From an uncultured Acidobacteriia bacterium (GTDB lineage Bacteria > Acidobacteriota > Terriglobia > Bryobacterales > Bryobacteraceae): a DNA stretch of 64,000 bases. The translations under genes were made by a program, and so were the position numbers. The DNA is taken from NCBI GenBank assembly GCA_903923395.1, contig CAIXXM010000024.1:62001-126000 (forward strand). The letters are read 5' to 3'. The first letter of the stretch is position 1, and every line of letters starts with the position of its first letter. Below are positions 1 through 64,000 of the stretch, in pieces. Below the pieces are notes generated by a model. It saw only the letters and a list, made by a program, of their open reading frames with translations, did no database searches and was not told the DNA's origin.

Positions 1-75
1 AGTGGAAGCGCAGTCGTCATCGGATCTCAATTATCATATGCAGGGGTCTCCCGACTGACCAAATCCAGCTTTCCC

Positions 76-1080
76 ATGTGCCATGAACCGATGCCGGAGA
101 TGCCGGTGCCAGATGTCAGCATTGTGATCTGCACCTGTGACCGTGCGGTGCAATTGGAACAGCTGCTGCACTCCATTGCCGTGCAGGAAACATTGCTGAC
201 GCGCGAGATTCTGGTGGTGGACAATCATCCAGAGGCGAAGGCTCTGGGGGAGTTGCGGGAGCGGTTCGGGGAAGTGCGCTGGCTGGAAGAACCGAGGCGG
301 GGGCTTTCCTACGCCCGGAATGCCGGGATTCGTGCCGCCCGCGGGCAGGCTGTCGTATTTGTGGATGACGATATGACCGTGCCGCCGCTTTGGCTCGAGA
401 ACCTCGCTGGAGGTGTGGTGGGCGGCGATTTTGGCATGATGATGGGGCCTGTGCTGCCGGAAAAGCTGGATACGCGTGCGGAGCAGATCTTTGAAGCTTA
501 CGGCGGGCATGGGCACTCCATGGAGCCGGGAGAATACGATCTGCACTGGCTGCGGCAGCAGCGCTTTGTGTTGCCGTTGTGGAGCGTGGGCGGGGTAGGG
601 AACAGCGCTGTGTCGCGGCGGTTGTTTGAGGATTCCCGGATTGGCTTGTTTGAGGAAGCGCTCGGGGTGGGTACGCGCGCAGGCAGTTGGGAGGATCTGT
701 ATTTTCTCTATCTGCTGCTGCGGGGCCGGGAGACGGTGCGGCGGGAGCCACGCGCCGCGGTTTCGCACGCGCACCGCGAAACCATGACGGGCTTGCGCGA
801 GCAACTCTGTGGCTACCGGCGGGGCGAAGTGTGTTTTTGTTTGCTGGTGCTCTTCCGGCATGGGGACTTGCGCGGGCTATCGCATCTGTTTTTCTGGATT
901 CCGTGGTGGCGGTTCCGGCTGCTGGCAGGTGAGATCAACCGCCGCTTGCAGGGGGACCGGCTGTTGTCCTTTTCCCTGATGGCACGGGAAACGCTGGCTT
1001 ACTTGGGCGGGCCATGGGCGCTGGTCGCGTCGCTGCGGCGGGCGGCGGCGTTGCGCGTGCCTGACGGGCGGGGCAAATAA
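76..1080 (+). CDS. Family 2 glycosyltransferase
   Basis: This is a GT-A fold, family 2 glycosyltransferase of 334 aa that probably adds a sugar to a lipid-linked polysaccharide intermediate on the cytoplasmic side. The N-terminus has the beta-strand VSIVICTCDR, then LVVDNHPE, then a YARNAGIRAARG nucleotide-binding helix, and a metal-binding VDDDM with acidic residues 97-99. An aromatic amphipathic stretch near residue 275 (FFWIPWWRF) may touch the membrane. The frame stays open to the left edge of the window, so the true start could lie further upstream; the ATG at 76, or the one 15 bases later, is the first plausible start. The stop overlaps the start of the acyltransferase gene (TAATG), so the two are probably cotranslated. 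Acceptor and donor cannot be told from sequence. Confidence 0.85.
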   Translation: MCHEPMPEMPVPDVSIVICTCDRAVQLEQLLHSIAVQETLLTREILVVDNHPEAKALGELRERFGEVRWLEEPRRGLSYARNAGIRAARGQAVVFVDDDMTVPPLWLENLAGGVVGGDFGMMMGPVLPEKLDTRAEQIFEAYGGHGHSMEPGEYDLHWLRQQRFVLPLWSVGGVGNSAVSRRLFEDSRIGLFEEALGVGTRAGSWEDLYFLYLLLRGRETVRREPRAAVSHAHRETMTGLREQLCGYRRGEVCFCLLVLFRHGDLRGLSHLFFWIPWWRFRLLAGEINRRLQGDRLLSFSLMARETLAYLGGPWALVASLRRAAALRVPDGRGK

Positions 1081-2516
1081 TGCTGTTCAACTCCTTCGAG
1101 TATTTGGTGTTCCTGCCTCTGGCGGTGGCTGGATATTTCCTCTTGCCCGCGCGATTGAGGAACCTCTGGCTGCTATTGGCCAGTTGCGTCTTCTATATGG
1201 TCTACCGGCCGGGTTACATCCTGGTGCTGGCGGGCCTGATTGGGATTGATTATTCGGCCGGGATTCTGATCGAGGGTGCGTCGCGGCAGAGAGCGCGGCA
1301 GTATCTGCTGGCCAGTATCTTTGCGACTTGCGCGGTGCTGGTGGCGTTCAAGTACTTTGACTTCTTCGCGGAGAGCTTATGGCTGGCGTTGCGGCTTCAC
1401 CGGAAGCCTCCTGTGACAGGGTGGCCGCTGCCAATTGGACTCTCCTTTCATACCTTCCAGAGTCTGGCGTATGTGATTGAGGTTTACCGTGGCCGCCAGA
1501 GCGCGGAGCGAAACCCGGTCACTTATGCCACTTATGTGCTGTTCTTTCCCCAACTGGTGGCGGGTCCGATTGAGAGACCGGGACATATGCTGCACCAGTT
1601 TGTGGCGTTCCACCGCTTTGACCCCGTTCGGGTCTCGCACGGGCTTCGAAGGATTGCCTGGGGGTTGTTCAAAAAGTCCGTGATTGCGGACCGTCTTGCG
1701 TTGTTCGTCAATGATGTTTATGCCAAGCCGCAGGATTTCGGCGGGTTCTATCTCACGGCGGCGGCAGTGGCCTTCACTTATCAGATTTACTGCGATTTTT
1801 CAGGCTATACGGATATTGCACTGGGTTCCGCGCAGGTGCTTGGCTTCCGGCTCTGCGAAAATTTTGATTCGCCGTTCCGGGCTGCTTCGCTGGCAGACTT
1901 CTGGCGGCGGTGGCATATCTCGCTTTCGAGCTGGTTTCGGGACTATGTTTATATTCCGCTCGGGGGCAACCGGGGGACGAAATTCCTGACGGCGCGGAAT
2001 ATAATCATCACCTTCGCGCTCAGCGGGCTGTGGCACGGAGCGAGTTGGACTTATGTGGTTTGGGGTCTGGCGCACGGGGTGTATCTCTTGCTGGAGCGGG
2101 GCAGCGAACCCATTCGGCGGCGCGTGTTTGCGGCTCTATCCATGGCGAAGGGCGATCCATTCCGCGAGAGTGCCGGCATGTTGCTGACCTTTGCGTTTGT
2201 CTGTGCTTCGTTTGTGCTTTTCCGTGCGCAAAGCCTGTCCCAGGCAAAATACTTTTTCACGCATTTCTACTTGCAGTGGGGCTCCATTAGCGGGTTCGAG
2301 ACGGCGCGGCTGAATCATGAACAGTGCAAGATCGCGGTGTCTGCTGTTCTGTTCCTGGAAGCGGTGCAATGGGTCTTGCGGCATCCCGGATTGCTGTCAC
2401 GCTTCGAGATGATTCCCGCCGCGGTCCGGCGGTTGGGTTATCTGGGTTTTGCTGTTTCCATCCCGCTGTTGGGTGTCTATTTCGAGAAGGGATCGTTCCT
2501 GTACTTTCAATTCTGA
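1080..2516 (+). CDS. MBOAT family membrane-bound O-acyltransferase (AlgI-like)
   Basis: This is a polytopic membrane protein of 478 aa from the MBOAT family, which moves acyl (typically acetyl) groups across the membrane onto polysaccharides, as AlgI and DltB do. It begins with the typical NSFEYLVFLPL opening. The signature FWRRWHISLSSWFRDY lies near residues 275-292, followed by YIPLGGNRG, and the invariant histidine is in LSGLWHGASW at about residue 319. Length and the roughly ten hydrophobic segments fit the family. It overlaps the upstream glycosyltransferase by one base and is followed 3 bases later by an SGNH-like protein, the usual acetyl-transfer partner. I infer that the pair O-acetylates the polysaccharide made by this cluster. 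Confidence 0.93.
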   Translation: MLFNSFEYLVFLPLAVAGYFLLPARLRNLWLLLASCVFYMVYRPGYILVLAGLIGIDYSAGILIEGASRQRARQYLLASIFATCAVLVAFKYFDFFAESLWLALRLHRKPPVTGWPLPIGLSFHTFQSLAYVIEVYRGRQSAERNPVTYATYVLFFPQLVAGPIERPGHMLHQFVAFHRFDPVRVSHGLRRIAWGLFKKSVIADRLALFVNDVYAKPQDFGGFYLTAAAVAFTYQIYCDFSGYTDIALGSAQVLGFRLCENFDSPFRAASLADFWRRWHISLSSWFRDYVYIPLGGNRGTKFLTARNIIITFALSGLWHGASWTYVVWGLAHGVYLLLERGSEPIRRRVFAALSMAKGDPFRESAGMLLTFAFVCASFVLFRAQSLSQAKYFFTHFYLQWGSISGFETARLNHEQCKIAVSAVLFLEAVQWVLRHPGLLSRFEMIPAAVRRLGYLGFAVSIPLLGVYFEKGSFLYFQF

Positions 2517-2519
2517 CTT

Positions 2520-3506
2520 ATGCGCCCTGGGCCCACAAAAACACTGGTGTTCTGTCTACTCGCGGCGCTGGGTGGCATCTATGCGCTGGATTGGGCGCTC
2601 GCAGCTGGGGTGCACCATTTGCGCACGGGGAAATTCGGTGCGTTCAACAGGGTGAATGAAGGCTTGGCGAATGCCGATATCGTGGTGGCGGGTTCCTCGC
2701 GCGCGGTATTTCATTACGATCCGGCAGCGTTCTCCGCCGCAACGGGCTGGAGTACTTATAACATTGGCAGAATCGGGGCGGGAACGGATATCACGCAAGG
2801 CATTTTGCTGTGGTACCTGAACCATAACCGCAAGCCGCGGCTGGTGATTGTGAATGCAGACCCCGGAAGTCTGAATGCTTCCGATGACTATTACGATCCG
2901 GTGCAGTACACACCCTATCTGCGTGACGACGGATTATACGGGGCGCTGCGGACACGGCATCCCTGGATCTGGCGTTCGCGTTACCTGCCGCTCTATGGCT
3001 ATGTTGTCAATGACGTGGAGTGGGAGCATTACAAACTGCTCAAGTCCCTGTGGCGCAGGCCACCTCCTGAAGCCTATAACAACGGGTATGTCTTCGATCA
3101 CGACATGGCATGGAAAACACCGCTCGATGCGATGTACAAGAAAGCCAGGCGGCTGGATTACAGCCCGGATCCCGGAGGAGTAAGTGATTTCAACGCTCTG
3201 CTGCAGGTTTGCCAGGACCGCAGCATTCCTGTCATTGTGGTCTTCTCGCCCGTTTTCCAGCCGTATTGGGATCTGCTGAAGGGTCGCCAGAAGGTGATCA
3301 GCGAACTCGCGGCGGCATCGGAACGGCACGGTGCGGTTTTCCTCGATTTCAGCGTGTTTGAGCCCGTTGCGCCGGATACCTATTACTTTGCTGATCCAAC
3401 GCATATGAATACGAATGGCGCTACGGTTTTCTCAACCGCCGTTGCTGCGCGCGTGAAAGAACTGTTACAGTCCGGACGGCTGGGAACTGTTCCAGATGGC
3501 AAATGA
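2520..3506 (+). CDS. SGNH/GDSL-like protein, probable partner of the O-acyltransferase
   Basis: This 328-aa protein has an N-terminal membrane anchor (about residues 8-25) and an extracytoplasmic domain that resembles the SGNH hydrolase fold. A putative nucleophile Ser59 lies in VVAGSSRA after a hydrophobic beta-strand. The other catalytic pair appears as Asp292 and His295 in DPTHMN near the C-terminus. Proteins of this kind (DltD, AlgJ/AlgX-like) work with MBOAT acyltransferases, handing the acyl group to the glycan outside the cytoplasmic membrane. The gene starts 3 bases after the MBOAT gene and is surely in the same operon. The assignment rests on motif spacing and context, since overall similarity to named families is low. 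Confidence 0.72.
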   Translation: MRPGPTKTLVFCLLAALGGIYALDWALAAGVHHLRTGKFGAFNRVNEGLANADIVVAGSSRAVFHYDPAAFSAATGWSTYNIGRIGAGTDITQGILLWYLNHNRKPRLVIVNADPGSLNASDDYYDPVQYTPYLRDDGLYGALRTRHPWIWRSRYLPLYGYVVNDVEWEHYKLLKSLWRRPPPEAYNNGYVFDHDMAWKTPLDAMYKKARRLDYSPDPGGVSDFNALLQVCQDRSIPVIVVFSPVFQPYWDLLKGRQKVISELAAASERHGAVFLDFSVFEPVAPDTYYFADPTHMNTNGATVFSTAVAARVKELLQSGRLGTVPDGK

Positions 3507-3563
3507 AGGTTCGACTGCGGGCTCGATGGCGAACCGCGTAAACTGTGATCTGCGCCATATCCC

Positions 3564-5726
3564 ATGATCAAGAAAATCCTTTTCAGAATCGCCGTGGGGC
3601 TGTCCGTGCCCGTTGTGCTGGTGGCAGCGTTCTCGCAACTGCCCGTGGACCGGCACCGCGGCAGAATCGAATCGAAGCTGAGCCTGGTTTTGGGGCGGCG
3701 GGTCAGAATTCAGAAAGTCGAGTTGAAGCTCTGGCCGCCTTCGTTCATCTTCCGGAAAGTCGCGGTGGGGGAGTCGCCGCTGTTCCCGAAGTCAGGGCCA
3801 TTCATTCTTGCGGATGAAGTTTCTCTTCCAGTGGATATTTCCACTGTGTTTACCGGCAAGGTGCAACTGAAGACCATCACGCTGGTGCACCCGCGCATCT
3901 CCGTGGTCCGGAATAAAGAGGGCAGGTGGAACTTCACCGTATTTGACCCTGAGCCGGCTGGCCAGACAAAGGATCAGAACTATGCCGGGTTTACGGGGAT
4001 CAATTTCGATAACGCCGTGGTCATCTTGCAGGAAGAGGGCAACAAGGAGCCGAAGTTCCGGTATGACCGTTTGGATGTGAAGGTGGACGGGTTTGCTCCA
4101 GGCAAGCCGTTCCAGGTTACTGCTTCCTTGCATCTTCCCGGCAAACGCGCGGAATCCGTGATGCTTTCGGCGCAGGTTGGCCCTCTGCAAATGGAGCACC
4201 TGGCGCTGACACCGGTGGATGCGCATCTGGATATGCAACATGTCTGGGCGGGGAACCTGGCGAGGTTCCTCGTGGACCCGGAAGCGGCGTCCGTCTATGG
4301 CGGCAGCATATTTGGAACGGTGGAATTGAAGATCAAAAAAGGGGAGTTGGCGACCTCTGGCACGGTCACCGTGCATGGCTTTGAGATGGGCGGGGATCAC
4401 CTGTTGTTTCCCGCGACGGCCATCTTCCGCGTGGGTGGGAATGTGGACACCGGGCTGTACCGGTTGGATTCCCTTGACTTGGCGCTGGAGAGGCAGCATT
4501 GCGAAATCACAGGGACGCTGCATACGGGAAAGGTTCCGGCGGAAGTCGATCTTTCGGTGCAACTTCCCTCCGGTTCCGTTGCGCCGGTGGCGAGCCTGCT
4601 GGACGTGTTGGGGGATTCGATGGGGATCGAATCCTCCGGGGCACTCAGCGGTGCGCTCAAGGTGACGGGTACTTTGGAAAAGCCGAGGTTTTCCGGCACG
4701 GTCACGATGTTGGGGGCGGCATTCAAGCCAAGGACCATGACGAGTCCGATACAGGTGGAGAATGCCAAGATCCTGTTTGACGGGGACCAGATTTCAGCGC
4801 CCGGGATTGTGTTCAAGGTGGGGTCGGCAAAGATCCGGGGTGATGTTTCGATCAAGCAACTGGAGAAGCCTGAACTGAATTTCAAGCTGCTGGGAGACAT
4901 CGTCAGCCTGGGTGAGTGGGGTGCCATGCGGAACGCGGCGGTTCAGCCGAAGAAGAACAACAATGGCTGGTTCTCACGGATGACCGGGGGCGGAACGCTG
5001 TCGCTCGGGACGCTGATGGTGGGCGGGGTGAATGTGTCCGCAGTGGAGTCGAAGATTTCGATTGGGAAAGATCCGGTGATCGTGACGGAGTTCCGCGGGT
5101 CGCTTTACGGGGGCGATGTTAGTGGCACGTTGAAGGCTGATCTTCGTAATCCCAAGCCACAGTACGAGGCTGCTTTGGTGTTGCAGCGGCTGGATTGCAA
5201 TAACTTTCTTACTTCCTTCACGGCTGTGCAGGATATGTTGGTGGGCACGCTGGGCGGGAAGGCTGCGGTGCGGTTTGAAGTTCCGGCCGATGGCAGTTTG
5301 ATCCGCACATTGAATGGCACGGCTTCGTTTGTGGTCCAGGACGGCGGGTTCCGCCGCTATGATTTCCCCGGAGCGCTGCAACAGCTTGCGAAAGCGCCCG
5401 CCGGGAATGGCTCCGCGAAGGAAACACTCTTCAAGTCTCTGTCCGGGAATTTGAATGTGGAAAAGGGTGAGGCGGCAATCAGCGGACTGCGGGGAGAGAT
5501 GCCAGCTGGTGTGATCGAAGGGGGCGGCTCAGTCAACCTGGAGAAGCAGATGTTGAATCTACAGGTCACCGGGGAACTGAAGGCGGCCAACCGCGGGGCT
5601 GCGGGCGCGGGAGATCCCTTTGTGCTTAAGCAGGGCAAGGTGCTCGTGCCGGTCAAACTCACGGGCACGGTGGCTGAGCCGGTAATGAGCAGTGATGCCG
5701 CCACGCTGGGCAAGCTCCGCCAATAG
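3564..5726 (+). CDS. AsmA family protein
   Basis: This 720-aa protein has one N-terminal transmembrane helix (residues 5-24) followed by a long repetitive beta-rich periplasmic part. It fits the AsmA/YhdP-type family, now seen as bridge-like lipid-transport proteins between inner and outer membrane. The N-terminus shows the typical run: hydrophobic anchor, LGRRVRIQKVELKLWP, then a GPFILADEVSLPVDISTVF segment and the conserved GRWNFTVF. The C-terminal part (about residues 540-650) has the AsmA-like GTASFVVQDGGFRRYDF and the GGGSVNLEKQMLNLQVTG pattern. It lies 57 bases after the acyltransferase partner and ends 6 bases before a convergent gene. A role in lipid or outer-membrane biogenesis linked to polysaccharide export is inferred. 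Confidence 0.85.
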   Translation: MIKKILFRIAVGLSVPVVLVAAFSQLPVDRHRGRIESKLSLVLGRRVRIQKVELKLWPPSFIFRKVAVGESPLFPKSGPFILADEVSLPVDISTVFTGKVQLKTITLVHPRISVVRNKEGRWNFTVFDPEPAGQTKDQNYAGFTGINFDNAVVILQEEGNKEPKFRYDRLDVKVDGFAPGKPFQVTASLHLPGKRAESVMLSAQVGPLQMEHLALTPVDAHLDMQHVWAGNLARFLVDPEAASVYGGSIFGTVELKIKKGELATSGTVTVHGFEMGGDHLLFPATAIFRVGGNVDTGLYRLDSLDLALERQHCEITGTLHTGKVPAEVDLSVQLPSGSVAPVASLLDVLGDSMGIESSGALSGALKVTGTLEKPRFSGTVTMLGAAFKPRTMTSPIQVENAKILFDGDQISAPGIVFKVGSAKIRGDVSIKQLEKPELNFKLLGDIVSLGEWGAMRNAAVQPKKNNNGWFSRMTGGGTLSLGTLMVGGVNVSAVESKISIGKDPVIVTEFRGSLYGGDVSGTLKADLRNPKPQYEAALVLQRLDCNNFLTSFTAVQDMLVGTLGGKAAVRFEVPADGSLIRTLNGTASFVVQDGGFRRYDFPGALQQLAKAPAGNGSAKETLFKSLSGNLNVEKGEAAISGLRGEMPAGVIEGGGSVNLEKQMLNLQVTGELKAANRGAAGAGDPFVLKQGKVLVPVKLTGTVAEPVMSSDAATLGKLRQ

Positions 5727-5732
5727 CCCTTT

Positions 5733-7220
5733 TCAATCCACCAGTTCGTAGAGTTGGGCTTTGCGTTCACTCCGCAGCAGATGGAAACCGGGATGGTCCT
5801 GCAGCAGGGAACTGAGCTTGCGGTCGTCTCCACTCTTGAGATTCAAAAGCAGGTAGCGGGTATGGGCTACTTGCATTGCCAGCCGGACTTTCTCAGGGGG
5901 CTGGCTGAGCGGATAGTGGACTCCCTCGCGGCCGGTGAGCAGTCTGACGATGCCCGGGTGCTGGCAGGCATAGCTTTCGGTCTGTGGTGTATTGGACTGC
6001 CACCAGAGGGCGATCCGCTGGAAGTCCTCATTGCCGGAAAAGCGGATCGATTGTCCGGGGAACGGGTTCTTGCGGTCGAAGGCGGCCAGGTCGAGGTCCT
6101 GTTGGAAGCCTGCCACCAGATAGAGGGTCACCAGCAGCGCCGCGGGCGCGAAAAGCCATCGGGCACCCGTGGCTGCCACGACTTGCTGGAAGCCGCTGGT
6201 CAGGAAGGCGAAGAAGAGGGGCAGCAGGGGCAGCAGATAGCGGACTTCGGGCGGCGGTGCTGCTCCGATGGCGATGGCGTAGAAAGCCAGGTAGAGGCAG
6301 GTGACGGGGAGTGTCGGCCAGGGGGTCGGTCCGCGGGAGAGGCGAACGATGCCTGCAATCAGCAATGCGATGAGGATCAGGCCGGGGAGAATGGCCCAGG
6401 TGAGTTCGGCGGTCCAGCCGTTGGTGAGCAAGTCTTCGAGGACGCGCCCGTAACCCAGACTCTCCTGGAATCTTGCCCAGAGGGCGGCGGGGCCTGCGTG
6501 GCCGGAGGCGGGCACCCAGGGCTCGGCCTGCAGATATCCGGCGGAGTATGACATGCCGAGATGCCGATTCCGCCATTCCCAGAGGAGAGCCAGGCCGATG
6601 GGGAGACTGTGGGCGAGTACGGCAGTCCAGCGGAAGGGCCGCCGTCGCAAGGCGTCAAGAAACAGGGCGGCGGCCAGGCAGAGTCCCGCGGAGCGGACCA
6701 TGAGCGCTGCCGCAGTGCAAAGGATGGTGGCCGGGGAATGGCCCCGCTGGTAACACCAGAAGACGCCGAGCGAAAGCAGCAGATAGAAGATATCGGAAAG
6801 CAGATAGGTGCTGGCCGAAAAGATTGCGGTTGAGCCGAGACAAAGCAGTGCCACCGTGGCGCTGCCTGTATTTCCGAGGGTCTTGCGGAAGAGAAAAAAG
6901 CAGAGTGCGGCTGCGGCCAGGGCGGCCAGCATGACTTCCGCATTCATGAGGCGGTAGCCGGGGTGTCCAAACAGCCAGCCAGCGGCGAGCAGCGCGGAGG
7001 TTCCCGGCGGAAAGAGTGGTGCCGGGTTCCCGAACTCACGGTAACCTTGCCCTGCCGCGAGAGATTTGGCCCCTTCCACATAGGTCATGCTGTCTGGAGT
7101 AATTTTCCAGTTGGGGCGGATGGCGTTGAGGTAGAGTGCTGCAAAGACAAGGAATGCGGCGGCCAGGGCCACATACAGGCCGCGGCGTGCCATGGTTCGT
7201 GTCCCTGGCTGGAGCATCAT
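5733..7220 (-). CDS. PMT/GT39-like integral membrane glycosyltransferase
   Basis: This 495-aa protein has about ten hydrophobic segments and resembles the dolichyl-phosphate-mannose:protein mannosyltransferase / ArnT superfamily (PMT_2), GT-C fold enzymes that use polyprenyl-phosphate sugars. The first loop after helix 1 holds the acidic ITPDSMTYVEGAKSLAAGQGY region, where the family keeps a catalytic aspartate, followed by NPAPLFPPGTSALLAAG. A soluble tail of about 110 residues follows the last helix. The start codon overlaps the stop of the ABC-transporter ATPase gene by 4 bases, so wzm, wzt and this gene form one minus-strand operon. It probably transfers a lipid-linked sugar in the periplasm. 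The family call is good; the specificity is unknown. Confidence 0.78.
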   Translation of the reverse strand: MMLQPGTRTMARRGLYVALAAAFLVFAALYLNAIRPNWKITPDSMTYVEGAKSLAAGQGYREFGNPAPLFPPGTSALLAAGWLFGHPGYRLMNAEVMLAALAAAALCFFLFRKTLGNTGSATVALLCLGSTAIFSASTYLLSDIFYLLLSLGVFWCYQRGHSPATILCTAAALMVRSAGLCLAAALFLDALRRRPFRWTAVLAHSLPIGLALLWEWRNRHLGMSYSAGYLQAEPWVPASGHAGPAALWARFQESLGYGRVLEDLLTNGWTAELTWAILPGLILIALLIAGIVRLSRGPTPWPTLPVTCLYLAFYAIAIGAAPPPEVRYLLPLLPLFFAFLTSGFQQVVAATGARWLFAPAALLVTLYLVAGFQQDLDLAAFDRKNPFPGQSIRFSGNEDFQRIALWWQSNTPQTESYACQHPGIVRLLTGREGVHYPLSQPPEKVRLAMQVAHTRYLLLNLKSGDDRKLSSLLQDHPGFHLLRSERKAQLYELVD

Positions 7221-8035
7221 GCGACAGAGGAGCGGCTGGCGAGCGGGTCGCTCAGGGTTCCGGTGCGGTAGAGTTCGAGGACGTCTTCGACGGCACCGTC
7301 CATGATGAGTTGTCCATGGTCGATGTACAGAGCGCGGGTGCAGAAATCAGAGACTACGCCCTTTTCATGGCTGACCATCAAGATGGTGCAGCCGTTGCGG
7401 GACACTTCGCGGACCTTTTCGAGGCACCTGTCCCGGAAGCCGGCATCGCCTACGGCGAGCACTTCATCGAGGATCAAGATCTCCATATCAAGATGAATGG
7501 CGACGGAGAAGGCGAGGCGCATGAACATGCCGCTCGAATAGCGTTTCACGGCGGTATCGAGGAAGGAACCCACGCCGGAGAAGTCGACAATTTCGGGCAG
7601 GCGGCGGTTCATTTCCGCGCGTCCGTAACCGCGTATGGCACCGCTGAAGAAGATGTTCTCGCGGCCGGTCATATCAGGATGAAAGCCGCTGCCGAGTTCG
7701 AGGAGTGCGGTGACGCGTCCCCGGAGCAGGGCTTCTCCGGCGGTGGGCTTGATGACGCGGGCCAGCATCTTCAACAAGACGGATTTGCCCGCGCCGTTGC
7801 GGCCCATAATGCCAACGGTTTCCCCGCGGTTGACCTGAAAGGAGCAGTCTTTGACGGCCCAGAATTCATCGGGAGGTGCGGGTTTGCTCCAGCCCGAGGC
7901 GCGCCGGATGGCCCCTTCGATCGTTTCATGGGCGCTTGGCAGTTTGACGTGATCCCGGTGGTAGCGCTTTCCCAGGCCGCGAACATCGATCACCGGGTCT
8001 GCTTTCGGCAGAATGATGTTGGATTGCGGCTGCAT
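7217..8035 (-). CDS. Polysaccharide ABC transporter ATP-binding protein, short Wzt/TagH type
   Basis: This 272-aa ATPase belongs to the subfamily that energises polysaccharide export with a Wzm/TagG permease. Walker A is GRNGAGKS (residues 78-85). The family-typical LLELGSGFHPDMTGRENIFF follows, then the signature YSSGMFMRLAFS and Walker B LILDEVLAVGD. The N-terminus has the roughly 55-residue stretch before Walker A that is common in this subfamily. The C-terminal glycan-recognition domain of O-antigen Wzt is missing, unlike the second exporter ATPase at 34-35 kb. It overlaps the permease gene by one base and the membrane glycosyltransferase by four. Confidence 0.93.
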   Translation of the reverse strand: MQPQSNIILPKADPVIDVRGLGKRYHRDHVKLPSAHETIEGAIRRASGWSKPAPPDEFWAVKDCSFQVNRGETVGIMGRNGAGKSVLLKMLARVIKPTAGEALLRGRVTALLELGSGFHPDMTGRENIFFSGAIRGYGRAEMNRRLPEIVDFSGVGSFLDTAVKRYSSGMFMRLAFSVAIHLDMEILILDEVLAVGDAGFRDRCLEKVREVSRNGCTILMVSHEKGVVSDFCTRALYIDHGQLIMDGAVEDVLELYRTGTLSDPLASRSSVA

Positions 8036-8886
8036 CAGATCAGGTCCGTGAGGATATCTTCGGTCTGGAGAAACCGGTACGTGCCGGTGACCAGCAGGAA
8101 GGCGGTAATGGCGAGAGAAGTTAAAGCCCAGACTGGCATGAACGGATTCGCGGCACCTGTAATCGCGTAGCGGAACCCCTCAATGATACCGAGCATTGGA
8201 TTGAGGCCGGCCAGAGGACGCCACTTATCGGCAATCACGTTCGAGGTGTAGGCGATGGGCGTGAGAAAGAACCAAAGCTGGGTGAGGAAGGGCAGGGCGT
8301 TGGCAAGATCGCGGTATTTGGTGTTCAGGTAGGCCATCCAGATTCCCAACCCGGCAGCGAAGAGCACAACCTGCAGGGCGAAGAGCGGCAGCAGCAGGAT
8401 GGTCCAGTGCGGCAGAAACCTGAAATAGATCATCAGGATGGGCAGCAGGGCAAGGCCGATGACCAGATCCGCGGCGGCTCCGGCCACGGAGGAAAGCGGC
8501 AGCACAATGCGCGGAAAATGCACCTTGAAAAGTACGGAAGTATGTTTGAGGACGCTGTGCGCGGAGAGCGTTAGGGCGTGCACGAAAAATGTCCATGGCA
8601 CGAGCGAGGTGCCAACATACAGGCCATAGGGGACGTTATCCGTGGTGCGGTAACCCATCATCAGGCGGAAGGCACTGAGAACAATCACCGTCAAAAGGGG
8701 TTGAAGCAGCGCCCAGCCCAGACCGGCGACGGTGTATTGATAGCGGAGATGGACGTTCCTGCGGGCCAGCAGCAGAGTGAGTTCCCGGGACTCCCAGATC
8801 ACCCTCCACGGTTGCTCCGGAACCTTCTGTTCCGCAGTGATATGGATGGTTCGGATTCCGCGCGCTGGATTGGACAGAGCTGACAA
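8035..8886 (-). CDS. Polysaccharide ABC transporter permease (Wzm/TagG type)
   Basis: This 283-aa ABC-2 type permease has about six transmembrane helices. The N-terminal cytoplasmic part has the family pattern RELTLLLARRNVHLRYQYT followed by AGLGWALLQPLL. Also typical are the VPYGLYVGTSLVPWTFF region, HFPRIVLPLSS, and TQLWFFLTPIAYTSNVI near the C-terminal end. With the adjoining ATPase it would move an undecaprenyl-linked glycan across the inner membrane. It is the first gene of a minus-strand operon. Only about 30 bases separate its start from the divergent glycosyltransferase gene, so its promoter must overlap that gene or its start may be internal. Confidence 0.92.
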   Translation of the reverse strand: MSALSNPARGIRTIHITAEQKVPEQPWRVIWESRELTLLLARRNVHLRYQYTVAGLGWALLQPLLTVIVLSAFRLMMGYRTTDNVPYGLYVGTSLVPWTFFVHALTLSAHSVLKHTSVLFKVHFPRIVLPLSSVAGAAADLVIGLALLPILMIYFRFLPHWTILLLPLFALQVVLFAAGLGIWMAYLNTKYRDLANALPFLTQLWFFLTPIAYTSNVIADKWRPLAGLNPMLGIIEGFRYAITGAANPFMPVWALTSLAITAFLLVTGTYRFLQTEDILTDLI

Positions 8887-8916
8887 CCCTCATAGTACAC
8901 TGAGGTGCCCGTATTC

Positions 8917-9762
8917 ATGCCGAAGGTATCCGTGATCATTCCCGTACGAGATGCGGAAGCGACGATTGCGCGCTGTGTCCGGTCCGTTCTCGGCTCCAAT
9001 TATCCGGCTGGCGAGATGGAAGTGATCTGTGTGGACAATGGCTCTTCGGATGGCACGCTCGGGATTCTTTGCCAGTTTGAGCCGGCGATCCGGGTGATCC
9101 GCGAGAGCAAACGCGGTGCCGCAGCGGCGCGCAATGCGGGAATCCGGGCGGCACTCCATCCCATTCTGGTCTTTACAGATGCGGACTGTTTTGTCGACCC
9201 AGACTGGGTCCGGCATATGGCGAATGCCGTGGAAAGCGGGGCCGTGGCTGTGGGCGGACGCATATTGGCCAGGCCGGAAGCTGGGTCTGTTGAGCGCTTT
9301 GGCGAAATCATTCATGATCACTCAGCTGCGATTGAGTTATATGTTCCGCCGTATCTCATCGGAATGAATATGGCGATGCGGGCGGATTACATCAAGTCGC
9401 TGGGCATGTTTGATGAGCGCTGGCTGCGGATGCAGGACTGTGATCTTTCCATGCGTGTTCTGCGGAACGGGAATGAGTTGACTTACTGTGACAGTGCCGT
9501 TGTGCATCATCACAACCGCGACACGCTGCGGACATTGATGCGCGAAGGGTACATCCATGGGTTGTACGCCCCTGCTTTTTACCGGCAGCACGGAGCCTTC
9601 GTGCGTGCGTATTGTCTGGCCAGCGGCGGCGGGGAGCGGCGCGCTTCCAGGGTGCCGGCGCCACAGTTGCCAGAGTGGCAGAAGTCTCTCTATCACTGGC
9701 TTTTCCGTGTTTCGAAGAATTGGGGGAAGGTGATGGGAAAGTATTTTCCTCCGGTGCAATGA
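8917..9762 (+). CDS. Family 2 glycosyltransferase
   Basis: This is a GT2 enzyme of 281 aa. It shows VSVIIPVRDAEATIARC at the N-terminus, the VDNGSSDGT nucleotide-binding turn, GAAAARNAGIRAA, and a DADCFVDPDW metal site at about residue 88. The CDLSMRVLRNG region carries the usual (E/D)D-type catalytic motif in the form MQDCDLSMR. I chose the ATG at 8917 because TGAGGTG lies 9 bases upstream; an in-frame GTG at 8905 would add four residues. It overlaps the next gene by ATGA and starts a plus-strand operon running to 13.1 kb. The sugar and acceptor are unknown. Confidence 0.86.
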   Translation: MPKVSVIIPVRDAEATIARCVRSVLGSNYPAGEMEVICVDNGSSDGTLGILCQFEPAIRVIRESKRGAAAARNAGIRAALHPILVFTDADCFVDPDWVRHMANAVESGAVAVGGRILARPEAGSVERFGEIIHDHSAAIELYVPPYLIGMNMAMRADYIKSLGMFDERWLRMQDCDLSMRVLRNGNELTYCDSAVVHHHNRDTLRTLMREGYIHGLYAPAFYRQHGAFVRAYCLASGGGERRASRVPAPQLPEWQKSLYHWLFRVSKNWGKVMGKYFPPVQ

Positions 9763-11978
9763 AGCTCCCCAAATGGTTCTCACGGGAACCTGAGATCCTG
9801 ACGATTCTGCTGCCATGCAAGAACCAGAAGCGCGAGTTTTTCCTGGATTGCGTGGGGTCCGTGGTGCGCCAGAGTTCTCCGCGCTGGAAGTTATTGATTC
9901 TGGCGGATGTCGGGAGTCCGCCGGAACTCAGGGAATGGGCTGCTTCGTTTCATGACGCCCGAATCGAGTTTGTGGTTTGTCCCGGGGCCGGGTTCGCGGC
10001 GGCTTTGAATCATGGCCTCCGGATTGCGGAAACCCCGTTTGTGAGCCTGCTGCTGAGTGATGACCGTTATTCGCGCGTCGCGGTTGAGACGCTGTTGCAA
10101 TGCCGCAAGAACAGCCCCCGCGTAGATTTTTTCTATTCCTCCCGGATGCATATTGATCCAGAGGGGAATCAATGGGGTCCTTCGATGCGCGTGCGCCCCA
10201 TGCGTCTCGCGGATTTTGAAACGGCAGGGTCGCCGGTGAAGCATTTGCTCTGCTGGCGGCGCGACCTGGCACTCAAGATTGGCGGCATGGATGAAGAACT
10301 CTCCCGCCATGGTTGCGATGACTATGACTTCCCGTGGCGGATGGCCAAGGCCGGTGCACGGTTCGAGGCCATCGTGGAGGTGCTCTATGAGTACCGTCTG
10401 CATGAAGAGCATGATCGGCTGACGACAAGCACCGGACTTGTGGTTCAGCTGGAAACACTCCGCAAGATGTTCGAAAAACACGGTGTTTCGGCATGGAAGA
10501 CGGACCGGTATCTCCAGAACGCGCTGGAGTATTTGATTCCAGAGCAAACCAATCAGGTCTTTGAGCCGCACGGAAGGATTACCCGCGTGCGTCTGTTTCG
10601 CGAGGCGGATTCGAGTACGATGCCAGCGTTCCGTGATGCTGGAATCCGGCAGCGCGCCTGGTTTCCGCACCGTGTGTATCTGCTGCCCAAGTGCGGTCCG
10701 GATGGCGCAAAGCTGGCGGGCAGGATCGCCGGTTGCCGGGATACATCGAAGCTGGGGGAGTTCCTGGTCTATGCTTTGCCGCCGGTGATTGATGAGTTCC
10801 CCGCTGCACTGTTCAGTGACGATGACATCCAGTGGCATCAGCAGCAATTCGGAATCAACGGCCAGATTGCCTGCGCGAGTGTCGCCTTTGAGCAGGGCGC
10901 GATGCGGGTCTATACCCTGGTCTCTGACCTGGTGCAGCGCGCGGCACGTGCGCCAAAGTTCCGGACGCGGATCGACAAGCTGTTCGACGGGTGGGCGAAG
11001 ATCCTCATGAACGCCATTCTCGTGCATGCGGAAGAGAACGGGATTCCGTTTGTGTTCGTGGCTGGTTCGGAAATCGTGCTGCGGAATACGGACAAGCGCC
11101 GGAACCCGAAAGCGGCGCTCTATCAGCGGATCTATGATGAGGTTCCCAAGCGGCTGGGTGCGGTCCGCGAAGGCGAGTGGTGGCGCATTGATGTAACCGC
11201 GGCTCTGCCTTTCCGCGCGCCGCTGGAGCGGAAGTTTGAAGTGGATAACTGGCCCCGGACGATCTGCATCATGCACGATACCGAAGCGGGTCTAGGGCAC
11301 AGGGAAAGTCACCCCGGGCTCGCGGCGGAGGCCGATGCGAACGCCGGGGCCTGGCTGCGGGAGATTCTCGACAGGGAAGCCGTCGCGGGGGTGAAAGTGC
11401 AGTACAACGTGGTGGCCACGCTGTTTGACGATTACCAGGAGGCGATTCGGGCCGGTGGTCACGCCATGGCTTTCCATTCGTATGATCACCGCATGACAGA
11501 GACTCCAGATGATCTGTTGGAAATGCTCTGGAAGTGCCGCGCGAAGGATTACCGGCTGAAGGGGTATCGTCCGCCGCAATCGAAGCAAATCGAGGGGAGC
11601 GAAGCCGCTTTGCTGGACGCGAACTTCGAGTGGCTTGCCAGCTCTGCCCGCTCATTGGGTCACCGGTGGCCGGTGATGTCGAATGGGCTGGTCCGCATCC
11701 CCGTTCATCTGGACGATTATGCGCTGTTCACGGGCCAGATGACCTATGGCGATTGGCGGGATGAACTTCTCAAACTGGCGCGTGAGCAGGATTTTCTCGT
11801 CATTGGTTTGCACGATTGTTATGCGCCGCACTGGTTGCCCTGGTATGGCGAACTGTTGCGCGAATTGCAGGGCATGGCGGCGTTGATGACGCTGGACGAA
11901 GTTGCCGCGCGGTTCTCGCTGGGCGCGGCACGCTGGTTCGAAGCATCGGTCGGGAGTCAGGGGCAATCCGGAAAATGA
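9759..11978 (+). CDS. Bifunctional protein: GT2 glycosyltransferase fused to polysaccharide-deacetylase-like domain
   Basis: This 739-aa protein combines two enzyme types. Residues 1-270 form a GT2-like GT-A domain (ILTILLPCKNQKREFFLDCV, FVSLLLSDDRYSRVAV, and a GCDDYDFPWRMAKAG catalytic segment). The middle, about residues 300-490, is unassigned. From about residue 500 a NodB/polysaccharide-deacetylase-like domain begins: metal Asp507 in IMHDTE, the metal-histidine motif H573-SYD-H577 in AFHSYDHRM, the YRPPQS motif near 604, and GLHDCYAPHW near the end. The ATG at 9759 overlaps the previous stop (ATGA) and is preferred to an upstream in-frame ATG inside that gene. I infer that it transfers a sugar and removes an acetyl group from the same polymer. 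Confidence 0.8.
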   Translation: MKLPKWFSREPEILTILLPCKNQKREFFLDCVGSVVRQSSPRWKLLILADVGSPPELREWAASFHDARIEFVVCPGAGFAAALNHGLRIAETPFVSLLLSDDRYSRVAVETLLQCRKNSPRVDFFYSSRMHIDPEGNQWGPSMRVRPMRLADFETAGSPVKHLLCWRRDLALKIGGMDEELSRHGCDDYDFPWRMAKAGARFEAIVEVLYEYRLHEEHDRLTTSTGLVVQLETLRKMFEKHGVSAWKTDRYLQNALEYLIPEQTNQVFEPHGRITRVRLFREADSSTMPAFRDAGIRQRAWFPHRVYLLPKCGPDGAKLAGRIAGCRDTSKLGEFLVYALPPVIDEFPAALFSDDDIQWHQQQFGINGQIACASVAFEQGAMRVYTLVSDLVQRAARAPKFRTRIDKLFDGWAKILMNAILVHAEENGIPFVFVAGSEIVLRNTDKRRNPKAALYQRIYDEVPKRLGAVREGEWWRIDVTAALPFRAPLERKFEVDNWPRTICIMHDTEAGLGHRESHPGLAAEADANAGAWLREILDREAVAGVKVQYNVVATLFDDYQEAIRAGGHAMAFHSYDHRMTETPDDLLEMLWKCRAKDYRLKGYRPPQSKQIEGSEAALLDANFEWLASSARSLGHRWPVMSNGLVRIPVHLDDYALFTGQMTYGDWRDELLKLAREQDFLVIGLHDCYAPHWLPWYGELLRELQGMAALMTLDEVAARFSLGAARWFEASVGSQGQSGK

Positions 11979-13096
11979 CGCCGCAGAGCGACCGTGACTA
12001 CTGGATAGAAACCCTGACGCGAATTGCGGACCCCGTGGTGAATGCTCTGCGGCAGGGGCGGTTGCGGGCTTTGATGCCGGTGGAAGGCATCGCGGAACGC
12101 GGACAGTTTACCCATTTGGAGGCTATGGGACGGCTCCTTTCCGGCATGGCACCCTGGGTGGAATCCGGCGGTGGCGCGGTGATTTACGGGGAGAAATTGC
12201 GCGGGGCTATTGCGATGGCGGTCGATCCGCAATCGCCGGATTACATGAACTTCCAGCATGGTCTACAGCCTGTGGTGGACGCGGCGTACTTTGCGCATGC
12301 GTTGCTGCGGGCACCGGAGACTCTGTGGGAGAATCTGCCCGCGGCGGTGAAGCGGCAGGTGCTGGACGCACTCCGGTGCACCAGGCAAATGAAGCCGTGG
12401 CGCAATAACTGGTTGCTGTTCAGCGCGATCATTGAGGCATTTTTTGCACGGATCGGCGAAGAATGGGACCCCATGCGTATCGATTACGCGCTGTGCCAGC
12501 ACGATGAAGAGTATGCGGGAGATGGCGTCTACAACGATGGGGACGGTTTCCGCTTGGATTACTACAACAGCTTCGTGATTCATCCGATGATGCTGGCCGT
12601 GCTGGAAGCCGTTTCCGTGCGTACGAAGGATTGGGAACCGCTGCGGGAGAGGGTGCTGGAACGGGCGCAAAGATATGCCGCGATTCAGGAGCGGCTGATC
12701 TCGCCGGAGGGCACTTTCCCGCCCATGGGGCGGTCACTGACCTACAGGATGGGGGCCTTCCACCATCTGGGGGATATGGCGTTGCAGCATCAGTTGCCGG
12801 AGGATTTGAATCCAGCACAGGTGCGGTGCGCCATGACGGCGGTGATCCGCCGGTTGATGAGTGCACCGGGAACGTTTGACGGCGATGGCTGGCTGACGAT
12901 CGGGTTCGCCGGGCACCAGCCGGCGCTTGGCGACAGCTACGTTTCCACGGGAAGCACCTACCTTTGTTCACTGGCGTTCCTGCCACTGGGGTTGCCGCCG
13001 GAAGATCCGTTTTGGGCGCTTCCGCCAGCCGCCTGGACGCAAAAGAGAATCTGGCAGGGGGAAGACGCCGGTTTGGACCGGCCTCTCCGCGGATAA
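11975..13096 (+). CDS. DUF2264-like protein, putative glycan-active (alpha/alpha) barrel enzyme
   Basis: This 373-aa protein resembles the DUF2264 family, proteins predicted to have an (alpha/alpha)6-barrel fold and found near polysaccharide-degrading or -modifying genes. Recognisable parts are RGQFTHLEAMGRLLSGMAPW in the N-terminal third, NWLLFSAIIEAFF in the middle, and GDGVYNDGDGFRLDYYNSFV, the aromatic and acidic core typical of the family. No signal peptide is visible, so it is probably cytoplasmic. The start is the ATG that overlaps the previous stop (ATGA at 11975). The family call is fairly firm; the reaction is not known. From context it may trim or lyse the polymer made here. Confidence 0.74.
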   Translation: MTPQSDRDYWIETLTRIADPVVNALRQGRLRALMPVEGIAERGQFTHLEAMGRLLSGMAPWVESGGGAVIYGEKLRGAIAMAVDPQSPDYMNFQHGLQPVVDAAYFAHALLRAPETLWENLPAAVKRQVLDALRCTRQMKPWRNNWLLFSAIIEAFFARIGEEWDPMRIDYALCQHDEEYAGDGVYNDGDGFRLDYYNSFVIHPMMLAVLEAVSVRTKDWEPLRERVLERAQRYAAIQERLISPEGTFPPMGRSLTYRMGAFHHLGDMALQHQLPEDLNPAQVRCAMTAVIRRLMSAPGTFDGDGWLTIGFAGHQPALGDSYVSTGSTYLCSLAFLPLGLPPEDPFWALPPAAWTQKRIWQGEDAGLDRPLRG

Positions 13097-13121
13097 ACAC
13101 CCGGACCGGCTGCGGCGTTCC

Positions 13122-13130
13122 TGCTAAAAT
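13122..13130 (+). promoter_or_regulatory. Possible extended -10 element upstream of the BACON lipoprotein gene
   Basis: The sequence TGCTAAAAT matches an extended -10 box (TGnTAtaaT type). It ends 10 bases before the ATG at 13141, so a transcript from it would be almost leaderless. No convincing -35 box is visible at the right distance. The element is weak evidence on its own. Confidence 0.3.
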
Positions 13131-13140
13131 TCATGCTTCG

Positions 13141-14859
13141 ATGAAGCACGTCCGATTACTGCAATTTGTTGCGCTGGCATTGCTCCTGGTCTCCTGCCAG
13201 GGGCGGAACGCTGTTCCCCCCGGAGCGGCCTTGAAGTCGTCTAAAGTTGCGCTGGGCGCCAGGGTTTATTTCGACGTGAAGGGCGTAAAGCCCAACTGGT
13301 CCGGATGGGCCCGCGTGAACAATACCCGTTCGGTTCCGCTCGATGCGCAACACCCCTACATTGACGCGACCGAAGAGAACGCCTTCGCGGTGCAGCCGAA
13401 GAATGAGCTGACGCTGACACTGGTGAATGCCAAGGGCTTGGCGATTGCTCTGCAGAACAAGGCCCCGATGTCAGTAGAGGTTTTCCGTCCGCAGGTTGTG
13501 CTTCATCCCGAAACAGATTCGGTTGGCCCGGTGGGTGGGTCCGGCAATCTGGAAATTACCGCCGCGAAGGACTATAAGTGGAAGCTGGGCAGCGTGCCGG
13601 ATTGGATTCAGTTTCCCGCTGGTACCGACGGGCAGGGGCCGGACAAGGTGGAGTATGTGGCGTCCCCGAACAGCACGAACAAGAGCAGGGTCGCCAGGAT
13701 CACCATCGGGGATGCGGTCTTCGAAGTAACGCAGCCGGCTGCTGCCGCCGCGAATACGCAGAAGAAAACGGACGGCCCTGTTGCGCAGGCTTCGGGCAAA
13801 GGAATGGCAAGAATTACGCTCGATTCCGACCGGGTCTCCAACGGCGGAGAGTTCCACCTGGTGATCGATCAGGTGCAGAACGACTGGCGGGGAGAAGTTA
13901 CTGTGAATTCCCTGCGCCATTTCCCGCTGGATAAGAAAGACTTCCGCTTGAAGGCCGCGGAGTCGAATGGCTTCAAGGTTGGCGAAGCCTCAGAAATCTA
14001 TATTCTGCTGACTGATTCGCGCGGGCGGCAGATCCCGGCGACGAATGGCGGCCGGTTCCGTGTGATGGTGACGCAGGTCGCGGTCACGCTGGAGGCGGAG
14101 TCACGGAACATCGGGCCGGACGGCGGAGCAGGCAGTATTCATGTTACGGCTCCACCAAAATACAAGTGGTTGGTCAAGGATGTACCGCAGTGGGTAAGTA
14201 TTGACGCTGCGAAGACCGGTCCGGACAAGGGAATGTTGTCCTATGTGGTATCGCCGAATGTAAGTAATGAAGGGCGCTCGGCGACGCTTACGGTGGGTGA
14301 TGCTGTGTTTCAGTTGACGCAGGCCAGGTCCAGAATCACGCAGATTCCATTCCGGGATTCCTTTCAATTTATGGCTCCTCCTCCCGCTCTTTGGGACTTG
14401 ATGCCCAAGGGTGGAACGGTGGCTGCGGATTCTCCTGTCCGTTGGACTTGGGACCAACAGGCAGGCCACGATACAAAGCTTGGCTTGACCCGTGAATCGC
14501 CGGCCAAGGGCAGCAGTTTGCTGATCAGCAGACTAACCCCGGACTCCCGCGACTGGGCCATGCAACTGTATCTGCCACACATCAATTTCAGCCCCGGTGT
14601 TCAGTACAAGATTTCGCTCATGATGAAGGCGGAGAATCCGGGACCTGTTGCCGTGCTGGTGGGGCAATCGACCAAACCCTTCAAGGGCTGTGGTCTCTAC
14701 AGCTTTTTCAATGTGACCAGGGAATGGAAGAAGTTTGAGACTAACTTCCAGATCAATGGCCAGCATTGTGAGGCGATGAATAACCGGCTGGATATACAGG
14801 CTGGCAAGCTCCGCGGCAAGCTTTGGATCACTGAACTCTCGTTAGACAACGTGAAATGA
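13141..14859 (+). CDS. BACON-domain lipoprotein with C-terminal carbohydrate-binding-like module
   Basis: This 572-aa exported protein has a lipoprotein signal (LALLLVSCQG, modified Cys at about residue 19). Two copies of a unit follow. Each unit is a beta-domain (first copy about residues 35-115) and then a BACON-type domain: residues about 119-200 with DYKWKLGSVPDWI and ITIGDAVFEVTQP, and about 314-394 with KYKWLVKDVPQWV and LTVGDAVFQLTQ. The last 170 residues look like a jelly-roll carbohydrate-binding module (SPGVQYKISLMMKAENPG, VTREWKKFETNFQI). BACON domains are thought to bind mucin or other glycans. I chose the ATG at 13141 because only it gives a signal peptide. A TGCTAAAAT -10-like element lies just upstream. 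Confidence 0.8.
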   Translation: MKHVRLLQFVALALLLVSCQGRNAVPPGAALKSSKVALGARVYFDVKGVKPNWSGWARVNNTRSVPLDAQHPYIDATEENAFAVQPKNELTLTLVNAKGLAIALQNKAPMSVEVFRPQVVLHPETDSVGPVGGSGNLEITAAKDYKWKLGSVPDWIQFPAGTDGQGPDKVEYVASPNSTNKSRVARITIGDAVFEVTQPAAAAANTQKKTDGPVAQASGKGMARITLDSDRVSNGGEFHLVIDQVQNDWRGEVTVNSLRHFPLDKKDFRLKAAESNGFKVGEASEIYILLTDSRGRQIPATNGGRFRVMVTQVAVTLEAESRNIGPDGGAGSIHVTAPPKYKWLVKDVPQWVSIDAAKTGPDKGMLSYVVSPNVSNEGRSATLTVGDAVFQLTQARSRITQIPFRDSFQFMAPPPALWDLMPKGGTVAADSPVRWTWDQQAGHDTKLGLTRESPAKGSSLLISRLTPDSRDWAMQLYLPHINFSPGVQYKISLMMKAENPGPVAVLVGQSTKPFKGCGLYSFFNVTREWKKFETNFQINGQHCEAMNNRLDIQAGKLRGKLWITELSLDNVK

Positions 14860-14911
14860 GTCAGTCATAGAGGCGCCAGGGGTGTTGTGGATGAGGGTCC
14901 GCTGATTTGCC

Positions 14912-16885
14912 TTGGCTTTGTTGCTGCTCGCTGCATTGGGGGCCATTAGATTGCTGGTGATGCGCCATGCGGAAACCATTGGCGCGCGCGGGCTGGTTGG
15001 CTTGAACATCAACCTGAATGAGCAGTCACTGGTTGACTTGATGCCGCATTGCCAGCTTGCGGAGGTCCAGCGCGCGGATTCCCTTGGCTGGCCGGCAAGT
15101 GATTTCAGTCTGATTCTGGATAACCGTCATACATTCGCGTGGGAAGAGCGGAATCCCAATCAGGACCCGCTCCGGTTCACTCCTGATCTCTCGGGAAGTT
15201 ACACTCTATCCTTTACCGGCCAGGCGCTGACTTACACTTATCGGAATAACATCCGGGTGGAAAAGAGGCCTTTATATAATCCGGTGACAAACCGGAGTGA
15301 GGTTCACTATGACTTCACGGGGCCATTTATACAAGTCTGGTTTCAGGGCACAAAGCGGGAGGCAGGCGGCGCGCCCGGCAGTGGCGTGACTGCGATTCAT
15401 CTCATCCGTGACAGCGAGGTCCGGACGAAGCGCGGTATCTTCACCAAGGTGTGGTTTGACTCCATCCGGCAGTTACCGTGGGCCGTACTGCGGTGTCTGG
15501 ATGTTACCGGGGTGAATAAATACGGCAAGCCGGGGACAGCGGAGGCCTATCCTTACCAGCTGAATTGGGAGAAAGACAGGCTGCTGCCCGGCACTGGTCC
15601 TCTGTATCGAAAGCAACATGTCGGAGTGCAGGGCATTGTGCCCTGGGAAGATATTCTTGCCGTTGCGCAGGTAACCCGCAGGGACCTGTGGATCAACATT
15701 CCAGTGAATGCCTCCCCGGACTATGTGGAGCAATTGGCGCGGTTGTTCCGCTACGGCAGTCCACTGACGGGCAACAAAGGGTTGCCCCCGGATGTGAAGC
15801 TTTATATGGAATACAGCAATGAGTTGTGGCACGAAGAGTTTCCGCAGAGTGAGTGGAATGCAAGGGCGGCTGCTGCGGAAGTCGGGATGGGAAATTCCAA
15901 TCTCTACTACGATGGGAGCGCTGACCCGGAAGTGTGGCGTTTCCGGAGGATCGCGAAACGGACGGTGGAGATCGGGAGGCAGTTCCGAAGTGTCTTTGGT
16001 GACCGTGCGGCGTTGATCCGGCCCGTAGTCAATAACAACCTTGTGGAGAAGGATTTCGATATTCTCCAATATGTGACGGCAAACTATGGCCGGCCGGATA
16101 GCGTTCTCTATGCACTGGCGCAGCAGGGTTACTATGCCGCCACCGATGCGTCCTCCACGGTCCGGGTTCTGGAAACGGAGCGTCAAGTGGCTGCCGGGCG
16201 GCAATCGAGTTACAGATTGAGCCGCATGCTCGCGACTTACTTTGGGCTGCATCCCTTTATTTACGAAGGCGGACCCGAAGAGAAGAGTGGTTCGACTCCC
16301 TCGGTTGCAGATCGATTCCTGGCGAATAAACTCGCGGCGGCACGACATCCTGCGATGGGGAAGCTCCTGTTCGATGATGTACTGCACCACTGGTACGCCA
16401 GCGGAGGCGAACTCTATCTTCCTTTCTCACAGGTGGGGCGTTACAGCTATTGGGGCTCGTTCGGTTTGACGGAAGATCTGACCAACCTGCATACGCCGAA
16501 GTGGCTGGCTTTTCAAGCGCTGATAGGCGAGCCTTTGCCCGCGCTAAACTGGGGCGTCCTGTTACCCCGGTTGGCGGGTACCGTGTTGAAATTGCCGCTC
16601 TTGAACGGGCCGGGGAAGTTTCTGCCCGCAGCGAAGCCTGGTGGTGCCGTGATGTACTTTTTACGCGTCCCGGTGGGTGCAAGGTACCGCTTCGTGCTCC
16701 GGGAAGCGCCGGGTCACTTCGGGGCAGGTATCCGTTTGCTGCTGAATAACACAGAGCGGGGTATATTTACTGGCGCACCCGGTGAGGCCGTTGTATTGGA
16801 ACTCGGGCGCGGCACTTATTCCGTTGCTCTTTTGGCGGGCCAAGGATTTACTGAAGCGGGTGCCGTGGAGATACAACTGCTGTAA
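14912..16885 (+). CDS. Secreted glycoside-hydrolase-like TIM-barrel protein, start disrupted or TTG
   Basis: This 657-aa protein begins with a hydrophobic segment (MALLLLAALGAIRLL), so it is probably exported. The middle resembles clan-A glycoside hydrolases: DVKLYMEYSNELWHEEF near residues 290-310 holds an Asn-Glu pair like the acid/base of those enzymes. PFIYEGGPEEKSG near residue 450 could hold the nucleophile glutamate. The C-terminal 120 residues look like a beta-sandwich. The start is doubtful. An ATG at 14891 in the same frame has a good AGGGG ribosome site 8 bases before it, but its fifth codon is TGA. Translation from that ATG would give MRVR, stop, then the hydrophobic core, the shape of a normal signal peptide. 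The gene therefore uses TTG at 14912 or carries a nonsense mutation. Confidence 0.68.
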   Translation: MALLLLAALGAIRLLVMRHAETIGARGLVGLNINLNEQSLVDLMPHCQLAEVQRADSLGWPASDFSLILDNRHTFAWEERNPNQDPLRFTPDLSGSYTLSFTGQALTYTYRNNIRVEKRPLYNPVTNRSEVHYDFTGPFIQVWFQGTKREAGGAPGSGVTAIHLIRDSEVRTKRGIFTKVWFDSIRQLPWAVLRCLDVTGVNKYGKPGTAEAYPYQLNWEKDRLLPGTGPLYRKQHVGVQGIVPWEDILAVAQVTRRDLWINIPVNASPDYVEQLARLFRYGSPLTGNKGLPPDVKLYMEYSNELWHEEFPQSEWNARAAAAEVGMGNSNLYYDGSADPEVWRFRRIAKRTVEIGRQFRSVFGDRAALIRPVVNNNLVEKDFDILQYVTANYGRPDSVLYALAQQGYYAATDASSTVRVLETERQVAAGRQSSYRLSRMLATYFGLHPFIYEGGPEEKSGSTPSVADRFLANKLAAARHPAMGKLLFDDVLHHWYASGGELYLPFSQVGRYSYWGSFGLTEDLTNLHTPKWLAFQALIGEPLPALNWGVLLPRLAGTVLKLPLLNGPGKFLPAAKPGGAVMYFLRVPVGARYRFVLREAPGHFGAGIRLLLNNTERGIFTGAPGEAVVLELGRGTYSVALLAGQGFTEAGAVEIQLL

Positions 16886-16896
16886 GCAAATAGCAC

Positions 16897-18486
16897 TTAG
16901 CGTATAGGCGCGATATCTTCCTCTAACCGGTAACCTCCAGCGTCTAGAATGAGTGGCCGCCGCGGAAAGTGGGGCGGCTTCACCCGGCAATAGACAAGTT
17001 GGCGTCCGGGGGGCTGGCAAAGTTGCCATGAGGCGTCATGCTCCATGGCCGATTCGAGAATTGCGTGATGCGGCCACTTGCGGTTGCCCGGTGTATCCAC
17101 AATGACCAGATCAATCGCGAGTTCATCCAGCCGCCGCAGGACGTCACCAGGCAAGGGCGTCAGCAGCCGGTAACTCTCTCCATTCCAGCCTGAGTTGGCG
17201 AGAACCTTGGAGGCTCTGGCAATGAAGCTTGCCGGATAGCGTTCGCGAAGGGCCACCTCCGTAATCCAGCCGCCTTCGCCCTGGGTGCCGGAACTGATCA
17301 GCATCCGGGCAGGCAGTTTGACCCGCTGTGCCAGGTCGTTGTAGCCGCCGGGACTCTGCCGGTACCACATCCACGGGAAGAGGACGAGTGCCGGCAGCAG
17401 CAAGAGGATGCCAGTGCGCGGGAACCTCTGCAGCGTGCAACTGCACAGCACGAAAATCGACGGCAAAATCATCACCCAGTGCCGTGGTTCATTGATGGAG
17501 CGGACCACAAAAGACACAGCGACCGCGGAGCCCACCATGCACGCGGCAGTCAGTGCCACGGGTTCCCTGGAAATGCCGGGCAGGGCCAAAAGCAGGAAGC
17601 CGGCGCCGGTCAACGCAACCAGCGTTTCGATGGACCAGGGCATGTAGAACGTGATGCCGCCCCAGTAGCGGATGTTGATGGTTGAGACAAACCAGCCGAG
17701 GCAGATGGCCAGGGTCACTATGGTACCGGCGAAGATCCGCGGGGAGATCCGCAGTGGAATGCGATTTCTGCTGAGCAACCAGAGCAGCAGGGGCACGGGT
17801 GCCAGATAGATAGCTGTTCCCTTGACCAGCGCGGCTGCCAGGAAAGACACCAGCAGCAGGATGGCAGCCGTCCGGTCTCTGCCCTGCTGGAGCCGCAGCA
17901 GGCTGCCCGTAAAAACCGCGGCACACAGCAAAGAAGCCAACTCGCTCATGGTTTGTTCGAGGGCGCGCTGGAAGACTGGAGTTGCAGTGATGAGGAGCAG
18001 GATGCCCCACAGGGTCCGGGTGGGCAGGTGTCCGCGCAGGGAGCGGAAGAGAACGGTCAGCGCGAACAGTCCCAGCAGCCACTGGAGCCACATAGCGCTC
18101 ATTCTTGACGAGCCGAAGACAAAGGACCACGCGGCTTCGGCAAGGTGATACCCCGGGGGCCAGTGACCCATGCCGATTTTCGGGTAATGAAGATAATATT
18201 GACCGGCCCAGGCGATGGGCGGAGCCGGTGGCCAGTGGTGCAGGTATTCCCAGACCATTCGTCCGGTCAGGAACTGCGCGGCTTCGTCGGTGTAGCCGTC
18301 AAATTCGGCGGTCCAGGCTCCTCCGGCCCATTGGAGCGCGCACAGGAGCAGGCCGAAGACCACAATTACGGGAAAAAGCGGGTGCCGTAGAGCGAAAGAC
18401 AAGCGTTGAACTGCCGTGCCGGGGTCGCGCCACCGTGGGTTGTCAGCTGAGGGGTCGCGCGGCAAGTCATTCAGTATACTCATCAA
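16897..18486 (-). CDS. PMT/GT39-like integral membrane glycosyltransferase
   Basis: This 529-aa polytopic protein is a second GT-C candidate. The first luminal loop carries WTAEFDGYTDEAAQFLTGR, where PMT/ArnT-type enzymes keep the catalytic aspartate, followed by YYLHYPKIGMGHWPPGYHLAEA. About ten hydrophobic segments follow, then a soluble tail of 130 residues containing LVIVDTPGNRKW. The general plan matches the 495-aa protein at 5.7-7.2 kb, but the two are not close copies. It is a single minus-strand gene, convergent with the glycoside-hydrolase-like gene (11 bases apart). Its start lies only 8 bases from the divergent GT4-GT2 gene. A role in periplasmic sugar transfer is inferred. Confidence 0.77.
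   Translation of the reverse strand: MMSILNDLPRDPSADNPRWRDPGTAVQRLSFALRHPLFPVIVVFGLLLCALQWAGGAWTAEFDGYTDEAAQFLTGRMVWEYLHHWPPAPPIAWAGQYYLHYPKIGMGHWPPGYHLAEAAWSFVFGSSRMSAMWLQWLLGLFALTVLFRSLRGHLPTRTLWGILLLITATPVFQRALEQTMSELASLLCAAVFTGSLLRLQQGRDRTAAILLLVSFLAAALVKGTAIYLAPVPLLLWLLSRNRIPLRISPRIFAGTIVTLAICLGWFVSTINIRYWGGITFYMPWSIETLVALTGAGFLLLALPGISREPVALTAACMVGSAVAVSFVVRSINEPRHWVMILPSIFVLCSCTLQRFPRTGILLLLPALVLFPWMWYRQSPGGYNDLAQRVKLPARMLISSGTQGEGGWITEVALRERYPASFIARASKVLANSGWNGESYRLLTPLPGDVLRRLDELAIDLVIVDTPGNRKWPHHAILESAMEHDASWQLCQPPGRQLVYCRVKPPHFPRRPLILDAGGYRLEEDIAPIR
18475..18480 (+). promoter_or_regulatory. Possible -10 box for the GT4-GT2 gene
   Basis: TATACT lies 14 bases before the ATG at 18495. 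No good -35 box is at 16-18 bases. The same TATACT appears 27 bases before the glycosyltransferase start at 26079. The element would lie inside the 5' end of the divergent membrane glycosyltransferase gene. Confidence 0.28.
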
Positions 18487-18494
18487 TACACGGC

Positions 18495-20555
18495 ATGGCC
18501 AGGGTCGCTCTCGTTTCCCATGATGTTCAGGCAGTTCAAGGCCGTGCGGGCGGGGTCGGTGCGTTTGTCACACACTGGGCCAGGCTGCTGAAGGCGCACG
18601 GGGAAGACGTCACCATCATCTTCGTCCACCAGGACTTGCAGTCACCGGCGATTGATGCCCGCTGGGCGGCCAATTACCAGGCCTGGGGCATTGGATTTGT
18701 TGACCTGCACAGTGATCAACAGACGCCGGAACGCTGGCCGGAAGCGTGGGCCGTGCGCCTGTCTGAAAAGCTGCATCCACTGCTGGCAGATTATGACATC
18801 GTCTATTTCCAGGACTGGGCGAATTCCGCTTTCCACACGGTGCGGGCGAAGCGGTTTTCCGCGGAACGGCAGCCGGTTTGCGTGACCGTCTTGCACGGAC
18901 CTTCCACGTGGGTCAGGCGCGGCAACCGCAGTTATCCCAAGCTTCCCGACGACTTGCATCTGGAATACGTGGAGCGCTACGCGGCGGAACACAGTGATTA
19001 TGTGCTGGCTCCCAGCCGCTACCTGCTGGACTGGCTGCAAGCGGAGGACTGGCGGTTCCGCAATCCCCCAGCCGTGTTGCGTTTGCCCTTCTTGCCGGAT
19101 GCAACTCCCGGTGGGACGGGCCTGGTATCCGCGCCCCGAACGAAAGTGATCTTCTTCGGCCGTTTGGAAACCAGAAAGGGCTTCCGGTTGTTCGCGGGCG
19201 GAATTCTGTCGATGCTGGCGTCGCACCCGGAGATATCCGTCACGCTCGAAGAAATCGTTCTGCTGGGACATGAGGATGAAGCCGGTTCTGTAGTGTCACT
19301 CTCCCGCCAGTTGCAGCGGACGGGGTTGACTGTGACGCATCTGGGCCATTTCGACAGCCGTCAGGCAGGGGGATATTTGGCGGAGAACGCTGCGCACTCG
19401 GTGGTGGTGATTGCCAGTGCGTTTGAAAACTTTCCGTATGCGGTCATCGAAGCCAGTCTGATTCCGGGGATCGAATTGATTTGTTCGAGAGGCGGCGGCA
19501 TTCCTGAAGTTTTGGGAGATCCCAATGATTCGCGGCTGTTTGAACCATATCCCCAAGCGTTGGCGCAACGTTTGTATCAGGCATTGACGCAGCCGCAGAC
19601 GGAAGCCAAGCCCTATGAGTTTGCGTCTGCGAATCAGGCCTGGCTGGACTTTCACTCAAGCGTGACCCTGCCACAAGCCCGCCCGCAAGCGCCCGCGGAA
19701 TTGCCGTCTGTCTGTGTCTGTATTCCCTTCTTCAACAAGGCCCGCTATTTCGAACAGACGCTGGACGCTCTGGCAATCCAGACTTGCCGGGATTTCACGG
19801 TTGTGGTGATGGATGACGGTTCCACGGATTCCGCCGCGCTCGATGTGTTTCAGCGGATGAAGGCGAAGTACGGTCCCCGCGGCTGGCAGTTCCTGCAGCA
19901 GGAGAATGCGTTTGTGGATGCGGCACGCAACGCCGCCGCGGCGCAGGGCAACAGCACCTATCTGCTCTTTCTGGATGCCGATGACTTGCTGCCCCCGCAT
20001 GCGCTGGAGAGGATGCTCCAGGCCGCTGTGCTCTCCGGCGTGGATTGTCTGGTCTCCGGCAGCCTGCTCTTTTCCGGTGATGAGCCTCCTTTCCCAACCG
20101 TTGCCCATTACATGCCACTCGGAATGAATCTGGTGGCTGGTTTGATTGAACCCGTGATCTTCGGCGGCCCGATGATTCTGGTGCGGAGAAGCGCCTTCGA
20201 GGCCATTGGCGGTTACCGGGCTGTCCGAGGGGCGGCGCATGAAGATTGGGAACTGCAGGCCCGCCTGGTGATGGCCGGTTTCGACAGCGATGTTCTGCCG
20301 GAATACCTGCATCATTACCGCCAGTTGCCCGATGGTTTGGCGAAGACCAGTGACGGATTCCTTGCCAAGCGGAGGATCATCGATTGTTACGAGGAGCAGT
20401 TCTCCAGAATCGGCATGCATGGCATGGGCGGACTGGTCTACGCTTTGTACCGCCGCTGCCAGGAACTGGAGGGCGCGGTGCGTGAGGATGTTCCGCTGGA
20501 GTTGAGAATGCGTCTGCATGAACGCCTGACAAAGATGCTGGGCAAGTCACAGTAA
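18495..20555 (+). CDS. Two-domain glycosyltransferase: GT4 (GT-B) fused to GT2 (GT-A)
   Basis: This 686-aa protein joins two transferases. The first 385 residues are GT4-like: ARVALVSHDV and a glycine-rich GRAGGVGAFV acceptor-side loop, TKVIFFGRLETRKGFRLF in the middle, and the donor-site FENFPYAVIEASL with RGGGIPEVLGDP. From about residue 400 a GT2 domain follows: SVCVCIPFFNKARYFEQTLDAL, VVMDDGSTDSAAL, DAARNAAAAQG and the LFLDADDLLPP metal site. HEDWELQARLVMAG is the catalytic segment. I chose the ATG at 18495 because the upstream extension of this frame lies opposite the divergent gene and GT4 homology begins here. The next gene starts directly after the stop. It probably adds two consecutive sugars. 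Confidence 0.85.
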   Translation: MARVALVSHDVQAVQGRAGGVGAFVTHWARLLKAHGEDVTIIFVHQDLQSPAIDARWAANYQAWGIGFVDLHSDQQTPERWPEAWAVRLSEKLHPLLADYDIVYFQDWANSAFHTVRAKRFSAERQPVCVTVLHGPSTWVRRGNRSYPKLPDDLHLEYVERYAAEHSDYVLAPSRYLLDWLQAEDWRFRNPPAVLRLPFLPDATPGGTGLVSAPRTKVIFFGRLETRKGFRLFAGGILSMLASHPEISVTLEEIVLLGHEDEAGSVVSLSRQLQRTGLTVTHLGHFDSRQAGGYLAENAAHSVVVIASAFENFPYAVIEASLIPGIELICSRGGGIPEVLGDPNDSRLFEPYPQALAQRLYQALTQPQTEAKPYEFASANQAWLDFHSSVTLPQARPQAPAELPSVCVCIPFFNKARYFEQTLDALAIQTCRDFTVVVMDDGSTDSAALDVFQRMKAKYGPRGWQFLQQENAFVDAARNAAAAQGNSTYLLFLDADDLLPPHALERMLQAAVLSGVDCLVSGSLLFSGDEPPFPTVAHYMPLGMNLVAGLIEPVIFGGPMILVRRSAFEAIGGYRAVRGAAHEDWELQARLVMAGFDSDVLPEYLHHYRQLPDGLAKTSDGFLAKRRIIDCYEEQFSRIGMHGMGGLVYALYRRCQELEGAVREDVPLELRMRLHERLTKMLGKSQ

Positions 20556-23423
20556 ATGTCCGCCGTCAGCATTATCATTCCGGTCTACAACGCGCTGGCG
20601 TTCGCGCGCCGCTGCCTGCACAGTGTCTACAGTGCCGCAACCCGCACCGGGTTTGAGGTCATTGTGGTGAATAACGGTTCCGCGCCGGAGGTGGAAGCAT
20701 GGCTTGCTTCAGAACAACTGCACCGGCCGCGGCTCACCGTGTTGCATTTCGAGCAGCCACTGGGCTTCGCGCGCGCGGTAAATGCGGGGGCTGCCGCGGC
20801 GGAGGGCGACTTTCTTGTGGTCCTCAACAGTGATGCGGAAGTGACGGATTACTGGCTCGAAGGGCTGCTGGACGCGATGGCATCCAACGCGCGCATTGGC
20901 ATTGCGAGTCCGGTGACCAACCACTCCGGCCCCGGGCCGCAATTGGTGGACTCTCCTCCGTCCGAAGGAGATCCACTGCCGCTGATCGAAGAGCCGCGGC
21001 GCTTGTTTTTCTTCTGCGTGATGATCCGCCGCACTCTGTGGGATTCGTCGCACGGCCTTGATGAAGATTACAAGGTCGGCACCTACGAGGATGATGACTT
21101 TTGTTTGCGGACAAGGGCTGCAGGTTGGTCCATGGTGGTGGTGCCGCATGTCTTCGTCGCCAACGGGAAGAGCAGAACGTTTGAAGAGAACCGCATTGAC
21201 CGGGACGAATGGATGTTCCGGAATGAGACGTTGTTTCTGGAGAAGGCCAGCCGGGTTTCCACGGCTTTTGAAGAACTCGCGCACAACGGACTCGCCGTCC
21301 GCATTGAAGGCAGTGGGTTCCTTGACTCAGTTCGTGACGCGAACGGCGGCCTGTGCGCTTCTCCAACGGAGAGGACTGGCGCAAAGCCAATTCCTTCCAC
21401 AACGGTTCTGGTGGCCGTGCCCAAGGGGGCTGGCGGGAAGCTCGCCGCATCTTGGAACAGCCTGTTGCATCAAACTGTGACCGGGTTCGACGTGGTGATA
21501 GTCTCTTGCGAGGGCGATGTGCTGCCCGCGTTGCCAGGCGGGATTCCGGTGCGGCACCTCACGGTTCAGGAGGATGGCCCGCAGGGATTGGCGCAGCATT
21601 GGAATACAGCGCTTGCCGCATCCAATGCGGACTTCACGGCCTATCTGCCCGCGGGCGATGTCTACTTTCCTTTTCACTTGGAGGTGCTGCACGCGGCACT
21701 TGCGGCCAAGCAGGTGGATGCCGTGGCCAGTTCCTGGAGCGTCGCGGTCTCTGGGGAGATGGCTGTCAAGCGTGCCTCCGTGGCAGCCCGGCCCGAACGA
21801 CACCAGGCGGGGGCTTGGGTGCCATTGGTTTGCTGGCTGCACGCCCGTTCCTGTGTGCCGGCGCGGGGCTTTCTTCGGGAGTTTGGTGACTTTCTCGAAT
21901 GGGAGTTCACGTTGCGGCTGCGGGCAGCGGTGAAGACTGGCTTTGAGTCCGCTGTGACCTGTGAACACCAAGTGTGGCCTGCGCGCGCCAATGCGGCTGA
22001 CGCGGCTTCGGTCATGCAGGCACATCCCGCCCCGGAAGAATGGGCAGCGGACGCGCGGCGCGGGTTTCTGTCCGCTTTGCAGAGCGGATGCTGGGAAGAC
22101 GCACTCATCCTGCGGCCACGCGACCGGGAGCAGAGAGAACGCCGTGTGCGCCGCCTGATGAATCGCCATGCCGTCACGCAGGGGCCGGAACAGGCGTTGC
22201 TGGCAGCCATCGGGAGACTGGAGTCTGGACTGGCCGCCGGGCACCTTTCCGATGGTACGGATTTCATTTTCCTGAACATTCTCCGCTGGACGGATCTCAC
22301 GCAGCGCCCGCATCACTTCGCCCGCTTGCTGGGGCAGCGCGGCTTCCGTGTGTTTTGGATCGATGTCCAACTCTCCGCAGCGGCGGATTTCAACGGCACT
22401 GTGCCGGTGCAAGAGATCGCGCCCCATGTTTTCGCGGTGCGGCTGCCGGGTTTGGACGCCTGTGTGTATCACCTGCCCTGGACTGCTCCGCTGCTCGATC
22501 TGGTCAGCGGGGCGATCGGCCAGGTGAGAACGCGTTACGGTATCCGCCAGGCTGTGCAATTCGTGAACTTCCCCGGCTGGCTGCCGCTGGTGCAGCGTCT
22601 GCGGCGGGATTGGGGCTGGCCTGTTGTCTATGACTGCCTGGATGACCAGCATGCTTTTGCGAAGCTCTTTGGCCAGAGCATTGGGCCCGACGAGGCGGAT
22701 TTAACGCGAATGTGCGAGGTGCTTGTGACTTCCGGGCACTTGCTGTTCGAAACCAGGCAGAAGCAGCGGGCAGATGTTGTGCTGATTCCGAATGCAGCGG
22801 AGTTCGATGTTTTTCATGGCGCGTCGCCGCGGGGTCTGCCGCAGGGTTTGACTGGTCCGGTGATCGGCTTTTTCGGGGCGTTCTGCGACTGGCTCGATTT
22901 TGACTGGATTGACGAAGCGGCACGGCGGTTTCCGGACTGGGCGTTCGTCTATATTGGCGCGGAGGGCTTCTCTTCCGCAGGTATCCGCGCGCGCTGGCAG
23001 CAAGCGACCGCGCATCCGAACGTGCATGTTTATCCGCAGGCCACGCTGGCAGAATTAGCTGGGTTTCTTGCCGGTTTCGATGTCTGCATCATGCCATTTC
23101 AGGACTTGCCCATTACCCGCAGTATGCACCCGGTGAAGATCTATGAATATCTCGCGGCGGGGAAAAACATTCTGGCTCCCGCGCTGCCAGAAATCGTACC
23201 GTTTGCCGGGCAGAACTTGCTGACCACGTATCGCGGGCGGGAAGAATCTTATCTGCTGCTGGCAACTCTGGCGGCGGAAGCTCCATCTGCGGACGCGGTG
23301 CTGCGGCGAACCGCTTTCGCCCGCCAGAACCAGTGGAGGGCGCGCGTGGACCAGTTGCTGGCGCTCTTGCGGATCAGGGGCGTGATCCCCGGGGAAGTTT
23401 CCGGCCCAGGATCTGCGGCATAA
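20556..23423 (+). CDS. Large multi-domain glycosyltransferase: GT2, degenerate GT-A-like region, GT-B
   Basis: This 955-aa protein appears to hold three parts. Residues 1-235 are a complete GT2 domain (SIIIPVYNALAFARRCLHSV, VVNNGSAPEVE, FLVVLNSDAEVTDYW, and GTYEDDDFCLRTRAAG as the catalytic motif). Residues about 285-480 look like a second GT-A fold with weakened motifs (TTVLVAVPKGAGGK, DFTAYLPAGDVYFPF); DxD is not clear. From about residue 567 a GT-B domain follows: LNILRWTDLTQRPHHFARLL, VVYDCLDD, TGPVIGFFGAFCDWLDF and MHPVKIYEYLAAGKNIL, like glycan synthases related to TuaH. It starts immediately after the previous stop. Its 3' end overlaps the convergent gene by 50 bases. Confidence 0.82.
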   Translation: MSAVSIIIPVYNALAFARRCLHSVYSAATRTGFEVIVVNNGSAPEVEAWLASEQLHRPRLTVLHFEQPLGFARAVNAGAAAAEGDFLVVLNSDAEVTDYWLEGLLDAMASNARIGIASPVTNHSGPGPQLVDSPPSEGDPLPLIEEPRRLFFFCVMIRRTLWDSSHGLDEDYKVGTYEDDDFCLRTRAAGWSMVVVPHVFVANGKSRTFEENRIDRDEWMFRNETLFLEKASRVSTAFEELAHNGLAVRIEGSGFLDSVRDANGGLCASPTERTGAKPIPSTTVLVAVPKGAGGKLAASWNSLLHQTVTGFDVVIVSCEGDVLPALPGGIPVRHLTVQEDGPQGLAQHWNTALAASNADFTAYLPAGDVYFPFHLEVLHAALAAKQVDAVASSWSVAVSGEMAVKRASVAARPERHQAGAWVPLVCWLHARSCVPARGFLREFGDFLEWEFTLRLRAAVKTGFESAVTCEHQVWPARANAADAASVMQAHPAPEEWAADARRGFLSALQSGCWEDALILRPRDREQRERRVRRLMNRHAVTQGPEQALLAAIGRLESGLAAGHLSDGTDFIFLNILRWTDLTQRPHHFARLLGQRGFRVFWIDVQLSAAADFNGTVPVQEIAPHVFAVRLPGLDACVYHLPWTAPLLDLVSGAIGQVRTRYGIRQAVQFVNFPGWLPLVQRLRRDWGWPVVYDCLDDQHAFAKLFGQSIGPDEADLTRMCEVLVTSGHLLFETRQKQRADVVLIPNAAEFDVFHGASPRGLPQGLTGPVIGFFGAFCDWLDFDWIDEAARRFPDWAFVYIGAEGFSSAGIRARWQQATAHPNVHVYPQATLAELAGFLAGFDVCIMPFQDLPITRSMHPVKIYEYLAAGKNILAPALPEIVPFAGQNLLTTYRGREESYLLLATLAAEAPSADAVLRRTAFARQNQWRARVDQLLALLRIRGVIPGEVSGPGSAA

Positions 23424-24687
23424 GCTGCAGCGCCGTGGCATCAGAGGGCTTCTCGACGTCGCCCCCAAAGTGGACCATCGTGAAGCCGCACGGGTTGTTG
23501 GCGTAATCATAGCCCGCCATGCCGCCCGGCAGTCCGCAGAAGAAGGGATACCAGTAGGACGCCGCGGGAAGTTCGTGCAGCTTGTCGCCCGCGAACAAGT
23601 GAGCATAGAAGCCCTGTTCCCAGGCCCATTTGTTTTCGAGTTTGCCGAGGCCACGCACCATCCGGTCCGCTACTTCTTTGCGGTCTTTCTGCATATTCAG
23701 CCAGTAGAGCGCTGTGTTGACCCGGCCTGTGGCGGCCAAGGAAGGATGGTCGAATTCCGAACCCCAAATGGAGCCATAGAGCAGGGAATTGTCCCGCTCT
23801 GGAACGAAGACGAAATCGCGTTCGCCCGCCAGCGCCTGCGGTGTCGCAACGGAATCCAGAATGAACAGGTCGTCGTCCATCATGCAGAAGACTGAGGGCT
23901 CACAGAGCAGTGAAACGCAGGATTTCATCAGATACCAGTGATCTTTCGCGGTTTCCGTGAGAATGCCCGGCGCGAAACGCGTCACCTGCTCTTCAATGCC
24001 GCTGAAGAGTACCGGTGTGGCGAAGGGGAGGAATTTCCCCAGCAGAGTATTCACGAACGGCTTCCACTGATAGCTGCCGTAGATGTAGACATGCTTGGGC
24101 GAGTATCCGTTGAGGATCATGCTGTAGATGGAAATCACGGTGCGCATGGGGTTGCGCGCATCCGTGAAGACCTTGAGCGGGGGGCCGTCGGGGTGCAGGA
24201 GCCTCTCCAGCACCCTTGGCAGATAGACGTTCGCGAGATCCGTGCCTGCTTTTCCGGTCGGTTCGATGCGGCCACCGAAACGCCAGTCGTCCGGACCATG
24301 GGCCACGGCGATTTGCAGGATGTCTCCAGGCGCAACCGCCACAGCAGCGTCCGGCAGAGGCAGCCCGCGATAAAGCTCCTCCGGGCCTCTGCGGATTTCG
24401 CAATGGCCCCCTGACGTAAAAGCGAACTGGCCTGCGGTCTGGATGCGCACCTGAAAGATAACGCCGAAGCCGGGCATGGTGCCGAGGTATCTGTCGCCAC
24501 CCCGGAACAGTTCGCCCCAGTCGAGGGTCCAGTAATCGTGGCCGCCGAACTGACACCAGTCCGGCGCAGGCCGCAGGTGCGTTGGTTGGGCCGCCCAGAG
24601 CGGCGTATTGCTGTCGGGTGTCCAAGGAAACGGCCAACTGCAATGGAGAAGGTCGAAGGGGAGATCAGCGGAGTTCAAGTCGCCCAT
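23374..24687 (-). CDS. Putative glycosyltransferase with N-terminal beta-domain, family not recognised
   Basis: I do not recognise this 437-aa protein as a named family. The first 160 residues look like a beta-sandwich (FQVRIQTAGQFAFTSGG, VAVAPGDILQIAVAHG). The second part looks like a GT-A fold: LKVFTDARNPMRTVISIYS, an acidic metal-binding-like CMMDDDLFILDS at about residue 270, and AWEQGFYAHLF near 350. The DDD motif behind a hydrophobic strand is the usual sugar-nucleotide site. It is the second gene of a two-gene minus-strand unit with the GT4 at 24.7 kb (30-base gap). Its end overlaps the convergent 955-aa gene by 50 bases. The role as a glycosyltransferase is inferred. Confidence 0.6.
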   Translation of the reverse strand: MGDLNSADLPFDLLHCSWPFPWTPDSNTPLWAAQPTHLRPAPDWCQFGGHDYWTLDWGELFRGGDRYLGTMPGFGVIFQVRIQTAGQFAFTSGGHCEIRRGPEELYRGLPLPDAAVAVAPGDILQIAVAHGPDDWRFGGRIEPTGKAGTDLANVYLPRVLERLLHPDGPPLKVFTDARNPMRTVISIYSMILNGYSPKHVYIYGSYQWKPFVNTLLGKFLPFATPVLFSGIEEQVTRFAPGILTETAKDHWYLMKSCVSLLCEPSVFCMMDDDLFILDSVATPQALAGERDFVFVPERDNSLLYGSIWGSEFDHPSLAATGRVNTALYWLNMQKDRKEVADRMVRGLGKLENKWAWEQGFYAHLFAGDKLHELPAASYWYPFFCGLPGGMAGYDYANNPCGFTMVHFGGDVEKPSDATALQLMPQILGRKLPRGSRP

Positions 24688-24717
24688 TATGATCCCATAA
24701 TGGCCCGCGGGGACGGC

Positions 24718-25938
24718 TCAATTTGCGATTGCTTTGCGTGCCCGTTGGTAGGAGGCCAGAACGCTGTTGAGGCAGGCTTCAACGCTCCAGGGACCGGATT
24801 CGAACTGCCTGCGGGCCTCCAGGGCGAGGCGCTGCCGGGTGTCGGGTTCGGCGAGCAACCGGGCAATGGCGGCGGCGAGGGCATCGCTGCGTTCCGGTTC
24901 CACCAGCAAGCCGGTTTCGCCATCCACGATCACCTCGGGGATACCGCCCACGGACGTCGCAATGATTGCGAGACCCTGTGCCATGGCTTCCAGCAAGGCG
25001 AAGGGCATGGCCTCCGTGCGGGAGGGCAGGAGGAAGATGCTGGCGCGGTTGAGTTCCCGGCTCACCTGTGCCGCGGGTAGAGCGCCGCGGAAGGTCACTT
25101 TTCCGTCCAGTCCCAGGGTTGTGGTCAGGGTTCGGAGTTCCGGCAGCATGGGGCCATCACCTGCGATGGTGAGGTGAAAATCAAAATCGTTCTTCAGCGG
25201 GGCGAGCGCGTCTAGTAGAACATCGAGGCCCTTTTCGATTCTGGCGCGGGCAATGGTGAGCAGCGGGATTGTGCCGCCCGCTGGTGCGGCGGCAGGGTGG
25301 CCGCTGCTTTGGACGATGTGGCGGTGGATTGCTATTGCGCGGCCCGGCAGCCACGGCGTCAGGCTGCGGCGCGACATTTCGGACACGCAGGCGATGTCGC
25401 CCGCTCCCGCAAGGCAGGCCGGTGCTTCCGCGCCATCCGGGCCTCCGCATTCGGAGATGGTGCTGTGTTCGGTGTAGACTGCTGCGATCCGTTGTTCCGC
25501 GCACCAGGGGATGACCCACTGCCGGAGCCGCCAGCCGTGCACGTGGATCACGTCGGGCCGGTCACGCCGGGAATGCTTGGTCAGTTTCCGCTGGAGGAGT
25601 CTGGCGAGCACGCTCGTGCCCATGGCTTTGGCCGAACTGGGCGGCGAACTCCCCGGGACGCGCGGCGGTGCCGCCGGAAAGCGCTTCTGCCACCAGAGAA
25701 CGAAGCTGCGCATGATGCGCGGGGAATGTAACGGGATACCTGCGGCCTGCAATTCGCGGCGGTACTGATTGCCGGGGCTGACGGGCATCTCGCAGAAGAC
25801 CGTGACGGCGATTCCGCTGGCGCGCAAGGCCTTCGCCAGTTCCGTGATGTGGCGTTCCATCCCGCCGAAGTCGGCGAAGCCCCAGGTGACGAGGTACACG
25901 GTGCGCAGCTTATCGGTGGAAATGGTTTTCTGATCCAT
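24718..25938 (-). CDS. Family 4 glycosyltransferase
   Basis: This 406-aa GT-B enzyme shows the GT4 pattern. The N-terminal domain has VYLVTWGFADFGGMERHITELAKAL, the acceptor-side glycine loop; DVIHVHGWRLRQW is the middle strand. The C-terminal donor domain has IPLLTIARARIEKGLDVLLDAL, LTIAGDGPMLPEL and the family EX7E-type segment in FLLPSRTEAMPFALLEAMAQG, ending with SVGGIPEVIVDGETGLLV. It is a retaining transferase that probably extends a lipid-linked oligosaccharide. It is the first gene of a two-gene minus-strand unit. The 140-base divergent gap before it probably holds its promoter. Confidence 0.9.
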   Translation of the reverse strand: MDQKTISTDKLRTVYLVTWGFADFGGMERHITELAKALRASGIAVTVFCEMPVSPGNQYRRELQAAGIPLHSPRIMRSFVLWWQKRFPAAPPRVPGSSPPSSAKAMGTSVLARLLQRKLTKHSRRDRPDVIHVHGWRLRQWVIPWCAEQRIAAVYTEHSTISECGGPDGAEAPACLAGAGDIACVSEMSRRSLTPWLPGRAIAIHRHIVQSSGHPAAAPAGGTIPLLTIARARIEKGLDVLLDALAPLKNDFDFHLTIAGDGPMLPELRTLTTTLGLDGKVTFRGALPAAQVSRELNRASIFLLPSRTEAMPFALLEAMAQGLAIIATSVGGIPEVIVDGETGLLVEPERSDALAAAIARLLAEPDTRQRLALEARRQFESGPWSVEACLNSVLASYQRARKAIAN

Positions 25939-26045
25939 CCTGCGTCATCCGGTCCTGTTCGATTTCCAATTGTTGCACCCGCGTTTCCAACTGTATCCCT
26001 TACCAGAAATTGACGGATTCCGGGACGCCGCTGCCGGTGCGCGTC

Positions 26046-26051
26046 TATACT
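26046..26051 (+). promoter_or_regulatory. Possible -10 box in the divergent gap before the GT2 gene
   Basis: TATACT lies 27 bases before the chosen ATG at 26079, inside the 140-base gap between divergent glycosyltransferase genes. No -35 box is clear at 16-18 bases spacing. It would start the long plus-strand operon that reaches 35.3 kb. Confidence 0.3.
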
Positions 26052-26078
26052 GGCAGAAAAGATTCAGGGCTCATAAAG

Positions 26079-27104
26079 ATGCTTCTTACGGTCGTAGTCC
26101 CGGTGCGGAACGACTCCACTTTGCTCCACGCTTGCTTGCGGGGAATCAGGGGGTGCGATGGACCGCGCGCCGAGATTATTGTGGTCGATGATGCGTCCGC
26201 TGCGGCTTATGCCACGGAAATTGCGGCGGTCAGCGCGGCTTTCGATTGCCGGCTGGTGGTGCTCGAACGCCATCTGGGTCCCTCCGGTGCCCGCAACCAC
26301 GGCTTTCGTGCCGCGACCGGTGACATCATCGTCTTCCTGGATTCCGATGTTGTACCGCATGCCGATTGTCTGCGCCGGATACACGATGCCTTTGCCGCGG
26401 AGCCGGGACTTGCCGCCATCATGGGTTCGTATGACAGCGAACCGGCCGACCCCGGGCTGGTCAGCCAATACCGCAACCTGTTGCACAGCTACATCCACCA
26501 TAGTTCGGGCGGCAGAATGGAAACCTTCTGGACTGGCTGTGGCGCGATCCGCCGTGAGGTTTTGGAGAGTGCGGGTGGCTTCAACGAGGTTTATAACCGG
26601 CCTTCGATTGAGGATGTGGAATTCGGTGTCCGGCTCGCCGCGGATGGGCAGCGTATTGTTCTGGATCCGTCGATTGAAGTCTGCCACCTGAAGACCTGGA
26701 CGCTGCGAACCATGGTGGAGACGGACTTCCTCTACCGTGCCTTGCCTTGGACCGTGCTGGCGTGGAGCGGTGCCGGGCTTCCGAAGAATCTGAACTTCAC
26801 CGTTCCCCGGCGCCTGTCCGTCGCGGCTTCGTTTTGCAGTGCTCTGTTGCTGCCGGCGGCGCTCCTTTATCCCGTGCTGTTCCAGTTTGCAGTGGCTTCG
26901 TTCCTGTTGATGGTGCTGCTGAATGTGGATTTCTGGGGTTGGCTGTGTCACCGCAAGGGTATGGCGTTCACCGGTGTGGCTGTGGGGCTGCATTGGGTGC
27001 ACTGCCTTACGGGCGCGGTGGGCTTTGTGGCCGGGTCCTCCATTGCCTGGAAGACTTTCGCTGTGGCAAAGTTGCGGGGTGCTGAGGTGCGTGACATCAC
27101 ATGA
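26079..27104 (+). CDS. Family 2 glycosyltransferase with C-terminal membrane helices
   Basis: This 341-aa GT2 enzyme starts with LLTVVVPVRNDSTLL. It has IVVDDASAAAYA, GPSGARNHGFRAATG and FLDSDVVPHADC (metal site near residue 89). RPSIEDVEFGVRLAADGQ carries the catalytic acidic residues. Three hydrophobic segments at about residues 250-330 anchor it in the inner membrane, as in polyprenyl-linked transferases. I chose the ATG at 26079, since residues before it in the longer frame have no GT2 similarity. Its stop overlaps the start of the radical SAM gene by 4 bases. Confidence 0.86.
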   Translation: MLLTVVVPVRNDSTLLHACLRGIRGCDGPRAEIIVVDDASAAAYATEIAAVSAAFDCRLVVLERHLGPSGARNHGFRAATGDIIVFLDSDVVPHADCLRRIHDAFAAEPGLAAIMGSYDSEPADPGLVSQYRNLLHSYIHHSSGGRMETFWTGCGAIRREVLESAGGFNEVYNRPSIEDVEFGVRLAADGQRIVLDPSIEVCHLKTWTLRTMVETDFLYRALPWTVLAWSGAGLPKNLNFTVPRRLSVAASFCSALLLPAALLYPVLFQFAVASFLLMVLLNVDFWGWLCHRKGMAFTGVAVGLHWVHCLTGAVGFVAGSSIAWKTFAVAKLRGAEVRDIT

Positions 27105-28411
27105 CTTCGCCCCAGGTTCGGAAAGTACAAATCGATGCCTCATCGCACTGCCAACTGGCTTGTCCGGTCTGCCCCACTGCGAATGGCCTGACTAAGCCCG
27201 TGCTGGGTGCCGGCCACTTGAAGGTGGCTGATTTTGAGCGGTTGCTGGACCGGAACCCTGAGATACAGGAGGTCGAACTCTCCAACTACGGGGAGATGTT
27301 CCTCAACCCGCAACTGCCGGAATTGCTGGCCTGCGCTTATGAGCGGAAGGTCGTCGTGAGTGGCAGCAACGGAGTCAATCTGAACTTCGCGACCGAAGCC
27401 GCGCTTGAGGCTGTGGTCAAGTACAGGGTTCGGGCGCTGACATGCTCCATTGACGGAGCGACGCAGGCGACCTACGCCCGGTACAGAGTCAACGGCAACC
27501 TGGACCGCGTCTTGCGGCATATTGACCGGATTCGCGAATTGCGCCACTTGCACCGTTCCGCCTTTCCGCTGCTGGACTGGCAATTCGTCGTGATGGGCCA
27601 CAACGAGCAGGAAACCGAAATGGCGAAGGGCCTGGCTCAGTCCAGGGGGATGCAATTCCTGCCCCGGCTTTCCTGGAACGCTGATCATTCGCCCGTCGTC
27701 AACACGGAGCTGGTGCGGATAGAGATGGGTTTGCCTGCGGCGTCGCGCGAAGAATTCCGCCAGAGCGAAGGGGTTTCCTATACACGGAGCCTTTGTTATC
27801 AGCTATGGCAGGCTCCGGTGGTGAACTGGAACGGAAAAATGCTGGGTTGTTGCGTCAATTACTGGGGCGATTTTGGTGCCAATGTTTTCGAAGAAGGTCT
27901 GACTGCCGCCATGCAGCACCCCTTGATGGAGCAGGCCCGCGGGATGCTGCTGGGTGAGACCGCGGCGGTGCCTGGAATTCCCTGCACGACCTGTGACCAG
28001 TACCGCGAAATGTCGGCTTCCGGAACGTGGCTGGATCCTGCCGAGATTGCTGCCTCGCAAAGCGGTGATATCCTCACCGGGCTGGTTTTGAAGAATAGTC
28101 TGCAGGCGAAGTTCGCCAGAGTGGCCGTGCATGAGGGCGTTGCGGAACAAGCAGTTTTTGGGAGTTTGGGGCGGGTTTTCCGGTTTGGCACGGACACGGC
28201 GGTTTACTTCCGGGCCGGCGGGCCCGGGCTGTATACAATTTTTGTGCAGGGGCTTGGTGCGGGCGGTTGGCTGCCGGTGGTCCGCCACCTGGTGGAAGTC
28301 CGGGAGCGTCCTGTTTGTCAGGAATTTGAAGTGGATACAAGTGGCTCATCTATCGAAGCCACCCCGGCCGGTACACGGCCCGCGGTTCCGGTCTCCAGCT
28401 GGATTCGGTGA
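27101..28411 (+). CDS. Radical SAM/SPASM-domain protein with extra C-terminal beta domain
   Basis: This 436-aa protein is a radical S-adenosylmethionine enzyme. The cluster motif is C17-x3-C21-x2-C24 in HCQLACPVC. A TIM-barrel region follows (VELSNYGEMFLNP, LTCSIDGATQATYARYR). A SPASM-type auxiliary cluster region is marked by C232, C250, C251, C295 and C298 (GKMLGCCVNY and IPCTTCDQYR). The last 100 residues look like a separate beta-rich domain. SPASM enzymes modify peptides in RiPP pathways or sugars such as aminoglycosides. Its place between a membrane GT2 and a PqqD-like gene leaves both options open. It overlaps the GT2 gene by 4 bases. No precursor peptide was found next to it. Confidence 0.85.
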   Translation: MTSPQVRKVQIDASSHCQLACPVCPTANGLTKPVLGAGHLKVADFERLLDRNPEIQEVELSNYGEMFLNPQLPELLACAYERKVVVSGSNGVNLNFATEAALEAVVKYRVRALTCSIDGATQATYARYRVNGNLDRVLRHIDRIRELRHLHRSAFPLLDWQFVVMGHNEQETEMAKGLAQSRGMQFLPRLSWNADHSPVVNTELVRIEMGLPAASREEFRQSEGVSYTRSLCYQLWQAPVVNWNGKMLGCCVNYWGDFGANVFEEGLTAAMQHPLMEQARGMLLGETAAVPGIPCTTCDQYREMSASGTWLDPAEIAASQSGDILTGLVLKNSLQAKFARVAVHEGVAEQAVFGSLGRVFRFGTDTAVYFRAGGPGLYTIFVQGLGAGGWLPVVRHLVEVRERPVCQEFEVDTSGSSIEATPAGTRPAVPVSSWIR

Positions 28412-28452
28412 GAAGGGACCAACCTTTACAATTATTTTAGGCGCTGGTGAGA

Positions 28453-28908
28453 ATGAATCAATCAACGGAACAAGTCTGTTTTCGGGTGAATACACCTTCG
28501 GTAATTTATGAGAAGTTCGATGACGAACTCGTGGCAATTCATTTGGACACGGGGGTTTACCACAGTTTATCGGGGTCGGCGGCGGACGCATTCGAGCTGC
28601 TGAGCAGGGAAGCGACCATCACGGAACTGGCTGAGGTGCTGGCAACGCGTTACGCGGCGGGCGTGGAGGCGATCCAGGCTGCGTTGGAACCTTTCTTTCT
28701 GCAATTGAAGAAGGAAGATCTGATTTGTCCGGTGGAGGCGCGCACGCCGCGGGGTCCTCTGGAATTGAAGAATACCGGTACCAGTTTAGAATTCACGGCA
28801 CCAACGCTTGAAGCGTACCGCGATCTGCAGAGCCTGTTTCTGCTGGACCCGGTGCATGAAGTTGGTGAGGCCGGCTGGCCGAACCCTGCCCCCGGAGCCG
28901 GCGTGTGA
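28453..28908 (+). CDS. PqqD-like protein
   Basis: This 151-aa protein has the PqqD fold in its first 95 residues: VIYEKFDDELVAIHLDTGVYHSLSG, then SAADAFELLSREATITELAEVL and a final helix with FFLQLKKEDLI. PqqD proteins are winged-helix-like peptide-binding chaperones that deliver a precursor to a radical SAM enzyme. The C-terminal 55 residues are extra and may be a linker. The ATG at 28453 is chosen; an in-frame GTG six bases upstream is possible. It follows the radical SAM gene by 41 bases, where TACAAT at 28427 could be a -10 box. It overlaps the kinase-like gene by 4 bases (GTGTGA). Confidence 0.85.
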   Translation: MNQSTEQVCFRVNTPSVIYEKFDDELVAIHLDTGVYHSLSGSAADAFELLSREATITELAEVLATRYAAGVEAIQAALEPFFLQLKKEDLICPVEARTPRGPLELKNTGTSLEFTAPTLEAYRDLQSLFLLDPVHEVGEAGWPNPAPGAGV

Positions 28909-29975
28909 AGCCAATCGTCGAACTCTTTCGTGAGTTTGCCGAACAGGCCCAGGCGGAATACGGGCTGCAGGAGAAGAGATTTTCGATCGGCGGTTGTGAT
29001 GTGCGGCTGCGTTTCGCAGGGGACCGCTGGAGCACGCTGCTGACGAAAGCGCTGAACCATTTGCTGCACACCGGGACTGTCAAGCCGCAGGGCCGGACCT
29101 TCACGGTTTCCATTTTGGATGGCTCCATGACTCCAGCCAATCCGCTGCTGCGGTTCTATCTCAAGCCGCTGACGGATTTCTGGCCGCAATACACCGGACC
29201 GAGGGGCGAATTGCTGCATCTGCATGGTGGACCTGTGCAGGCGTTTTACAAGCCCGGGCCGGACCATCTGAGCATTGTGGATGTGGAGTCGGACCTCGGT
29301 TTCTTCTGGAAGCGGGATCTGACGCCGCTGCCCTATTACGAAGTTGGTTCTCCGCTCCGCGCGCTGCTGCATGCCTGGCTGCGTCAGCAGGATGTGCAAT
29401 TTGTTCATGGCGGTGCCGTCGGTACCGCCGCGGGCGGTGTTTTGATGGCTGGCAAGGGCGGATCCGGGAAGTCGACCAGTGCGCTGGCGTGTCTCAATTC
29501 CGGGTTGCAGTATGCCAGTGATGACTATTGTCTGGTGGGCCGCGGGGATGACCGGCAGTGGAATCTCTACAGTCTGTACAACACCGCGAAGCTTGTGGGG
29601 GACAGCGATCTGGCGAAGTTCACCGGGCTCGCTTCCGAGGTGTGGAACCCCGAGCGCGGACCTGATGACAAGATCACGATCTTTCTGAATGAATCCTTCC
29701 AGGAGCGGCTGATTCCGCAGTTTCCCCTGCGCGCCGTGCTGGTGCCGGTGATCCGGGGCGGAGACAAGACGTGGATCGAACCCTGTGGGCGGGGCGAAGC
29801 CTTGATGGCCCTCGGCCCCAGCAGCCTGGCCCAATTGCCGGCAAGCGGCCGCAAGGATCTGGATATCGTGGGGCATGTGGTGCGCGAGTTGCCCTGCTTC
29901 CGTTTGAATTTGGGTACGGATTTGAGCCAGATCGCACCCGCGATTACCAATCTCTTGGGGCAGATCAACCCATGA
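28905..29975 (+). CDS. HPr kinase-related ATPase (HprK-related kinase A type)
   Basis: This 356-aa protein has the P-loop of the HPr kinase/phosphorylase superfamily: Walker A G183-KGGSGKST-191 after VHGGAVGTAAGGVLMA, and Asp206-Asp207 in ASDDYCLVG, the position of the catalytic aspartate in HprK. The N-terminal half is unassigned. The lysine-rich HPr-binding loop of true HprK is not recognisable, so HPr is not a likely substrate. Related kinases next to PqqD-like and nucleotidyltransferase genes are known from other genomes, but their substrate is unsettled. The GTG start overlaps the pqqD-like stop. The next gene, a GT2, overlaps its stop by 4 bases. Confidence 0.8.
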   Translation: MKPIVELFREFAEQAQAEYGLQEKRFSIGGCDVRLRFAGDRWSTLLTKALNHLLHTGTVKPQGRTFTVSILDGSMTPANPLLRFYLKPLTDFWPQYTGPRGELLHLHGGPVQAFYKPGPDHLSIVDVESDLGFFWKRDLTPLPYYEVGSPLRALLHAWLRQQDVQFVHGGAVGTAAGGVLMAGKGGSGKSTSALACLNSGLQYASDDYCLVGRGDDRQWNLYSLYNTAKLVGDSDLAKFTGLASEVWNPERGPDDKITIFLNESFQERLIPQFPLRAVLVPVIRGGDKTWIEPCGRGEALMALGPSSLAQLPASGRKDLDIVGHVVRELPCFRLNLGTDLSQIAPAITNLLGQINP

Positions 29976-30745
29976 GTGTTGAAACTTTGATCAGTGTGAT
30001 TGCGCCAGCTTTCAATGCAGTGGGGTTCTATGCGCCCTGGCTCCAAAGTATTGCCGCGCAGAACTACGGCAACCTGGAGGTGATTCTGGTGGATGACGGT
30101 TCCACGGATGATCTTCCGGCCCGTGCCGCACAGGCACCTGGCTGGGTCCGCTATATCCGGCAGGAGAACCGGGGTCCCGCAGCCGCCCGCAATACGGGGC
30201 TCGCCGCAGCCACCGGAGAATTCATCGCATTTCTGGACCTGGATGATCTTTGGACGCCCGGTCACCTGACACGCACGGCGGCCGCACTTACGTCCCACCC
30301 GGAGCATGGCATTGCGCAGGGGCTCATCCGCAACTTCTGTTACGAAGGCGGCCTGCCCTTTTACTGCTCGCGTGCCTACCGGTTCATCAATCTCGGCAGC
30401 GGACTCTTCCGCCGTTCTGTTTTTGAGGAATGTGGGCTCTTCGCCGAAAACATGCGTTTCGCGGAGGACTTCGATTTCCTCATACGTTGCTGGGAGCAGG
30501 GCATCCGGAAGGTGGAACTCGACGCGCTTTCCCTCTGTTATCAAAGACACCCCGGCAATATGACCCATAACAAGACCGTGGTAGAGATGGGTGGCGTCGC
30601 AATCTACAAGCGGCATTTGGAACGCGTGCGCGCCGGAAAAGTGAAGCCCGATATGCGGGAGCGTTGGGCGGTCGGTTATCCGGACTATATCGGGCAGAGT
30701 GTATTCCCCTTCGATGAAGGCATCCGGGAGCCTGTGGGCGGATGA
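29972..30745 (+). CDS. Family 2 glycosyltransferase, tandem copy 1
   Basis: This GT2 enzyme of 257 aa shows LISVIAPAFNAVGFYAPWLQ, ILVDDGSTDDLPA, GPAAARNTGLAAATG, FLDLDDLWTPGHL as metal site and FAEDFDFLIRCWEQG as catalytic region. The ATG at 29972 overlaps the previous stop (ATGA); the longer upstream frame lies inside the kinase gene and is rejected. It is closely related to the next gene: LDxDDLW, the LGSGLFRR / LGSCLFRR segment and YQRHPGNMT / YRRHEGNMT match at the same spacing. A local tandem duplication is likely. Confidence 0.87.
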   Translation: MSVETLISVIAPAFNAVGFYAPWLQSIAAQNYGNLEVILVDDGSTDDLPARAAQAPGWVRYIRQENRGPAAARNTGLAAATGEFIAFLDLDDLWTPGHLTRTAAALTSHPEHGIAQGLIRNFCYEGGLPFYCSRAYRFINLGSGLFRRSVFEECGLFAENMRFAEDFDFLIRCWEQGIRKVELDALSLCYQRHPGNMTHNKTVVEMGGVAIYKRHLERVRAGKVKPDMRERWAVGYPDYIGQSVFPFDEGIREPVGG

Positions 30746-31512
30746 ACGCGGTGCCCCGGATCAGCGTGGTGATTCCTGTGCGTGATGGAGCAGCGTACCT
30801 TTCGTCCGCCATCGGAACGGTCGAAAGACAGGGGCGCAAGGATCTGGAGGTTCTCCTGATCGATGACGGTTCCGGGGATGATCTCGCGGTGAAGGTGGCG
30901 GCCTGCCCGGGGTATGTCCGCTATATTCGGCAGGAACCTGCAGGCCAGGCCGCGGCGCGCAACAACGGGATCGCGCATGCCGCGGGGGAATACATCGCGT
31001 ATCTGGATATTGACGACCTTTGGGCGCCGGAACATCTGAACAACCTTTGCGGCGTCCTGGACAACGACTCCGAAGCGGGCATCGCACAGGGCATGATGCG
31101 CCAGTTTTGGAAGGATGCGGCCGGCACGGTCTTCGGCACGCCTCTCTACCGGATGCCCTATCTGGGCAGTTGCCTCTTCCGCCGCGAGGTCTTCGCGCGC
31201 TGCGGAAACTTCGATGTCACCATGGCTTTTGGGGAAGACTATGATTTTCTGTTCCGCTGCTGGGAGAATGACATTGTGAAGGTGAATGTCCCGCAATTGT
31301 CACTGCTTTACCGGAGGCATGAGGGCAATATGACCCGCGGGCATAATGTGGCAGCGCACACCATCGTTGTGAAGCGGCGTCTGGAACGCATACGTGCAGG
31401 TCTATGTGATCCCTCCGCCGTGCGCCGGTTCGTCTTTCAGGACTATATCGGCGACTTGGGCAAGGGTGGGGAGTTGTTATTCCAGGAGGCTGCGCCATGC
31501 GTCCTGCCGTAA
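30742..31512 (+). CDS. Family 2 glycosyltransferase, tandem copy 2
   Basis: This 256-aa GT2 paralog of the preceding gene shows RISVVIPVRDGAAYLSSAI, LLIDDGSGDDLAV, GQAAARNNGIAHAAGEY, YLDIDDLWAPEHL and FGEDYDFLFRCWEND. The overall length, the LYRRHEGNMTRG segment and the ERIRAG region near the C-terminus match copy 1 closely. Its ATG overlaps the stop of copy 1 by 4 bases, and its own 3' end overlaps copy 3 by 16 bases. The substrate is unknown. Copies 1 and 2 may add similar sugars or act on successive residues. Confidence 0.87.
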   Translation: MNAVPRISVVIPVRDGAAYLSSAIGTVERQGRKDLEVLLIDDGSGDDLAVKVAACPGYVRYIRQEPAGQAAARNNGIAHAAGEYIAYLDIDDLWAPEHLNNLCGVLDNDSEAGIAQGMMRQFWKDAAGTVFGTPLYRMPYLGSCLFRREVFARCGNFDVTMAFGEDYDFLFRCWENDIVKVNVPQLSLLYRRHEGNMTRGHNVAAHTIVVKRRLERIRAGLCDPSAVRRFVFQDYIGDLGKGGELLFQEAAPCVLP

Positions 31513-32198
31513 GCGTGATCATCCCGATTTACAACAGCGAAAAGTATCTGCGGGAGGCCATCGACAGTGTGCTGGCGCAGGATTACAGCCCGTTGGAAGT
31601 GCTGATTGTGGATGACGGTTCGAGTGATGACGGGCCCCGGATTGCGGCCAGTTACGGTCCTCCAGTGAAGGTTGTTCCGATTGCCCATGCGGGACATCCG
31701 GCTGCACGCAATGCCGGTATCGCGGCGTCCACGGGAGAGTATCTCGGCTTTCTTGATGCGGATGATCTTTGGAGTCCGGACAAGCTGGCGCTGCAACTGG
31801 CCGCGTTTGCGGCAGACCCCGCACTGGATCTGGTTTTCGGTCACATGCAGAATTTCATCAGTCCTGACCTGAGTGAGGCGGAGCAGGCCAGGCTGAAATG
31901 CAATTCTACCGTGCTGCCGGGGCTGCTGCAGGGCTCCATGCTGGCGCGGCGCGCTTCGTTTGACCGGGTGGGTCCTTTCCCGGAAGAGCGGAAGATGGGT
32001 GACTTTCTCGATTGGTACGGGCGGGCAACTCTCGCCCATATGAAGACACAAATGCTACCGGAGATCCTGGTGCGGCGCCGTTTGCACCGGGCGAACTTTC
32101 AGCGCACACACAAGCACCTGCGCCGGGAAAACCTTGTCGCGGTCAAGTTACTGCTGGACCGCCGCCGCGAGGCAGCCCGCACGGCTCTACAGAAATGA
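31497..32198 (+). CDS. Family 2 glycosyltransferase, tandem copy 3
   Basis: This 233-aa GT2 domain shows AVSVIIPIYNSEKYLREAID, LIVDDGSSDDGPR, GHPAARNAGIAASTGEY, FLDADDLWSPDKLALQ and a shorter C-terminal half with KMGDFLDWYGRATLAHM. It is more distant from copies 1 and 2 than they are from each other, and about 25 residues shorter. It begins inside the 3' end of copy 2 (16-base overlap) and its stop overlaps the next ATG by 4 bases, so the four genes are translationally coupled. Confidence 0.85.
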   Translation: MRPAVSVIIPIYNSEKYLREAIDSVLAQDYSPLEVLIVDDGSSDDGPRIAASYGPPVKVVPIAHAGHPAARNAGIAASTGEYLGFLDADDLWSPDKLALQLAAFAADPALDLVFGHMQNFISPDLSEAEQARLKCNSTVLPGLLQGSMLARRASFDRVGPFPEERKMGDFLDWYGRATLAHMKTQMLPEILVRRRLHRANFQRTHKHLRRENLVAVKLLLDRRREAARTALQK

Positions 32199-33244
32199 AT
32201 GACCATGCCCGCGATGCCGATTTGTTAACCGCGGCACTGCTTGCCGAACCTGCGGGTACGGTCGAGTGCTGGCGGCAGTGGCGGGAAGCGGTGGATCCGG
32301 ATTCGATGTCTGAGGATTGCGTCCGCTTGCTGCCCGTACTCGTGACCGGCCGCACGCATCTGTTGACCGGTGACCCGGGCCGGAACCTGTTCCTGGGCAT
32401 CTGCAAGCGGGCATGGACGCGAAATCAGCTTCTATTGCGGACCTTCGTGGAACTGTTGACCGCTCTGGAACGTGCGGGGGTGACGGGTGTCGCAGCCGGC
32501 GGGCCGGTCGCCTGGGCGTTGTGGTATCAAAACGCGGGTTCGTTTCGTCCCATCCATTACCTGGCAATGATTGTGAGCCGGGCTGCCGCGGTGGCTGCCG
32601 CGCAGGTTTTCTATGACTTGGGATGGGTGCCTGCTCCAGGTTCTGCCGTGGCCGGTACGGAATATCTGGACTACGTGCCCGCGGTCTGGCTGCGCGGTCC
32701 ACAGGGTGAGGGGCTGAAACTGAGCTGGCGCTTGTTTCCGGCACCCCCGGAACTTGCCGGGACTTGGGAGATTCTGCCGCCGATGGAACGGGTCAGCCTG
32801 CAGTGTGCCAGTGTCGCGGTACCCCCGCCCGTTGTGATGCTGGCGGGCGCTCTATCCGGTGTGGCCGATGACGGCCAAGTGGATTGGCGCTGTGATGCTC
32901 TCTTGATCTTGCGGGCCGGCAATACACCCGATTGGGAACTGGTCCGGAAGTGGCTTCGTTTTGCACCGCGCGCGCATGGCCGTAGCGGGGAGCTTTCCCG
33001 TATTAGCGGTATGTCTCTGCCAGCGTTGAAGGCGCACGGGCCGGTGCGTATTGTTTCCCAGTGGGAATTCCTTTGGTCGAATTATTGCGACTGGAGAGCA
33101 GTGTCGGGGACGCGTCCGTCACCGGCGGGGTTTATCCGCTTCCTGTCTGAGCGTTGGCAGGTGCCGGTTTGGAAGCTGCCGTTCGCGGGCATGGGATACG
33201 CGCTGCGGTATGTGTTGCCAAGGCGCGGGGAGCAGATCACATGA
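32195..33244 (+). CDS. Degenerate nucleotidyltransferase-family (PF14907-like) protein
   Basis: This 349-aa protein resembles the nucleotidyltransferase paralog encoded at 35.3-36.5 kb in length and layout but lacks its catalytic residues. At about residues 97-125 it has VAAGGPVAWALWYQNAG and FRPIHYLAMIV where the intact paralog has VLKGAALAVAAYG and RPMSDFDILIP. The lysine-glycine and the Asp-x-Asp metal pair are therefore gone. The start is the ATG that overlaps the previous stop. I infer a non-catalytic binding or regulatory role, or a decayed enzyme that stays open because its structure is still used. It is followed directly by the second ABC permease gene (ATGA overlap). Confidence 0.68.
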   Translation: MNDHARDADLLTAALLAEPAGTVECWRQWREAVDPDSMSEDCVRLLPVLVTGRTHLLTGDPGRNLFLGICKRAWTRNQLLLRTFVELLTALERAGVTGVAAGGPVAWALWYQNAGSFRPIHYLAMIVSRAAAVAAAQVFYDLGWVPAPGSAVAGTEYLDYVPAVWLRGPQGEGLKLSWRLFPAPPELAGTWEILPPMERVSLQCASVAVPPPVVMLAGALSGVADDGQVDWRCDALLILRAGNTPDWELVRKWLRFAPRAHGRSGELSRISGMSLPALKAHGPVRIVSQWEFLWSNYCDWRAVSGTRPSPAGFIRFLSERWQVPVWKLPFAGMGYALRYVLPRRGEQIT

Positions 33245-34050
33245 TTGCAGTGAAATCCTCCCGTCCGCCGCTGCTTGCGACGCTGGCGGAGTGCGCCAAT
33301 TACCGGACGCTATTTTTCTTCCTGACCATTCGGGATTTGAAGCTGCGGTTCCGGCAAACCGCGGTCGGGGTGTTGTGGGCTCTGGTGCAACCGCTGATGC
33401 CGATGCTGATCTTCGCCGCGGTGTTTGGCAGGGTCTTGCGACCCGCAACGGGGCCTGTGCCGTACATGCTTTTTGTTCTCTCCGGACTCGCGCCGTGGGC
33501 CTTCTTTGCCAATGCCGTAGTTATTGCCGCCGGTACCTTTGTGAGTAACTACAACCTGCTCAACAAGGTGTACTTTCCCCGTGCTCTCTTGCCAGCCGCC
33601 GCCGTTTCGGCTTGTATCTTCGATTGGCTGATCTCCACGGTGTTCCTGCTGGGCTTGATGCTGGTACAGTCCTTCCGGCCCCATGCGGGGTGGTTTCTGC
33701 TGCCAGCCGTCCTGCTGTGGGGAATCGTCCTTGCCATGAGCGTGGGGCTTGGCGCCGCCGCGTTGATTGTGATCTATCGGGATTTAAAGCACCTGTTTCC
33801 CTTTCTTGTGCAGCTCTGGATGTATGCCACGCCGGTGATTTACCCTCTGGCGATGCTTCCCTTGCGGCTGCAATGGGCAGCGGGCTTGAACCCCATGGCA
33901 GGCGTGGTGGAGAGTTACCGCTGGTGCCTCTTTGGCGGGCTGCTGAACGGCCAACTGGTGACACTTTCGCTGCTTTCCACTGCCGTGATGCTGATCGGGG
34001 CTGGAGTGGTGTTTCAGCATCTGGAATCTGATTTGGCGGAGCGCGCGTGA
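33241..34050 (+). CDS. Polysaccharide ABC transporter permease (Wzm/TagG type), second copy
   Basis: This 269-aa ABC-2 type permease has six predicted helices. Family marks are FFFLTIRDLKLRFRQTAVG, VLWALVQPLMPMLIF, the VPYMLFVLSGLAPWAFFANA region, NLLNKVYFPRALLPAA and YATPVIYPLAML. It pairs with the ATPase that follows (GTG start overlapping its TGA). The ATG at 33241 is chosen over an upstream in-frame start because permease similarity begins here. It is the second exporter in this island. Confidence 0.93.
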   Translation: MIAVKSSRPPLLATLAECANYRTLFFFLTIRDLKLRFRQTAVGVLWALVQPLMPMLIFAAVFGRVLRPATGPVPYMLFVLSGLAPWAFFANAVVIAAGTFVSNYNLLNKVYFPRALLPAAAVSACIFDWLISTVFLLGLMLVQSFRPHAGWFLLPAVLLWGIVLAMSVGLGAAALIVIYRDLKHLFPFLVQLWMYATPVIYPLAMLPLRLQWAAGLNPMAGVVESYRWCLFGGLLNGQLVTLSLLSTAVMLIGAGVVFQHLESDLAERA

Positions 34051-35282
34051 ATACGGTCTCTGTACAGGGCTTGACGAAGCGCTTCACTCTGCGGGGACGC
34101 AAGCCGGAGTATCGCTCTATCTCCGATTGGTTCAAGCTGGGCAGATCCGCCGGTGCTGCCCAGAGAGTCCGCAGCTTTGCCGCGCTGGAGGACGTCAGTT
34201 TCGAAGCGCGGCCCGGAGATGTGATCGGCGTGATCGGCCGGAATGGCGCGGGTAAATCCACACTGCTGAAGATTCTGTCGCGCATTCTCCGGCCCACCGA
34301 AGGCAGCTTTGTATTGAACGGCCGGGTGAGCAGCCTGCTGGAGGTGGGGTCCGGGTTTCACGTGGAACTGACGGGCCGCGAAAATATCTACTTGAACGGC
34401 GCAATTCTCGGGATGCGGCGGTCGGAAATCCGTTCGAAGTTCGATGAGATTGTAGCGTTCTCCGGTGTAGAGACTTACCTGGATGAGCCGGTCAAACATT
34501 ATTCGAGCGGTATGTATATGCGGCTGGCGTTCGCGGTTGCGGCCCATATCGAGCCTGAGATTCTGCTGCTGGACGAGGTTCTGGCCGTGGGGGATGCCGA
34601 GTTTCAAAAGAAGTGCTTCGGCAAGATTGAGGAGGCTGGCCGGCGCGGACTGACCATCCTGTTCGTATCGCACAGCGTGCAGGCCGTCAACAGACTTTGC
34701 AATCGCGCGTTGCTGCTGGAGAAGGGGCGTCTGATCCAGGATGGCCCCGTGAAGGAAGTGACTGCCTCGTATCTGCACAGCGGTTTGGAATCCAGCGGCG
34801 AGAGAATTTATCAGGACCTGGAGCATGCGCCGGGCGATGATTGCGTGCGTCTGCGGCGCGTCCGGGTCTGTTCGCGGGCTGGCGTGACGCAAACCGCCGT
34901 CGAAATTGGGGAAGAGTTCGGCGTTGAAGTAGAGTTCAGCATCTTCGATGGCAGCGTAGCCCTGTTTCCGCTCATCACTCTGAACAATGAGTGGGGTCCG
35001 CTGTTCTCCACCGTGGACGCCGGGACGGAGTTGCACGGGCACCCGAGAACCCCGGGCACGTACCGGTTTACGGTGTGGGTGCCGGCGCACCTGCTTTCCC
35101 CCGGGACGCTGACCGTTTCCGTGGCAGTCTATTCGTTCCGGACGTATCGGGAGCATCTGAGCGATCCGGATGCTGTCAGTTTCGTGGCCCTGGAGACGCA
35201 GGGCGGTGCACGGGGACACTTCGCGGGTTACATGGCAGGGTCAGTGCGCCCTCTGCTCGACTGGACCGAAGAACGCTGCTGA
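34047..35282 (+). CDS. Polysaccharide ABC transporter ATP-binding protein with C-terminal glycan-binding domain (Wzt type)
   Basis: This 411-aa ATPase has Walker A GRNGAGKS (residues 64-71), LLEVGSGFHVELTGRENIYL, the signature YSSGMYMRLAFA and Walker B LLLDEVLAVGD. The last 155 residues form a beta-rich domain of the Wzt C-terminal type (VEIGEEFGVEVEFSIFDGS, TPGTYRFTVWVPAHLLSPG). In O-antigen exporters of E. coli O8/O9a this domain recognises the capped end of the polymer. This ATPase is therefore likely to export a terminally modified glycan, unlike the short ATPase at 7.2-8.0 kb. The GTG start overlaps the permease stop. Confidence 0.92.
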   Translation: MNTVSVQGLTKRFTLRGRKPEYRSISDWFKLGRSAGAAQRVRSFAALEDVSFEARPGDVIGVIGRNGAGKSTLLKILSRILRPTEGSFVLNGRVSSLLEVGSGFHVELTGRENIYLNGAILGMRRSEIRSKFDEIVAFSGVETYLDEPVKHYSSGMYMRLAFAVAAHIEPEILLLDEVLAVGDAEFQKKCFGKIEEAGRRGLTILFVSHSVQAVNRLCNRALLLEKGRLIQDGPVKEVTASYLHSGLESSGERIYQDLEHAPGDDCVRLRRVRVCSRAGVTQTAVEIGEEFGVEVEFSIFDGSVALFPLITLNNEWGPLFSTVDAGTELHGHPRTPGTYRFTVWVPAHLLSPGTLTVSVAVYSFRTYREHLSDPDAVSFVALETQGGARGHFAGYMAGSVRPLLDWTEERC

Positions 35283-35325
35283 CAACGCTTAGCCAAGAGC
35301 TTGGCGGAGAGCTGACGACTCCCTG

Positions 35326-36480
35326 CTAATCAAAGCGCCGCTTCAGAAACACACCCACATGAGGCAGCAGGCTGGCGAAGCTTGGCAACTGCTGCTCGAA
35401 CTGCAGGTGCCGCGGAAAGACCACGACTTTACTGAGTAGTCCGCGGTCTTTGTTGGCTCGGTCCACAGCCACGGAGACATCCTCCAGTGTTTCCCACCAA
35501 CGGCGGGCTCCGGGATTTGCCATTCTCTGGAAATAGCGCTCTTCCCGCGCCTCCCGGCGGATATTCGCCAGGCTCTCGATGACAAATCCGGGAATGTTCA
35601 CCGCAAAGAAATCATTGAGGAACGTCAGGCATTCGAGGCAGGCCATCGAGACATGCAGTTCCTCAGCTACATGGAGCAAACGCTGCCAGTCGACCGTGGT
35701 GGTCCGGAGAATGGTCATGGCATCGGCCACCCAACGGACCGGAGGCATGGGGTTGTAGGGATAGCCGTGCATACAGGTGTGCAGTAACTGGTCGGCCGGG
35801 TTCAGCATCCGTGTTGCCGCGCTCTTGATCTGGAGCGGAACGCTGCCTTCCCAGAAGAGCTTGTCGGCCCCCTCGAAAGTAGCTTCGAGCAGCACATGCC
35901 AATGCAGATCAACGCCGCCGTGATCCGGATGTGTCAGGTTGATGGCATGGCGGAACCGGTAAAAGTACGGCACCTCATGCGCGGAAGGCGGGATGCAGCC
36001 CGGTTGCCAGCCGTCACGGATATACTCCTGCACCTTCTCGCGTATGCGTGTCTCCGGGATCAGGATGTCGAAGTCTGACATGGGCCGGGAGGACATATCA
36101 CCGTAAGCGGCGACGGCGAGTGCCGCACCCTTCAAGACAAGGGTCGGGATGCCTGCCGCTTCATACTGGAGCAGTTCCTTTTCCAGCCCGCGGAACAGGC
36201 GCTGGTTTGCTGCCCAGTAGTGATTGCGCACGCTCCGCAACTCTTTTCGGATGCCGGCAGGCAGGCCATCTTTCAGGTTGCGCTCCACCAGAGGCAACAG
36301 ACGCCGGGCCGCTTCGTCCAACTCACGGAAACCTTCAGCCTGCAGCGACTGATGGGCCTCAAACCACCGCTCAGCCGACTCCCGCGCGATATTGCCGGTC
36401 AAAAGCGCGGCACGCAGCAGGTCCAACTGCGACTCTGTCGCGAATCGATTCACCCTCGCAGGGTAACAAACACCATCCAC
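35326..36480 (-). CDS. Nucleotidyltransferase-family protein (PF14907-like), active-site residues intact
   Basis: This 384-aa protein fits the PF14907 nucleotidyltransferase family. It has a helical N-terminal half, then TLVLKGAALAVAAYG (Lys117, Gly118) and SRPMSDFDILIPE with the metal pair Asp136 and Asp138. A third acidic residue is in GGVDLHWHVL. Members of this family occur next to PqqD-like and HPr-kinase-related genes. The start could also be the GTG nine codons downstream. It is separated from the GT8-like gene upstream by 8 bases and is the last gene of the minus-strand unit. The target of nucleotidylation is unknown. Confidence 0.82.
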   Translation of the reverse strand: MDGVCYPARVNRFATESQLDLLRAALLTGNIARESAERWFEAHQSLQAEGFRELDEAARRLLPLVERNLKDGLPAGIRKELRSVRNHYWAANQRLFRGLEKELLQYEAAGIPTLVLKGAALAVAAYGDMSSRPMSDFDILIPETRIREKVQEYIRDGWQPGCIPPSAHEVPYFYRFRHAINLTHPDHGGVDLHWHVLLEATFEGADKLFWEGSVPLQIKSAATRMLNPADQLLHTCMHGYPYNPMPPVRWVADAMTILRTTTVDWQRLLHVAEELHVSMACLECLTFLNDFFAVNIPGFVIESLANIRREAREERYFQRMANPGARRWWETLEDVSVAVDRANKDRGLLSKVVVFPRHLQFEQQLPSFASLLPHVGVFLKRRFD

Positions 36481-36488
36481 GGGGAGCG

Positions 36489-37385
36489 TCAGAACTGCAA
36501 GGCCTCCGTCTTCCGGTTATAGATCTCAAGGAAATAGCGCAAAACGTGAGCCAGCGGTGCCGTTGCAGGCTGGTACTGCTTGAAGCCAGCCCAGTGCAGC
36601 AGCATGTTGTAGCCTTCGCCGGAGCGAAGCCGGTCCAAGTCCACGTCTTCATTCTGCATGCCCGGTGGCCAGTTGGTGAACGGGGTCCGGGCAAGCGTGA
36701 TTCGGCCCTGTTGCTTCAAGCGGAGAAGTACGAAATTCAAGAGCCCCTGCTCTCCGCACTTGAAGATCTCCGGCCGCAGCACTCTGGGCGGATCTTCAAA
36801 GGCGATGTACTCTTCAAAGTCACCGCGCCGCAGCAGGCCAGTTGTTGCAGTGATCTGCCCAGTGTTGAAGGCGTAGCCGGGGAAAACGAAATCCGGATCG
36901 AGTTCGCGCAGTTCTTGCGGATTGTAATAACACTCGCAAATGTGGCTGAGGGTATGGTTTTCGAGGGTGACGACAAAGTCCTGCGGGAAGCGCTCCAGCC
37001 TTGCCAGCACGGGCCCCAGAAATACGATGTCGCTATCCAGAATCAGGCATCTCTCCGTGTGTTCCTGGAACAGAGGCTCCAGTTTCGCGGCACCAAAGCC
37101 ATGACCGCGTCGCGTGGAGGGGAAGATGCGGACATCGAAAGCCTGTTCGAGTGCGCGGGTGTCGTAATCACCATGCAGGCAGTCCTTGATCAAGCTGATG
37201 GGGATATCGGGATACCAGTGCCGGATGCTGGCGACGCAACACTTGGTGAATTCAAAGTCGCCGCGCCAGCCTGAGATGTAGATGTGGGTGACGGGTGCGC
37301 CGACAGCGCGGGACCCCAACAGCACTGACTTCACCCGATGGAACCAGTTTCCGATCATATTGCCCGTGAATGGCGCGAATTCCAA
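36489..37385 (-). CDS. GT8-like glycosyltransferase
   Basis: This 298-aa GT-A type transferase resembles family 8 and related proteins. It has HIYISGWRGDFEFTKCCVASIRHW split across a strand and helix near residue 35, and CLILDSDIVFLGPV with the metal motif Asp117-x-Asp119 near the middle. YAFNTGQITATTGLL and the histidine in LLHWAGFK near residue 263 match where GT8 enzymes bind metal and acceptor. It lies 15 bases after the end of rtcR on the same strand and 8 bases before the nucleotidyltransferase. The pair therefore belongs to the polysaccharide island, although it follows rtcR. Confidence 0.7.
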   Translation of the reverse strand: MEFAPFTGNMIGNWFHRVKSVLLGSRAVGAPVTHIYISGWRGDFEFTKCCVASIRHWYPDIPISLIKDCLHGDYDTRALEQAFDVRIFPSTRRGHGFGAAKLEPLFQEHTERCLILDSDIVFLGPVLARLERFPQDFVVTLENHTLSHICECYYNPQELRELDPDFVFPGYAFNTGQITATTGLLRRGDFEEYIAFEDPPRVLRPEIFKCGEQGLLNFVLLRLKQQGRITLARTPFTNWPPGMQNEDVDLDRLRSGEGYNMLLHWAGFKQYQPATAPLAHVLRYFLEIYNRKTEALQF

Positions 37386-37400
37386 TGGTATCGGATGGGG

Positions 37401-38975
37401 CTATGCCCGCTGGAACCGCTCCCAGGCGAGCCCAAACCGGGCCAGGTACTTCTTGAGCCGGTCCGCGTCATTTGTGCTGGTCTTTCGGGCCCGTGACTTT
37501 TCGAAGAGCAGTCTGCTGGCTTCTGAGAGCGACCGGCTCCGGCGGCAGACTTCAATGACCTTTGTGAGTTGCGCCCGGTCAAAGGGGTCAAGTTCCGCCA
37601 GTTGGTCCTGCGGCAGTACGTCTGCCAGGGGATCAACGGCTGTGGGTTCTCCCCACGATGCCAGCAGGCGGTCGATTTCCTCCTGCACCGTTTCCACGCC
37701 GATGCGGCCGCCCAGTGACAAGGTCGCCATGCGCGAAACGGCGGCATTGAGATCGCGAAAGTTGCCCTTCCAGGCCGCGGCGGCAGAGACCGCGAAATCG
37801 AGGAATTTCTTCCGCGCTTCCTTGCTGAAAGTGATCTGGCGTCCGGTGCGCCGGGCGTATTGATCGAGTTCGAATTGCAGGTTCGGTTCAATGTCTTCCG
37901 GCCTGGCGCTGAGCCCGGGCAGGGTGAAGGTCCAGAGATTGATGCGTGCGAGAAGATCTTCGCGGAAGCGCCCCTCGCGGACGGCGGAAAGCAGATCCCG
38001 GTTGGTGCCCGCGATCAATTGGAAATCGCTGTGGCTGGCGCGGTCAGAGCCCATTGGCAGGAAGGTTTTGTCTTCCAGTGCGCGCAACAGCATGGCCTGT
38101 TCATCCAGGCCGAGTTCGCCGATCTCATCCAGAAACAGCACGCCGTTGTCCGCGGTGCGGAGGAGGCCGGGGCGGTCTTTCAAAGCCCCCGTGAACGCAC
38201 CCTTGGTGTGGCCGAAGAGGGTGGACATGGCACCATCACCGCGCAGGGTGGCGCAGTTCACGTCCACGAAGTCGCCTTTGACGGCGTGTCGTGCCTTCTT
38301 GAGATCGAAGATGCGTTTGGCGAGCCGCGATTTGCCTGCTCCGGTAGGGCCCATCAGCAGCAGTGGATCCCTTGTCGCGATGGCCACCTGTTCAATCCGG
38401 TCAATCAGCTTATTGAAGGCCGGGTTGCGGGTCTCAATGCCACCCTTCAGGAAGGATGCTGCCTCCCGTTGTTCCTGCTGGAAGCGGGAGGCGATGCCGT
38501 CGTAGCGGGAAAGGTCGAGGTCAATGATGCTGATCTTGCCGGGCGCGCTGCGGTCACGGTCCGGGGAGCATTGCAGCAGCCTGGCGGGAAGCCAGCGGGC
38601 TTCCGTCAACAGAAAGAGGCAGATCTGCGCGACGTGCGTGCCGGTGGTGATGTGGACCAGGTAGTCTTCGGCCTCGTCGAACGGGTAGTTTTTCGCGAAG
38701 GCGAACAGGGTTTCGTAGACCTGTCCGAAGTCCCAGGGGTCCTGGAATTCTATCTGATGCAGCCGGACTTCGGTCTCCGGGGAAACGGTTTGGATGTCCC
38801 TCTGGACCACGGCTGCCAGCGAGGCGCTGCGTCTGTCATGGAGCAGTTCGAAGCGGTGGACGATGAGGTCGGGCTGGCGGCAGACCGAAACGGTGGGGCG
38901 CCAACTCTGCCAGCGGTCGGCACTTTTTCCGACGTCGAGGGTGGTGCCGAGCAGACCTAAGACCACGGAGCGCAT
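37401..38975 (-). CDS. rtcR: RtcR, sigma-54-dependent activator of the RNA-repair operon
   Basis: This 524-aa regulator has the RtcR N-terminal domain (CARF-like, residues 1-180; VVLGLLGTTLDVG at the start, HITTGTHVAQICLFLL near 110). An AAA+ sigma-54 interaction domain follows: Walker A GPTGAGKS (209-216), the sigma-54-contacting GAFTGA (259-264) and FLDEIGELG. The C-terminus holds the DNA-binding part. In known systems the N-terminal domain senses RNA damage-derived ligand and releases the ATPase to open the rtcBA promoter. It is divergent from the Ro60-Y RNA-rtcB-rtcA operon; 137 bases separate the two starts and hold a near-consensus sigma-54 promoter facing the operon. Confidence 0.95.
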   Translation of the reverse strand: MRSVVLGLLGTTLDVGKSADRWQSWRPTVSVCRQPDLIVHRFELLHDRRSASLAAVVQRDIQTVSPETEVRLHQIEFQDPWDFGQVYETLFAFAKNYPFDEAEDYLVHITTGTHVAQICLFLLTEARWLPARLLQCSPDRDRSAPGKISIIDLDLSRYDGIASRFQQEQREAASFLKGGIETRNPAFNKLIDRIEQVAIATRDPLLLMGPTGAGKSRLAKRIFDLKKARHAVKGDFVDVNCATLRGDGAMSTLFGHTKGAFTGALKDRPGLLRTADNGVLFLDEIGELGLDEQAMLLRALEDKTFLPMGSDRASHSDFQLIAGTNRDLLSAVREGRFREDLLARINLWTFTLPGLSARPEDIEPNLQFELDQYARRTGRQITFSKEARKKFLDFAVSAAAAWKGNFRDLNAAVSRMATLSLGGRIGVETVQEEIDRLLASWGEPTAVDPLADVLPQDQLAELDPFDRAQLTKVIEVCRRSRSLSEASRLLFEKSRARKTSTNDADRLKKYLARFGLAWERFQRA

Positions 38976-39066
38976 AGTTTTATCTGATTGTATATGGATT
39001 TATCTCAAAATGAGAGATTGGGTTTGGATCTGTGCCGCTAAGTGGATTGTTTTCAACGCGCAATAG

Positions 39067-39086
39067 TTTGGCATGCTGGCTGCATT
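39067..39086 (+). promoter_or_regulatory. Sigma-54 promoter of the Ro60-Y RNA-rtcBA operon
   Basis: The sequence TTTGGCATGCTGGCTGCATT has GG at 39070-39071 and GC at 39082-39083 with exactly 10 bases between them, as required for the -24/-12 elements. It also matches TGGCA and TGCAT around these. It ends 27 bases before the ATG of the Ro60 gene and lies downstream of a short imperfect inverted repeat near 39003-39015 that could be part of the activator site. RtcR, encoded divergently, is the sigma-54 activator expected to act here. Confidence 0.82.
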
Positions 39087-39112
39087 ATAGATCTGCGAAA
39101 GCGACAACGAGC

Positions 39113-40642
39113 ATGGCACTCCAAACACTCTTCGGCAGCCCAACCGATACCGTCAACTATGAGAATGCCCCTGCCTACTCACTGGCACCCAAGCAGGCGC
39201 TGGCGCAGTACGCCGCGACGGGCTGTTTCGGACGGACGTTTTATGCCACCGAACAGGAACAACTGGAGCGTGTTCTTCGCCTGTGTGCGGGCTTGAGTCC
39301 GGAATATGTGGCGCAGGTCGCGGTTTACAGCCGCACGCAGGCCTATATGAAAGACCTGCCCGCTCTGCTGTGCGCGTGGCTTTCGACCAAGGATGCGCGG
39401 CTGCATGAATTCGTCTTCGCCCGCGTGATTGACAACACGAGAATGCTGCGGACCTATGTTCAGATCCTGCGGTCTGGTGTAGTGGGGCGAAAATCTTTAG
39501 GGACTGCACCCCGGCGGCTGGTGCGGCAATGGCTGGAAGCCCGTGATCCCGAAGCTCTGTTTGCTTCGCACGCGGGGCAGAAGCCGTCGCTGGCTGATGT
39601 GATCAAGATGGTGCATCCGAAACCGGAGAATGCCGTTCGGGAGGCCTTTTATGGATACCTTCTCGGGCGGGAGTTCGACGGCGCGGCTTTGCCGGAACTG
39701 GTCAAACAGTTTGAAAGCTTCCGGAGCGGAACGTCGGCTGCTGTGCCGGCGCTGCCATTCACTTTGCTTTCGGCTTTGCCGCTCCGCGCGGAAGACTGGC
39801 GGGAGATCGCGCGCCACGCCTCCTGGCAGACGACGCGGATGAACCTCAACACGTTTGCGCGCCACGGAGTTTTCGAAGAAGCGGAGATGGTGGGGTTGAT
39901 CGCGGCCAGGCTGCGGGATGCCAGCGAAGTCCGGCGCGCGCGGGTGTTTCCGTACCAGTTGCTCGCGGCTTTCCAAAGCAGCGGTGCGACGGTACCGGCG
40001 GAGATCCGGGACGCATTGCAGGACGCCATGGAAGTGGCGATTGCGAACGTTCCGGCGGTGCAGGGGAAGGTTGTGGTTTGCCCGGATGTTTCGGGTTCCA
40101 TGAACTCGCCTGTGACGGGTTTCCGGCCTGGCGCTTCCGCGGTTCGCTGCGTGGATGTGGCTGCTCTGGTTGCCGCGGCGCTGGTGCGCAAGAACCCTTC
40201 GGCCATGGTTCTGCCGTTTGAGAACCATGTTGTCCGGGTGGACTTGAATGCCAGCGACAGTGTCATGAGCAACGCCGGCAAACTTGCCGCGATCTGTGGC
40301 GGCGGCACCAACTGCAGCGCACCCCTGGCGCTCTTGAATGAACGGCAGGAGAAGGCGGATCTGGTGGTGTTTGTCTCGGATAACCAGTCCTGGTCTGACC
40401 CCCGGCAGTTGCCCGGCACCGCTCTGGGGGCTGCATGGGATCGCTTCCGGCAGAGAAATCCGGAGGGTCGGCTGGTATGTCTCGATATCCAGCTGCTCGG
40501 GACCACGCAGGTGCGGGAACGCGCCGACATTCTGAACATCGGAGGCTTTTCCGATCAGGTGTTCGAGGTCATAGCGGCTTTCGCGTCCGGGCAACTGGAA
40601 GCGGATCACTGGGTGGGGCGGATCGAAGCCATCGCGGCTTGA
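39113..40642 (+). CDS. rsr: Ro60/TROVE-domain protein (Rsr)
   Basis: This 509-aa protein is a bacterial Ro60 homologue. The N-terminal 310 residues form the HEAT-like TROVE ring that holds Y RNAs on its outside and misfolded RNA ends in its hole (SPTDTVNYENAPAYSL, YSRTQAYMKDLPALL, LEARDPEALFAS). The C-terminal part is a von Willebrand A domain with a metal site: D325-x-S327-x-S329 in PDVSGSMNS, GGGTNCSAPL and VVFVSDNQSWSD. The ATG at 39113 is chosen because it follows the sigma-54 promoter by 27 bases and the TROVE sequence starts there. Two Y RNAs follow directly. Known bacterial homologues act in RNA quality control with exonuclease PNPase. Confidence 0.93.
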   Translation: MALQTLFGSPTDTVNYENAPAYSLAPKQALAQYAATGCFGRTFYATEQEQLERVLRLCAGLSPEYVAQVAVYSRTQAYMKDLPALLCAWLSTKDARLHEFVFARVIDNTRMLRTYVQILRSGVVGRKSLGTAPRRLVRQWLEARDPEALFASHAGQKPSLADVIKMVHPKPENAVREAFYGYLLGREFDGAALPELVKQFESFRSGTSAAVPALPFTLLSALPLRAEDWREIARHASWQTTRMNLNTFARHGVFEEAEMVGLIAARLRDASEVRRARVFPYQLLAAFQSSGATVPAEIRDALQDAMEVAIANVPAVQGKVVVCPDVSGSMNSPVTGFRPGASAVRCVDVAALVAAALVRKNPSAMVLPFENHVVRVDLNASDSVMSNAGKLAAICGGGTNCSAPLALLNERQEKADLVVFVSDNQSWSDPRQLPGTALGAAWDRFRQRNPEGRLVCLDIQLLGTTQVRERADILNIGGFSDQVFEVIAAFASGQLEADHWVGRIEAIAA

Positions 40643-40647
40643 AAATT

Positions 40648-40774
40648 TGGCTGCGGCGAATGCGGAAAGAACTACATCACTGGGTTCCCGGTTCAAATCC
40701 GGGTCGCAGCGGCAACGCTGCGGTAGCTCAACAGGCAGAGCAGGAGTTTTTTCCATATCTTGTCGCCGCAGCGT
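40648..40774 (+). ncRNA. yrlA: Y RNA with circularly permuted tRNA-like domain (YrlA type)
   Basis: The outer stem pairs 40650-40659 (GCTGCGGCGA) with 40763-40772 exactly. It carries the Ro-binding signature GGCGAATG (40655-40662) opposite TTG (40760-40762), the G-N-CGAA-N-G / UUG pattern of Y RNAs. Inside lies a tRNA-like domain in permuted order. The T-arm is CCCGG-TTCAAAT-CCGGG (40687-40703). A 7-bp acceptor-like stem (40704-40710 with 40717-40723) is closed by GGCAAC. Then come TA (tRNA positions 8 and 9) and a D-arm GCTC-8 nt-GAGC with GG and flanking A (40726-40741). A small GGAG/TTCC hairpin follows. A canonical tRNA is excluded because the T-arm precedes the D-arm. YrlA RNAs known from other bacteria contain such a tRNA mimic. 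Confidence 0.88.
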
Positions 40775-40780
40775 CGAAAC

Positions 40781-40844
40781 GGCGGGGCCGAATGCCGGAG
40801 GGACTACATGTCAACGTGTCTCTCCACCGTTTGTCGGCCCCGTT
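40781..40844 (+). ncRNA. yrlB: Second, minimal Y RNA (YrlB-like)
   Basis: A 9-bp stem pairs 40783-40791 (CGGGGCCGA) with 40834-40842 (TCGGCCCCG) exactly. It has GCCGAATG at 40787-40794 opposite TTG at 40831-40833, the same signature as the first Y RNA. Inside is an 8-bp stem GGAGGGAC / GTCTCTCC with one G-U pair. There is no tRNA-like domain. It is about 62 nt and begins 8 bases after the first RNA stem. The layout matches the paired yrlA and yrlB RNAs of Salmonella. It is co-oriented with the operon, and rtcB follows 34 bases later. Confidence 0.82.
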
Positions 40845-40877
40845 GTGGGGAAAGTGAAATCCTGAAAGGAAACGAAA

Positions 40878-42113
40878 ATGTCCGGAACGCACAACTACAA
40901 CGTATTTGCCCCCGAAAAGGGCGTACCCGTGAAGGCTTGGACGAACGGTGTCCAACTGGAAGACCAGGCGAAGCAGCAACTTCTGAATGCCGCCCAGCTT
41001 CCGTTCGTCTTTAAGTGGATTTCCGCGATGCCGGACGTGCATTGGGGTGTCGGGGCAACGGTCGGGTCTGTGATTCCCACCAAGGGCGCGATCATTCCTG
41101 CTGCTGTGGGTGTGGATATCGGTTGCGGGATGATGGCCGTGCAAACTGACCTCAACGCCGGCCATTTGCCCGATGACTTGAAGGGCATCCGGACGGCGAT
41201 TGAGAACGCCGTGCCGCACGGCCGTACCAACAACGGCGGCGCGGGCGACCGGGGTGCCTGGCATGATATTCCGGAGCGGAACCTGGAGGTTTGGGGAACC
41301 GAACTGAAAGACAGGTATGACGCGATTCTGCAGAAGCATCCCAAGCTGGGTCGCGGCAACCATGCGAACCACCTGGGGACGCTGGGTACGGGCAACCACT
41401 TTATCGAAGTTTGTCTGGATGAGGCGGATCATGTCTGGTTCATGCTCCACAGCGGTTCGCGGGGCGTAGGGAACCGGATGGGAAGTTACTTCATTGAACT
41501 GGCGCGGAAGGAGATGCGGAAGTTCTATATCAATCTTCCGGACATCGATCTGGCTTACTTCCCCGAACATACCGATTACTTCGATGACTATGTGGAAGCT
41601 GTCGGCTGGGCGCAGGACTATGCCCGCCGGAACCGGGACTTGATGATGGAGCGGCTGGTGAACGCGGTACGTTCTTCCGGACAGGTTCCACCCTTCAGCG
41701 CCGAACTGAAAGCGATCAACTGTCACCATAACTACGTGACGAGAGAGAAGCACTTCGGGGAAAGTGTGCTGATTACCCGAAAGGGTGCGGTCCGGGCCCG
41801 GGAAGGTGATATGGGGATCATACCGGGCAGCATGGGCGCACGGTCTTATATCGTGCGAGGCAAAGGCAACCCGGAAAGCTTCTGCAGTTGCAGCCACGGT
41901 GCGGGGCGGGCAATGTCCCGGACCCAGGCGAAGAAGCGGTTCACCGTGGAGGATCACATCCGGATGACGGAAGGCGTGGAGTGCCGGAAGGACGAGGATG
42001 TGATTGATGAAACACCCGCGGCGTATAAGTCGATTGACGCGGTGATGGCGGCCCAGACCGATTTGGTTGAGATCGTCCACACCTTGCGTCAGGTGGTTTG
42101 TGTAAAAGGGTAA
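40878..42113 (+). CDS. rtcB: RNA-splicing ligase RtcB
   Basis: This 411-aa protein is an RtcB ligase, which joins 2',3'-cyclic phosphate (or 3'-phosphate) ends to 5'-OH ends using GTP and Mn2+. Metal ligands Asp80 and Cys83 lie in AVGVDIGCGMM. GTLGTGNHFIEV and SGSRGVGNRM follow. The guanylated histidine is His340 in CSCSHGAGRAMSR. The ATG at 40878 has AAAGGA 7 bases upstream. It follows the two Y RNAs and precedes rtcA by 12 bases, so it can repair RNA ends that RtcA produces. Length and all motifs are intact. Confidence 0.96.
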   Translation: MSGTHNYNVFAPEKGVPVKAWTNGVQLEDQAKQQLLNAAQLPFVFKWISAMPDVHWGVGATVGSVIPTKGAIIPAAVGVDIGCGMMAVQTDLNAGHLPDDLKGIRTAIENAVPHGRTNNGGAGDRGAWHDIPERNLEVWGTELKDRYDAILQKHPKLGRGNHANHLGTLGTGNHFIEVCLDEADHVWFMLHSGSRGVGNRMGSYFIELARKEMRKFYINLPDIDLAYFPEHTDYFDDYVEAVGWAQDYARRNRDLMMERLVNAVRSSGQVPPFSAELKAINCHHNYVTREKHFGESVLITRKGAVRAREGDMGIIPGSMGARSYIVRGKGNPESFCSCSHGAGRAMSRTQAKKRFTVEDHIRMTEGVECRKDEDVIDETPAAYKSIDAVMAAQTDLVEIVHTLRQVVCVKG

Positions 42114-42125
42114 AGGAGCTGCATC

Positions 42126-43154
42126 ATGATTACGATCAACGGGATACTGGGGGAAGGTGGAGGGCAGATTCTGCGGACATCGCTAAGTCTGTCTCTCTGC
42201 ACGGGCCAGCCGTTCCGGATCGAGAACATCAAGGCCGGGCGTCAGAAACCCGGCTTGATGCGGCAGCACTTGACGGCGGTTCTGGCAGCGGCGGAAGTCG
42301 GCGGTGCCGACGTGGAAGGTGCGGTGCTTGGCTCCCAGGCACTTACCTTCCGGCCGGGAAAAGTGCGCGCCGGGGAATATAAATTCGTCATTGGGACCGC
42401 GGGCAGCGGCACGCTGGTATTCCAAACGGTTCTGCCCGCGCTCATGATGGCGGAGGGTGCCAGTCATATTGTGGTGGAGGGCGGCACGCATAATGAAGCC
42501 GCGCCTCCGTATGACTTTCTTGTACGCAGCTTTTTGCCGCTGTTGGCTCGCATGGGGCCAAAGGTAGCTGCTGCATTCGAGCGGTACGGTTTTTATCCAG
42601 CAGGCGGCGGGCGCTTCGCGGCTTCGATTGCACCGGCACTCCGGTTGATGCAGCTGCATCTGGGGGAGCGCGGGGAAATTACGCACCGCCGCGTCCGGGC
42701 TGTGGTGGCTAACTTGCCGTATCACATCGCACAGCGCGAGGTGAAGACAGCAGCGGGCCGTTTGAACTGGGGCGAAGACAGCTTCAAAGCGGAATCGACG
42801 CGCGAGTCCAATGGTCCCGGCAATGTGGTGATGGTGGAGGTGGGCAGCGCGGAAGTAACTGAGATCTTTACCGCCTTTGGCAAGATGCAAGTAAGTGCGG
42901 AGGCGGTGGCAGATATGGCTGCCAGGGAAGCAAGGGAGTATCTTGCTTCGAAGGCCGTTGCTGCAGAGCATCTTACAGACCAGTTATTGCTGCCGATGGC
43001 CTTGGCCGGTGGCGGATCCTTTACCGCGCTGAAGTTGAACCCGCATGCCCGGACAAACATGGAGGTGATCCGCGAATTCCTGCCCGTGGAGTTCACCACG
43101 GAGGATCAGGGTGATTACCAGTTGGTGCAGGTCCAGGAGCGGCAGGCGCGCTGA
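42126..43154 (+). CDS. rtcA: RNA 3'-terminal phosphate cyclase RtcA
   Basis: This 342-aa enzyme converts an RNA 3'-phosphate into a 2',3'-cyclic phosphate with ATP, supplying a substrate for RtcB. It has the opening GEGGGQILRTSLSLS, RPGLM-like QKPGLMRQHLTAV, VEGGTHNEAAPPYDFL and the nucleophile His307 in NPHARTNMEV, equivalent to His309 in E. coli. The ATG follows AAAGGAGC by a few bases. It ends the operon; a convergent methyltransferase gene begins 38 bases further on the other strand. Confidence 0.95.
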   Translation: MITINGILGEGGGQILRTSLSLSLCTGQPFRIENIKAGRQKPGLMRQHLTAVLAAAEVGGADVEGAVLGSQALTFRPGKVRAGEYKFVIGTAGSGTLVFQTVLPALMMAEGASHIVVEGGTHNEAAPPYDFLVRSFLPLLARMGPKVAAAFERYGFYPAGGGRFAASIAPALRLMQLHLGERGEITHRRVRAVVANLPYHIAQREVKTAAGRLNWGEDSFKAESTRESNGPGNVVMVEVGSAEVTEIFTAFGKMQVSAEAVADMAAREAREYLASKAVAAEHLTDQLLLPMALAGGGSFTALKLNPHARTNMEVIREFLPVEFTTEDQGDYQLVQVQERQAR

Positions 43155-43192
43155 TTACGGACTTACTGTGAGCACGAAGTCCCAACTGTGAC

Positions 43193-44353
43193 TCATGTCG
43201 GGATTACCTCCAGTTCAATCATCCGCGAGGCATAAGCTGTCAGCAGGATCCGCACTGCTTCCTTCCTCTCCCGTTTCTTGCAGAGCACCTCTACGGGAAT
43301 GCCCTGCGGTGCGGCGTCGATGAGGGCGTTCATCATCCTGACCGCAAGGGGATGTTCCGTCTTCATCCAGGCGCCCGCCGGACCCATGAATTCATCGCCG
43401 CTGCGCTGGGCGGTTGTGGAAACCATCATCCAGGGAACGTGCTTTGCGGCGTTGCTGTGATCCAGTTCTATCTCTTCGTGACAAAGCAGCGTTTGCCGGA
43501 AGCGGCGGCCCTTCATGAAGTCCAGATATTGCTCGCGGATAATTATGTCATCGGTAAGATCCCGTAACATCTCCGCAGCATCCGGTTGGAGCACCAGATC
43601 CTGCATATCTCCGAAGTCGGCCTCCCCCAGAAACTGCAAGCCCTCCTCCGAGGCATGGTCGATGAACTGGTGAAAATACAGCGGATGATACACCTCGCCT
43701 AACTCATCGTGATAGAGCGCAAAGTCCGGACGGTGTAACCACGTGTCGGCCTCTGCCTGCAGCAACGCATGATACTCCGTGGGCCGGGCATGTGCGCCGG
43801 GCAGAAAGTCCAGCAAGGCACGGGCCTGTTCCACTCGCTCTTGCGGGTCTTCCACACCGCGCAGATGAAACTGCATCATCTCCCGGAGCATGAGGCGCAG
43901 GTGTCCGCCGGGCAGTGCGTTGTAACTTACATAAGCTACACCCTGGGGCGCAAGTAACTTCCGGATCGCAGCCATCAGCCCCGCGCGCACCGGTTCGGGA
44001 ACCCACGAGTACAAACCGTGCGCCACGATGTAATCGAACGCACCCAGGTTCTCAGGAAGCTGCAGCAAGTCCATCGCCTGCAACTGGACATTGGTGAGAC
44101 CGAGATCCCGAATCCGTTGATTCCCCCTGGCGACGGTTTCTTCCGCGAGGTCAATGCCCAGGAATTCGCTTTCCGGTGCAGCCTCTGCCATGGCGATAAG
44201 GTTTCCGCCGTCTCCCGCGGCGATCTCCAGCACGCGGCATCGTGAGTGTGGTGCCGGCTTCATGCCGAAGAGAGTGGCGATCACAGCCAGTCTGCGCGGA
44301 TGTGTTTGGGGGAAGACAGCGCCGGAGTAGGGAACAAGGTCGTATGGATTCAT
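43193..44353 (-). CDS. Class I SAM methyltransferase with C-terminal regulatory-type domain
   Basis: This 386-aa protein has the SAM-binding motif I (VLEIAAGDGGNLIAMAE), the acidic loop EFLGIDLA, NVQLQAMDL and YIVAHGLYSWVP, as in the methyltransferase-regulatory-domain family (PF10119-like) seen in Acidobacteria and cyanobacteria. The second half is helical and ends with a winged-helix-like part. The substrate is unknown. Its start overlaps the stop of the DUF2071 gene by 4 bases. It is convergent with rtcA. Confidence 0.85.
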   Translation of the reverse strand: MNPYDLVPYSGAVFPQTHPRRLAVIATLFGMKPAPHSRCRVLEIAAGDGGNLIAMAEAAPESEFLGIDLAEETVARGNQRIRDLGLTNVQLQAMDLLQLPENLGAFDYIVAHGLYSWVPEPVRAGLMAAIRKLLAPQGVAYVSYNALPGGHLRLMLREMMQFHLRGVEDPQERVEQARALLDFLPGAHARPTEYHALLQAEADTWLHRPDFALYHDELGEVYHPLYFHQFIDHASEEGLQFLGEADFGDMQDLVLQPDAAEMLRDLTDDIIIREQYLDFMKGRRFRQTLLCHEEIELDHSNAAKHVPWMMVSTTAQRSGDEFMGPAGAWMKTEHPLAVRMMNALIDAAPQGIPVEVLCKKRERKEAVRILLTAYASRMIELEVIPT

Positions 44354-45051
44354 CTGGGCTCAATTCGCTGCACCAGCCAGGCACGGACATCCAGCTCTTT
44401 GGCGAAGTGCAGTGTTTCCGGCGGGCCCTGCATGGCAATTCCCAGCCAGTCTCCCAGTGTATTCTTGCGGAACTCGGCGGCCGCGGGTTGCAGTGGCCAG
44501 GGCGTATGTGCAATCTCTCCCCTATAGATGCGCCCGCGCTTATCCGCGGAGTACAGGCAGTAGCGTTCCGTAAGCCAATGCTCGAGTGTGCCGGGCTTGG
44601 CGTGATACACCGGACCGGTAGGCATGTAAGTCGCTTCAAGAATTGCGGGCGGGGCACCGGCATGGGTCCGGATCGACGAATAGCTGTTTCCTTCCAACCG
44701 GAATGCCGCATCGAAATACGGCAGGTGGAACAGAGCACGCGCCACACGGACCGCCAGCTTCTGCCCGGCGTCCAGACTGAAGAACCAAACTCCCGGTCTG
44801 CCGCCCGTGGTCACGTAAGTGCGCAGGTTCAATTCCGGAAACGCATGCAGTCCCGGGACTTCCGGCACCCCGCGCGGCGTCACGCCTTCCATTCGGAACG
44901 GCACCACGCCCACGTAGGCTTTGCCGTCAAAGAGGTCCAACTCCAGACCGGGAGGCAGCAGCGGACGCAGGACTGCAGGGGAAACCGGCCAGTGCGCAAA
45001 AAGCAGATCGAGCCAGCGCATGCTCATCGCCCAGGGGCGCTTCATTGCCAC
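44350..45051 (-). CDS. DUF2071 (YqjF-like) protein
   Basis: This 233-aa protein matches the DUF2071 family. Typical segments are MRWLDLLFAHWPVSPAVLRPLLP, AYVGVVPFRMEGVTPRG, PELNLRTYVTTGGRPGVWFFSL and SIRTHAG. The family is related to acetoacetate decarboxylase-like beta-barrels; no catalytic lysine is certain here. It is cotranslated with the methyltransferase (4-base overlap). The function is unknown. Confidence 0.87.
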   Translation of the reverse strand: MAMKRPWAMSMRWLDLLFAHWPVSPAVLRPLLPPGLELDLFDGKAYVGVVPFRMEGVTPRGVPEVPGLHAFPELNLRTYVTTGGRPGVWFFSLDAGQKLAVRVARALFHLPYFDAAFRLEGNSYSSIRTHAGAPPAILEATYMPTGPVYHAKPGTLEHWLTERYCLYSADKRGRIYRGEIAHTPWPLQPAAAEFRKNTLGDWLGIAMQGPPETLHFAKELDVRAWLVQRIEPR

Positions 45052-45083
45052 AATGCTCTCATAGCCATAGGATGCCGCATGCG

Positions 45084-46025
45084 TCAGGGTCGTCTCTCGA
45101 TTTTCGCCGCGGGTGGTCTGGACGGAGTGCAGGGTTCCGCTTGGGGTGCGCTGCCGCTGCCCTCCAATTTCACGAACTCGCGGTCGAATTCAGCTTCCAG
45201 AATCAGTTCCGCAGCGGCCGAGCCCAGATGGCCGAAGCCCGTGGTTAGCCAATCTCCACCCGGGCGGCAAATTGCTTTCAGCCCGGTGCGAAGCCGCAGT
45301 TCACCGGAGTAAGTCACCTGCAAGCCTGGGGATTGGCTGTCGCGCCCGAGGTCCGGGTGCCTGATGGGCTCGGCTTTCGTGCGTCTGCCTGTCAAGGGCC
45401 AGGTCGAGTCACTGGTATAGTCCGCTGAACCCAGGTGGAGCAGTACCGGCCAACGGTAGCCGTCCGTGACGAACTCCCCGCGGCAGGTGCCATAAAGCCA
45501 CGAACCCTCATGCCCCGCCGACTGATAGCCACGTACTGCGATCCGCTTTCCCTGCCACGCGGTCAGGTTCTGAAATAAGTCGCAGATCGGGATGACGGGC
45601 AATTGGTCCGGGTCAGGCAGCTCTTGAATGGAAATCGCATCCACCCGTGACACTTGCAGTGCGGCGGGGAATTCCGTATCGCGGGAGAGTTCTAAGCGGC
45701 CTTGCAAACTGGCGGACGCCGAAAACCAGCGGCCTTCTTTGCGGAGCTTGCTGACTTTCGCCCGGGCTTCATTCCATTGCTGTAAATCGCCGGGGGGAAG
45801 CTGGAGTTCGATTGCAATCGGGCGCTCCGAATGCTCCTCGACCAGCCGGAAGTCACAATACTTTGACCCAAGTACTGTTACATCTGCGGACAGGATCAAT
45901 TCATCCTGCACGGTGACCGGCTTGCCGTCGAAGGTCCTGGCGTTCTTCAGCAGCGAGCATACTGTCTCCTCCGCCGCCGCTGCCGTTGCTGCCAGAAACC
46001 ACAACGCGAAGAGTCTTGCCAACAT
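45084..46025 (-). CDS. Secreted protein of unknown function with two similar beta domains
   Basis: This 313-aa protein has a clear signal peptide (LFALWFLAATAAAAEE). It holds two related units: CSLLKNARTFDGKPVTVQ with SKYCDFRLVEE at residues 22-100, and CDLFQNLTAWQGKRIAVRG with GTCRGEFVTDGYRW at about 148-205. Each begins with a cysteine and a helix, then a barrel-like KPVTV / KRIAV strand, similar to OB-like domains common in acidobacterial proteins. I cannot name a family. The gene is 20 bases after the GNAT gene on the same strand. Confidence 0.6.
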   Translation of the reverse strand: MLARLFALWFLAATAAAAEETVCSLLKNARTFDGKPVTVQDELILSADVTVLGSKYCDFRLVEEHSERPIAIELQLPPGDLQQWNEARAKVSKLRKEGRWFSASASLQGRLELSRDTEFPAALQVSRVDAISIQELPDPDQLPVIPICDLFQNLTAWQGKRIAVRGYQSAGHEGSWLYGTCRGEFVTDGYRWPVLLHLGSADYTSDSTWPLTGRRTKAEPIRHPDLGRDSQSPGLQVTYSGELRLRTGLKAICRPGGDWLTTGFGHLGSAAAELILEAEFDREFVKLEGSGSAPQAEPCTPSRPPAAKIERRP

Positions 46026-46045
46026 ACCTGAGATCGTAACCCGGA

Positions 46046-46987
46046 TCAGTCTGCTTCCCAGACATAAGCATGGAAATCATGGCTCCGCCGGAACCCGCAC
46101 GATTCATAGAGCAGGAGCGCCGCGGTATTTGACACGGTGACGGTGAGACTGATCTTCTTGCTGCCGTACGCCACCAGCACGTTGATGGATTGCTGGAGCA
46201 GTTCCAGTCCAAGACCGCTTCGCTGGGCGGACGGGATGATACAGAGCTGGGAGATATGGCCGGTGCCTTCGGAAACAAAGCTCGCCATCACCAGACCCAC
46301 CGCCGCGCCGGAGGAGCGGTCCACCGCCAGGAAAGATGCGGGTGCGAAGAAAGCTCCACAGCCGGGATACTCCAGCAGGTTCTGTATAAACTTCCGGGAG
46401 CCCGCCAAGGTCCGGTACTGATCATTGATCTGCGCATCGACGTGACCCTGATAGGCCATGGACATCACGCTGGCTGCGGCATCCAGGTGGTAGGGGGACC
46501 AGTGATCCATGCGGACATTGAGCCGCGAAAGGGGCGGGAAGGCCGGAACGGGGTCAGCCAGGAACATCAGCGTGCGTTCGTAGAGGCGGAGAAAGCGTTC
46601 CCGCTGAATCGCCCGTGCGGATGCCGTCTCCACCGTCATCAACTGGCTTTCGATGCGGCGCACCGAGGGCGCGCGCAGAATGTCGTCGAGCATGGCATGG
46701 AATAGCCGCAATTCATTGTCTGCGCCGCGCCAGGGCGGACGGACGTAGAGATTTCCAATGACTGCCTTCCCGTCATCGACCACGGAATAGCCATAACCGG
46801 CAACTTCGCCGCGGTCCAGCAGGGCTGCGCCATCGAGCGCCCGCATCCGCGTGTACTTGCGGACGAGGTCGGCGGTCTGACTAAAGTCCCAGTCCATGGT
46901 GGCAAGCCACTCGGCGCACTCCTCCAGAAGTACCGGGGAGATTTTCTGCTCTGTGATTTCGTGGAGGTCGGTGAGTTCGGGCCCCAT
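46046..46987 (-). CDS. GNAT-family acetyltransferase with two domains
   Basis: This 313-aa protein has a clear C-terminal GNAT domain: ISQLCIIPSAQRSGLGLELL (acetyl-CoA binding R/Q-x-x-G-x-G/A-like) and TVTVSNTAALLLYESCGF near residue 290. The N-terminal half (AGYGYSVVDDGKAVIGNLYV, then helices) looks like a second, weaker GNAT fold. The substrate is unknown. It begins 3 bases after the stop of thrB and ends 20 bases before the secreted protein, so these genes may form one unit. The family call is firm for the C-terminal half. Confidence 0.83.
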   Translation of the reverse strand: MGPELTDLHEITEQKISPVLLEECAEWLATMDWDFSQTADLVRKYTRMRALDGAALLDRGEVAGYGYSVVDDGKAVIGNLYVRPPWRGADNELRLFHAMLDDILRAPSVRRIESQLMTVETASARAIQRERFLRLYERTLMFLADPVPAFPPLSRLNVRMDHWSPYHLDAAASVMSMAYQGHVDAQINDQYRTLAGSRKFIQNLLEYPGCGAFFAPASFLAVDRSSGAAVGLVMASFVSEGTGHISQLCIIPSAQRSGLGLELLQQSINVLVAYGSKKISLTVTVSNTAALLLYESCGFRRSHDFHAYVWEAD

Positions 46988-46990
46988 CCG

Positions 46991-47890
46991 TTAGAACACT
47001 TGGAGACCTTCAGTTGGGATCGGGGCCGCCACCAGTTCGGTGGTGAATCCGTTCATCGCAAAGATCTGGCGGACCAGATCGCAGACCTCTTCGTGTTTCC
47101 GCTCATAGAGCACGAGCACGGAAGGGCCGGCGCCGGAGAGAACGCAGCCGAGCAAGCCGGGGGCACGCAGGCGGAGAATCTCCGCGAGACCAGGCACCAG
47201 CTTGGACCGGTAGGGCTGGTGGATGCGGTCTTCGAGCGCCAGGGGAAATGCGCTCAGATCGCCGGTGGCAAGCCCCGCCACCAAAAGACTGACCCGTTGC
47301 AGGTTGTGGATCACGTCGGCGCGGGTGTAGGTATCCGGCAGCACGGCGCGCGATTCCTTGGTGGGCAGGTTGTAATTCGGGACCACGACGGCGGCCCGCA
47401 GTTTTTCCGGCACCGGAAGTTTGATGGAGCGGGTCATGCCGCCGCTATCCACGGCGCTGGCGACGATCGAGCCGAAAATGCAAGCCGAAACGTTATCCGG
47501 ATGGCCCTCAATACGAACGGCTTCATCCAGAATCCGACCGGACTTCCAGGAGAGTTGCAGTAACTGATTCGCGATCGCGACGCCCGCGACAATAGCCGCG
47601 GCGCTGGAACCCAGTCCCTTGCCGAGCGGAATGTCGTTTTGGATTTCCAGGGCGAAGGGCGGCAGGTCCCGGTTGCAGCGTGCCGCAACAGCCTGCGCAG
47701 TAGTGAGGATCAGGTTGGATTCGTTGGCGGGAATGAATTGCGCATCACGTCCGGACACCGTTACTGTGAGCTTCTGTGCGGGGGAAATCCTGCAAGTCAG
47801 GTAGACGGAGAGTGCGACGCCGAGGCTGTCGAAGCCAGGGCCGAGATTAGCGCTGGAGCCGGGAACTTTTACCGTGGTCGGAAGTGTCAA
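46991..47890 (-). CDS. thrB: Homoserine kinase
   Basis: This GHMP kinase phosphorylates homoserine with ATP in threonine synthesis. Marks are VKVPGSSANLGPGFDSLG at the N-terminus, the GHMP phosphate loop IPLGKGLGSSAAAIVA, GHPDNVSACIFG, and LSGAGPSVLVLYE near the C-terminus. I placed the start at a TTG (47890), giving 299 aa, because the family normally begins just before the KVPGSSANLG segment. A longer frame with ATG at 48001 would add 37 residues without family similarity and would overlap the divergent small gene by 39 bases. Confidence 0.9.
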   Translation of the reverse strand: MTLPTTVKVPGSSANLGPGFDSLGVALSVYLTCRISPAQKLTVTVSGRDAQFIPANESNLILTTAQAVAARCNRDLPPFALEIQNDIPLGKGLGSSAAAIVAGVAIANQLLQLSWKSGRILDEAVRIEGHPDNVSACIFGSIVASAVDSGGMTRSIKLPVPEKLRAAVVVPNYNLPTKESRAVLPDTYTRADVIHNLQRVSLLVAGLATGDLSAFPLALEDRIHQPYRSKLVPGLAEILRLRAPGLLGCVLSGAGPSVLVLYERKHEEVCDLVRQIFAMNGFTTELVAAPIPTEGLQVF

Positions 47891-47962
47891 TCTGCCATTA
47901 TGATAGCTGCTTGCCCCGCATTCAATCGGCTGGGCGGTTATTCTGAGGCTGTCGCGAAAATA

Positions 47963-48268
47963 ATGCAGGAAAAACGATACCTTTGCTCCGACTTGATGCA
48001 AATTCGCGGCACCGGCGGCTGGTCGGGCTGGGCGAATTTGGAAGAGATCTGGACGACGGGTGCTGTTCTGGACTCAGAAATTGCTATTCCAGTGGGAGAA
48101 AAACTGCTGCTCAGGAAGGGAAAGAGCAAGTTGTGGGCAGAGGTGCTGGTTTCTGAACGGCAGGAATTCGGGTTCCGGACGGAGCTGAAGTTTATCTTTG
48201 ACTACGTGTGGTCGAAGGAGAAGTTTGAGCCGGATCACTTGTTGGATCCGGCTTCGGTGGGAAGTTAG
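47963..48268 (+). CDS. Small conserved-looking protein, PilZ-like, unknown function
   Basis: This 101-aa protein begins MQEKRYLCSDLMQI and has GWANLEEIWTTGAVL, which resembles PilZ-type domains whose (N/D)xSxxG motif is replaced by NLEEIW. The rest is beta-rich and ends in an acidic tail. No c-di-GMP-binding RxxxR motif is visible. It is divergent from thrB. A long hairpin follows its stop. The function is unknown. Confidence 0.55.
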   Translation: MQEKRYLCSDLMQIRGTGGWSGWANLEEIWTTGAVLDSEIAIPVGEKLLLRKGKSKLWAEVLVSERQEFGFRTELKFIFDYVWSKEKFEPDHLLDPASVGS

Positions 48269-48271
48269 CTA

Positions 48272-48341
48272 GCCGGCAAAGGCCGGGGCGGCCTCATGAC
48301 ATACAAGCATTCGCCGCCGCCCCGAGGTCCGTTTTGCCGGC
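48272..48341 (+). terminator. Long two-part hairpin after the PilZ-like gene
   Basis: GCCGGCAAA (48272-48280) pairs with TTTGCCGGC (48333-48341), and inside it CGGGGCGGC (48284-48292) pairs with GCCGCCCCG (48316-48324). The terminal loop is 23 bases. It begins 4 bases after the stop codon. No T-run follows, so a terminator is plausible but a structured RNA cannot be excluded. Confidence 0.5.
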
Positions 48342-48462
48342 GAATACTTAGGAGATGTTCGTGCGCCATTCTGGCGCGCGTGCCCAGGCAAAGACAACTT
48401 CCCGCAACAGGCGGTGTATTCATCCACTTCCGTGGCCGGCCAACATCACGACTGATTGTGAC

Positions 48463-48489
48463 TGATTATTCCAGACATTGGAATAATCA
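48463..48489 (-). terminator. Perfect 11-bp inverted repeat downstream of frr
   Basis: TGATTATTCCA and TGGAATAATCA are exact complements around a 5-base loop. It lies 24 bases beyond the stop of frr on the minus strand. It could end the rpsB-tsf-pyrH-frr transcript, although a T-tract is missing. An operator site is an alternative. Confidence 0.5.
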
Positions 48490-48512
48490 CCATTCTTGTG
48501 TGAAGCACTCCG

Positions 48513-49118
48513 CTAGCGGATGTCGAGGATGTCTTTTTCTTTGACTTTGACGGCTGCATCGAGTTTCGCAATGTAGCTGTCGGTCATCTTTTGCATTTCG
48601 TCCAGTGCGCGGCGCTCTTCGTCTTCTGAGACCTTTTTGTCCTTGACCAGCTTCTTGAAGTGGTCATTGGCATCGCGGCGGACGTTTCGGATGGCAACAC
48701 GGTGATCTTCGGCAACACCGCTCAGCTTCTTGACAAGTTCCTTGCGGCGCTCTTCATTGAGCGGGGGGATGGGGATGCGGATGACGCGGCCGTCGTTCGC
48801 GGGGTTGACGCCCAGTTCCGCGGCGCGGATGGCCTTTTCAATCGCGGCGATTTGGGTGACATCCCAAGGCTGCACGGTGATCTGGCCGGGTTCCGGCACG
48901 CCGAGGTTGGCGAGCTGGTTCACGGGGGTCGGGGTGCCGTAGTAGTCGACACGGACATTGTCGAGCAGGTTGATGTTGGCACGTCCGGTCCGGATGGTGG
49001 ACATGTTGTGCTGCAGGTCGCTCAAGGCCTTTTCCATGCGGGTCTTGGCATTCGCCTCGACGTCTTTCACCGTGGCAAAGGGGCTGTTCGATGTTGCGGG
49101 AGCAGGATCGTTTTTCAT
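48513..49118 (-). CDS. frr: Ribosome recycling factor
   Basis: This 201-aa protein splits post-termination ribosomes with EF-G. Signatures are MEKALSDLQHNMSTIRTGRAN, VDYYGTPTPVNQLANLGVPEPG, IPPLNEERRKELVKKL and VRRDANDHFKKL. It has about 15 more N-terminal residues than the usual 185, so translation might start internally. No clear ribosome site precedes the first ATG. It is 15 bases after pyrH, in the usual rpsB-tsf-pyrH-frr order. Confidence 0.96.
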   Translation of the reverse strand: MKNDPAPATSNSPFATVKDVEANAKTRMEKALSDLQHNMSTIRTGRANINLLDNVRVDYYGTPTPVNQLANLGVPEPGQITVQPWDVTQIAAIEKAIRAAELGVNPANDGRVIRIPIPPLNEERRKELVKKLSGVAEDHRVAIRNVRRDANDHFKKLVKDKKVSEDEERRALDEMQKMTDSYIAKLDAAVKVKEKDILDIR

Positions 49119-49133
49119 GATTCAGTCTGTGAT

Positions 49134-49841
49134 TCAGCAAATAATGGTGCCGACTGCTTCGCCGGTCGCCATTCGCATTATATTGCCGGGCGTGTTGAGA
49201 TTGAAAACCTGAATGGGAAGCTTGTTGTCGCGGCACATGGCAATCGAGGTTGCATCCATGACGGCGAGCTGTTTGGTCAGGACCTCAGTGTATTCCACGG
49301 TCTTGAACATGACAGCGTCCGTGTGCTTCATCGGGTCTTTGTCGTAGACGCCATCCACCTTGGTGGCTTTGGCAATGACCTGGGCTTTGATTTCCAAAGC
49401 GCGCAGGGTTGCGGCAGTATCGGTGGAGAAGTAGGGGTTGGAGGTGCCCGCGGCAAAGATGACGATGCGGCCTTTTTCAAGATGCCGGATGGCGCGGCGG
49501 CGGATGTAAGGCTCCGCGACCTGATGCATCTGGATGGCGGACATGACACGCGTGTGCTGGCCCATCTGCTCCAGAGCATCCTGGAACGCGAGCGAGTTGA
49601 TCACCGTGGCAAGCATGCCCATGTGATCCCCCGTGACGCGGTCCATCTTCTTTGCGGCGAGAGCAATACCCCGGAAGATATTGCCCCCGCCAATCACGAC
49701 TCCGACCTGGATGCCGGCCTGTGCGACGGCGGCCACTTCGGCTGCAAGACTCTTCACCTTGTCGGCGTCCAGCCCAAAAGACTGGGGCCCCGCGAGTGCT
49801 TCACCGCTCAGCTTCAGTAAGATCCGTTCGTATTTGGCCAT
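49134..49841 (-). CDS. pyrH: UMP kinase
   Basis: This 235-aa amino-acid-kinase-fold enzyme phosphorylates UMP to UDP. It begins [15 protein letters not shown], and has [48 protein letters not shown] and VDGVYDKDP. The ATG has AGGA at 6 bases upstream. It lies 29 bases after tsf. Length and motifs are complete. Confidence 0.97.
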
Positions 49842-49870
49842 TCGATTCCTGATCGGTTGGAATTAAGTTG

Positions 49871-50497
49871 CTATTCAGCAGCGGGCGTTTCAGCCGGGGC
49901 AGAGCCGCCGACCTTAAAGCGGACAAAACGCGACACTGAGATATTTTCACCAAGCTTGGCGATCTTGTTCTTCACCAGTTGTTCGATGGTGACGGTGTTG
50001 TCCTTCACGAAGGGCTGCTCATAGAGGCAGACTTCTTCGTAGAACTTGGCCATGCGGCCTTCGGTGATCTTTTCGATCATCTTTTCCGGCTTGCCTTCGT
50101 TGAGTGCGCGGCCCTTTTGGATGTCGCGTTCCTTCTCAATGGCTTCCGGGGTCACGTCTTCGCGCTTGACGAACTGCGGATCCGCGGCAGCAATGTGCAT
50201 TGCCAGATCACGAACCAGTTCCTGGAAGTCGTCGGTGCGGGCCACGAAGTCGGATTCACAATTCACTTCCACGAGCACGCCGAGCTGGGCGCCGGGGTGA
50301 ATATACGTCCCGATGGTGCCCTGCTGGGTGGTGCGGGAGGACTTCTTGTCGGCAGCTGCCTGGCCGCGCTTGCGAAGAACAACCACAGCCGCTTCAATAT
50401 CGCCGTTTGCTTCGGTGAGTGCCTTTTTGCACTCCATCATGCCGGCGCCGGTGCGCTCACGGAGCTCTTTAACCAACTGTGCAGTAATTTCCGCCAT
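49871..50497 (-). CDS. tsf: Elongation factor Ts, short form
   Basis: This 208-aa nucleotide-exchange factor for EF-Tu begins with the family mark [22 protein letters not shown], then [28 protein letters not shown] and [16 protein letters not shown]. It is shorter than the E. coli protein (283 aa) and close to the Thermus form of about 196 aa. I chose the ATG at 50497, since upstream in-frame residues do not belong to the family. It follows rpsB by 189 bases. Confidence 0.96.
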
Positions 50498-50627
50498 AAC
50501 TTTAATTTCTTTCGAATCCCTTCTACTCACGCGCACAACAGACTCGCCAGCCGCGATCCATAAACCACCGCTGCCTTCCAAGCCATCGCGACGCGGACGG
50601 CGGCTTGTGCGCTTCTTTACACACACA

Positions 50628-50647
50628 CGGGCGGCTTTCGCCGCCCG
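50628..50647 (-). terminator. GC-rich hairpin between rpsB and tsf
   Basis: CGGGCGGC and GCCGCCCG are exact complements around a 4-base loop. Next to it on the minus strand is a GTGTGTGTGT run. It has no T-tract, so it may be an attenuator or processing site in the rpsB-tsf mRNA instead of a full stop. Confidence 0.4.
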
Positions 50648-50686
50648 CATCATTCTTTAACCGTCGTAACCCGCTTGAAACCGAAA

Positions 50687-51589
50687 CTACAGGGAGCTGA
50701 CTTCTGCTCCAGCTTCAGGTTCCGCAGCAACCTCAGAAGCCGGTCCCTTGCGTGACGAGGTCTGGGTGTCGTCGAGCATCAGGCTTTCCTGCATGATCTG
50801 CTCGGCGTACTTGGGGTCCACATATTGAGAATACTCGGTGAGGTCTTCCACCGGGGTTTCATCACCGGTGACGAGCTTCTCTGCCGAGGTGAAGTCCTGC
50901 TCGGTGGCGAGTGCACGGCCTTCAATCACGGCATCCGCGATCTTGCTGGTGAACAGGCGGATGGCGCGCAGAGCGTCATCGTTGCCGGGGATGACCCAGT
51001 CCACAACGTCGGGGTCGCAATTCGTGTCCACAATGGCGACGACGGGGATACCCAAGCGGCGGGCTTCCTTCACTGCGATCGCTTCCTTGTTGGAGTCGAT
51101 GATGAAGATCACATCCGGCAGGCCGGGCATGTCCTTGATACCGGCCAAGTTGGAATCGAGCTGCTTGCGCTCGCGTTCCATGCGGACGATTTCCTTCTTG
51201 GGACGGCCGCCCCAGTTGCCTTCAGCGTTCATCTGTTCGAGTTCTTTGAGACGCTTGATGGACTTCTGGACCGTGGTCATGTTGGTGAGAAGACCACCCA
51301 GCCAGCGCTGGTTAATGTAGAACATCTGGCAGCGGTTGGCTTCTTCAGCAACGGCTTCCTGCGCCTGGCGCTTGGTGCCGACGAACAAAACGTTCTTGCC
51401 CTGCGCCGACATTTCCACTACATACCGCGCGGCATCCTTGAAGAGCTTCAGCGTCTTCTGGAGGTCGATGATGTAGATACCGTTACGTTCGCCAAAGATG
51501 TATTCCTTCATCTTTGGATTCCAGCGCTTGGTCTGGTGCCCGAAGTGAACGCCAGCTTCGAGCAATTCTTTCATTGATATTGCAGGCAA
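50687..51589 (-). CDS. rpsB: 30S ribosomal protein S2
   Basis: This 300-aa protein shows the S2 marks [24 protein letters not shown] in pieces, [40 protein letters not shown], and [16 protein letters not shown]. It is longer than E. coli S2 (241 aa) because of a C-terminal acidic tail of about 60 residues ending in [11 protein letters not shown]. The start is a TTG at 51589: AGGAG lies 5 bases upstream (51595-51599), while the next ATG, 15 bases on, is too far from that site. Confidence 0.96.
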
Positions 51590-51594
51590 ACTAT

Positions 51595-51599
51595 CTCCT
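51595..51599 (-). promoter_or_regulatory. Ribosome binding site fixing a TTG start for rpsB
   Basis: AGGAG on the minus strand ends 5 bases before TTG (51589) and 20 bases before the first ATG (51574). The spacing supports TTG initiation. Confidence 0.7.
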
Positions 51600-51714
51600 T
51601 AAATCACTAACCGGAAGAACAGGCGCGTGCGGCCCAAAGCGAGATTTGCACGCTGCTCCACCGGGATTACAACCAAGAAACAACGTATAGAGAACCATAC
51701 GCCGAACATAGAAC

Positions 51715-51740
51715 CGGGGCGCGAAGTGATTCGCGCCCCG
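51715..51740 (-). terminator. Strong hairpin downstream of rpsI
   Basis: CGGGGCGCGAA pairs perfectly with TTCGCGCCCCG around the loop GTGA. It is 65 bases after the rpsI stop on the minus strand and before rpsB. It probably ends the rplM-rpsI transcript. No T-run follows. The rest of the 215-base gap 51590-51804 shows nothing else clear and must hold the rpsB promoter. Confidence 0.6.
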
Positions 51741-51804
51741 CCCACCCAGCCGCAGGACCCCTGAATTGGACTGCGGCGAACTTGTATTTCCAGACTCCCG
51801 TGGT

Positions 51805-52206
51805 TTAGCGCTTGGAGAACTGGAACCGCTTGCGAGCGCCCTTTTGACCGTACTTCTTGCGCTCGTGCTGCCGGGGATCGCGGCGGAGGTAACCGGCCTT
51901 CTTCAAGGCGGGCCGCAATTCGGCGTTGAACTCAACCAGAGCACGGGCAATACCCATGCGGATGGCACCGGCCTGACCGGAAACGCCACCACCGTTGGCC
52001 AGAATCAGAACATCAAAACGGTCCAGCATCTGGACTTCGTTCAACGGCTGACGGACCGGCACGCGGGTCTGTTCGGTGGGGAAATAGCTTTCAAGCTCAC
52101 GGCCGTTGATGGTGATTTTGCCCGAGCCGGGACGAAGGAACACACGGGCTACGCTGCGCTTGCGGCGGCCGGTTCCGAGATACTGTTCGATTTTGCGGAT
52201 TGCCAA
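51805..52206 (-). CDS. rpsI: 30S ribosomal protein S9
   Basis: This 133-aa protein shows the S9 marks [55 protein letters not shown] split across the core and the basic tail [17 protein letters not shown]. The start is TTG at 52206 with AGAGG (52215-52219) 8 bases upstream; no ATG is suitably placed. It follows rplM by 24 bases, the usual order. Confidence 0.97.
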
Positions 52207-52230
52207 CGGAATAACCTCTTTTTGCGAAAA

Positions 52231-52686
52231 CTATTTGGTCTCTTCGACGACCTTGCGGTCGACCACGAGTTCCACCGGCTTCTGTGCCTGGTGGGGGTGC
52301 TTGTCACCCGCATAAACATTGAGCTTGCGGTACATCTGCTTGCCAAGCTTGGTCTTGGGGAGCATGCCGGAGATGGCTTCTTCAATCATCCTCGCGGGAC
52401 GAGAAGCGCGGACGGCTTTGGCTCCGGTCTCCACCAGACCACCGGGATAGCCGGTGAAGTGGCGATAAACCTTCTGCTCGTCCTTGCGGCCAGTCAGCTT
52501 CACCTTCGCCGCGTTGATCACGATCACGTGGTCACCGGTGTCGATGAAAGGGGTGTAGGTGGCCTTGTGCTTGCCCATCAACAACCGGGCCGCGTGGCTT
52601 GCGAGCTTGCCAAGCACCACATCATTGGCATCGATCACGTGCCACTGTCTATCGATTCCCTGTTTTGTTGGGAAAACCGTACTCAT
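52231..52686 (-). CDS. rplM: 50S ribosomal protein L13
   Basis: This 151-aa protein shows the L13 marks RQWHVIDANDVVLGKLASHAA, LMGKHKATYTPFIDTGD, VIVINAAKVKLTGRK, YRHFTGYPGGL and MLPKTKLGKQMYRKLNVYAG. I chose the ATG at 52686; 28 upstream in-frame residues do not belong to the family. It begins the rplM-rpsI operon. Confidence 0.97.
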   Translation of the reverse strand: MSTVFPTKQGIDRQWHVIDANDVVLGKLASHAARLLMGKHKATYTPFIDTGDHVIVINAAKVKLTGRKDEQKVYRHFTGYPGGLVETGAKAVRASRPARMIEEAISGMLPKTKLGKQMYRKLNVYAGDKHPHQAQKPVELVVDRKVVEETK

Positions 52687-52780
52687 GAACCTGACTCCAT
52701 TTTTCTTCGCAGACGCCGAACTCCCGACAGTCCGCAGGCACGCACCAATTGCGCGACCAAATTTAAACACTCAACTAATT

Positions 52781-52810
52781 AGGCTATCGAACGCAGGAGA
52801 GTATTGTCAA
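52781..52810 (-). promoter_or_regulatory. Possible promoter of rplM-rpsI
   Basis: On the minus strand TTGACA (52805-52810), a perfect -35 box, is followed after 18 bases by TAGCCT (52781-52786), a weak -10 box. It lies about 95 bases before the rplM start. A second TTGACA on the plus strand at 52815-52820 faces the divergent secreted-protein gene but has no good -10 box. Confidence 0.42.
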
Positions 52811-52882
52811 ACTCTTGACACAATTCGAGACATACACATTTTGCAGCCCGCTTGCTAGTACAGTGGATGTACCGGAGCGAAC

Positions 52883-54628
52883 GTGAAGAAAATGCGCCTG
52901 TTAACCCTGCTTCCCGTACCTTTGGCTGTTTGGAGCCTTGCCTGTCCGGCAATTACCGCTCAAGTCCAATTGCTCGGAACTCGAGGAGGCATCCTGCGGC
53001 CTTCCGGTGACGCGACGCTTACCAACATTGTACTCGCTTCCGGGGTCTCACCGGAAGGAAATCGTCATTTTTCGAAAGATGTTTTCCTGATCCAGCCTGC
53101 GACGGGTTCGGTGAAACAGTTAACCGGCTTCGCGGACACCATCGATACCCCGGGCGCAACCTCCGTCGCGATTGCGCCGGAGGGCACTTCGGCAGCGTAC
53201 CTGGCGCTCTACAACAAGGGCGGACAGCAAGCTGAGGAAGTGCACGTGCTTGACCTGCCGGGTGGCAATGACCGGTTGATTGCCACGAACACTGAACCCT
53301 GCATCCAGCCTTCCTGTGCGAATTGTGTCCTGCCCTGCCTGCATGACCTCCACTATTCCGCCGATGGGAAGCAGATCCTCTGGGCTTCTTCGCACGGCAA
53401 CCCTTTTTTTGTGGCCAAGGTGAACGGTTCCGGTGTCCTGCGGCTGAGTGTGCCCGATGGCATCCTGGCGAATTCCGCGAATGTGGTCACGGCGGACGGG
53501 CGCCTGGTCTTCCTGCGGTACACAAACGGTCAGGCGGGCCCATGGGCTGCTGCGCTCGACGGTTCTTCCCTGACGCCGCTTGGCTACGGGCCGGTGAACA
53601 GTGATTTCGTGGTGAGCAGTGATGCCAGCACGTTTGCCTGGCAACAGCAGGATGCCATCGCGGTGGTGAGGAACAACCAGTTGAGTACGGTGGTATCAAG
53701 CGGACCGTTTTCCAGCCTGGCCCTGTCGGCGTCGGGGAATAAGCTCTCGTTTCTCGCAGGGGGGCAGATCTGGGCTCCGGCGCGGATTACCGCCTACCAG
53801 TTCTCTGAAGTTCGGGACGTCGCTTGGAATGCCGCCGGCACGAAACTGCTCTTCAGCACCGCGGAGACGGGCAATGCACAGACCGCTGCCGTTTGGATCG
53901 CCAATGCCGACGGCAGCAATCTGCAAGCGGTTTACGCCCCGGGGTCGATTAACCCAAACGGTGTGATCGGCATCAATTCCCAGGGACTTCCCCTGGCGCT
54001 CTCGCCCGGTTCCTATTTCACGATTTACGGGCAGAACCTCCATCCGAAGGATGAACTGCTCACAAGCAGTGTTCCTGTGACGGTGAGCGGACCCGGAGGG
54101 GTCTATCCCGTGCAGGCCTTGACGCCCTGGCAGATCAATACTTTTCTCCCCATGAGCGTGCCGCCCGTCCCCGTTACGCTGACTGTCAATCTGGAGAGCG
54201 GCAGGCAATTGACCTACACGGCAAATGTTGCCGCGACGGCGCCGGCAATTGTCACTTATCCCGATGCCACCGGCAAACAGCAGGCGGCCGCATTCCATCT
54301 CTCCACGCTGCTGCCTTGCGATGCGCAACACCCGGCCCGCGCCGGGGAAACGGTGGAAACGTACGGCTTTGGGCTTGGAGCGACTGATATTCCGCAGATC
54401 ACAGGCGTCCCGGCGCCGTTCCAGCCGCTGGTCAAAACGCTGATCGCGCCTGCCGTGCTGGTGGGAACCCAGAAGGCGCAAATTCTGTTCAGCGGACTGG
54501 TGCCGGGGTTGATCGGGGTCTACCAGATCAACATCATCACGCCGGCCGTGTCCCAGGGTGATTATCAGATCCAGTGGACAACCGGAGATGTGACGCCGGT
54601 TTCGTCAGGGAACTTTTCGGTACGTTAG
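52883..54628 (+). CDS. Secreted propeller-like protein with Solibacter-type C-terminal domain (TIGR03437-like)
   Basis: This 581-aa protein has a signal peptide (LLTLLPVPLAVWSLACPAITAQ in pieces). Residues about 30-345 look like a TolB-type beta-propeller (HDLHYSADGKQILWASSHG, RDVAWNAAGTKLLFSTAETG). The last 220 residues match the C-terminal domain abundant in Solibacter and relatives: SPGSYFTIYGQNL, VQALTPWQINTFLP, ETVETYGFGLGATD, and PGLIGVYQINIITP. GTG at 52883 is chosen because GGAG lies 5 bases upstream. The role is not known; such proteins are extracellular or outer-surface. It is the best taxonomic clue in the window. Confidence 0.85.
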   Translation: MKKMRLLTLLPVPLAVWSLACPAITAQVQLLGTRGGILRPSGDATLTNIVLASGVSPEGNRHFSKDVFLIQPATGSVKQLTGFADTIDTPGATSVAIAPEGTSAAYLALYNKGGQQAEEVHVLDLPGGNDRLIATNTEPCIQPSCANCVLPCLHDLHYSADGKQILWASSHGNPFFVAKVNGSGVLRLSVPDGILANSANVVTADGRLVFLRYTNGQAGPWAAALDGSSLTPLGYGPVNSDFVVSSDASTFAWQQQDAIAVVRNNQLSTVVSSGPFSSLALSASGNKLSFLAGGQIWAPARITAYQFSEVRDVAWNAAGTKLLFSTAETGNAQTAAVWIANADGSNLQAVYAPGSINPNGVIGINSQGLPLALSPGSYFTIYGQNLHPKDELLTSSVPVTVSGPGGVYPVQALTPWQINTFLPMSVPPVPVTLTVNLESGRQLTYTANVAATAPAIVTYPDATGKQQAAAFHLSTLLPCDAQHPARAGETVETYGFGLGATDIPQITGVPAPFQPLVKTLIAPAVLVGTQKAQILFSGLVPGLIGVYQINIITPAVSQGDYQIQWTTGDVTPVSSGNFSVR

Positions 54629-54668
54629 CCCGCGCCCGGTTCGGCGGGAATGCGAAACTGAAAGGGTC

Positions 54669-55826
54669 ATGAGCAACCAACAGAGGCGTCCCGTGCGCGT
54701 GCGCCGCATTGATGAAGTCAGTTCGGTCCACGAGATTTTTGAGCACTGCCTGCCTGCCTTTGGCGGTGCGTATCTGCGCCGTGTGTACAGCATTCTGGAT
54801 ATGGCGATCGGCAAGGGCTGCCCGATTACCCTGGCAATCTCCGGGCCGGTGACGGTTTCCGGACAGCACCAGGCGTGGCTGATTCCTCTGCTTGAGACCG
54901 GCTGGGTGGCTTACGTCAGCACCACGGATGCGGTTTGTTATCACGATGGTCACCGCAGTTTGAATGCCCATCTGCTGGACCCCATCTATGAAGTGCCTAT
55001 CTTCGGTGACGATGCGGCGCTGCGGGATGAGAACGTCATCCGCGTCACGGATATGGCGTTCGATGAAGAAGTCCTGCTCGATCAGGATAAGTTCCTGGCG
55101 GCGATGTTTACGCGGCCGGAGTTCCAGCGGAAGATGACCGGCACGGAGTTGCGGAACCGGCTCGGACGGTATTACGGTGCGCAGGAACAGGCAAACGGTG
55201 TGCAGCCCGGGTTGCTTTCCACCTGCCAGCGGCTGGGTATTCCGGTGTTTGTCGGTGCTCCGGCGGATGGCAGCGTGTTTCTGAATTCCATGAAGTTATG
55301 GGCGATGAAGCAGGCGGGTTTGATCCCGGAATATGCGTTTGACATCGACTTGCATGCCGAGGTCTTTGAAGCCTGCGCCTATCATCACTGGGGCTTGTTT
55401 GAGAGCGAAGCCAAGGCAATTGCGACATTGATTCTGGGCGGTGGCGTGCCGAAGAACTATAACTTGCAACCGGAGCCGGCGTTGGGTCAGGTGCTGGGTT
55501 TGCCGAATGTGCGGGGTTATGAGTTCGATGTGCAGATTACTACTGCTCCTGTGACCGACGGCTCGCTGTCTTCCTGTCCGCCCGCAGAAGCCGTAACCTG
55601 GGGCAAGGTGGATAAGGATACTTACATGCAGTCGACGGAGAGCATGAGCGGGGATTATTCCACCGTGATGCCGTTTATCGTGAAGGCATTGATGGAAAAG
55701 CATGGCCGGCGCGAACCTTCGCGCTTGTATGAGAAGCGCGAAGAGTTGGTGGCAAAGTTGACCGATGCAGTGCGGGCGAACGGGGATTGGTTGATGGAGA
55801 GCTTGCGGTATCCGCTGGCGGGGTAA
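54669..55826 (+). CDS. Deoxyhypusine synthase-like protein
   Basis: This 385-aa protein belongs to the deoxyhypusine synthase superfamily, NAD-dependent enzymes that transfer an aminobutyl group from spermidine. It has IFEHCLPAFGGAYLRRVY, LAISGPVTVSGQHQAWLIPLLE, GYEFDVQITTAPVTDGSLSSC as the NAD-binding-type segment, and the catalytic-lysine motif WGK (Lys313) in AVTWGKVDKD. Bacteria have no eIF5A, and bacterial members act in polyamine reactions such as homospermidine synthesis or are uncharacterised. A single gene, 40 bases after the secreted protein. Confidence 0.85.
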   Translation: MSNQQRRPVRVRRIDEVSSVHEIFEHCLPAFGGAYLRRVYSILDMAIGKGCPITLAISGPVTVSGQHQAWLIPLLETGWVAYVSTTDAVCYHDGHRSLNAHLLDPIYEVPIFGDDAALRDENVIRVTDMAFDEEVLLDQDKFLAAMFTRPEFQRKMTGTELRNRLGRYYGAQEQANGVQPGLLSTCQRLGIPVFVGAPADGSVFLNSMKLWAMKQAGLIPEYAFDIDLHAEVFEACAYHHWGLFESEAKAIATLILGGGVPKNYNLQPEPALGQVLGLPNVRGYEFDVQITTAPVTDGSLSSCPPAEAVTWGKVDKDTYMQSTESMSGDYSTVMPFIVKALMEKHGRREPSRLYEKREELVAKLTDAVRANGDWLMESLRYPLAG

Positions 55827-55837
55827 GACCTGCGAGG

Positions 55838-56191
55838 CTAAAACTCTACCAAGTCGATATCCGTCTGTTGGCGGTGATTGGTTGCCCGGTCGCCTTCGCC
55901 CTGCGTGCTTCTGGTCCGAAGCGACGTTCCAGCACCATCCCGGCTTCTACGACGGAGTATCCGGACACGTTCTGGCCCGGCCCTGAGAATAACGACCAAG
56001 GCAGAGATGTCGGTCGGGCAGCACAACGGTCGGAAATCTCCATGAGCCGATCAAGATCGGGCCCGGCGCCCCGCTTACGCGCGAGTCGTTCCCGCAGCGA
56101 ATGGCGCAGGGTGTCGGTCAACGACTCACCAGTCAGATCCGCCAACTCTCTGGCAAGTTGATACACTTCCAGATCTTTGATGTAAAGTCAC
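55838..56191 (-). pseudogene. Decayed vapBC-type toxin-antitoxin remnant
   Basis: The upstream part keeps a VapB-like antitoxin (PF07704-like): IKDLEVYQLARELADLTGESLTD split by a frame change just after a GTG start at 56191, then LRHSLRERLARKRG. Instead of ending, this frame runs on through LMEISDRCAARP into a fragment that resembles PIN-toxin sequence (SGYSVVEAGMVLERRFGPEA). In another frame a piece of VapC-like start is visible: DISALVVILRAGPE. About 20 residues of the toxin core are missing between the two pieces, and the catalytic acidic set is incomplete. An in-frame fusion ORF of 106 codons survives at 55846-56166. No functional toxin is expected. Confidence 0.65.
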
Positions 56192-56268
56192 GACAACCTT
56201 CCAACCTGGCTCGCAATAGTCCCGGATTGTTTACTCCCGCACTAACAGAATTTCGGCGGGATCAAGCA

Positions 56269-57300
56269 TTAGTTCAAGAAATACGTGCGGTACAACGTAT
56301 CCCGCTGCTTCGGTACAAACCCTGCATCGCGGATCAATCGCCGCAGTTCCTCTTCCGTCGCCTGGTGATGCGTTCCCGCGGCGGACACCACGTTCTCTTC
56401 GATCATGATGCTGCCAACGTCATTACCGCCGAAGCGCAGCCCTAACTGGCAGGTCTTCAGGCCCGGTGTTACCCAGGAACTCTGTATGTTCAGGATGTTA
56501 TCGAGATAGATCCGGGAAATGGCCAGGGTTTTGAGATACTCCACCGCAGTCGCTTCCTCTTTGACGAAGCGGCCCAGTGACGTATATTCGCGCTGGAAAC
56601 TCCACGGGATGAAGGCGGTAAACCCGCCGGTATCCTCTTGAATCTGGCGCACGATATCAAAGTGGTTCATGCGCTGCTCAATGGTTTCGCCGCAGCCGAA
56701 CATCATCGTTGCCGTGGTCCGCATGCCGAGAGCGTGCGCGGTGCGGTGCACATCAATCCATTCCTGCGAACTGCACTTCAGGCGGCTGATCCGGTGACGA
56801 ACGCCATCATCGAGAATCTCCGCGCCACCGCCCGGGATGGAGTCCAAACCGGCGTCCCGCAGGCGGGCGATGGTGTCGTACAGAGAAAGGCCGCTGACTT
56901 CGGCGATGTTGGTGATCTCCGGCGCGGAAAAGCAGTGGCACCAAATGTCGAACTTGTCTTTGATCGCACGCAGCAGATCTTCGTACCACTCGATCTTGAG
57001 ATCGGGGTGCAGACCGCCCTGGAAGAGAATGCCCGTGCCGCCGAGACCCACCGTCTCCTGAATCTTGTCGAAGATCACTTCGCGGGGCAGGACGTAGCCC
57101 TCCTGGTGACCCATGGGCCGGTAGAAGGCGCAGAAACTGCAGTACTCCGTGCAGAAGTTGGTGTAGTTGATGTTGCGGTCAATAATGTAACTGACCACAC
57201 CTTCCGGATGCAACTTGCGGCGGACCGCATCCGCCTCCATGCCGATGCCGATGAGGTCATCCGAGGCAAACAGGTCAATCGCTTCCGCACGGGAAATCAT
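56269..57300 (-). CDS. mqnC: Cyclic dehypoxanthinyl futalosine synthase
   Basis: This 343-aa radical SAM enzyme cyclises dehypoxanthinyl futalosine in the futalosine route to menaquinone. The cluster motif is C50-x3-C54-x2-C57 in NFCTEYCSFCAFYR. Typical also are GGTGILFQGGLHPDL, FSAPEITNIAE, SIPGGGAEIL and TATMMFGCGETIEQR. The ATG has GGAG about 8 bases upstream. Close relatives (MqnE, CofH) share the fold, but IPWSFQREYTSLG and length favour MqnC. No other mqn gene is in the window. Confidence 0.92.
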   Translation of the reverse strand: MISRAEAIDLFASDDLIGIGMEADAVRRKLHPEGVVSYIIDRNINYTNFCTEYCSFCAFYRPMGHQEGYVLPREVIFDKIQETVGLGGTGILFQGGLHPDLKIEWYEDLLRAIKDKFDIWCHCFSAPEITNIAEVSGLSLYDTIARLRDAGLDSIPGGGAEILDDGVRHRISRLKCSSQEWIDVHRTAHALGMRTTATMMFGCGETIEQRMNHFDIVRQIQEDTGGFTAFIPWSFQREYTSLGRFVKEEATAVEYLKTLAISRIYLDNILNIQSSWVTPGLKTCQLGLRFGGNDVGSIMIEENVVSAAGTHHQATEEELRRLIRDAGFVPKQRDTLYRTYFLN

Positions 57301-57346
57301 AGGTCTTGCTCCAAGTTATACGATGTCCGCCGCATGCGGACGGACG

Positions 57347-58210
57347 CTAAGATACTGCTTCCACCAGCTCTTTGAGCTTTTGCCCGCAGATACGGCTGGC
57401 TTCAAACTTGTTGCCGCCGGGTCCGGGCCAGTGGGTTTCGATGTGGATGTACCCTTTGTAACCATCCGCTGCCAGCGCGGCCATCTGTCCCTTCCAGTCC
57501 ACTGCACATTCGCCCAGGGGTCCCCAGAGTGCCTTGTGGCCATCGAGGTGGCAATCCTTCGCGTGCACGTGGCCGATGCGCTTCGGATCGAGCATCTGGT
57601 AGCCATTGGGATATGGCGTTTCTCCTGCCACATAAGCATTGGCAGGGTCCCAGACGACCTGCAGATTCGGATGATCAATCGCGGCAATCACCCGCGCTGT
57701 TTCCGCCGCGGTGCCGATGTTGCAGGCATGTTCGTTTTCGATGCCGATGATCAGGCCTTCGGCGGCCGCTTTATCGGCAAGGTCCTGGAGCGCGTCCACA
57801 ATGCGTTCGAAGATGGCATCGGGGTCGACCACGCGCCAGTATGAGAAGACGCGGATGATCTTGGCTCCGGTGCGCTTGGCGATATGGAAGGCCTTGGCCG
57901 TCAGCCGGGGCTGGTCTTCGAAAGTGTGCTTGGAATTGAAGATGTCCTGTTGGAAGCGGGAGTCCAGTTCCGGGGCATCGGGCAGCGTGCACTTGAGCAG
58001 CGGTGTCGCGATGGAGATGATCTTCAGTCCGTTGGCTTCACAGAGTTCGATGGCTGCGGTGAGCTCATCTTCGGTGAGGTCCATGATGTTCTTCCCGCCT
58101 ACGACGCGGAGTTCCGCTCCGGTCATGCCGAGCTCCTTCATCGCAGGCGCGGCGATGGCAAGGTCGGGCGAGAATTCGTCAGTGATGGCGCCAATCGGGA
58201 AACGTAGCAT
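57347..58210 (-). CDS. Sugar phosphate isomerase/epimerase-like TIM-barrel protein
   Basis: This 287-aa protein belongs to the xylose isomerase-like TIM-barrel family (AP_endonuc_2). Metal-site candidates are Glu in LIIGIENEHACNIGT, VVWDPANAYVAG, HVHAKDC and GYIHIETHWPG. Such proteins isomerise or epimerise keto-sugars or inositols. No signal peptide is present. It lies 46 bases upstream of mqnC on the same strand. TGCTAACAT just before the ATG could be an extended -10 box. The substrate is unknown. Confidence 0.87.
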   Translation of the reverse strand: MLRFPIGAITDEFSPDLAIAAPAMKELGMTGAELRVVGGKNIMDLTEDELTAAIELCEANGLKIISIATPLLKCTLPDAPELDSRFQQDIFNSKHTFEDQPRLTAKAFHIAKRTGAKIIRVFSYWRVVDPDAIFERIVDALQDLADKAAAEGLIIGIENEHACNIGTAAETARVIAAIDHPNLQVVWDPANAYVAGETPYPNGYQMLDPKRIGHVHAKDCHLDGHKALWGPLGECAVDWKGQMAALAADGYKGYIHIETHWPGPGGNKFEASRICGQKLKELVEAVS

Positions 58211-58334
58211 TTACAACAGAAATGTTAGCAGAAAGGCAGTTGGACTCTTGAGAAAACCGCCGCACAACGGCTGCCCCTGTCCCTCGTGTGTCCCTCTCGA
58301 CTGTGCGGCTGACGAAATCCGTTACGATGTGAGC

Positions 58335-58940
58335 ATGGCGTTCACGATCGAAGAAGCGTTTCTCCCGGCGACTCTGACTTCGCCGCGGATGACGGATGAG
58401 CAGTTTTCCGCGTTTTGTGCCGAGCACCCGGATCTGTTTTTTGAGACGACAGCCGACGGGGAGATCATCGTCATGCCACCCAATTTTTCTTTGACCAGTA
58501 TTCGCAACCGGGAAATCACCAGTCAACTGGACCGCTGGGCTGCGGTGGATGGCCGCGGTTTTGTCGGTGAGTCCTCTGGTGGGTATCTACTGCCAAACGG
58601 TGCCCGCCGGTCCCCTGACGCCTGCTGGATCGCCAAGGAAGCGATCCGCCAACTCCCTGCCGAAAGCCTGGAAAGTTACTGGCACCTCTGCCCGGCTTTC
58701 GTGATCGAACTCCGTTCGAGCTCTGACCGTCTGCCCGTTTTGCGCGCGAAGATGCGGGAATACCTCGAAAACGGCGCAGAACTCGGATGGCTGATTGATC
58801 CTGAAACGCGCACGGTCGAAATCTACCGGCAAGGGAAAGAGCCTGAGTTACAGGCGGGCATCTTCTCCGTTGCCGGCGAAGGGCCTGTGGAAGGCTTCGT
58901 GCTGGAGTTGAAGACGGTGTGGGACCCGTTCTCGCGGTAA
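58335..58940 (+). CDS. Uma2-family (DUF820) endonuclease-like protein
   Basis: This 201-aa protein matches the Uma2 family with a restriction-endonuclease-like fold. It has MTDEQFSAFCAEHPDLFFETT, DGEIIVMPP, SPDACWIAKEA (the D of the PD-(D/E)xK core), PAFVIELRSSSDRLPVL (E-x-R/K type) and YLENGAELGWLIDP. I chose ATG at 58335; the long upstream frame runs antisense through the isomerase gene and is a shadow. Uma2 proteins are abundant in cyanobacteria and Acidobacteria and their biological role is unsettled. Confidence 0.88.
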   Translation: MAFTIEEAFLPATLTSPRMTDEQFSAFCAEHPDLFFETTADGEIIVMPPNFSLTSIRNREITSQLDRWAAVDGRGFVGESSGGYLLPNGARRSPDACWIAKEAIRQLPAESLESYWHLCPAFVIELRSSSDRLPVLRAKMREYLENGAELGWLIDPETRTVEIYRQGKEPELQAGIFSVAGEGPVEGFVLELKTVWDPFSR

Positions 58941-58944
58941 CAGC

Positions 58945-59156
58945 TTAGCCAAGTAAACCGAGAAACTCGTCGAGTCCGATGCCGGACTGGTTCAGGATGC
59001 TTTTCAACTTTCCGGGCGCGATCGCGCGATGAGCAGGTACCGTAACGCGCAAACGGCTCGTTCTGATATGCGAACCTGTCTGGCGGGTCATGACAAACCC
59101 CGTTCGCTCCAGTGCCCGAACAACATCGGACCCGAAACGTCGCGGGGTAGTTTCAT
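58945..59156 (-). pseudogene. hicA: Frameshifted hicA-type toxin gene
   Basis: The ATG at 59156 begins MKLPRDVSGP, then a single missing base near 59125-59129 breaks the frame. In the next frame follow VVRALERTGFVMTRQTGSHI, RTSRLRVTVPAHRAIAPGK and LKSILNQSGIGLDEFLGLL, a HicA fold with its GSH catalytic histidine. The span is 212 bases, one short of 71 codons. Its start overlaps the stop of the hicB-like gene by ATGA, as in intact pairs. Confidence 0.8.
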
Positions 59157-59376
59157 GCGGCGGCTAAGATAGGGTCATCTGCGAAGTGCAACTGGATTTG
59201 CCGCGGCAACTCGTCAACGTCGAAGTGAGCAGCCACAGCACCACGGATGTTCGCCTCCAACTCACTTAGGCTCTCGCCCTGCGTTGTAATCCCCCCAGGC
59301 CCTGCGGTTCGTCCCAGGATGCGATGAGGAGCCCGCTTTCCGGGCAGGTTTCCACGCGGATAGTAATCTTTTCCAC
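59153..59376 (-). pseudogene. hicB: Frameshifted hicB-type antitoxin gene
   Basis: From GTG at 59376 the frame reads EKITIRVETCPESGLLIASW and DEPQG, then a run of six C (plus strand 59291-59296) lacks one base. The next frame continues ITTQGESLSELEANIRGAVA, AHFDVDELPRQIQLHFADD and PILAAA, a HicB-type antitoxin. The span of 224 bases is one short of 75 codons. The homopolymer makes either mutation or a sequencing error possible. The 515-base stretch 58941-59455 holds these two remnants and no intact gene. Confidence 0.78.
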
Positions 59377-59455
59377 GGTCTGATTCTATCCCAGTCTGGC
59401 GCGGCTACCCCTTCATCCTCTCCAACTTCCGTTACAGCGTCTTCCGCTCGATATC

Positions 59456-60340
59456 TCAGTCGCGCTGTAGAGCGGATCGCCGCAAGGGCTTGCGCAAAGC
59501 CTGAATCACAAGCCCAGTACCGGAGATTCCCGTCAACCACCAAGTACCCGGCTCGGGCGTCGCCGAGGTTGCCGCGCCGGTTGCATAGTCGGTGCCTGAG
59601 GCTGCGGAAATGGTGGCTCCCAATATCGGATTGCCATCGCTATCCAACACGCTGGTCCCCCGCAGGCGGACTGTAGAGCTCATCGAACCCGAATAGCTGT
59701 AGTTCGGCTGGAACGCCGGGTCGTTGTCATAAAAATTGAACGCATTGTAGAGAGCGAAATTCAGTTCCAGTTCGGTATCGAAATCGAAAGGAACATCGAG
59801 CTGCATGGTGCTTTTGCCCTCTTGCAGCCTTTGTCCGGCGCCCTGAATCGCCATCACGTTGTAGATTACGCCGGGAAGGGAACTGCCGCCATTGTCCTGG
59901 GTACTTTCGGTGTCGTAGAAAAAGCGCAATAGCCCTGACCCGGACCCGCCTGTCACGGTCAGATAGTCCAACGCGTCTGAGAAGGCCCCTGCCGCAAAGG
60001 GGAGGATATTGGCACCCGGGAGTAAGTATGAGTTTGGCTCGTAGGATGCCACCGTCAACGATGATGAGCCGGAGAACAGAACGTAAGCCGCAGAGGTCGC
60101 CGTCGCCAGACCATCAAAGGCACCGTGGGCTGTGAATGTCTGGCCTCCATTCGCCTGCGCTGTCCCGCTGGGATTGCTTTGGGAAGTTTGCGCGCAGGGG
60201 AGCGAATTCAGTTCGGGCGATTCGGAACAGAACTGGGTCAAAGCAAGCAAGGAAGCCGTACATGCCTCGGCCGCCCGGCCAGTCACAAGCAACATTAAGA
60301 AAGGAAAAAGAAGCCGCATACCCCTGATTCTGGGCTCCAT
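59456..60340 (-). CDS. PEP-CTERM domain secreted protein
   Basis: This 294-aa protein has an N-terminal signal peptide (LLFPFLMLLVTGRAAEA) and at the C-terminus a PEP-CTERM sorting signal: PEPGTWW (Pro262-Glu-Pro264), a hydrophobic segment GISGTGLVIQAL and a basic end RKPLRRS. Such proteins are processed by exosortase and often go with extracellular polysaccharide loci. The middle is a beta-rich domain (LYNAFNFYDNDPAFQPNYS). The start may be the Met eight codons in. No exosortase gene is in this window. Confidence 0.82.
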   Translation of the reverse strand: MEPRIRGMRLLFPFLMLLVTGRAAEACTASLLALTQFCSESPELNSLPCAQTSQSNPSGTAQANGGQTFTAHGAFDGLATATSAAYVLFSGSSSLTVASYEPNSYLLPGANILPFAAGAFSDALDYLTVTGGSGSGLLRFFYDTESTQDNGGSSLPGVIYNVMAIQGAGQRLQEGKSTMQLDVPFDFDTELELNFALYNAFNFYDNDPAFQPNYSYSGSMSSTVRLRGTSVLDSDGNPILGATISAASGTDYATGAATSATPEPGTWWLTGISGTGLVIQALRKPLRRSALQRD

Positions 60341-60382
60341 CAGCCACTGGGGAGTGTGAAATCTGATGAAATCCAGTGATTT

Positions 60383-62407
60383 TCAGGGTCGGATCCGGTA
60401 CAACTCCCAGTTTCCCGTGCGGTTCGATGCAATGACGATCGCTTTGCCGTCCGGCGACCAGGCGGGGTCAGCATTTTGGGTCAACGCATTCGACACCCTT
60501 CGGATATCCCGCTTTTCAGAACCCATCACGAAAATCTGCCAGCCATGCCCCTCGTTCCCGGAAAAGGCAATGGATTTTCCATCGGGTGACGACGCGGGCA
60601 TGGAACCCACTCCCAACTCTTCCTCGCCAGAGCCGTCGGGCCGAATCCGGTAAAGACGGTACTCCCCGCTGCGGTCATTGTCGAAGACGATCCAGCCATC
60701 CACAGACCACGCCGCACAAATCCCGAGACCCTTCGCCTGGGTCAGTGGTCGCTCTCCTGTTCCGTCCGCATTGATGATATGGAGAGCTACTTTGCTGTTC
60801 TCCCAACGGGAGAACACCAGTTGCCTTCCTTCGGGGGACCACGCTGGCAGACTGTCTATCCCGCCACCCGAACTCACCTGACGCGCATGGCCGCCATCCG
60901 CATCCATCAGGTGGATCTTGTTGTGACCGGACCGATTGCTCGTAAACGCGATACGGTTCCCATCCGGGGACCAGGCAGGTTCGACATCTTCGGCACTGCT
61001 TCGGCTGATATCGGTCCAGGCACCGCCCTTTACATCTATCCGGAAAATGTTCGTGGCGCCATCGCGATTGCTCGCGAAAGCAATCCATTTCCCATCGGGG
61101 GACCAGGTCGGGTGTGCCTCACGGCTGCGGCTTTGCGTAAGTTGGTCTGTTTGCACAGGAGGCAATGCCGAGACAAAGACCTCAGAAGTGCCGCTGAAAC
61201 GGCGCTGGAAGACGATATGCAAACCGTCTGCGCTCCATTCGGGTTCTCCTTCGTCCTGCTGGCTTCCCGTGAGACGCAATACATCGGTGCCGTCGTATGC
61301 CATGACATAGACGTGTTCCTTCCCATCGCGTTTGCTGACGAAGGCAATCCGCGTGCCGTCCTTCGACCAGACCGGGACGCGGTTGTCCGCGTCCCGCACC
61401 TGCGGCAACAGCCTTGGCCCGGTGCCATCCCGCTTCATCAACGCAAGTTGCAAATGGCCATTGATGAGGCGGGTATGCAATATTTCTGATCCGTCTGGAG
61501 ACCAGCTTGGATCCAGACAGTCCACGTCTGGATGTGAGATTCGCTGTTCATTGCTCCCATCCAGGGAAATTGTGAAGATCGACGCGTGTGGCGCACCGCG
61601 CCGCGCTTGAAAAGCAAGACTCCGCCCGTCTGGCGACCAGGAAGCACGGGAACTGGGTTCCACTGTCAGGCGGCGCTGGCCGCTGCCGTCCGGGTTCATG
61701 ATGTAGATCGCTGTCTTGCCACCGGATCTCTTGCTTTGGAAAGCGATCCACTTTCCGTCGGGAGACCATTCCGGGGTGTCATCCTGCAGACCGGACGTGA
61801 GTTGGCTCAAGTCCCGGCCATCTGGCCGCATTTTCCAAATGGCACCACGGCCGCCTCGATTACTGACGAAGAGGAGCCATTGGCCGTCCGGCGAGAGGCT
61901 GGGCTGCTCGTTTTCGCCGGTGAAGTGAGTCAACTGAAGCTCACCCACAAGTGGCAGTACGGGCCGCTCGAGAGATCGGTATCGCCAAATCCCAGCGCTG
62001 AGGGTCAAAGTTGTGAGAGCCACCACAGCCCACCTCCACCAATGACTCCGGCGGGGCTCGATCAGCTCCGGGATATCTTCCTGCGGAAGTTCTACGGGCG
62101 CAACGAAGGAGTACCCGCGCCCTTGGATGGTGGCGATGTAACGTTGTTCCCCGGAAGAGTCTTCGAGTCGCCTGCGCAAAGTGGAAATGCACTGGCTTAA
62201 GGTGTTGCTCTCCACCGTGACACCACCCCAAACCTCAGCCAGCAGTTGCTCCTTGCTGACGACCTGGCCCCGGTGCCGGAGGAGAAAGACGAGTGCATCG
62301 AAGGCCTTGGCATTCATGGCAAGACGTTCGGAACCCCGGAACACGGTCCGGGCAGTGGCATTCACCAGGAAGGGTCCGAAAGAAAACCTATTCTCGGGGG
62401 AAGTCAT
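60383..62407 (-). CDS. Winged-helix regulator fused to TolB-like beta-propeller
   Basis: This 674-aa protein begins with an OmpR-type winged helix (residues 1-105: FGPFLVNATARTVFRGSERL, VSKEQLLAEVWGG, VESNTLSQCISTLRRRLED). A hydrophobic helix follows at about 131-150 (WWRWAVVALTTLTLSAGIW). Then about ten repeats of the WSPDGKWIAF type form a TolB/PD40 propeller (165-674). The plan suggests a membrane-tethered regulator whose outer propeller senses a signal, similar to CadC. This architecture is typical of Acidobacteria. It is 5 bases after the response-regulator gene. Confidence 0.9.
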   Translation of the reverse strand: MTSPENRFSFGPFLVNATARTVFRGSERLAMNAKAFDALVFLLRHRGQVVSKEQLLAEVWGGVTVESNTLSQCISTLRRRLEDSSGEQRYIATIQGRGYSFVAPVELPQEDIPELIEPRRSHWWRWAVVALTTLTLSAGIWRYRSLERPVLPLVGELQLTHFTGENEQPSLSPDGQWLLFVSNRGGRGAIWKMRPDGRDLSQLTSGLQDDTPEWSPDGKWIAFQSKRSGGKTAIYIMNPDGSGQRRLTVEPSSRASWSPDGRSLAFQARRGAPHASIFTISLDGSNEQRISHPDVDCLDPSWSPDGSEILHTRLINGHLQLALMKRDGTGPRLLPQVRDADNRVPVWSKDGTRIAFVSKRDGKEHVYVMAYDGTDVLRLTGSQQDEGEPEWSADGLHIVFQRRFSGTSEVFVSALPPVQTDQLTQSRSREAHPTWSPDGKWIAFASNRDGATNIFRIDVKGGAWTDISRSSAEDVEPAWSPDGNRIAFTSNRSGHNKIHLMDADGGHARQVSSGGGIDSLPAWSPEGRQLVFSRWENSKVALHIINADGTGERPLTQAKGLGICAAWSVDGWIVFDNDRSGEYRLYRIRPDGSGEEELGVGSMPASSPDGKSIAFSGNEGHGWQIFVMGSEKRDIRRVSNALTQNADPAWSPDGKAIVIASNRTGNWELYRIRP

Positions 62408-62412
62408 GGTGC

Positions 62413-63726
62413 CTACCCCTTCATCCTCTCCAGCTTCCGGTACAGCGTTTTCCGCTCAATCCCCAGCACCTGTGCTGCGCGGCTCTTGTTCCCGCCGGTC
62501 GCGGCGAGTACCCGCCGGATCTGCTCCATCTCTGTCTCTGCCAGCGTCTCACCGCCTGAATCCTTGGCTTCAGCCGATTCAATCGCGTCGTGCACGGCCT
62601 CCGCATCAATGCGCCCATTCGGAACCAGAATCACCATGCGCTCCATCAAATGCTGCAACTGCCGCACGTTGCCGGGCCACATGAATTCCTTCAGTGCCTT
62701 CATGCCGGATTCCGTTACCTTCGCATCCAGGTTGTAACGTCCGTTGTACTTATTCAGGAAGAACTGCACCAGCAGAGGGATATCAATCCGGCGCTCGCGC
62801 AACGGCGGCAACTCCAGACGCACCACGTTGAGGCGGAACCAGAGATCCTCACGGAACTTGCCCTCCTCCACCATCTTCTGCAAATTGCGGTTGGTGGCGG
62901 CGACCACGCGGACATCCACCTTCTTCTCCCGCGGTGAACCCACCGGCCGGATCTCGCGCTGCTGCAGGAAACGCAGGAGTTTCACCTGGAACCCAAGATC
63001 AATTTCTCCGATTTCGTCCAGAAATACCGTACCCTTGTTCGCCGCTTCAAACACACCAATCCGGTCACGGTCTGCTCCCGTAAACGCACCTCGCATGGCA
63101 CCGAACAGTTCGCTTTCGAGCAGCGCGGCGGGAATCGAAGAACAATCCACCGGCACAAACGGGTAACTGGAGCGCTGGCTGAACTGGTGCACCATGCGGG
63201 CCACCATCTCTTTACCGGTGCCGGTCTCGCCTTCAATCAAGACAGAAGCATCGGTAGGCGCCACGCGCGAGAGCGTCTTGTAGATCTCCACCATTTTGGG
63301 AGAACTGCCGATGAGTTCGGACTCCGGCAGATCTTCCACTTCGGTATCTTCGTCGTCCTCATGACTGGTATCGAGCGCACGCCGCACTGCGCTCAGCAGG
63401 GTATCGAGTTCAAAGGGTTTGGCCAGGTAATCAAACGCACCATTCTTCGTGGCGGCCATCACCGTTTCCATGGTGCCGCGCGCGGACATCAAAATGACCG
63501 GCGTTTCCACCTGGTGCGACTTCGCAGCCATCAGCACGTCAATGCCTGTGCGGTCATCAATGTAAATGTCGCTGATTACCAGCGGATATTTCGTCTTGTG
63601 CAGGCGTTCCAATGCGTCGCGGGTATTCGACACCGCGTCGACTTCGAATCCTTCGAGCTCCAGGAACGAGACAACCGTCGTCCGTACGCTCGGGTCATCC
63701 TCTACCAGCAAAATCTGATCAGTCAT
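62413..63726 (-). CDS. NtrC-family sigma-54-dependent response regulator
   Basis: This 437-aa protein has a receiver domain ([13 protein letters not shown], phospho-acceptor Asp53 in [27 protein letters not shown]), an AAA+ domain (Walker A GETGTGKE, sigma-54-contacting GAFTGA in [24 protein letters not shown]) and a Fis-type helix-turn-helix ([21 protein letters not shown] in pieces). It would activate sigma-54 promoters after phosphorylation by the adjacent histidine kinase, whose stop overlaps its start by 4 bases. Target genes are unknown. Confidence 0.95.
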
Positions 63727-64000
63727 AATGCACGCTTCAACTCTAGAGTAAACTCTGAACCACGGCCCGGTTCTGACTCCACATGAATGCTGCCCCCATG
63801 CTGGGTAACAATCTGTTCCACGATCGACAGCCCGATTCCAGTTCCCAATTCACCCGTCTCCTCCGCCTTCTTCGTCCGGTAGAACTTTTCAAAGATACGG
63901 CTCACTTCTTTCTTTGTCATGCCGATGCCCTGGTCGCGCACGGATAACTGCAGCCGGTCACGGTCCTGCCGGCAACTTACAGTAACTTCAGTTTCGCGGG
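63723..64000 (-). CDS. Sensor histidine kinase, C-terminal part (runs off the window)
   Basis: The visible 92 codons are the end of a HATPase domain: VRDQGIGMTKKEVSRIFEKF in pieces (G1 box DxGxG), YRTKKAEETGELGTGIGLSI (G2 box GTGIGLSIV) and the final beta-hairpin GGSIHVESEPGRGSEFTLEL. The frame is open to the right edge, so the gene is partial and starts outside. It pairs with the NtrC-type regulator, which it overlaps by 4 bases. Confidence 0.92.
   Translation of the reverse strand, partial: RETEVTVSCRQDRDRLQLSVRDQGIGMTKKEVSRIFEKFYRTKKAEETGELGTGIGLSIVEQIVTQHGGSIHVESEPGRGSEFTLELKRAL

Follow-up and report, generated by a model that had tools for sequence, protein, structure and literature searches.

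A YrlA-class Y RNA with a circularly permuted tRNA-like head in an acidobacterial RNA-repair operon

The window, i.e. the whole 64-kb stretch of DNA from an uncultured acidobacterium that was analyzed, contains an RNA-repair locus in which two small RNA genes lie between rsr and rtcB. The genes, the two RNAs and their structural elements are listed in Table 1. The start codon of rsr was chosen by us, since the listed open reading frame begins at 39032. A sigma54-like site lies upstream of rsr and fits control of this gene by the divergent RtcR. The pattern used for it, TGGCAYNNNNNYTGCW, was set down only after the site had been seen. When up to one mismatch was allowed, the same pattern gave 8 matches in the window, which is not above chance (mean 10.5).

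Table 1. Coordinates of genes, RNAs and RNA elements at the locus, in window positions.
Feature	Position	Strand	Basis
rtcR, sigma54-dependent activator, divergent	37401..38975	-	Pfam RtcR, E 2.4e-81; Sigma54_activat, E 2.8e-47
Candidate sigma54 (-24/-12) promoter upstream of rsr	39069..39084	+	sole exact match to TGGCAYNNNNNYTGCW in the window
rsr, Ro60 orthologue (TROVE/vWA)	39113..40642	+	Pfam TROVE and vWA_Ro60 above cut-off
First Y RNA, YrlA-class	40650..40772	+	lower Ro/Rsr-binding-type stem, upper stem, tRNA-like head
First Y RNA, Rfam match	40653-40772	+	RF02553, 58.2 bits
First Y RNA, custom model match	40652-40770	+	R1, 103 bits; the R1 training set includes the same sequence
Upper Y stem, 5' strand	40664..40673	+	fold, pairing with 40745-40754
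U48 equivalent	40686	+	Levitt pair with the A15 equivalent at 40731; 15-48 covariation
T-arm	40687..40703	+	fold; stem CCCGG/CCGGG at 40687-40691/40699-40703
T-loop TTCAAAT	40692-40698	+	sequence, fold
Closed acceptor-like stem, 3' strand first	40704..40723	+	fold and relatives
3' acceptor strand TCGCAGC	40704-40710	+	fold
Loop GGCAAC between acceptor strands	40711-40716	+	fold: G-C pair and GCAA tetraloop
5' acceptor strand GCTGCGG	40717-40723	+	fold
TA, tRNA positions 8-9 (element from TA to A26: 40724..40742)	40724-40725	+	sequence
D-arm GCTC-AACAGGCA-GAGC	40726-40741	+	stem 40726-40729/40738-40741, loop AACAGGCA at 40730-40737
A26 equivalent	40742	+	sequence
Second Y RNA, short, YrlB-like, without tRNA-like head	40779..40846	+	fold; Ro-type motif
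rtcB, RNA ligase	40878..42113	+	Pfam PF01139, E 8e-129
rtcA, RNA 3'-phosphate cyclase	42126..43154	+	Pfam PF01137, E 1.4e-74

The predicted structure of the first RNA is a long paired stem topped by a three-armed head. All head arms are present in the minimum-energy fold of 40643-40776 (-61.3 kcal/mol; z -5.86, none of 200 shuffles being as good), and the head folded alone (40684-40742) forms identical arms (z -4.19, again 0/200 shuffles). The initial annotation, made from the letters alone, had read this region as a permuted tRNA-like domain and had proposed structure prediction as a check. Both the presence of the arms and their order (T-arm, 3' acceptor strand, loop, 5' acceptor strand, TA and D-arm, at 40687-40741) are borne out by sequence and fold, and the T-loop is the one that had been named. 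Two details came out differently. The acceptor-like stem, described as having exactly 7 bp, has this length by tRNA numbering but 8 bp in the predicted fold. Similarly, the "hexaloop" does consist of six bases between the acceptor strands, but folds as an extra G-C pair closing a GCAA tetraloop, a GNRA-type loop without CCA. In the stem below the head, the conserved GAACTACA from the upper Y stem extends to 40676, and the register of the family differs by one from that of the window fold. The lower stem carries the GGCGAAUGC...CUACA / UUGUCGC motifs.

By its anatomy, the first RNA is of the YrlA class. Its 5' and 3' ends pair to form a large stem with Ro-type motifs, its head comprises T-arm, closed acceptor stem and D-arm in permuted order, and its gene adjoins rsr (Ro60). 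By Rfam's own rule, however, it is not a listed member of RF02553: the model is matched over all of its 114 positions (1-114; 58.2 bits, E 6.2e-13 in a 301-base search), but the gathering score is 69 bits, and searching the whole window with Rfam at the curated threshold reported nothing. This cut-off was reached in only 1 of 297 genomes of the phylum. The phylum tallies obtained with Rfam (62/297 genomes) and R1 (130/297) are unsafe as Y RNA counts, because tandem tRNA genes also match the models. Rfam matches to HCV_X3 (E 0.13) and tRNA-Sec (E 0.12) fell far under the cut-off and were taken as chance.

Compared with YrlA (RF02553; Salmonella YrlA, PDB 6CU1), the window RNA has the same lower stem with GAAUGC and CUAC motifs, the same permuted T-arm/acceptor/D-arm head and the same neighborhood of rsr, rtcB, rtcA and rtcR. 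It differs by its score below the Rfam cut-off, by a U48-A15 pair where C48-G15 is commoner, and by the GCAA closing its acceptor stem. We regard its identity as a YrlA-class Y RNA, and its fold, as close to certain. That 40650-40772 is a YrlA-class bacterial Y RNA of an rtcR/rsr/Y RNA/rtcB/rtcA repair operon is the best explanation overall, and a highly probable one.

The initial annotation implied that the permuted resemblance to tRNA was new, which proved not to be the case. Excerpts of published work give 6CU1 as the structure of Salmonella YrlA. In the available part of PMC11472068, this bacterial Y RNA is superposed on tRNAs with circular permutation and provides 81 of the 99 permuted pairs of the benchmark; an extract of PMC13355120 repeats the match. 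The kind is therefore known, and the window RNA is another member of it. What the locus holds is a known type of small RNA, in an acidobacterial copy that had not been annotated, and the permuted order has already been described for this type. Among other tRNA-like RNAs, tmRNA has a free CCA end and is chargeable. Its tRNA-like domain is comparable as a tRNA-like structure with a modified T-loop (PMC8394870, in extract), but a tmRNA fragment is listed with "no permutation" relative to tRNA in the part of PMC11472068 at hand.

The second Y RNA shares the Ro-type motif and the lower stem (40784-40841) of the first, and its fold is better than that of most shuffled sequences (z -3.18, 2/200 shuffles as good). 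Rfam YrlB (RF02565) scored a non-significant 15.4 bits on 40779-40846 (E 2.4), short of its gathering score of 97. We filed this RNA as YrlB-like only, its anatomy being that of a short Ro-type stem-loop without a tRNA-like head. It resembles YrlB in being a bare Ro-type stem-loop next to the first Y RNA. However, it comes after the YrlA-class RNA, whereas yrlB stands first in the Salmonella operon, given as rsr-yrlBA-rtcBA in the excerpted literature.

Conservation of the head was assayed in the rsr loci L031-L110, taken from named genomes as the best 80 of 154 and making 81 sequences with the window. A descriptor demanding the stems, the T-loop and GG gave 114 hits scoring at least 9. A strict Ro pattern left 67 of these and a loosened one 102, or 96 after dropping identical heads; several of the 12 rejects look like true Y RNAs. 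Both RNA ends were found for 93 of the 96 heads, and 39 of these rows, hand-chosen for variety, form the alignment A1. In this alignment, 96.5% of the cells of the named structure are paired, against a shuffled mean of 76.2 and 38.8-48.0 for slid partners, the demands of the descriptor biasing the pairing percentages upward. For the upper stem, the register of the window fold fitted the family poorly and the family register was substituted before counting, so that its pairing was tuned on the alignment. Loss of the D-arm and T-arm pairings in relatives, which the initial annotation had named as the observation that would speak against it, was not seen in the 39 aligned rows.

Compensatory changes are frequent in the same alignment: both partners change in 26 of the 32 pairs, including all 7 of the acceptor stem and 4 of the 5 of the T-stem. 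The D-stem is 100% paired and nearly invariant; one of its 4 pairs changes on both sides and two never vary. The Y stem that stands in the anticodon-arm place is also kept with compensatory changes. This variety of pair types is independent of the descriptor, as is the 15-48 pair described below, and neither is corrected for shared descent. A loose arm descriptor had 5 hits in 1.44 Mb of reversed sequence (both strands). In the forward reading, at least one hit was obtained in 94 of 111 sequences (the window and L001-L110), some of these hits being tandem tRNA genes or chance.

The tertiary Levitt pair 15-48, which played no part in row selection, switches between G-C and A-U. Among the 96 distinct heads, T48 is found with A15 in 13 of 14 cases and another base at 48 with A15 in 2 of 82 (table 13/1/2/80, p 3.6e-13, ignoring shared descent). 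The window itself has U48 and A15. Eleven acidobacterial rows, whose genomes may overlap those of the 80-locus set and of which L001 is the window's own copy, comprise 6 A-U, 4 G-C and 1 G-G. U8 is kept in 94/96 heads and A14 in 95/96.

The heads were also un-permuted in silico. Once the halves stood in tRNA order and a generic anticodon arm had been supplied, ARAGORN called a tRNA in 89 of 89 heads, including that of the window; it called none (0/89) in native order and none (0/89) when the halves were shuffled. These 89 were taken from the 93 rows, long or doubtful ones being left out. The complete success in tRNA order is partly due to rows having been chosen for stems, T-loop and GG, which does not explain the contrast with native order. 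Altogether, the compensatory changes in the arms, the 15-48 covariation, the retention of U8 and A14 and the ARAGORN calls support the earlier suggestion that tRNA mimicry by the head is under selection.

The frequency of such heads was determined by a census in which Y RNAs were picked by their Ro-type 5' motif, lower stem and 3' motif, the head being ignored. The motif pattern included GGGACUACA; a narrower pattern missing GGGACUACA gave 150 Y RNAs in 68 loci. The census yielded 227 Y RNAs in 74 of the 81 sequences (80 loci and the window), with none in the reversed sequence or on the minus strand. Six Y RNAs were found in 2 of these 74 sequences, 5 in 12, 4 in 12, 3 in 21, 2 in 17 and 1 in 10. 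T-arm and D-arm are both present in 121 of the 227 (64 sequences), and the tRNA-like head is therefore a common but non-universal Y RNA module. The other 106 lack a head as tested, 41 of them being 80 nt or shorter and 65 longer and differently built.

Several further features were observed at these loci. Three heads (L091:4606, L095:4637 and L061:3285) have a D-arm of the type GGCGGAA..GGTAGACGCGC, which we take to be Leu-tRNA-like, instead of the usual TAGCTCA type; this suggests that different heads mimic different kinds of tRNA. Another class of long Y RNA has a T-arm-like hairpin with GCGCYC after it and a second arm of a different kind. Of the 65 long Y RNAs lacking a standard head, 16 show both the hairpin and GCGCYC; examples recognized by eye are L058:5034, L069:4949, L099:4861, L102:4890 and L101:5170. 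Finally, at L076, L078-L081, L091, L093, L095-L097, L101, L103, L105, L108 and L109, the Y RNA genes downstream of rsr have tRNA genes (Asn, Lys, Pro, Gln and other types) among them or at most some 300 bases beyond them.

A working model for the RNA can be proposed from these features and from literature on relatives. The lower stem would bind Rsr, and the head would fold like a tRNA corner, with the acceptor/T stack docked on the D-arm and the Y stem occupying the place of the anticodon arm. As the acceptor ends are closed by a loop, the head could presumably not be charged. Enzymes that recognize the elbow, such as TruB and Dus, would read it as tRNA; modification by such pseudouridine and dihydrouridine synthases might be what the mimicry is for, as the initial annotation had suggested. 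Homologues of TruB, Dus and PNPase are encoded in the host genome. For YrlA, the accessible part of PMC8394870 likens the head to the D, T and acceptor arms, names DusA and TruB as the enzymes that modify it, and describes a basal stem that binds Rsr; the head is also said there to bind PNPase. Damage to tRNA would switch on RtcR and then the operon; in line with this, an extract of PMC7790460 attributes operon activation to tRNA fragments acting through RtcR. The head might then be a tRNA-like handle through which the Rsr particle meets a partner, candidates being a nuclease (PNPase, for example) and the operon's own tRNA repair enzymes. We give roughly even chances to the head being an effector or substrate arm through elbow mimicry. 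Rsr/Y RNA function has been studied in Deinococcus only, according to the same extract of PMC7790460.

The head could instead be a decoy that competes for, or inhibits, a tRNA-cleaving nuclease, its role then being to shield tRNAs and not to bring RNAs to a nuclease. PMC7790460, in the part available, proposes the YrlA head as a possible inhibitor of anticodon nucleases and states that YrlA fragments were undetected under tRNA-cutting conditions. The operon responds to tRNA damage, and a head without an anticodon loop might bind yet escape cutting; however, it would offer nothing to a nuclease that recognizes this loop. We consider this role improbable.

The YrlA model also matches junctions between tandem tRNA genes, and 12 of the 30 loci fetched with it (L001-L030) sit on such genes (L014, L016-L018, L020, L022, L023, L025 and L027-L030), which yield false YrlA calls. 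It is, however, barely conceivable that 40684-40742 is a junction of this kind, and we rejected it: ARAGORN finds no tRNA gene in the window, no anticodon arms flank the module, and the module is enclosed by a paired Y stem that carries the Ro-type motif and adjoins rsr. Moreover, the best match of the head to a tRNA of its own genome covers 36 of 53 positions (0.68), near the bottom of the range of mutual best matches of these tRNAs (0.65-0.88). This comparison drew on 31 distinct tRNAs, found in the 30 loci that were fetched out of 47 matches, and on the same identity a recent capture from a present-day own tRNA was rejected. In the single alphaproteobacterial genome compared in this way (L055, 32 tRNAs), the head matches an Arg and a Val tRNA at 42/52 positions.

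A circularly permuted tRNA gene, whose transcript would be spliced and ligated before being cut open at its acceptor end to yield a functional tRNA, shares with the window RNA the order of 3' half, intervening loop and 5' half (red algae and some archaea; PMC3978253, in extract), and RtcB is encoded next door. Such a gene requires a complete tRNA with an anticodon arm, in place of which the window RNA has a Y stem, itself kept with compensatory changes, besides a GCAA-type closing loop without CCA, no known processing to tRNA and no ARAGORN call in native order, so that we rejected this reading as having hardly any chance of being right.

The closing loop of the YrlA-class heads bears on their origin. 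Among alphaproteobacterial heads whose stem has 7 bp and whose loop has 4 bases or more, NCCA occupies tRNA positions 73-76 in 20 of 32, and shuffling these loops gave CCA in 0.99 heads on average and in 6 at most over 2000 rounds, these counts ignoring shared descent and the class being assigned from record titles. At other loci, CCA is found at 74-76 in 1 of 28 heads (shuffled mean 0.86, largest 5). In the acidobacterial set it occurs in 2 of 11 (L004 and L008), and NCCA is absent from the window's own closing loop. Over all 96 heads, CCA is commonest at 74-76 (22 heads); a second peak of 13, three bases earlier, we attribute to stems whose final CC has an A after it.

It is a tentative idea, and a rather doubtful one, that the YrlA head descends from the 3' end of a tRNA, or that selection still maintains such an end in it. 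Given the NCCA at 73-76 and the tRNA genes near Y RNA genes at some loci, a simple Ro-type stem-loop like the second RNA of the window could have acquired the head from a place where two tRNA genes adjoin. Since NCCA is rare outside the Alphaproteobacteria and absent in the window, it may equally be a late trait of a single clade. A literature search, with the main YrlA papers outside its reach, found no paper describing this sign; possibly it is new, although it lies outside the window.

The finding alone confirms known biology. It adds an acidobacterial member to the YrlA class, together with comparative evidence for a tRNA-like tertiary core, in a family for which the working partner has received little study. 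Should the alphaproteobacterial NCCA reflect the origin of the head, it would show how a tRNA mimic was built into Y RNAs.
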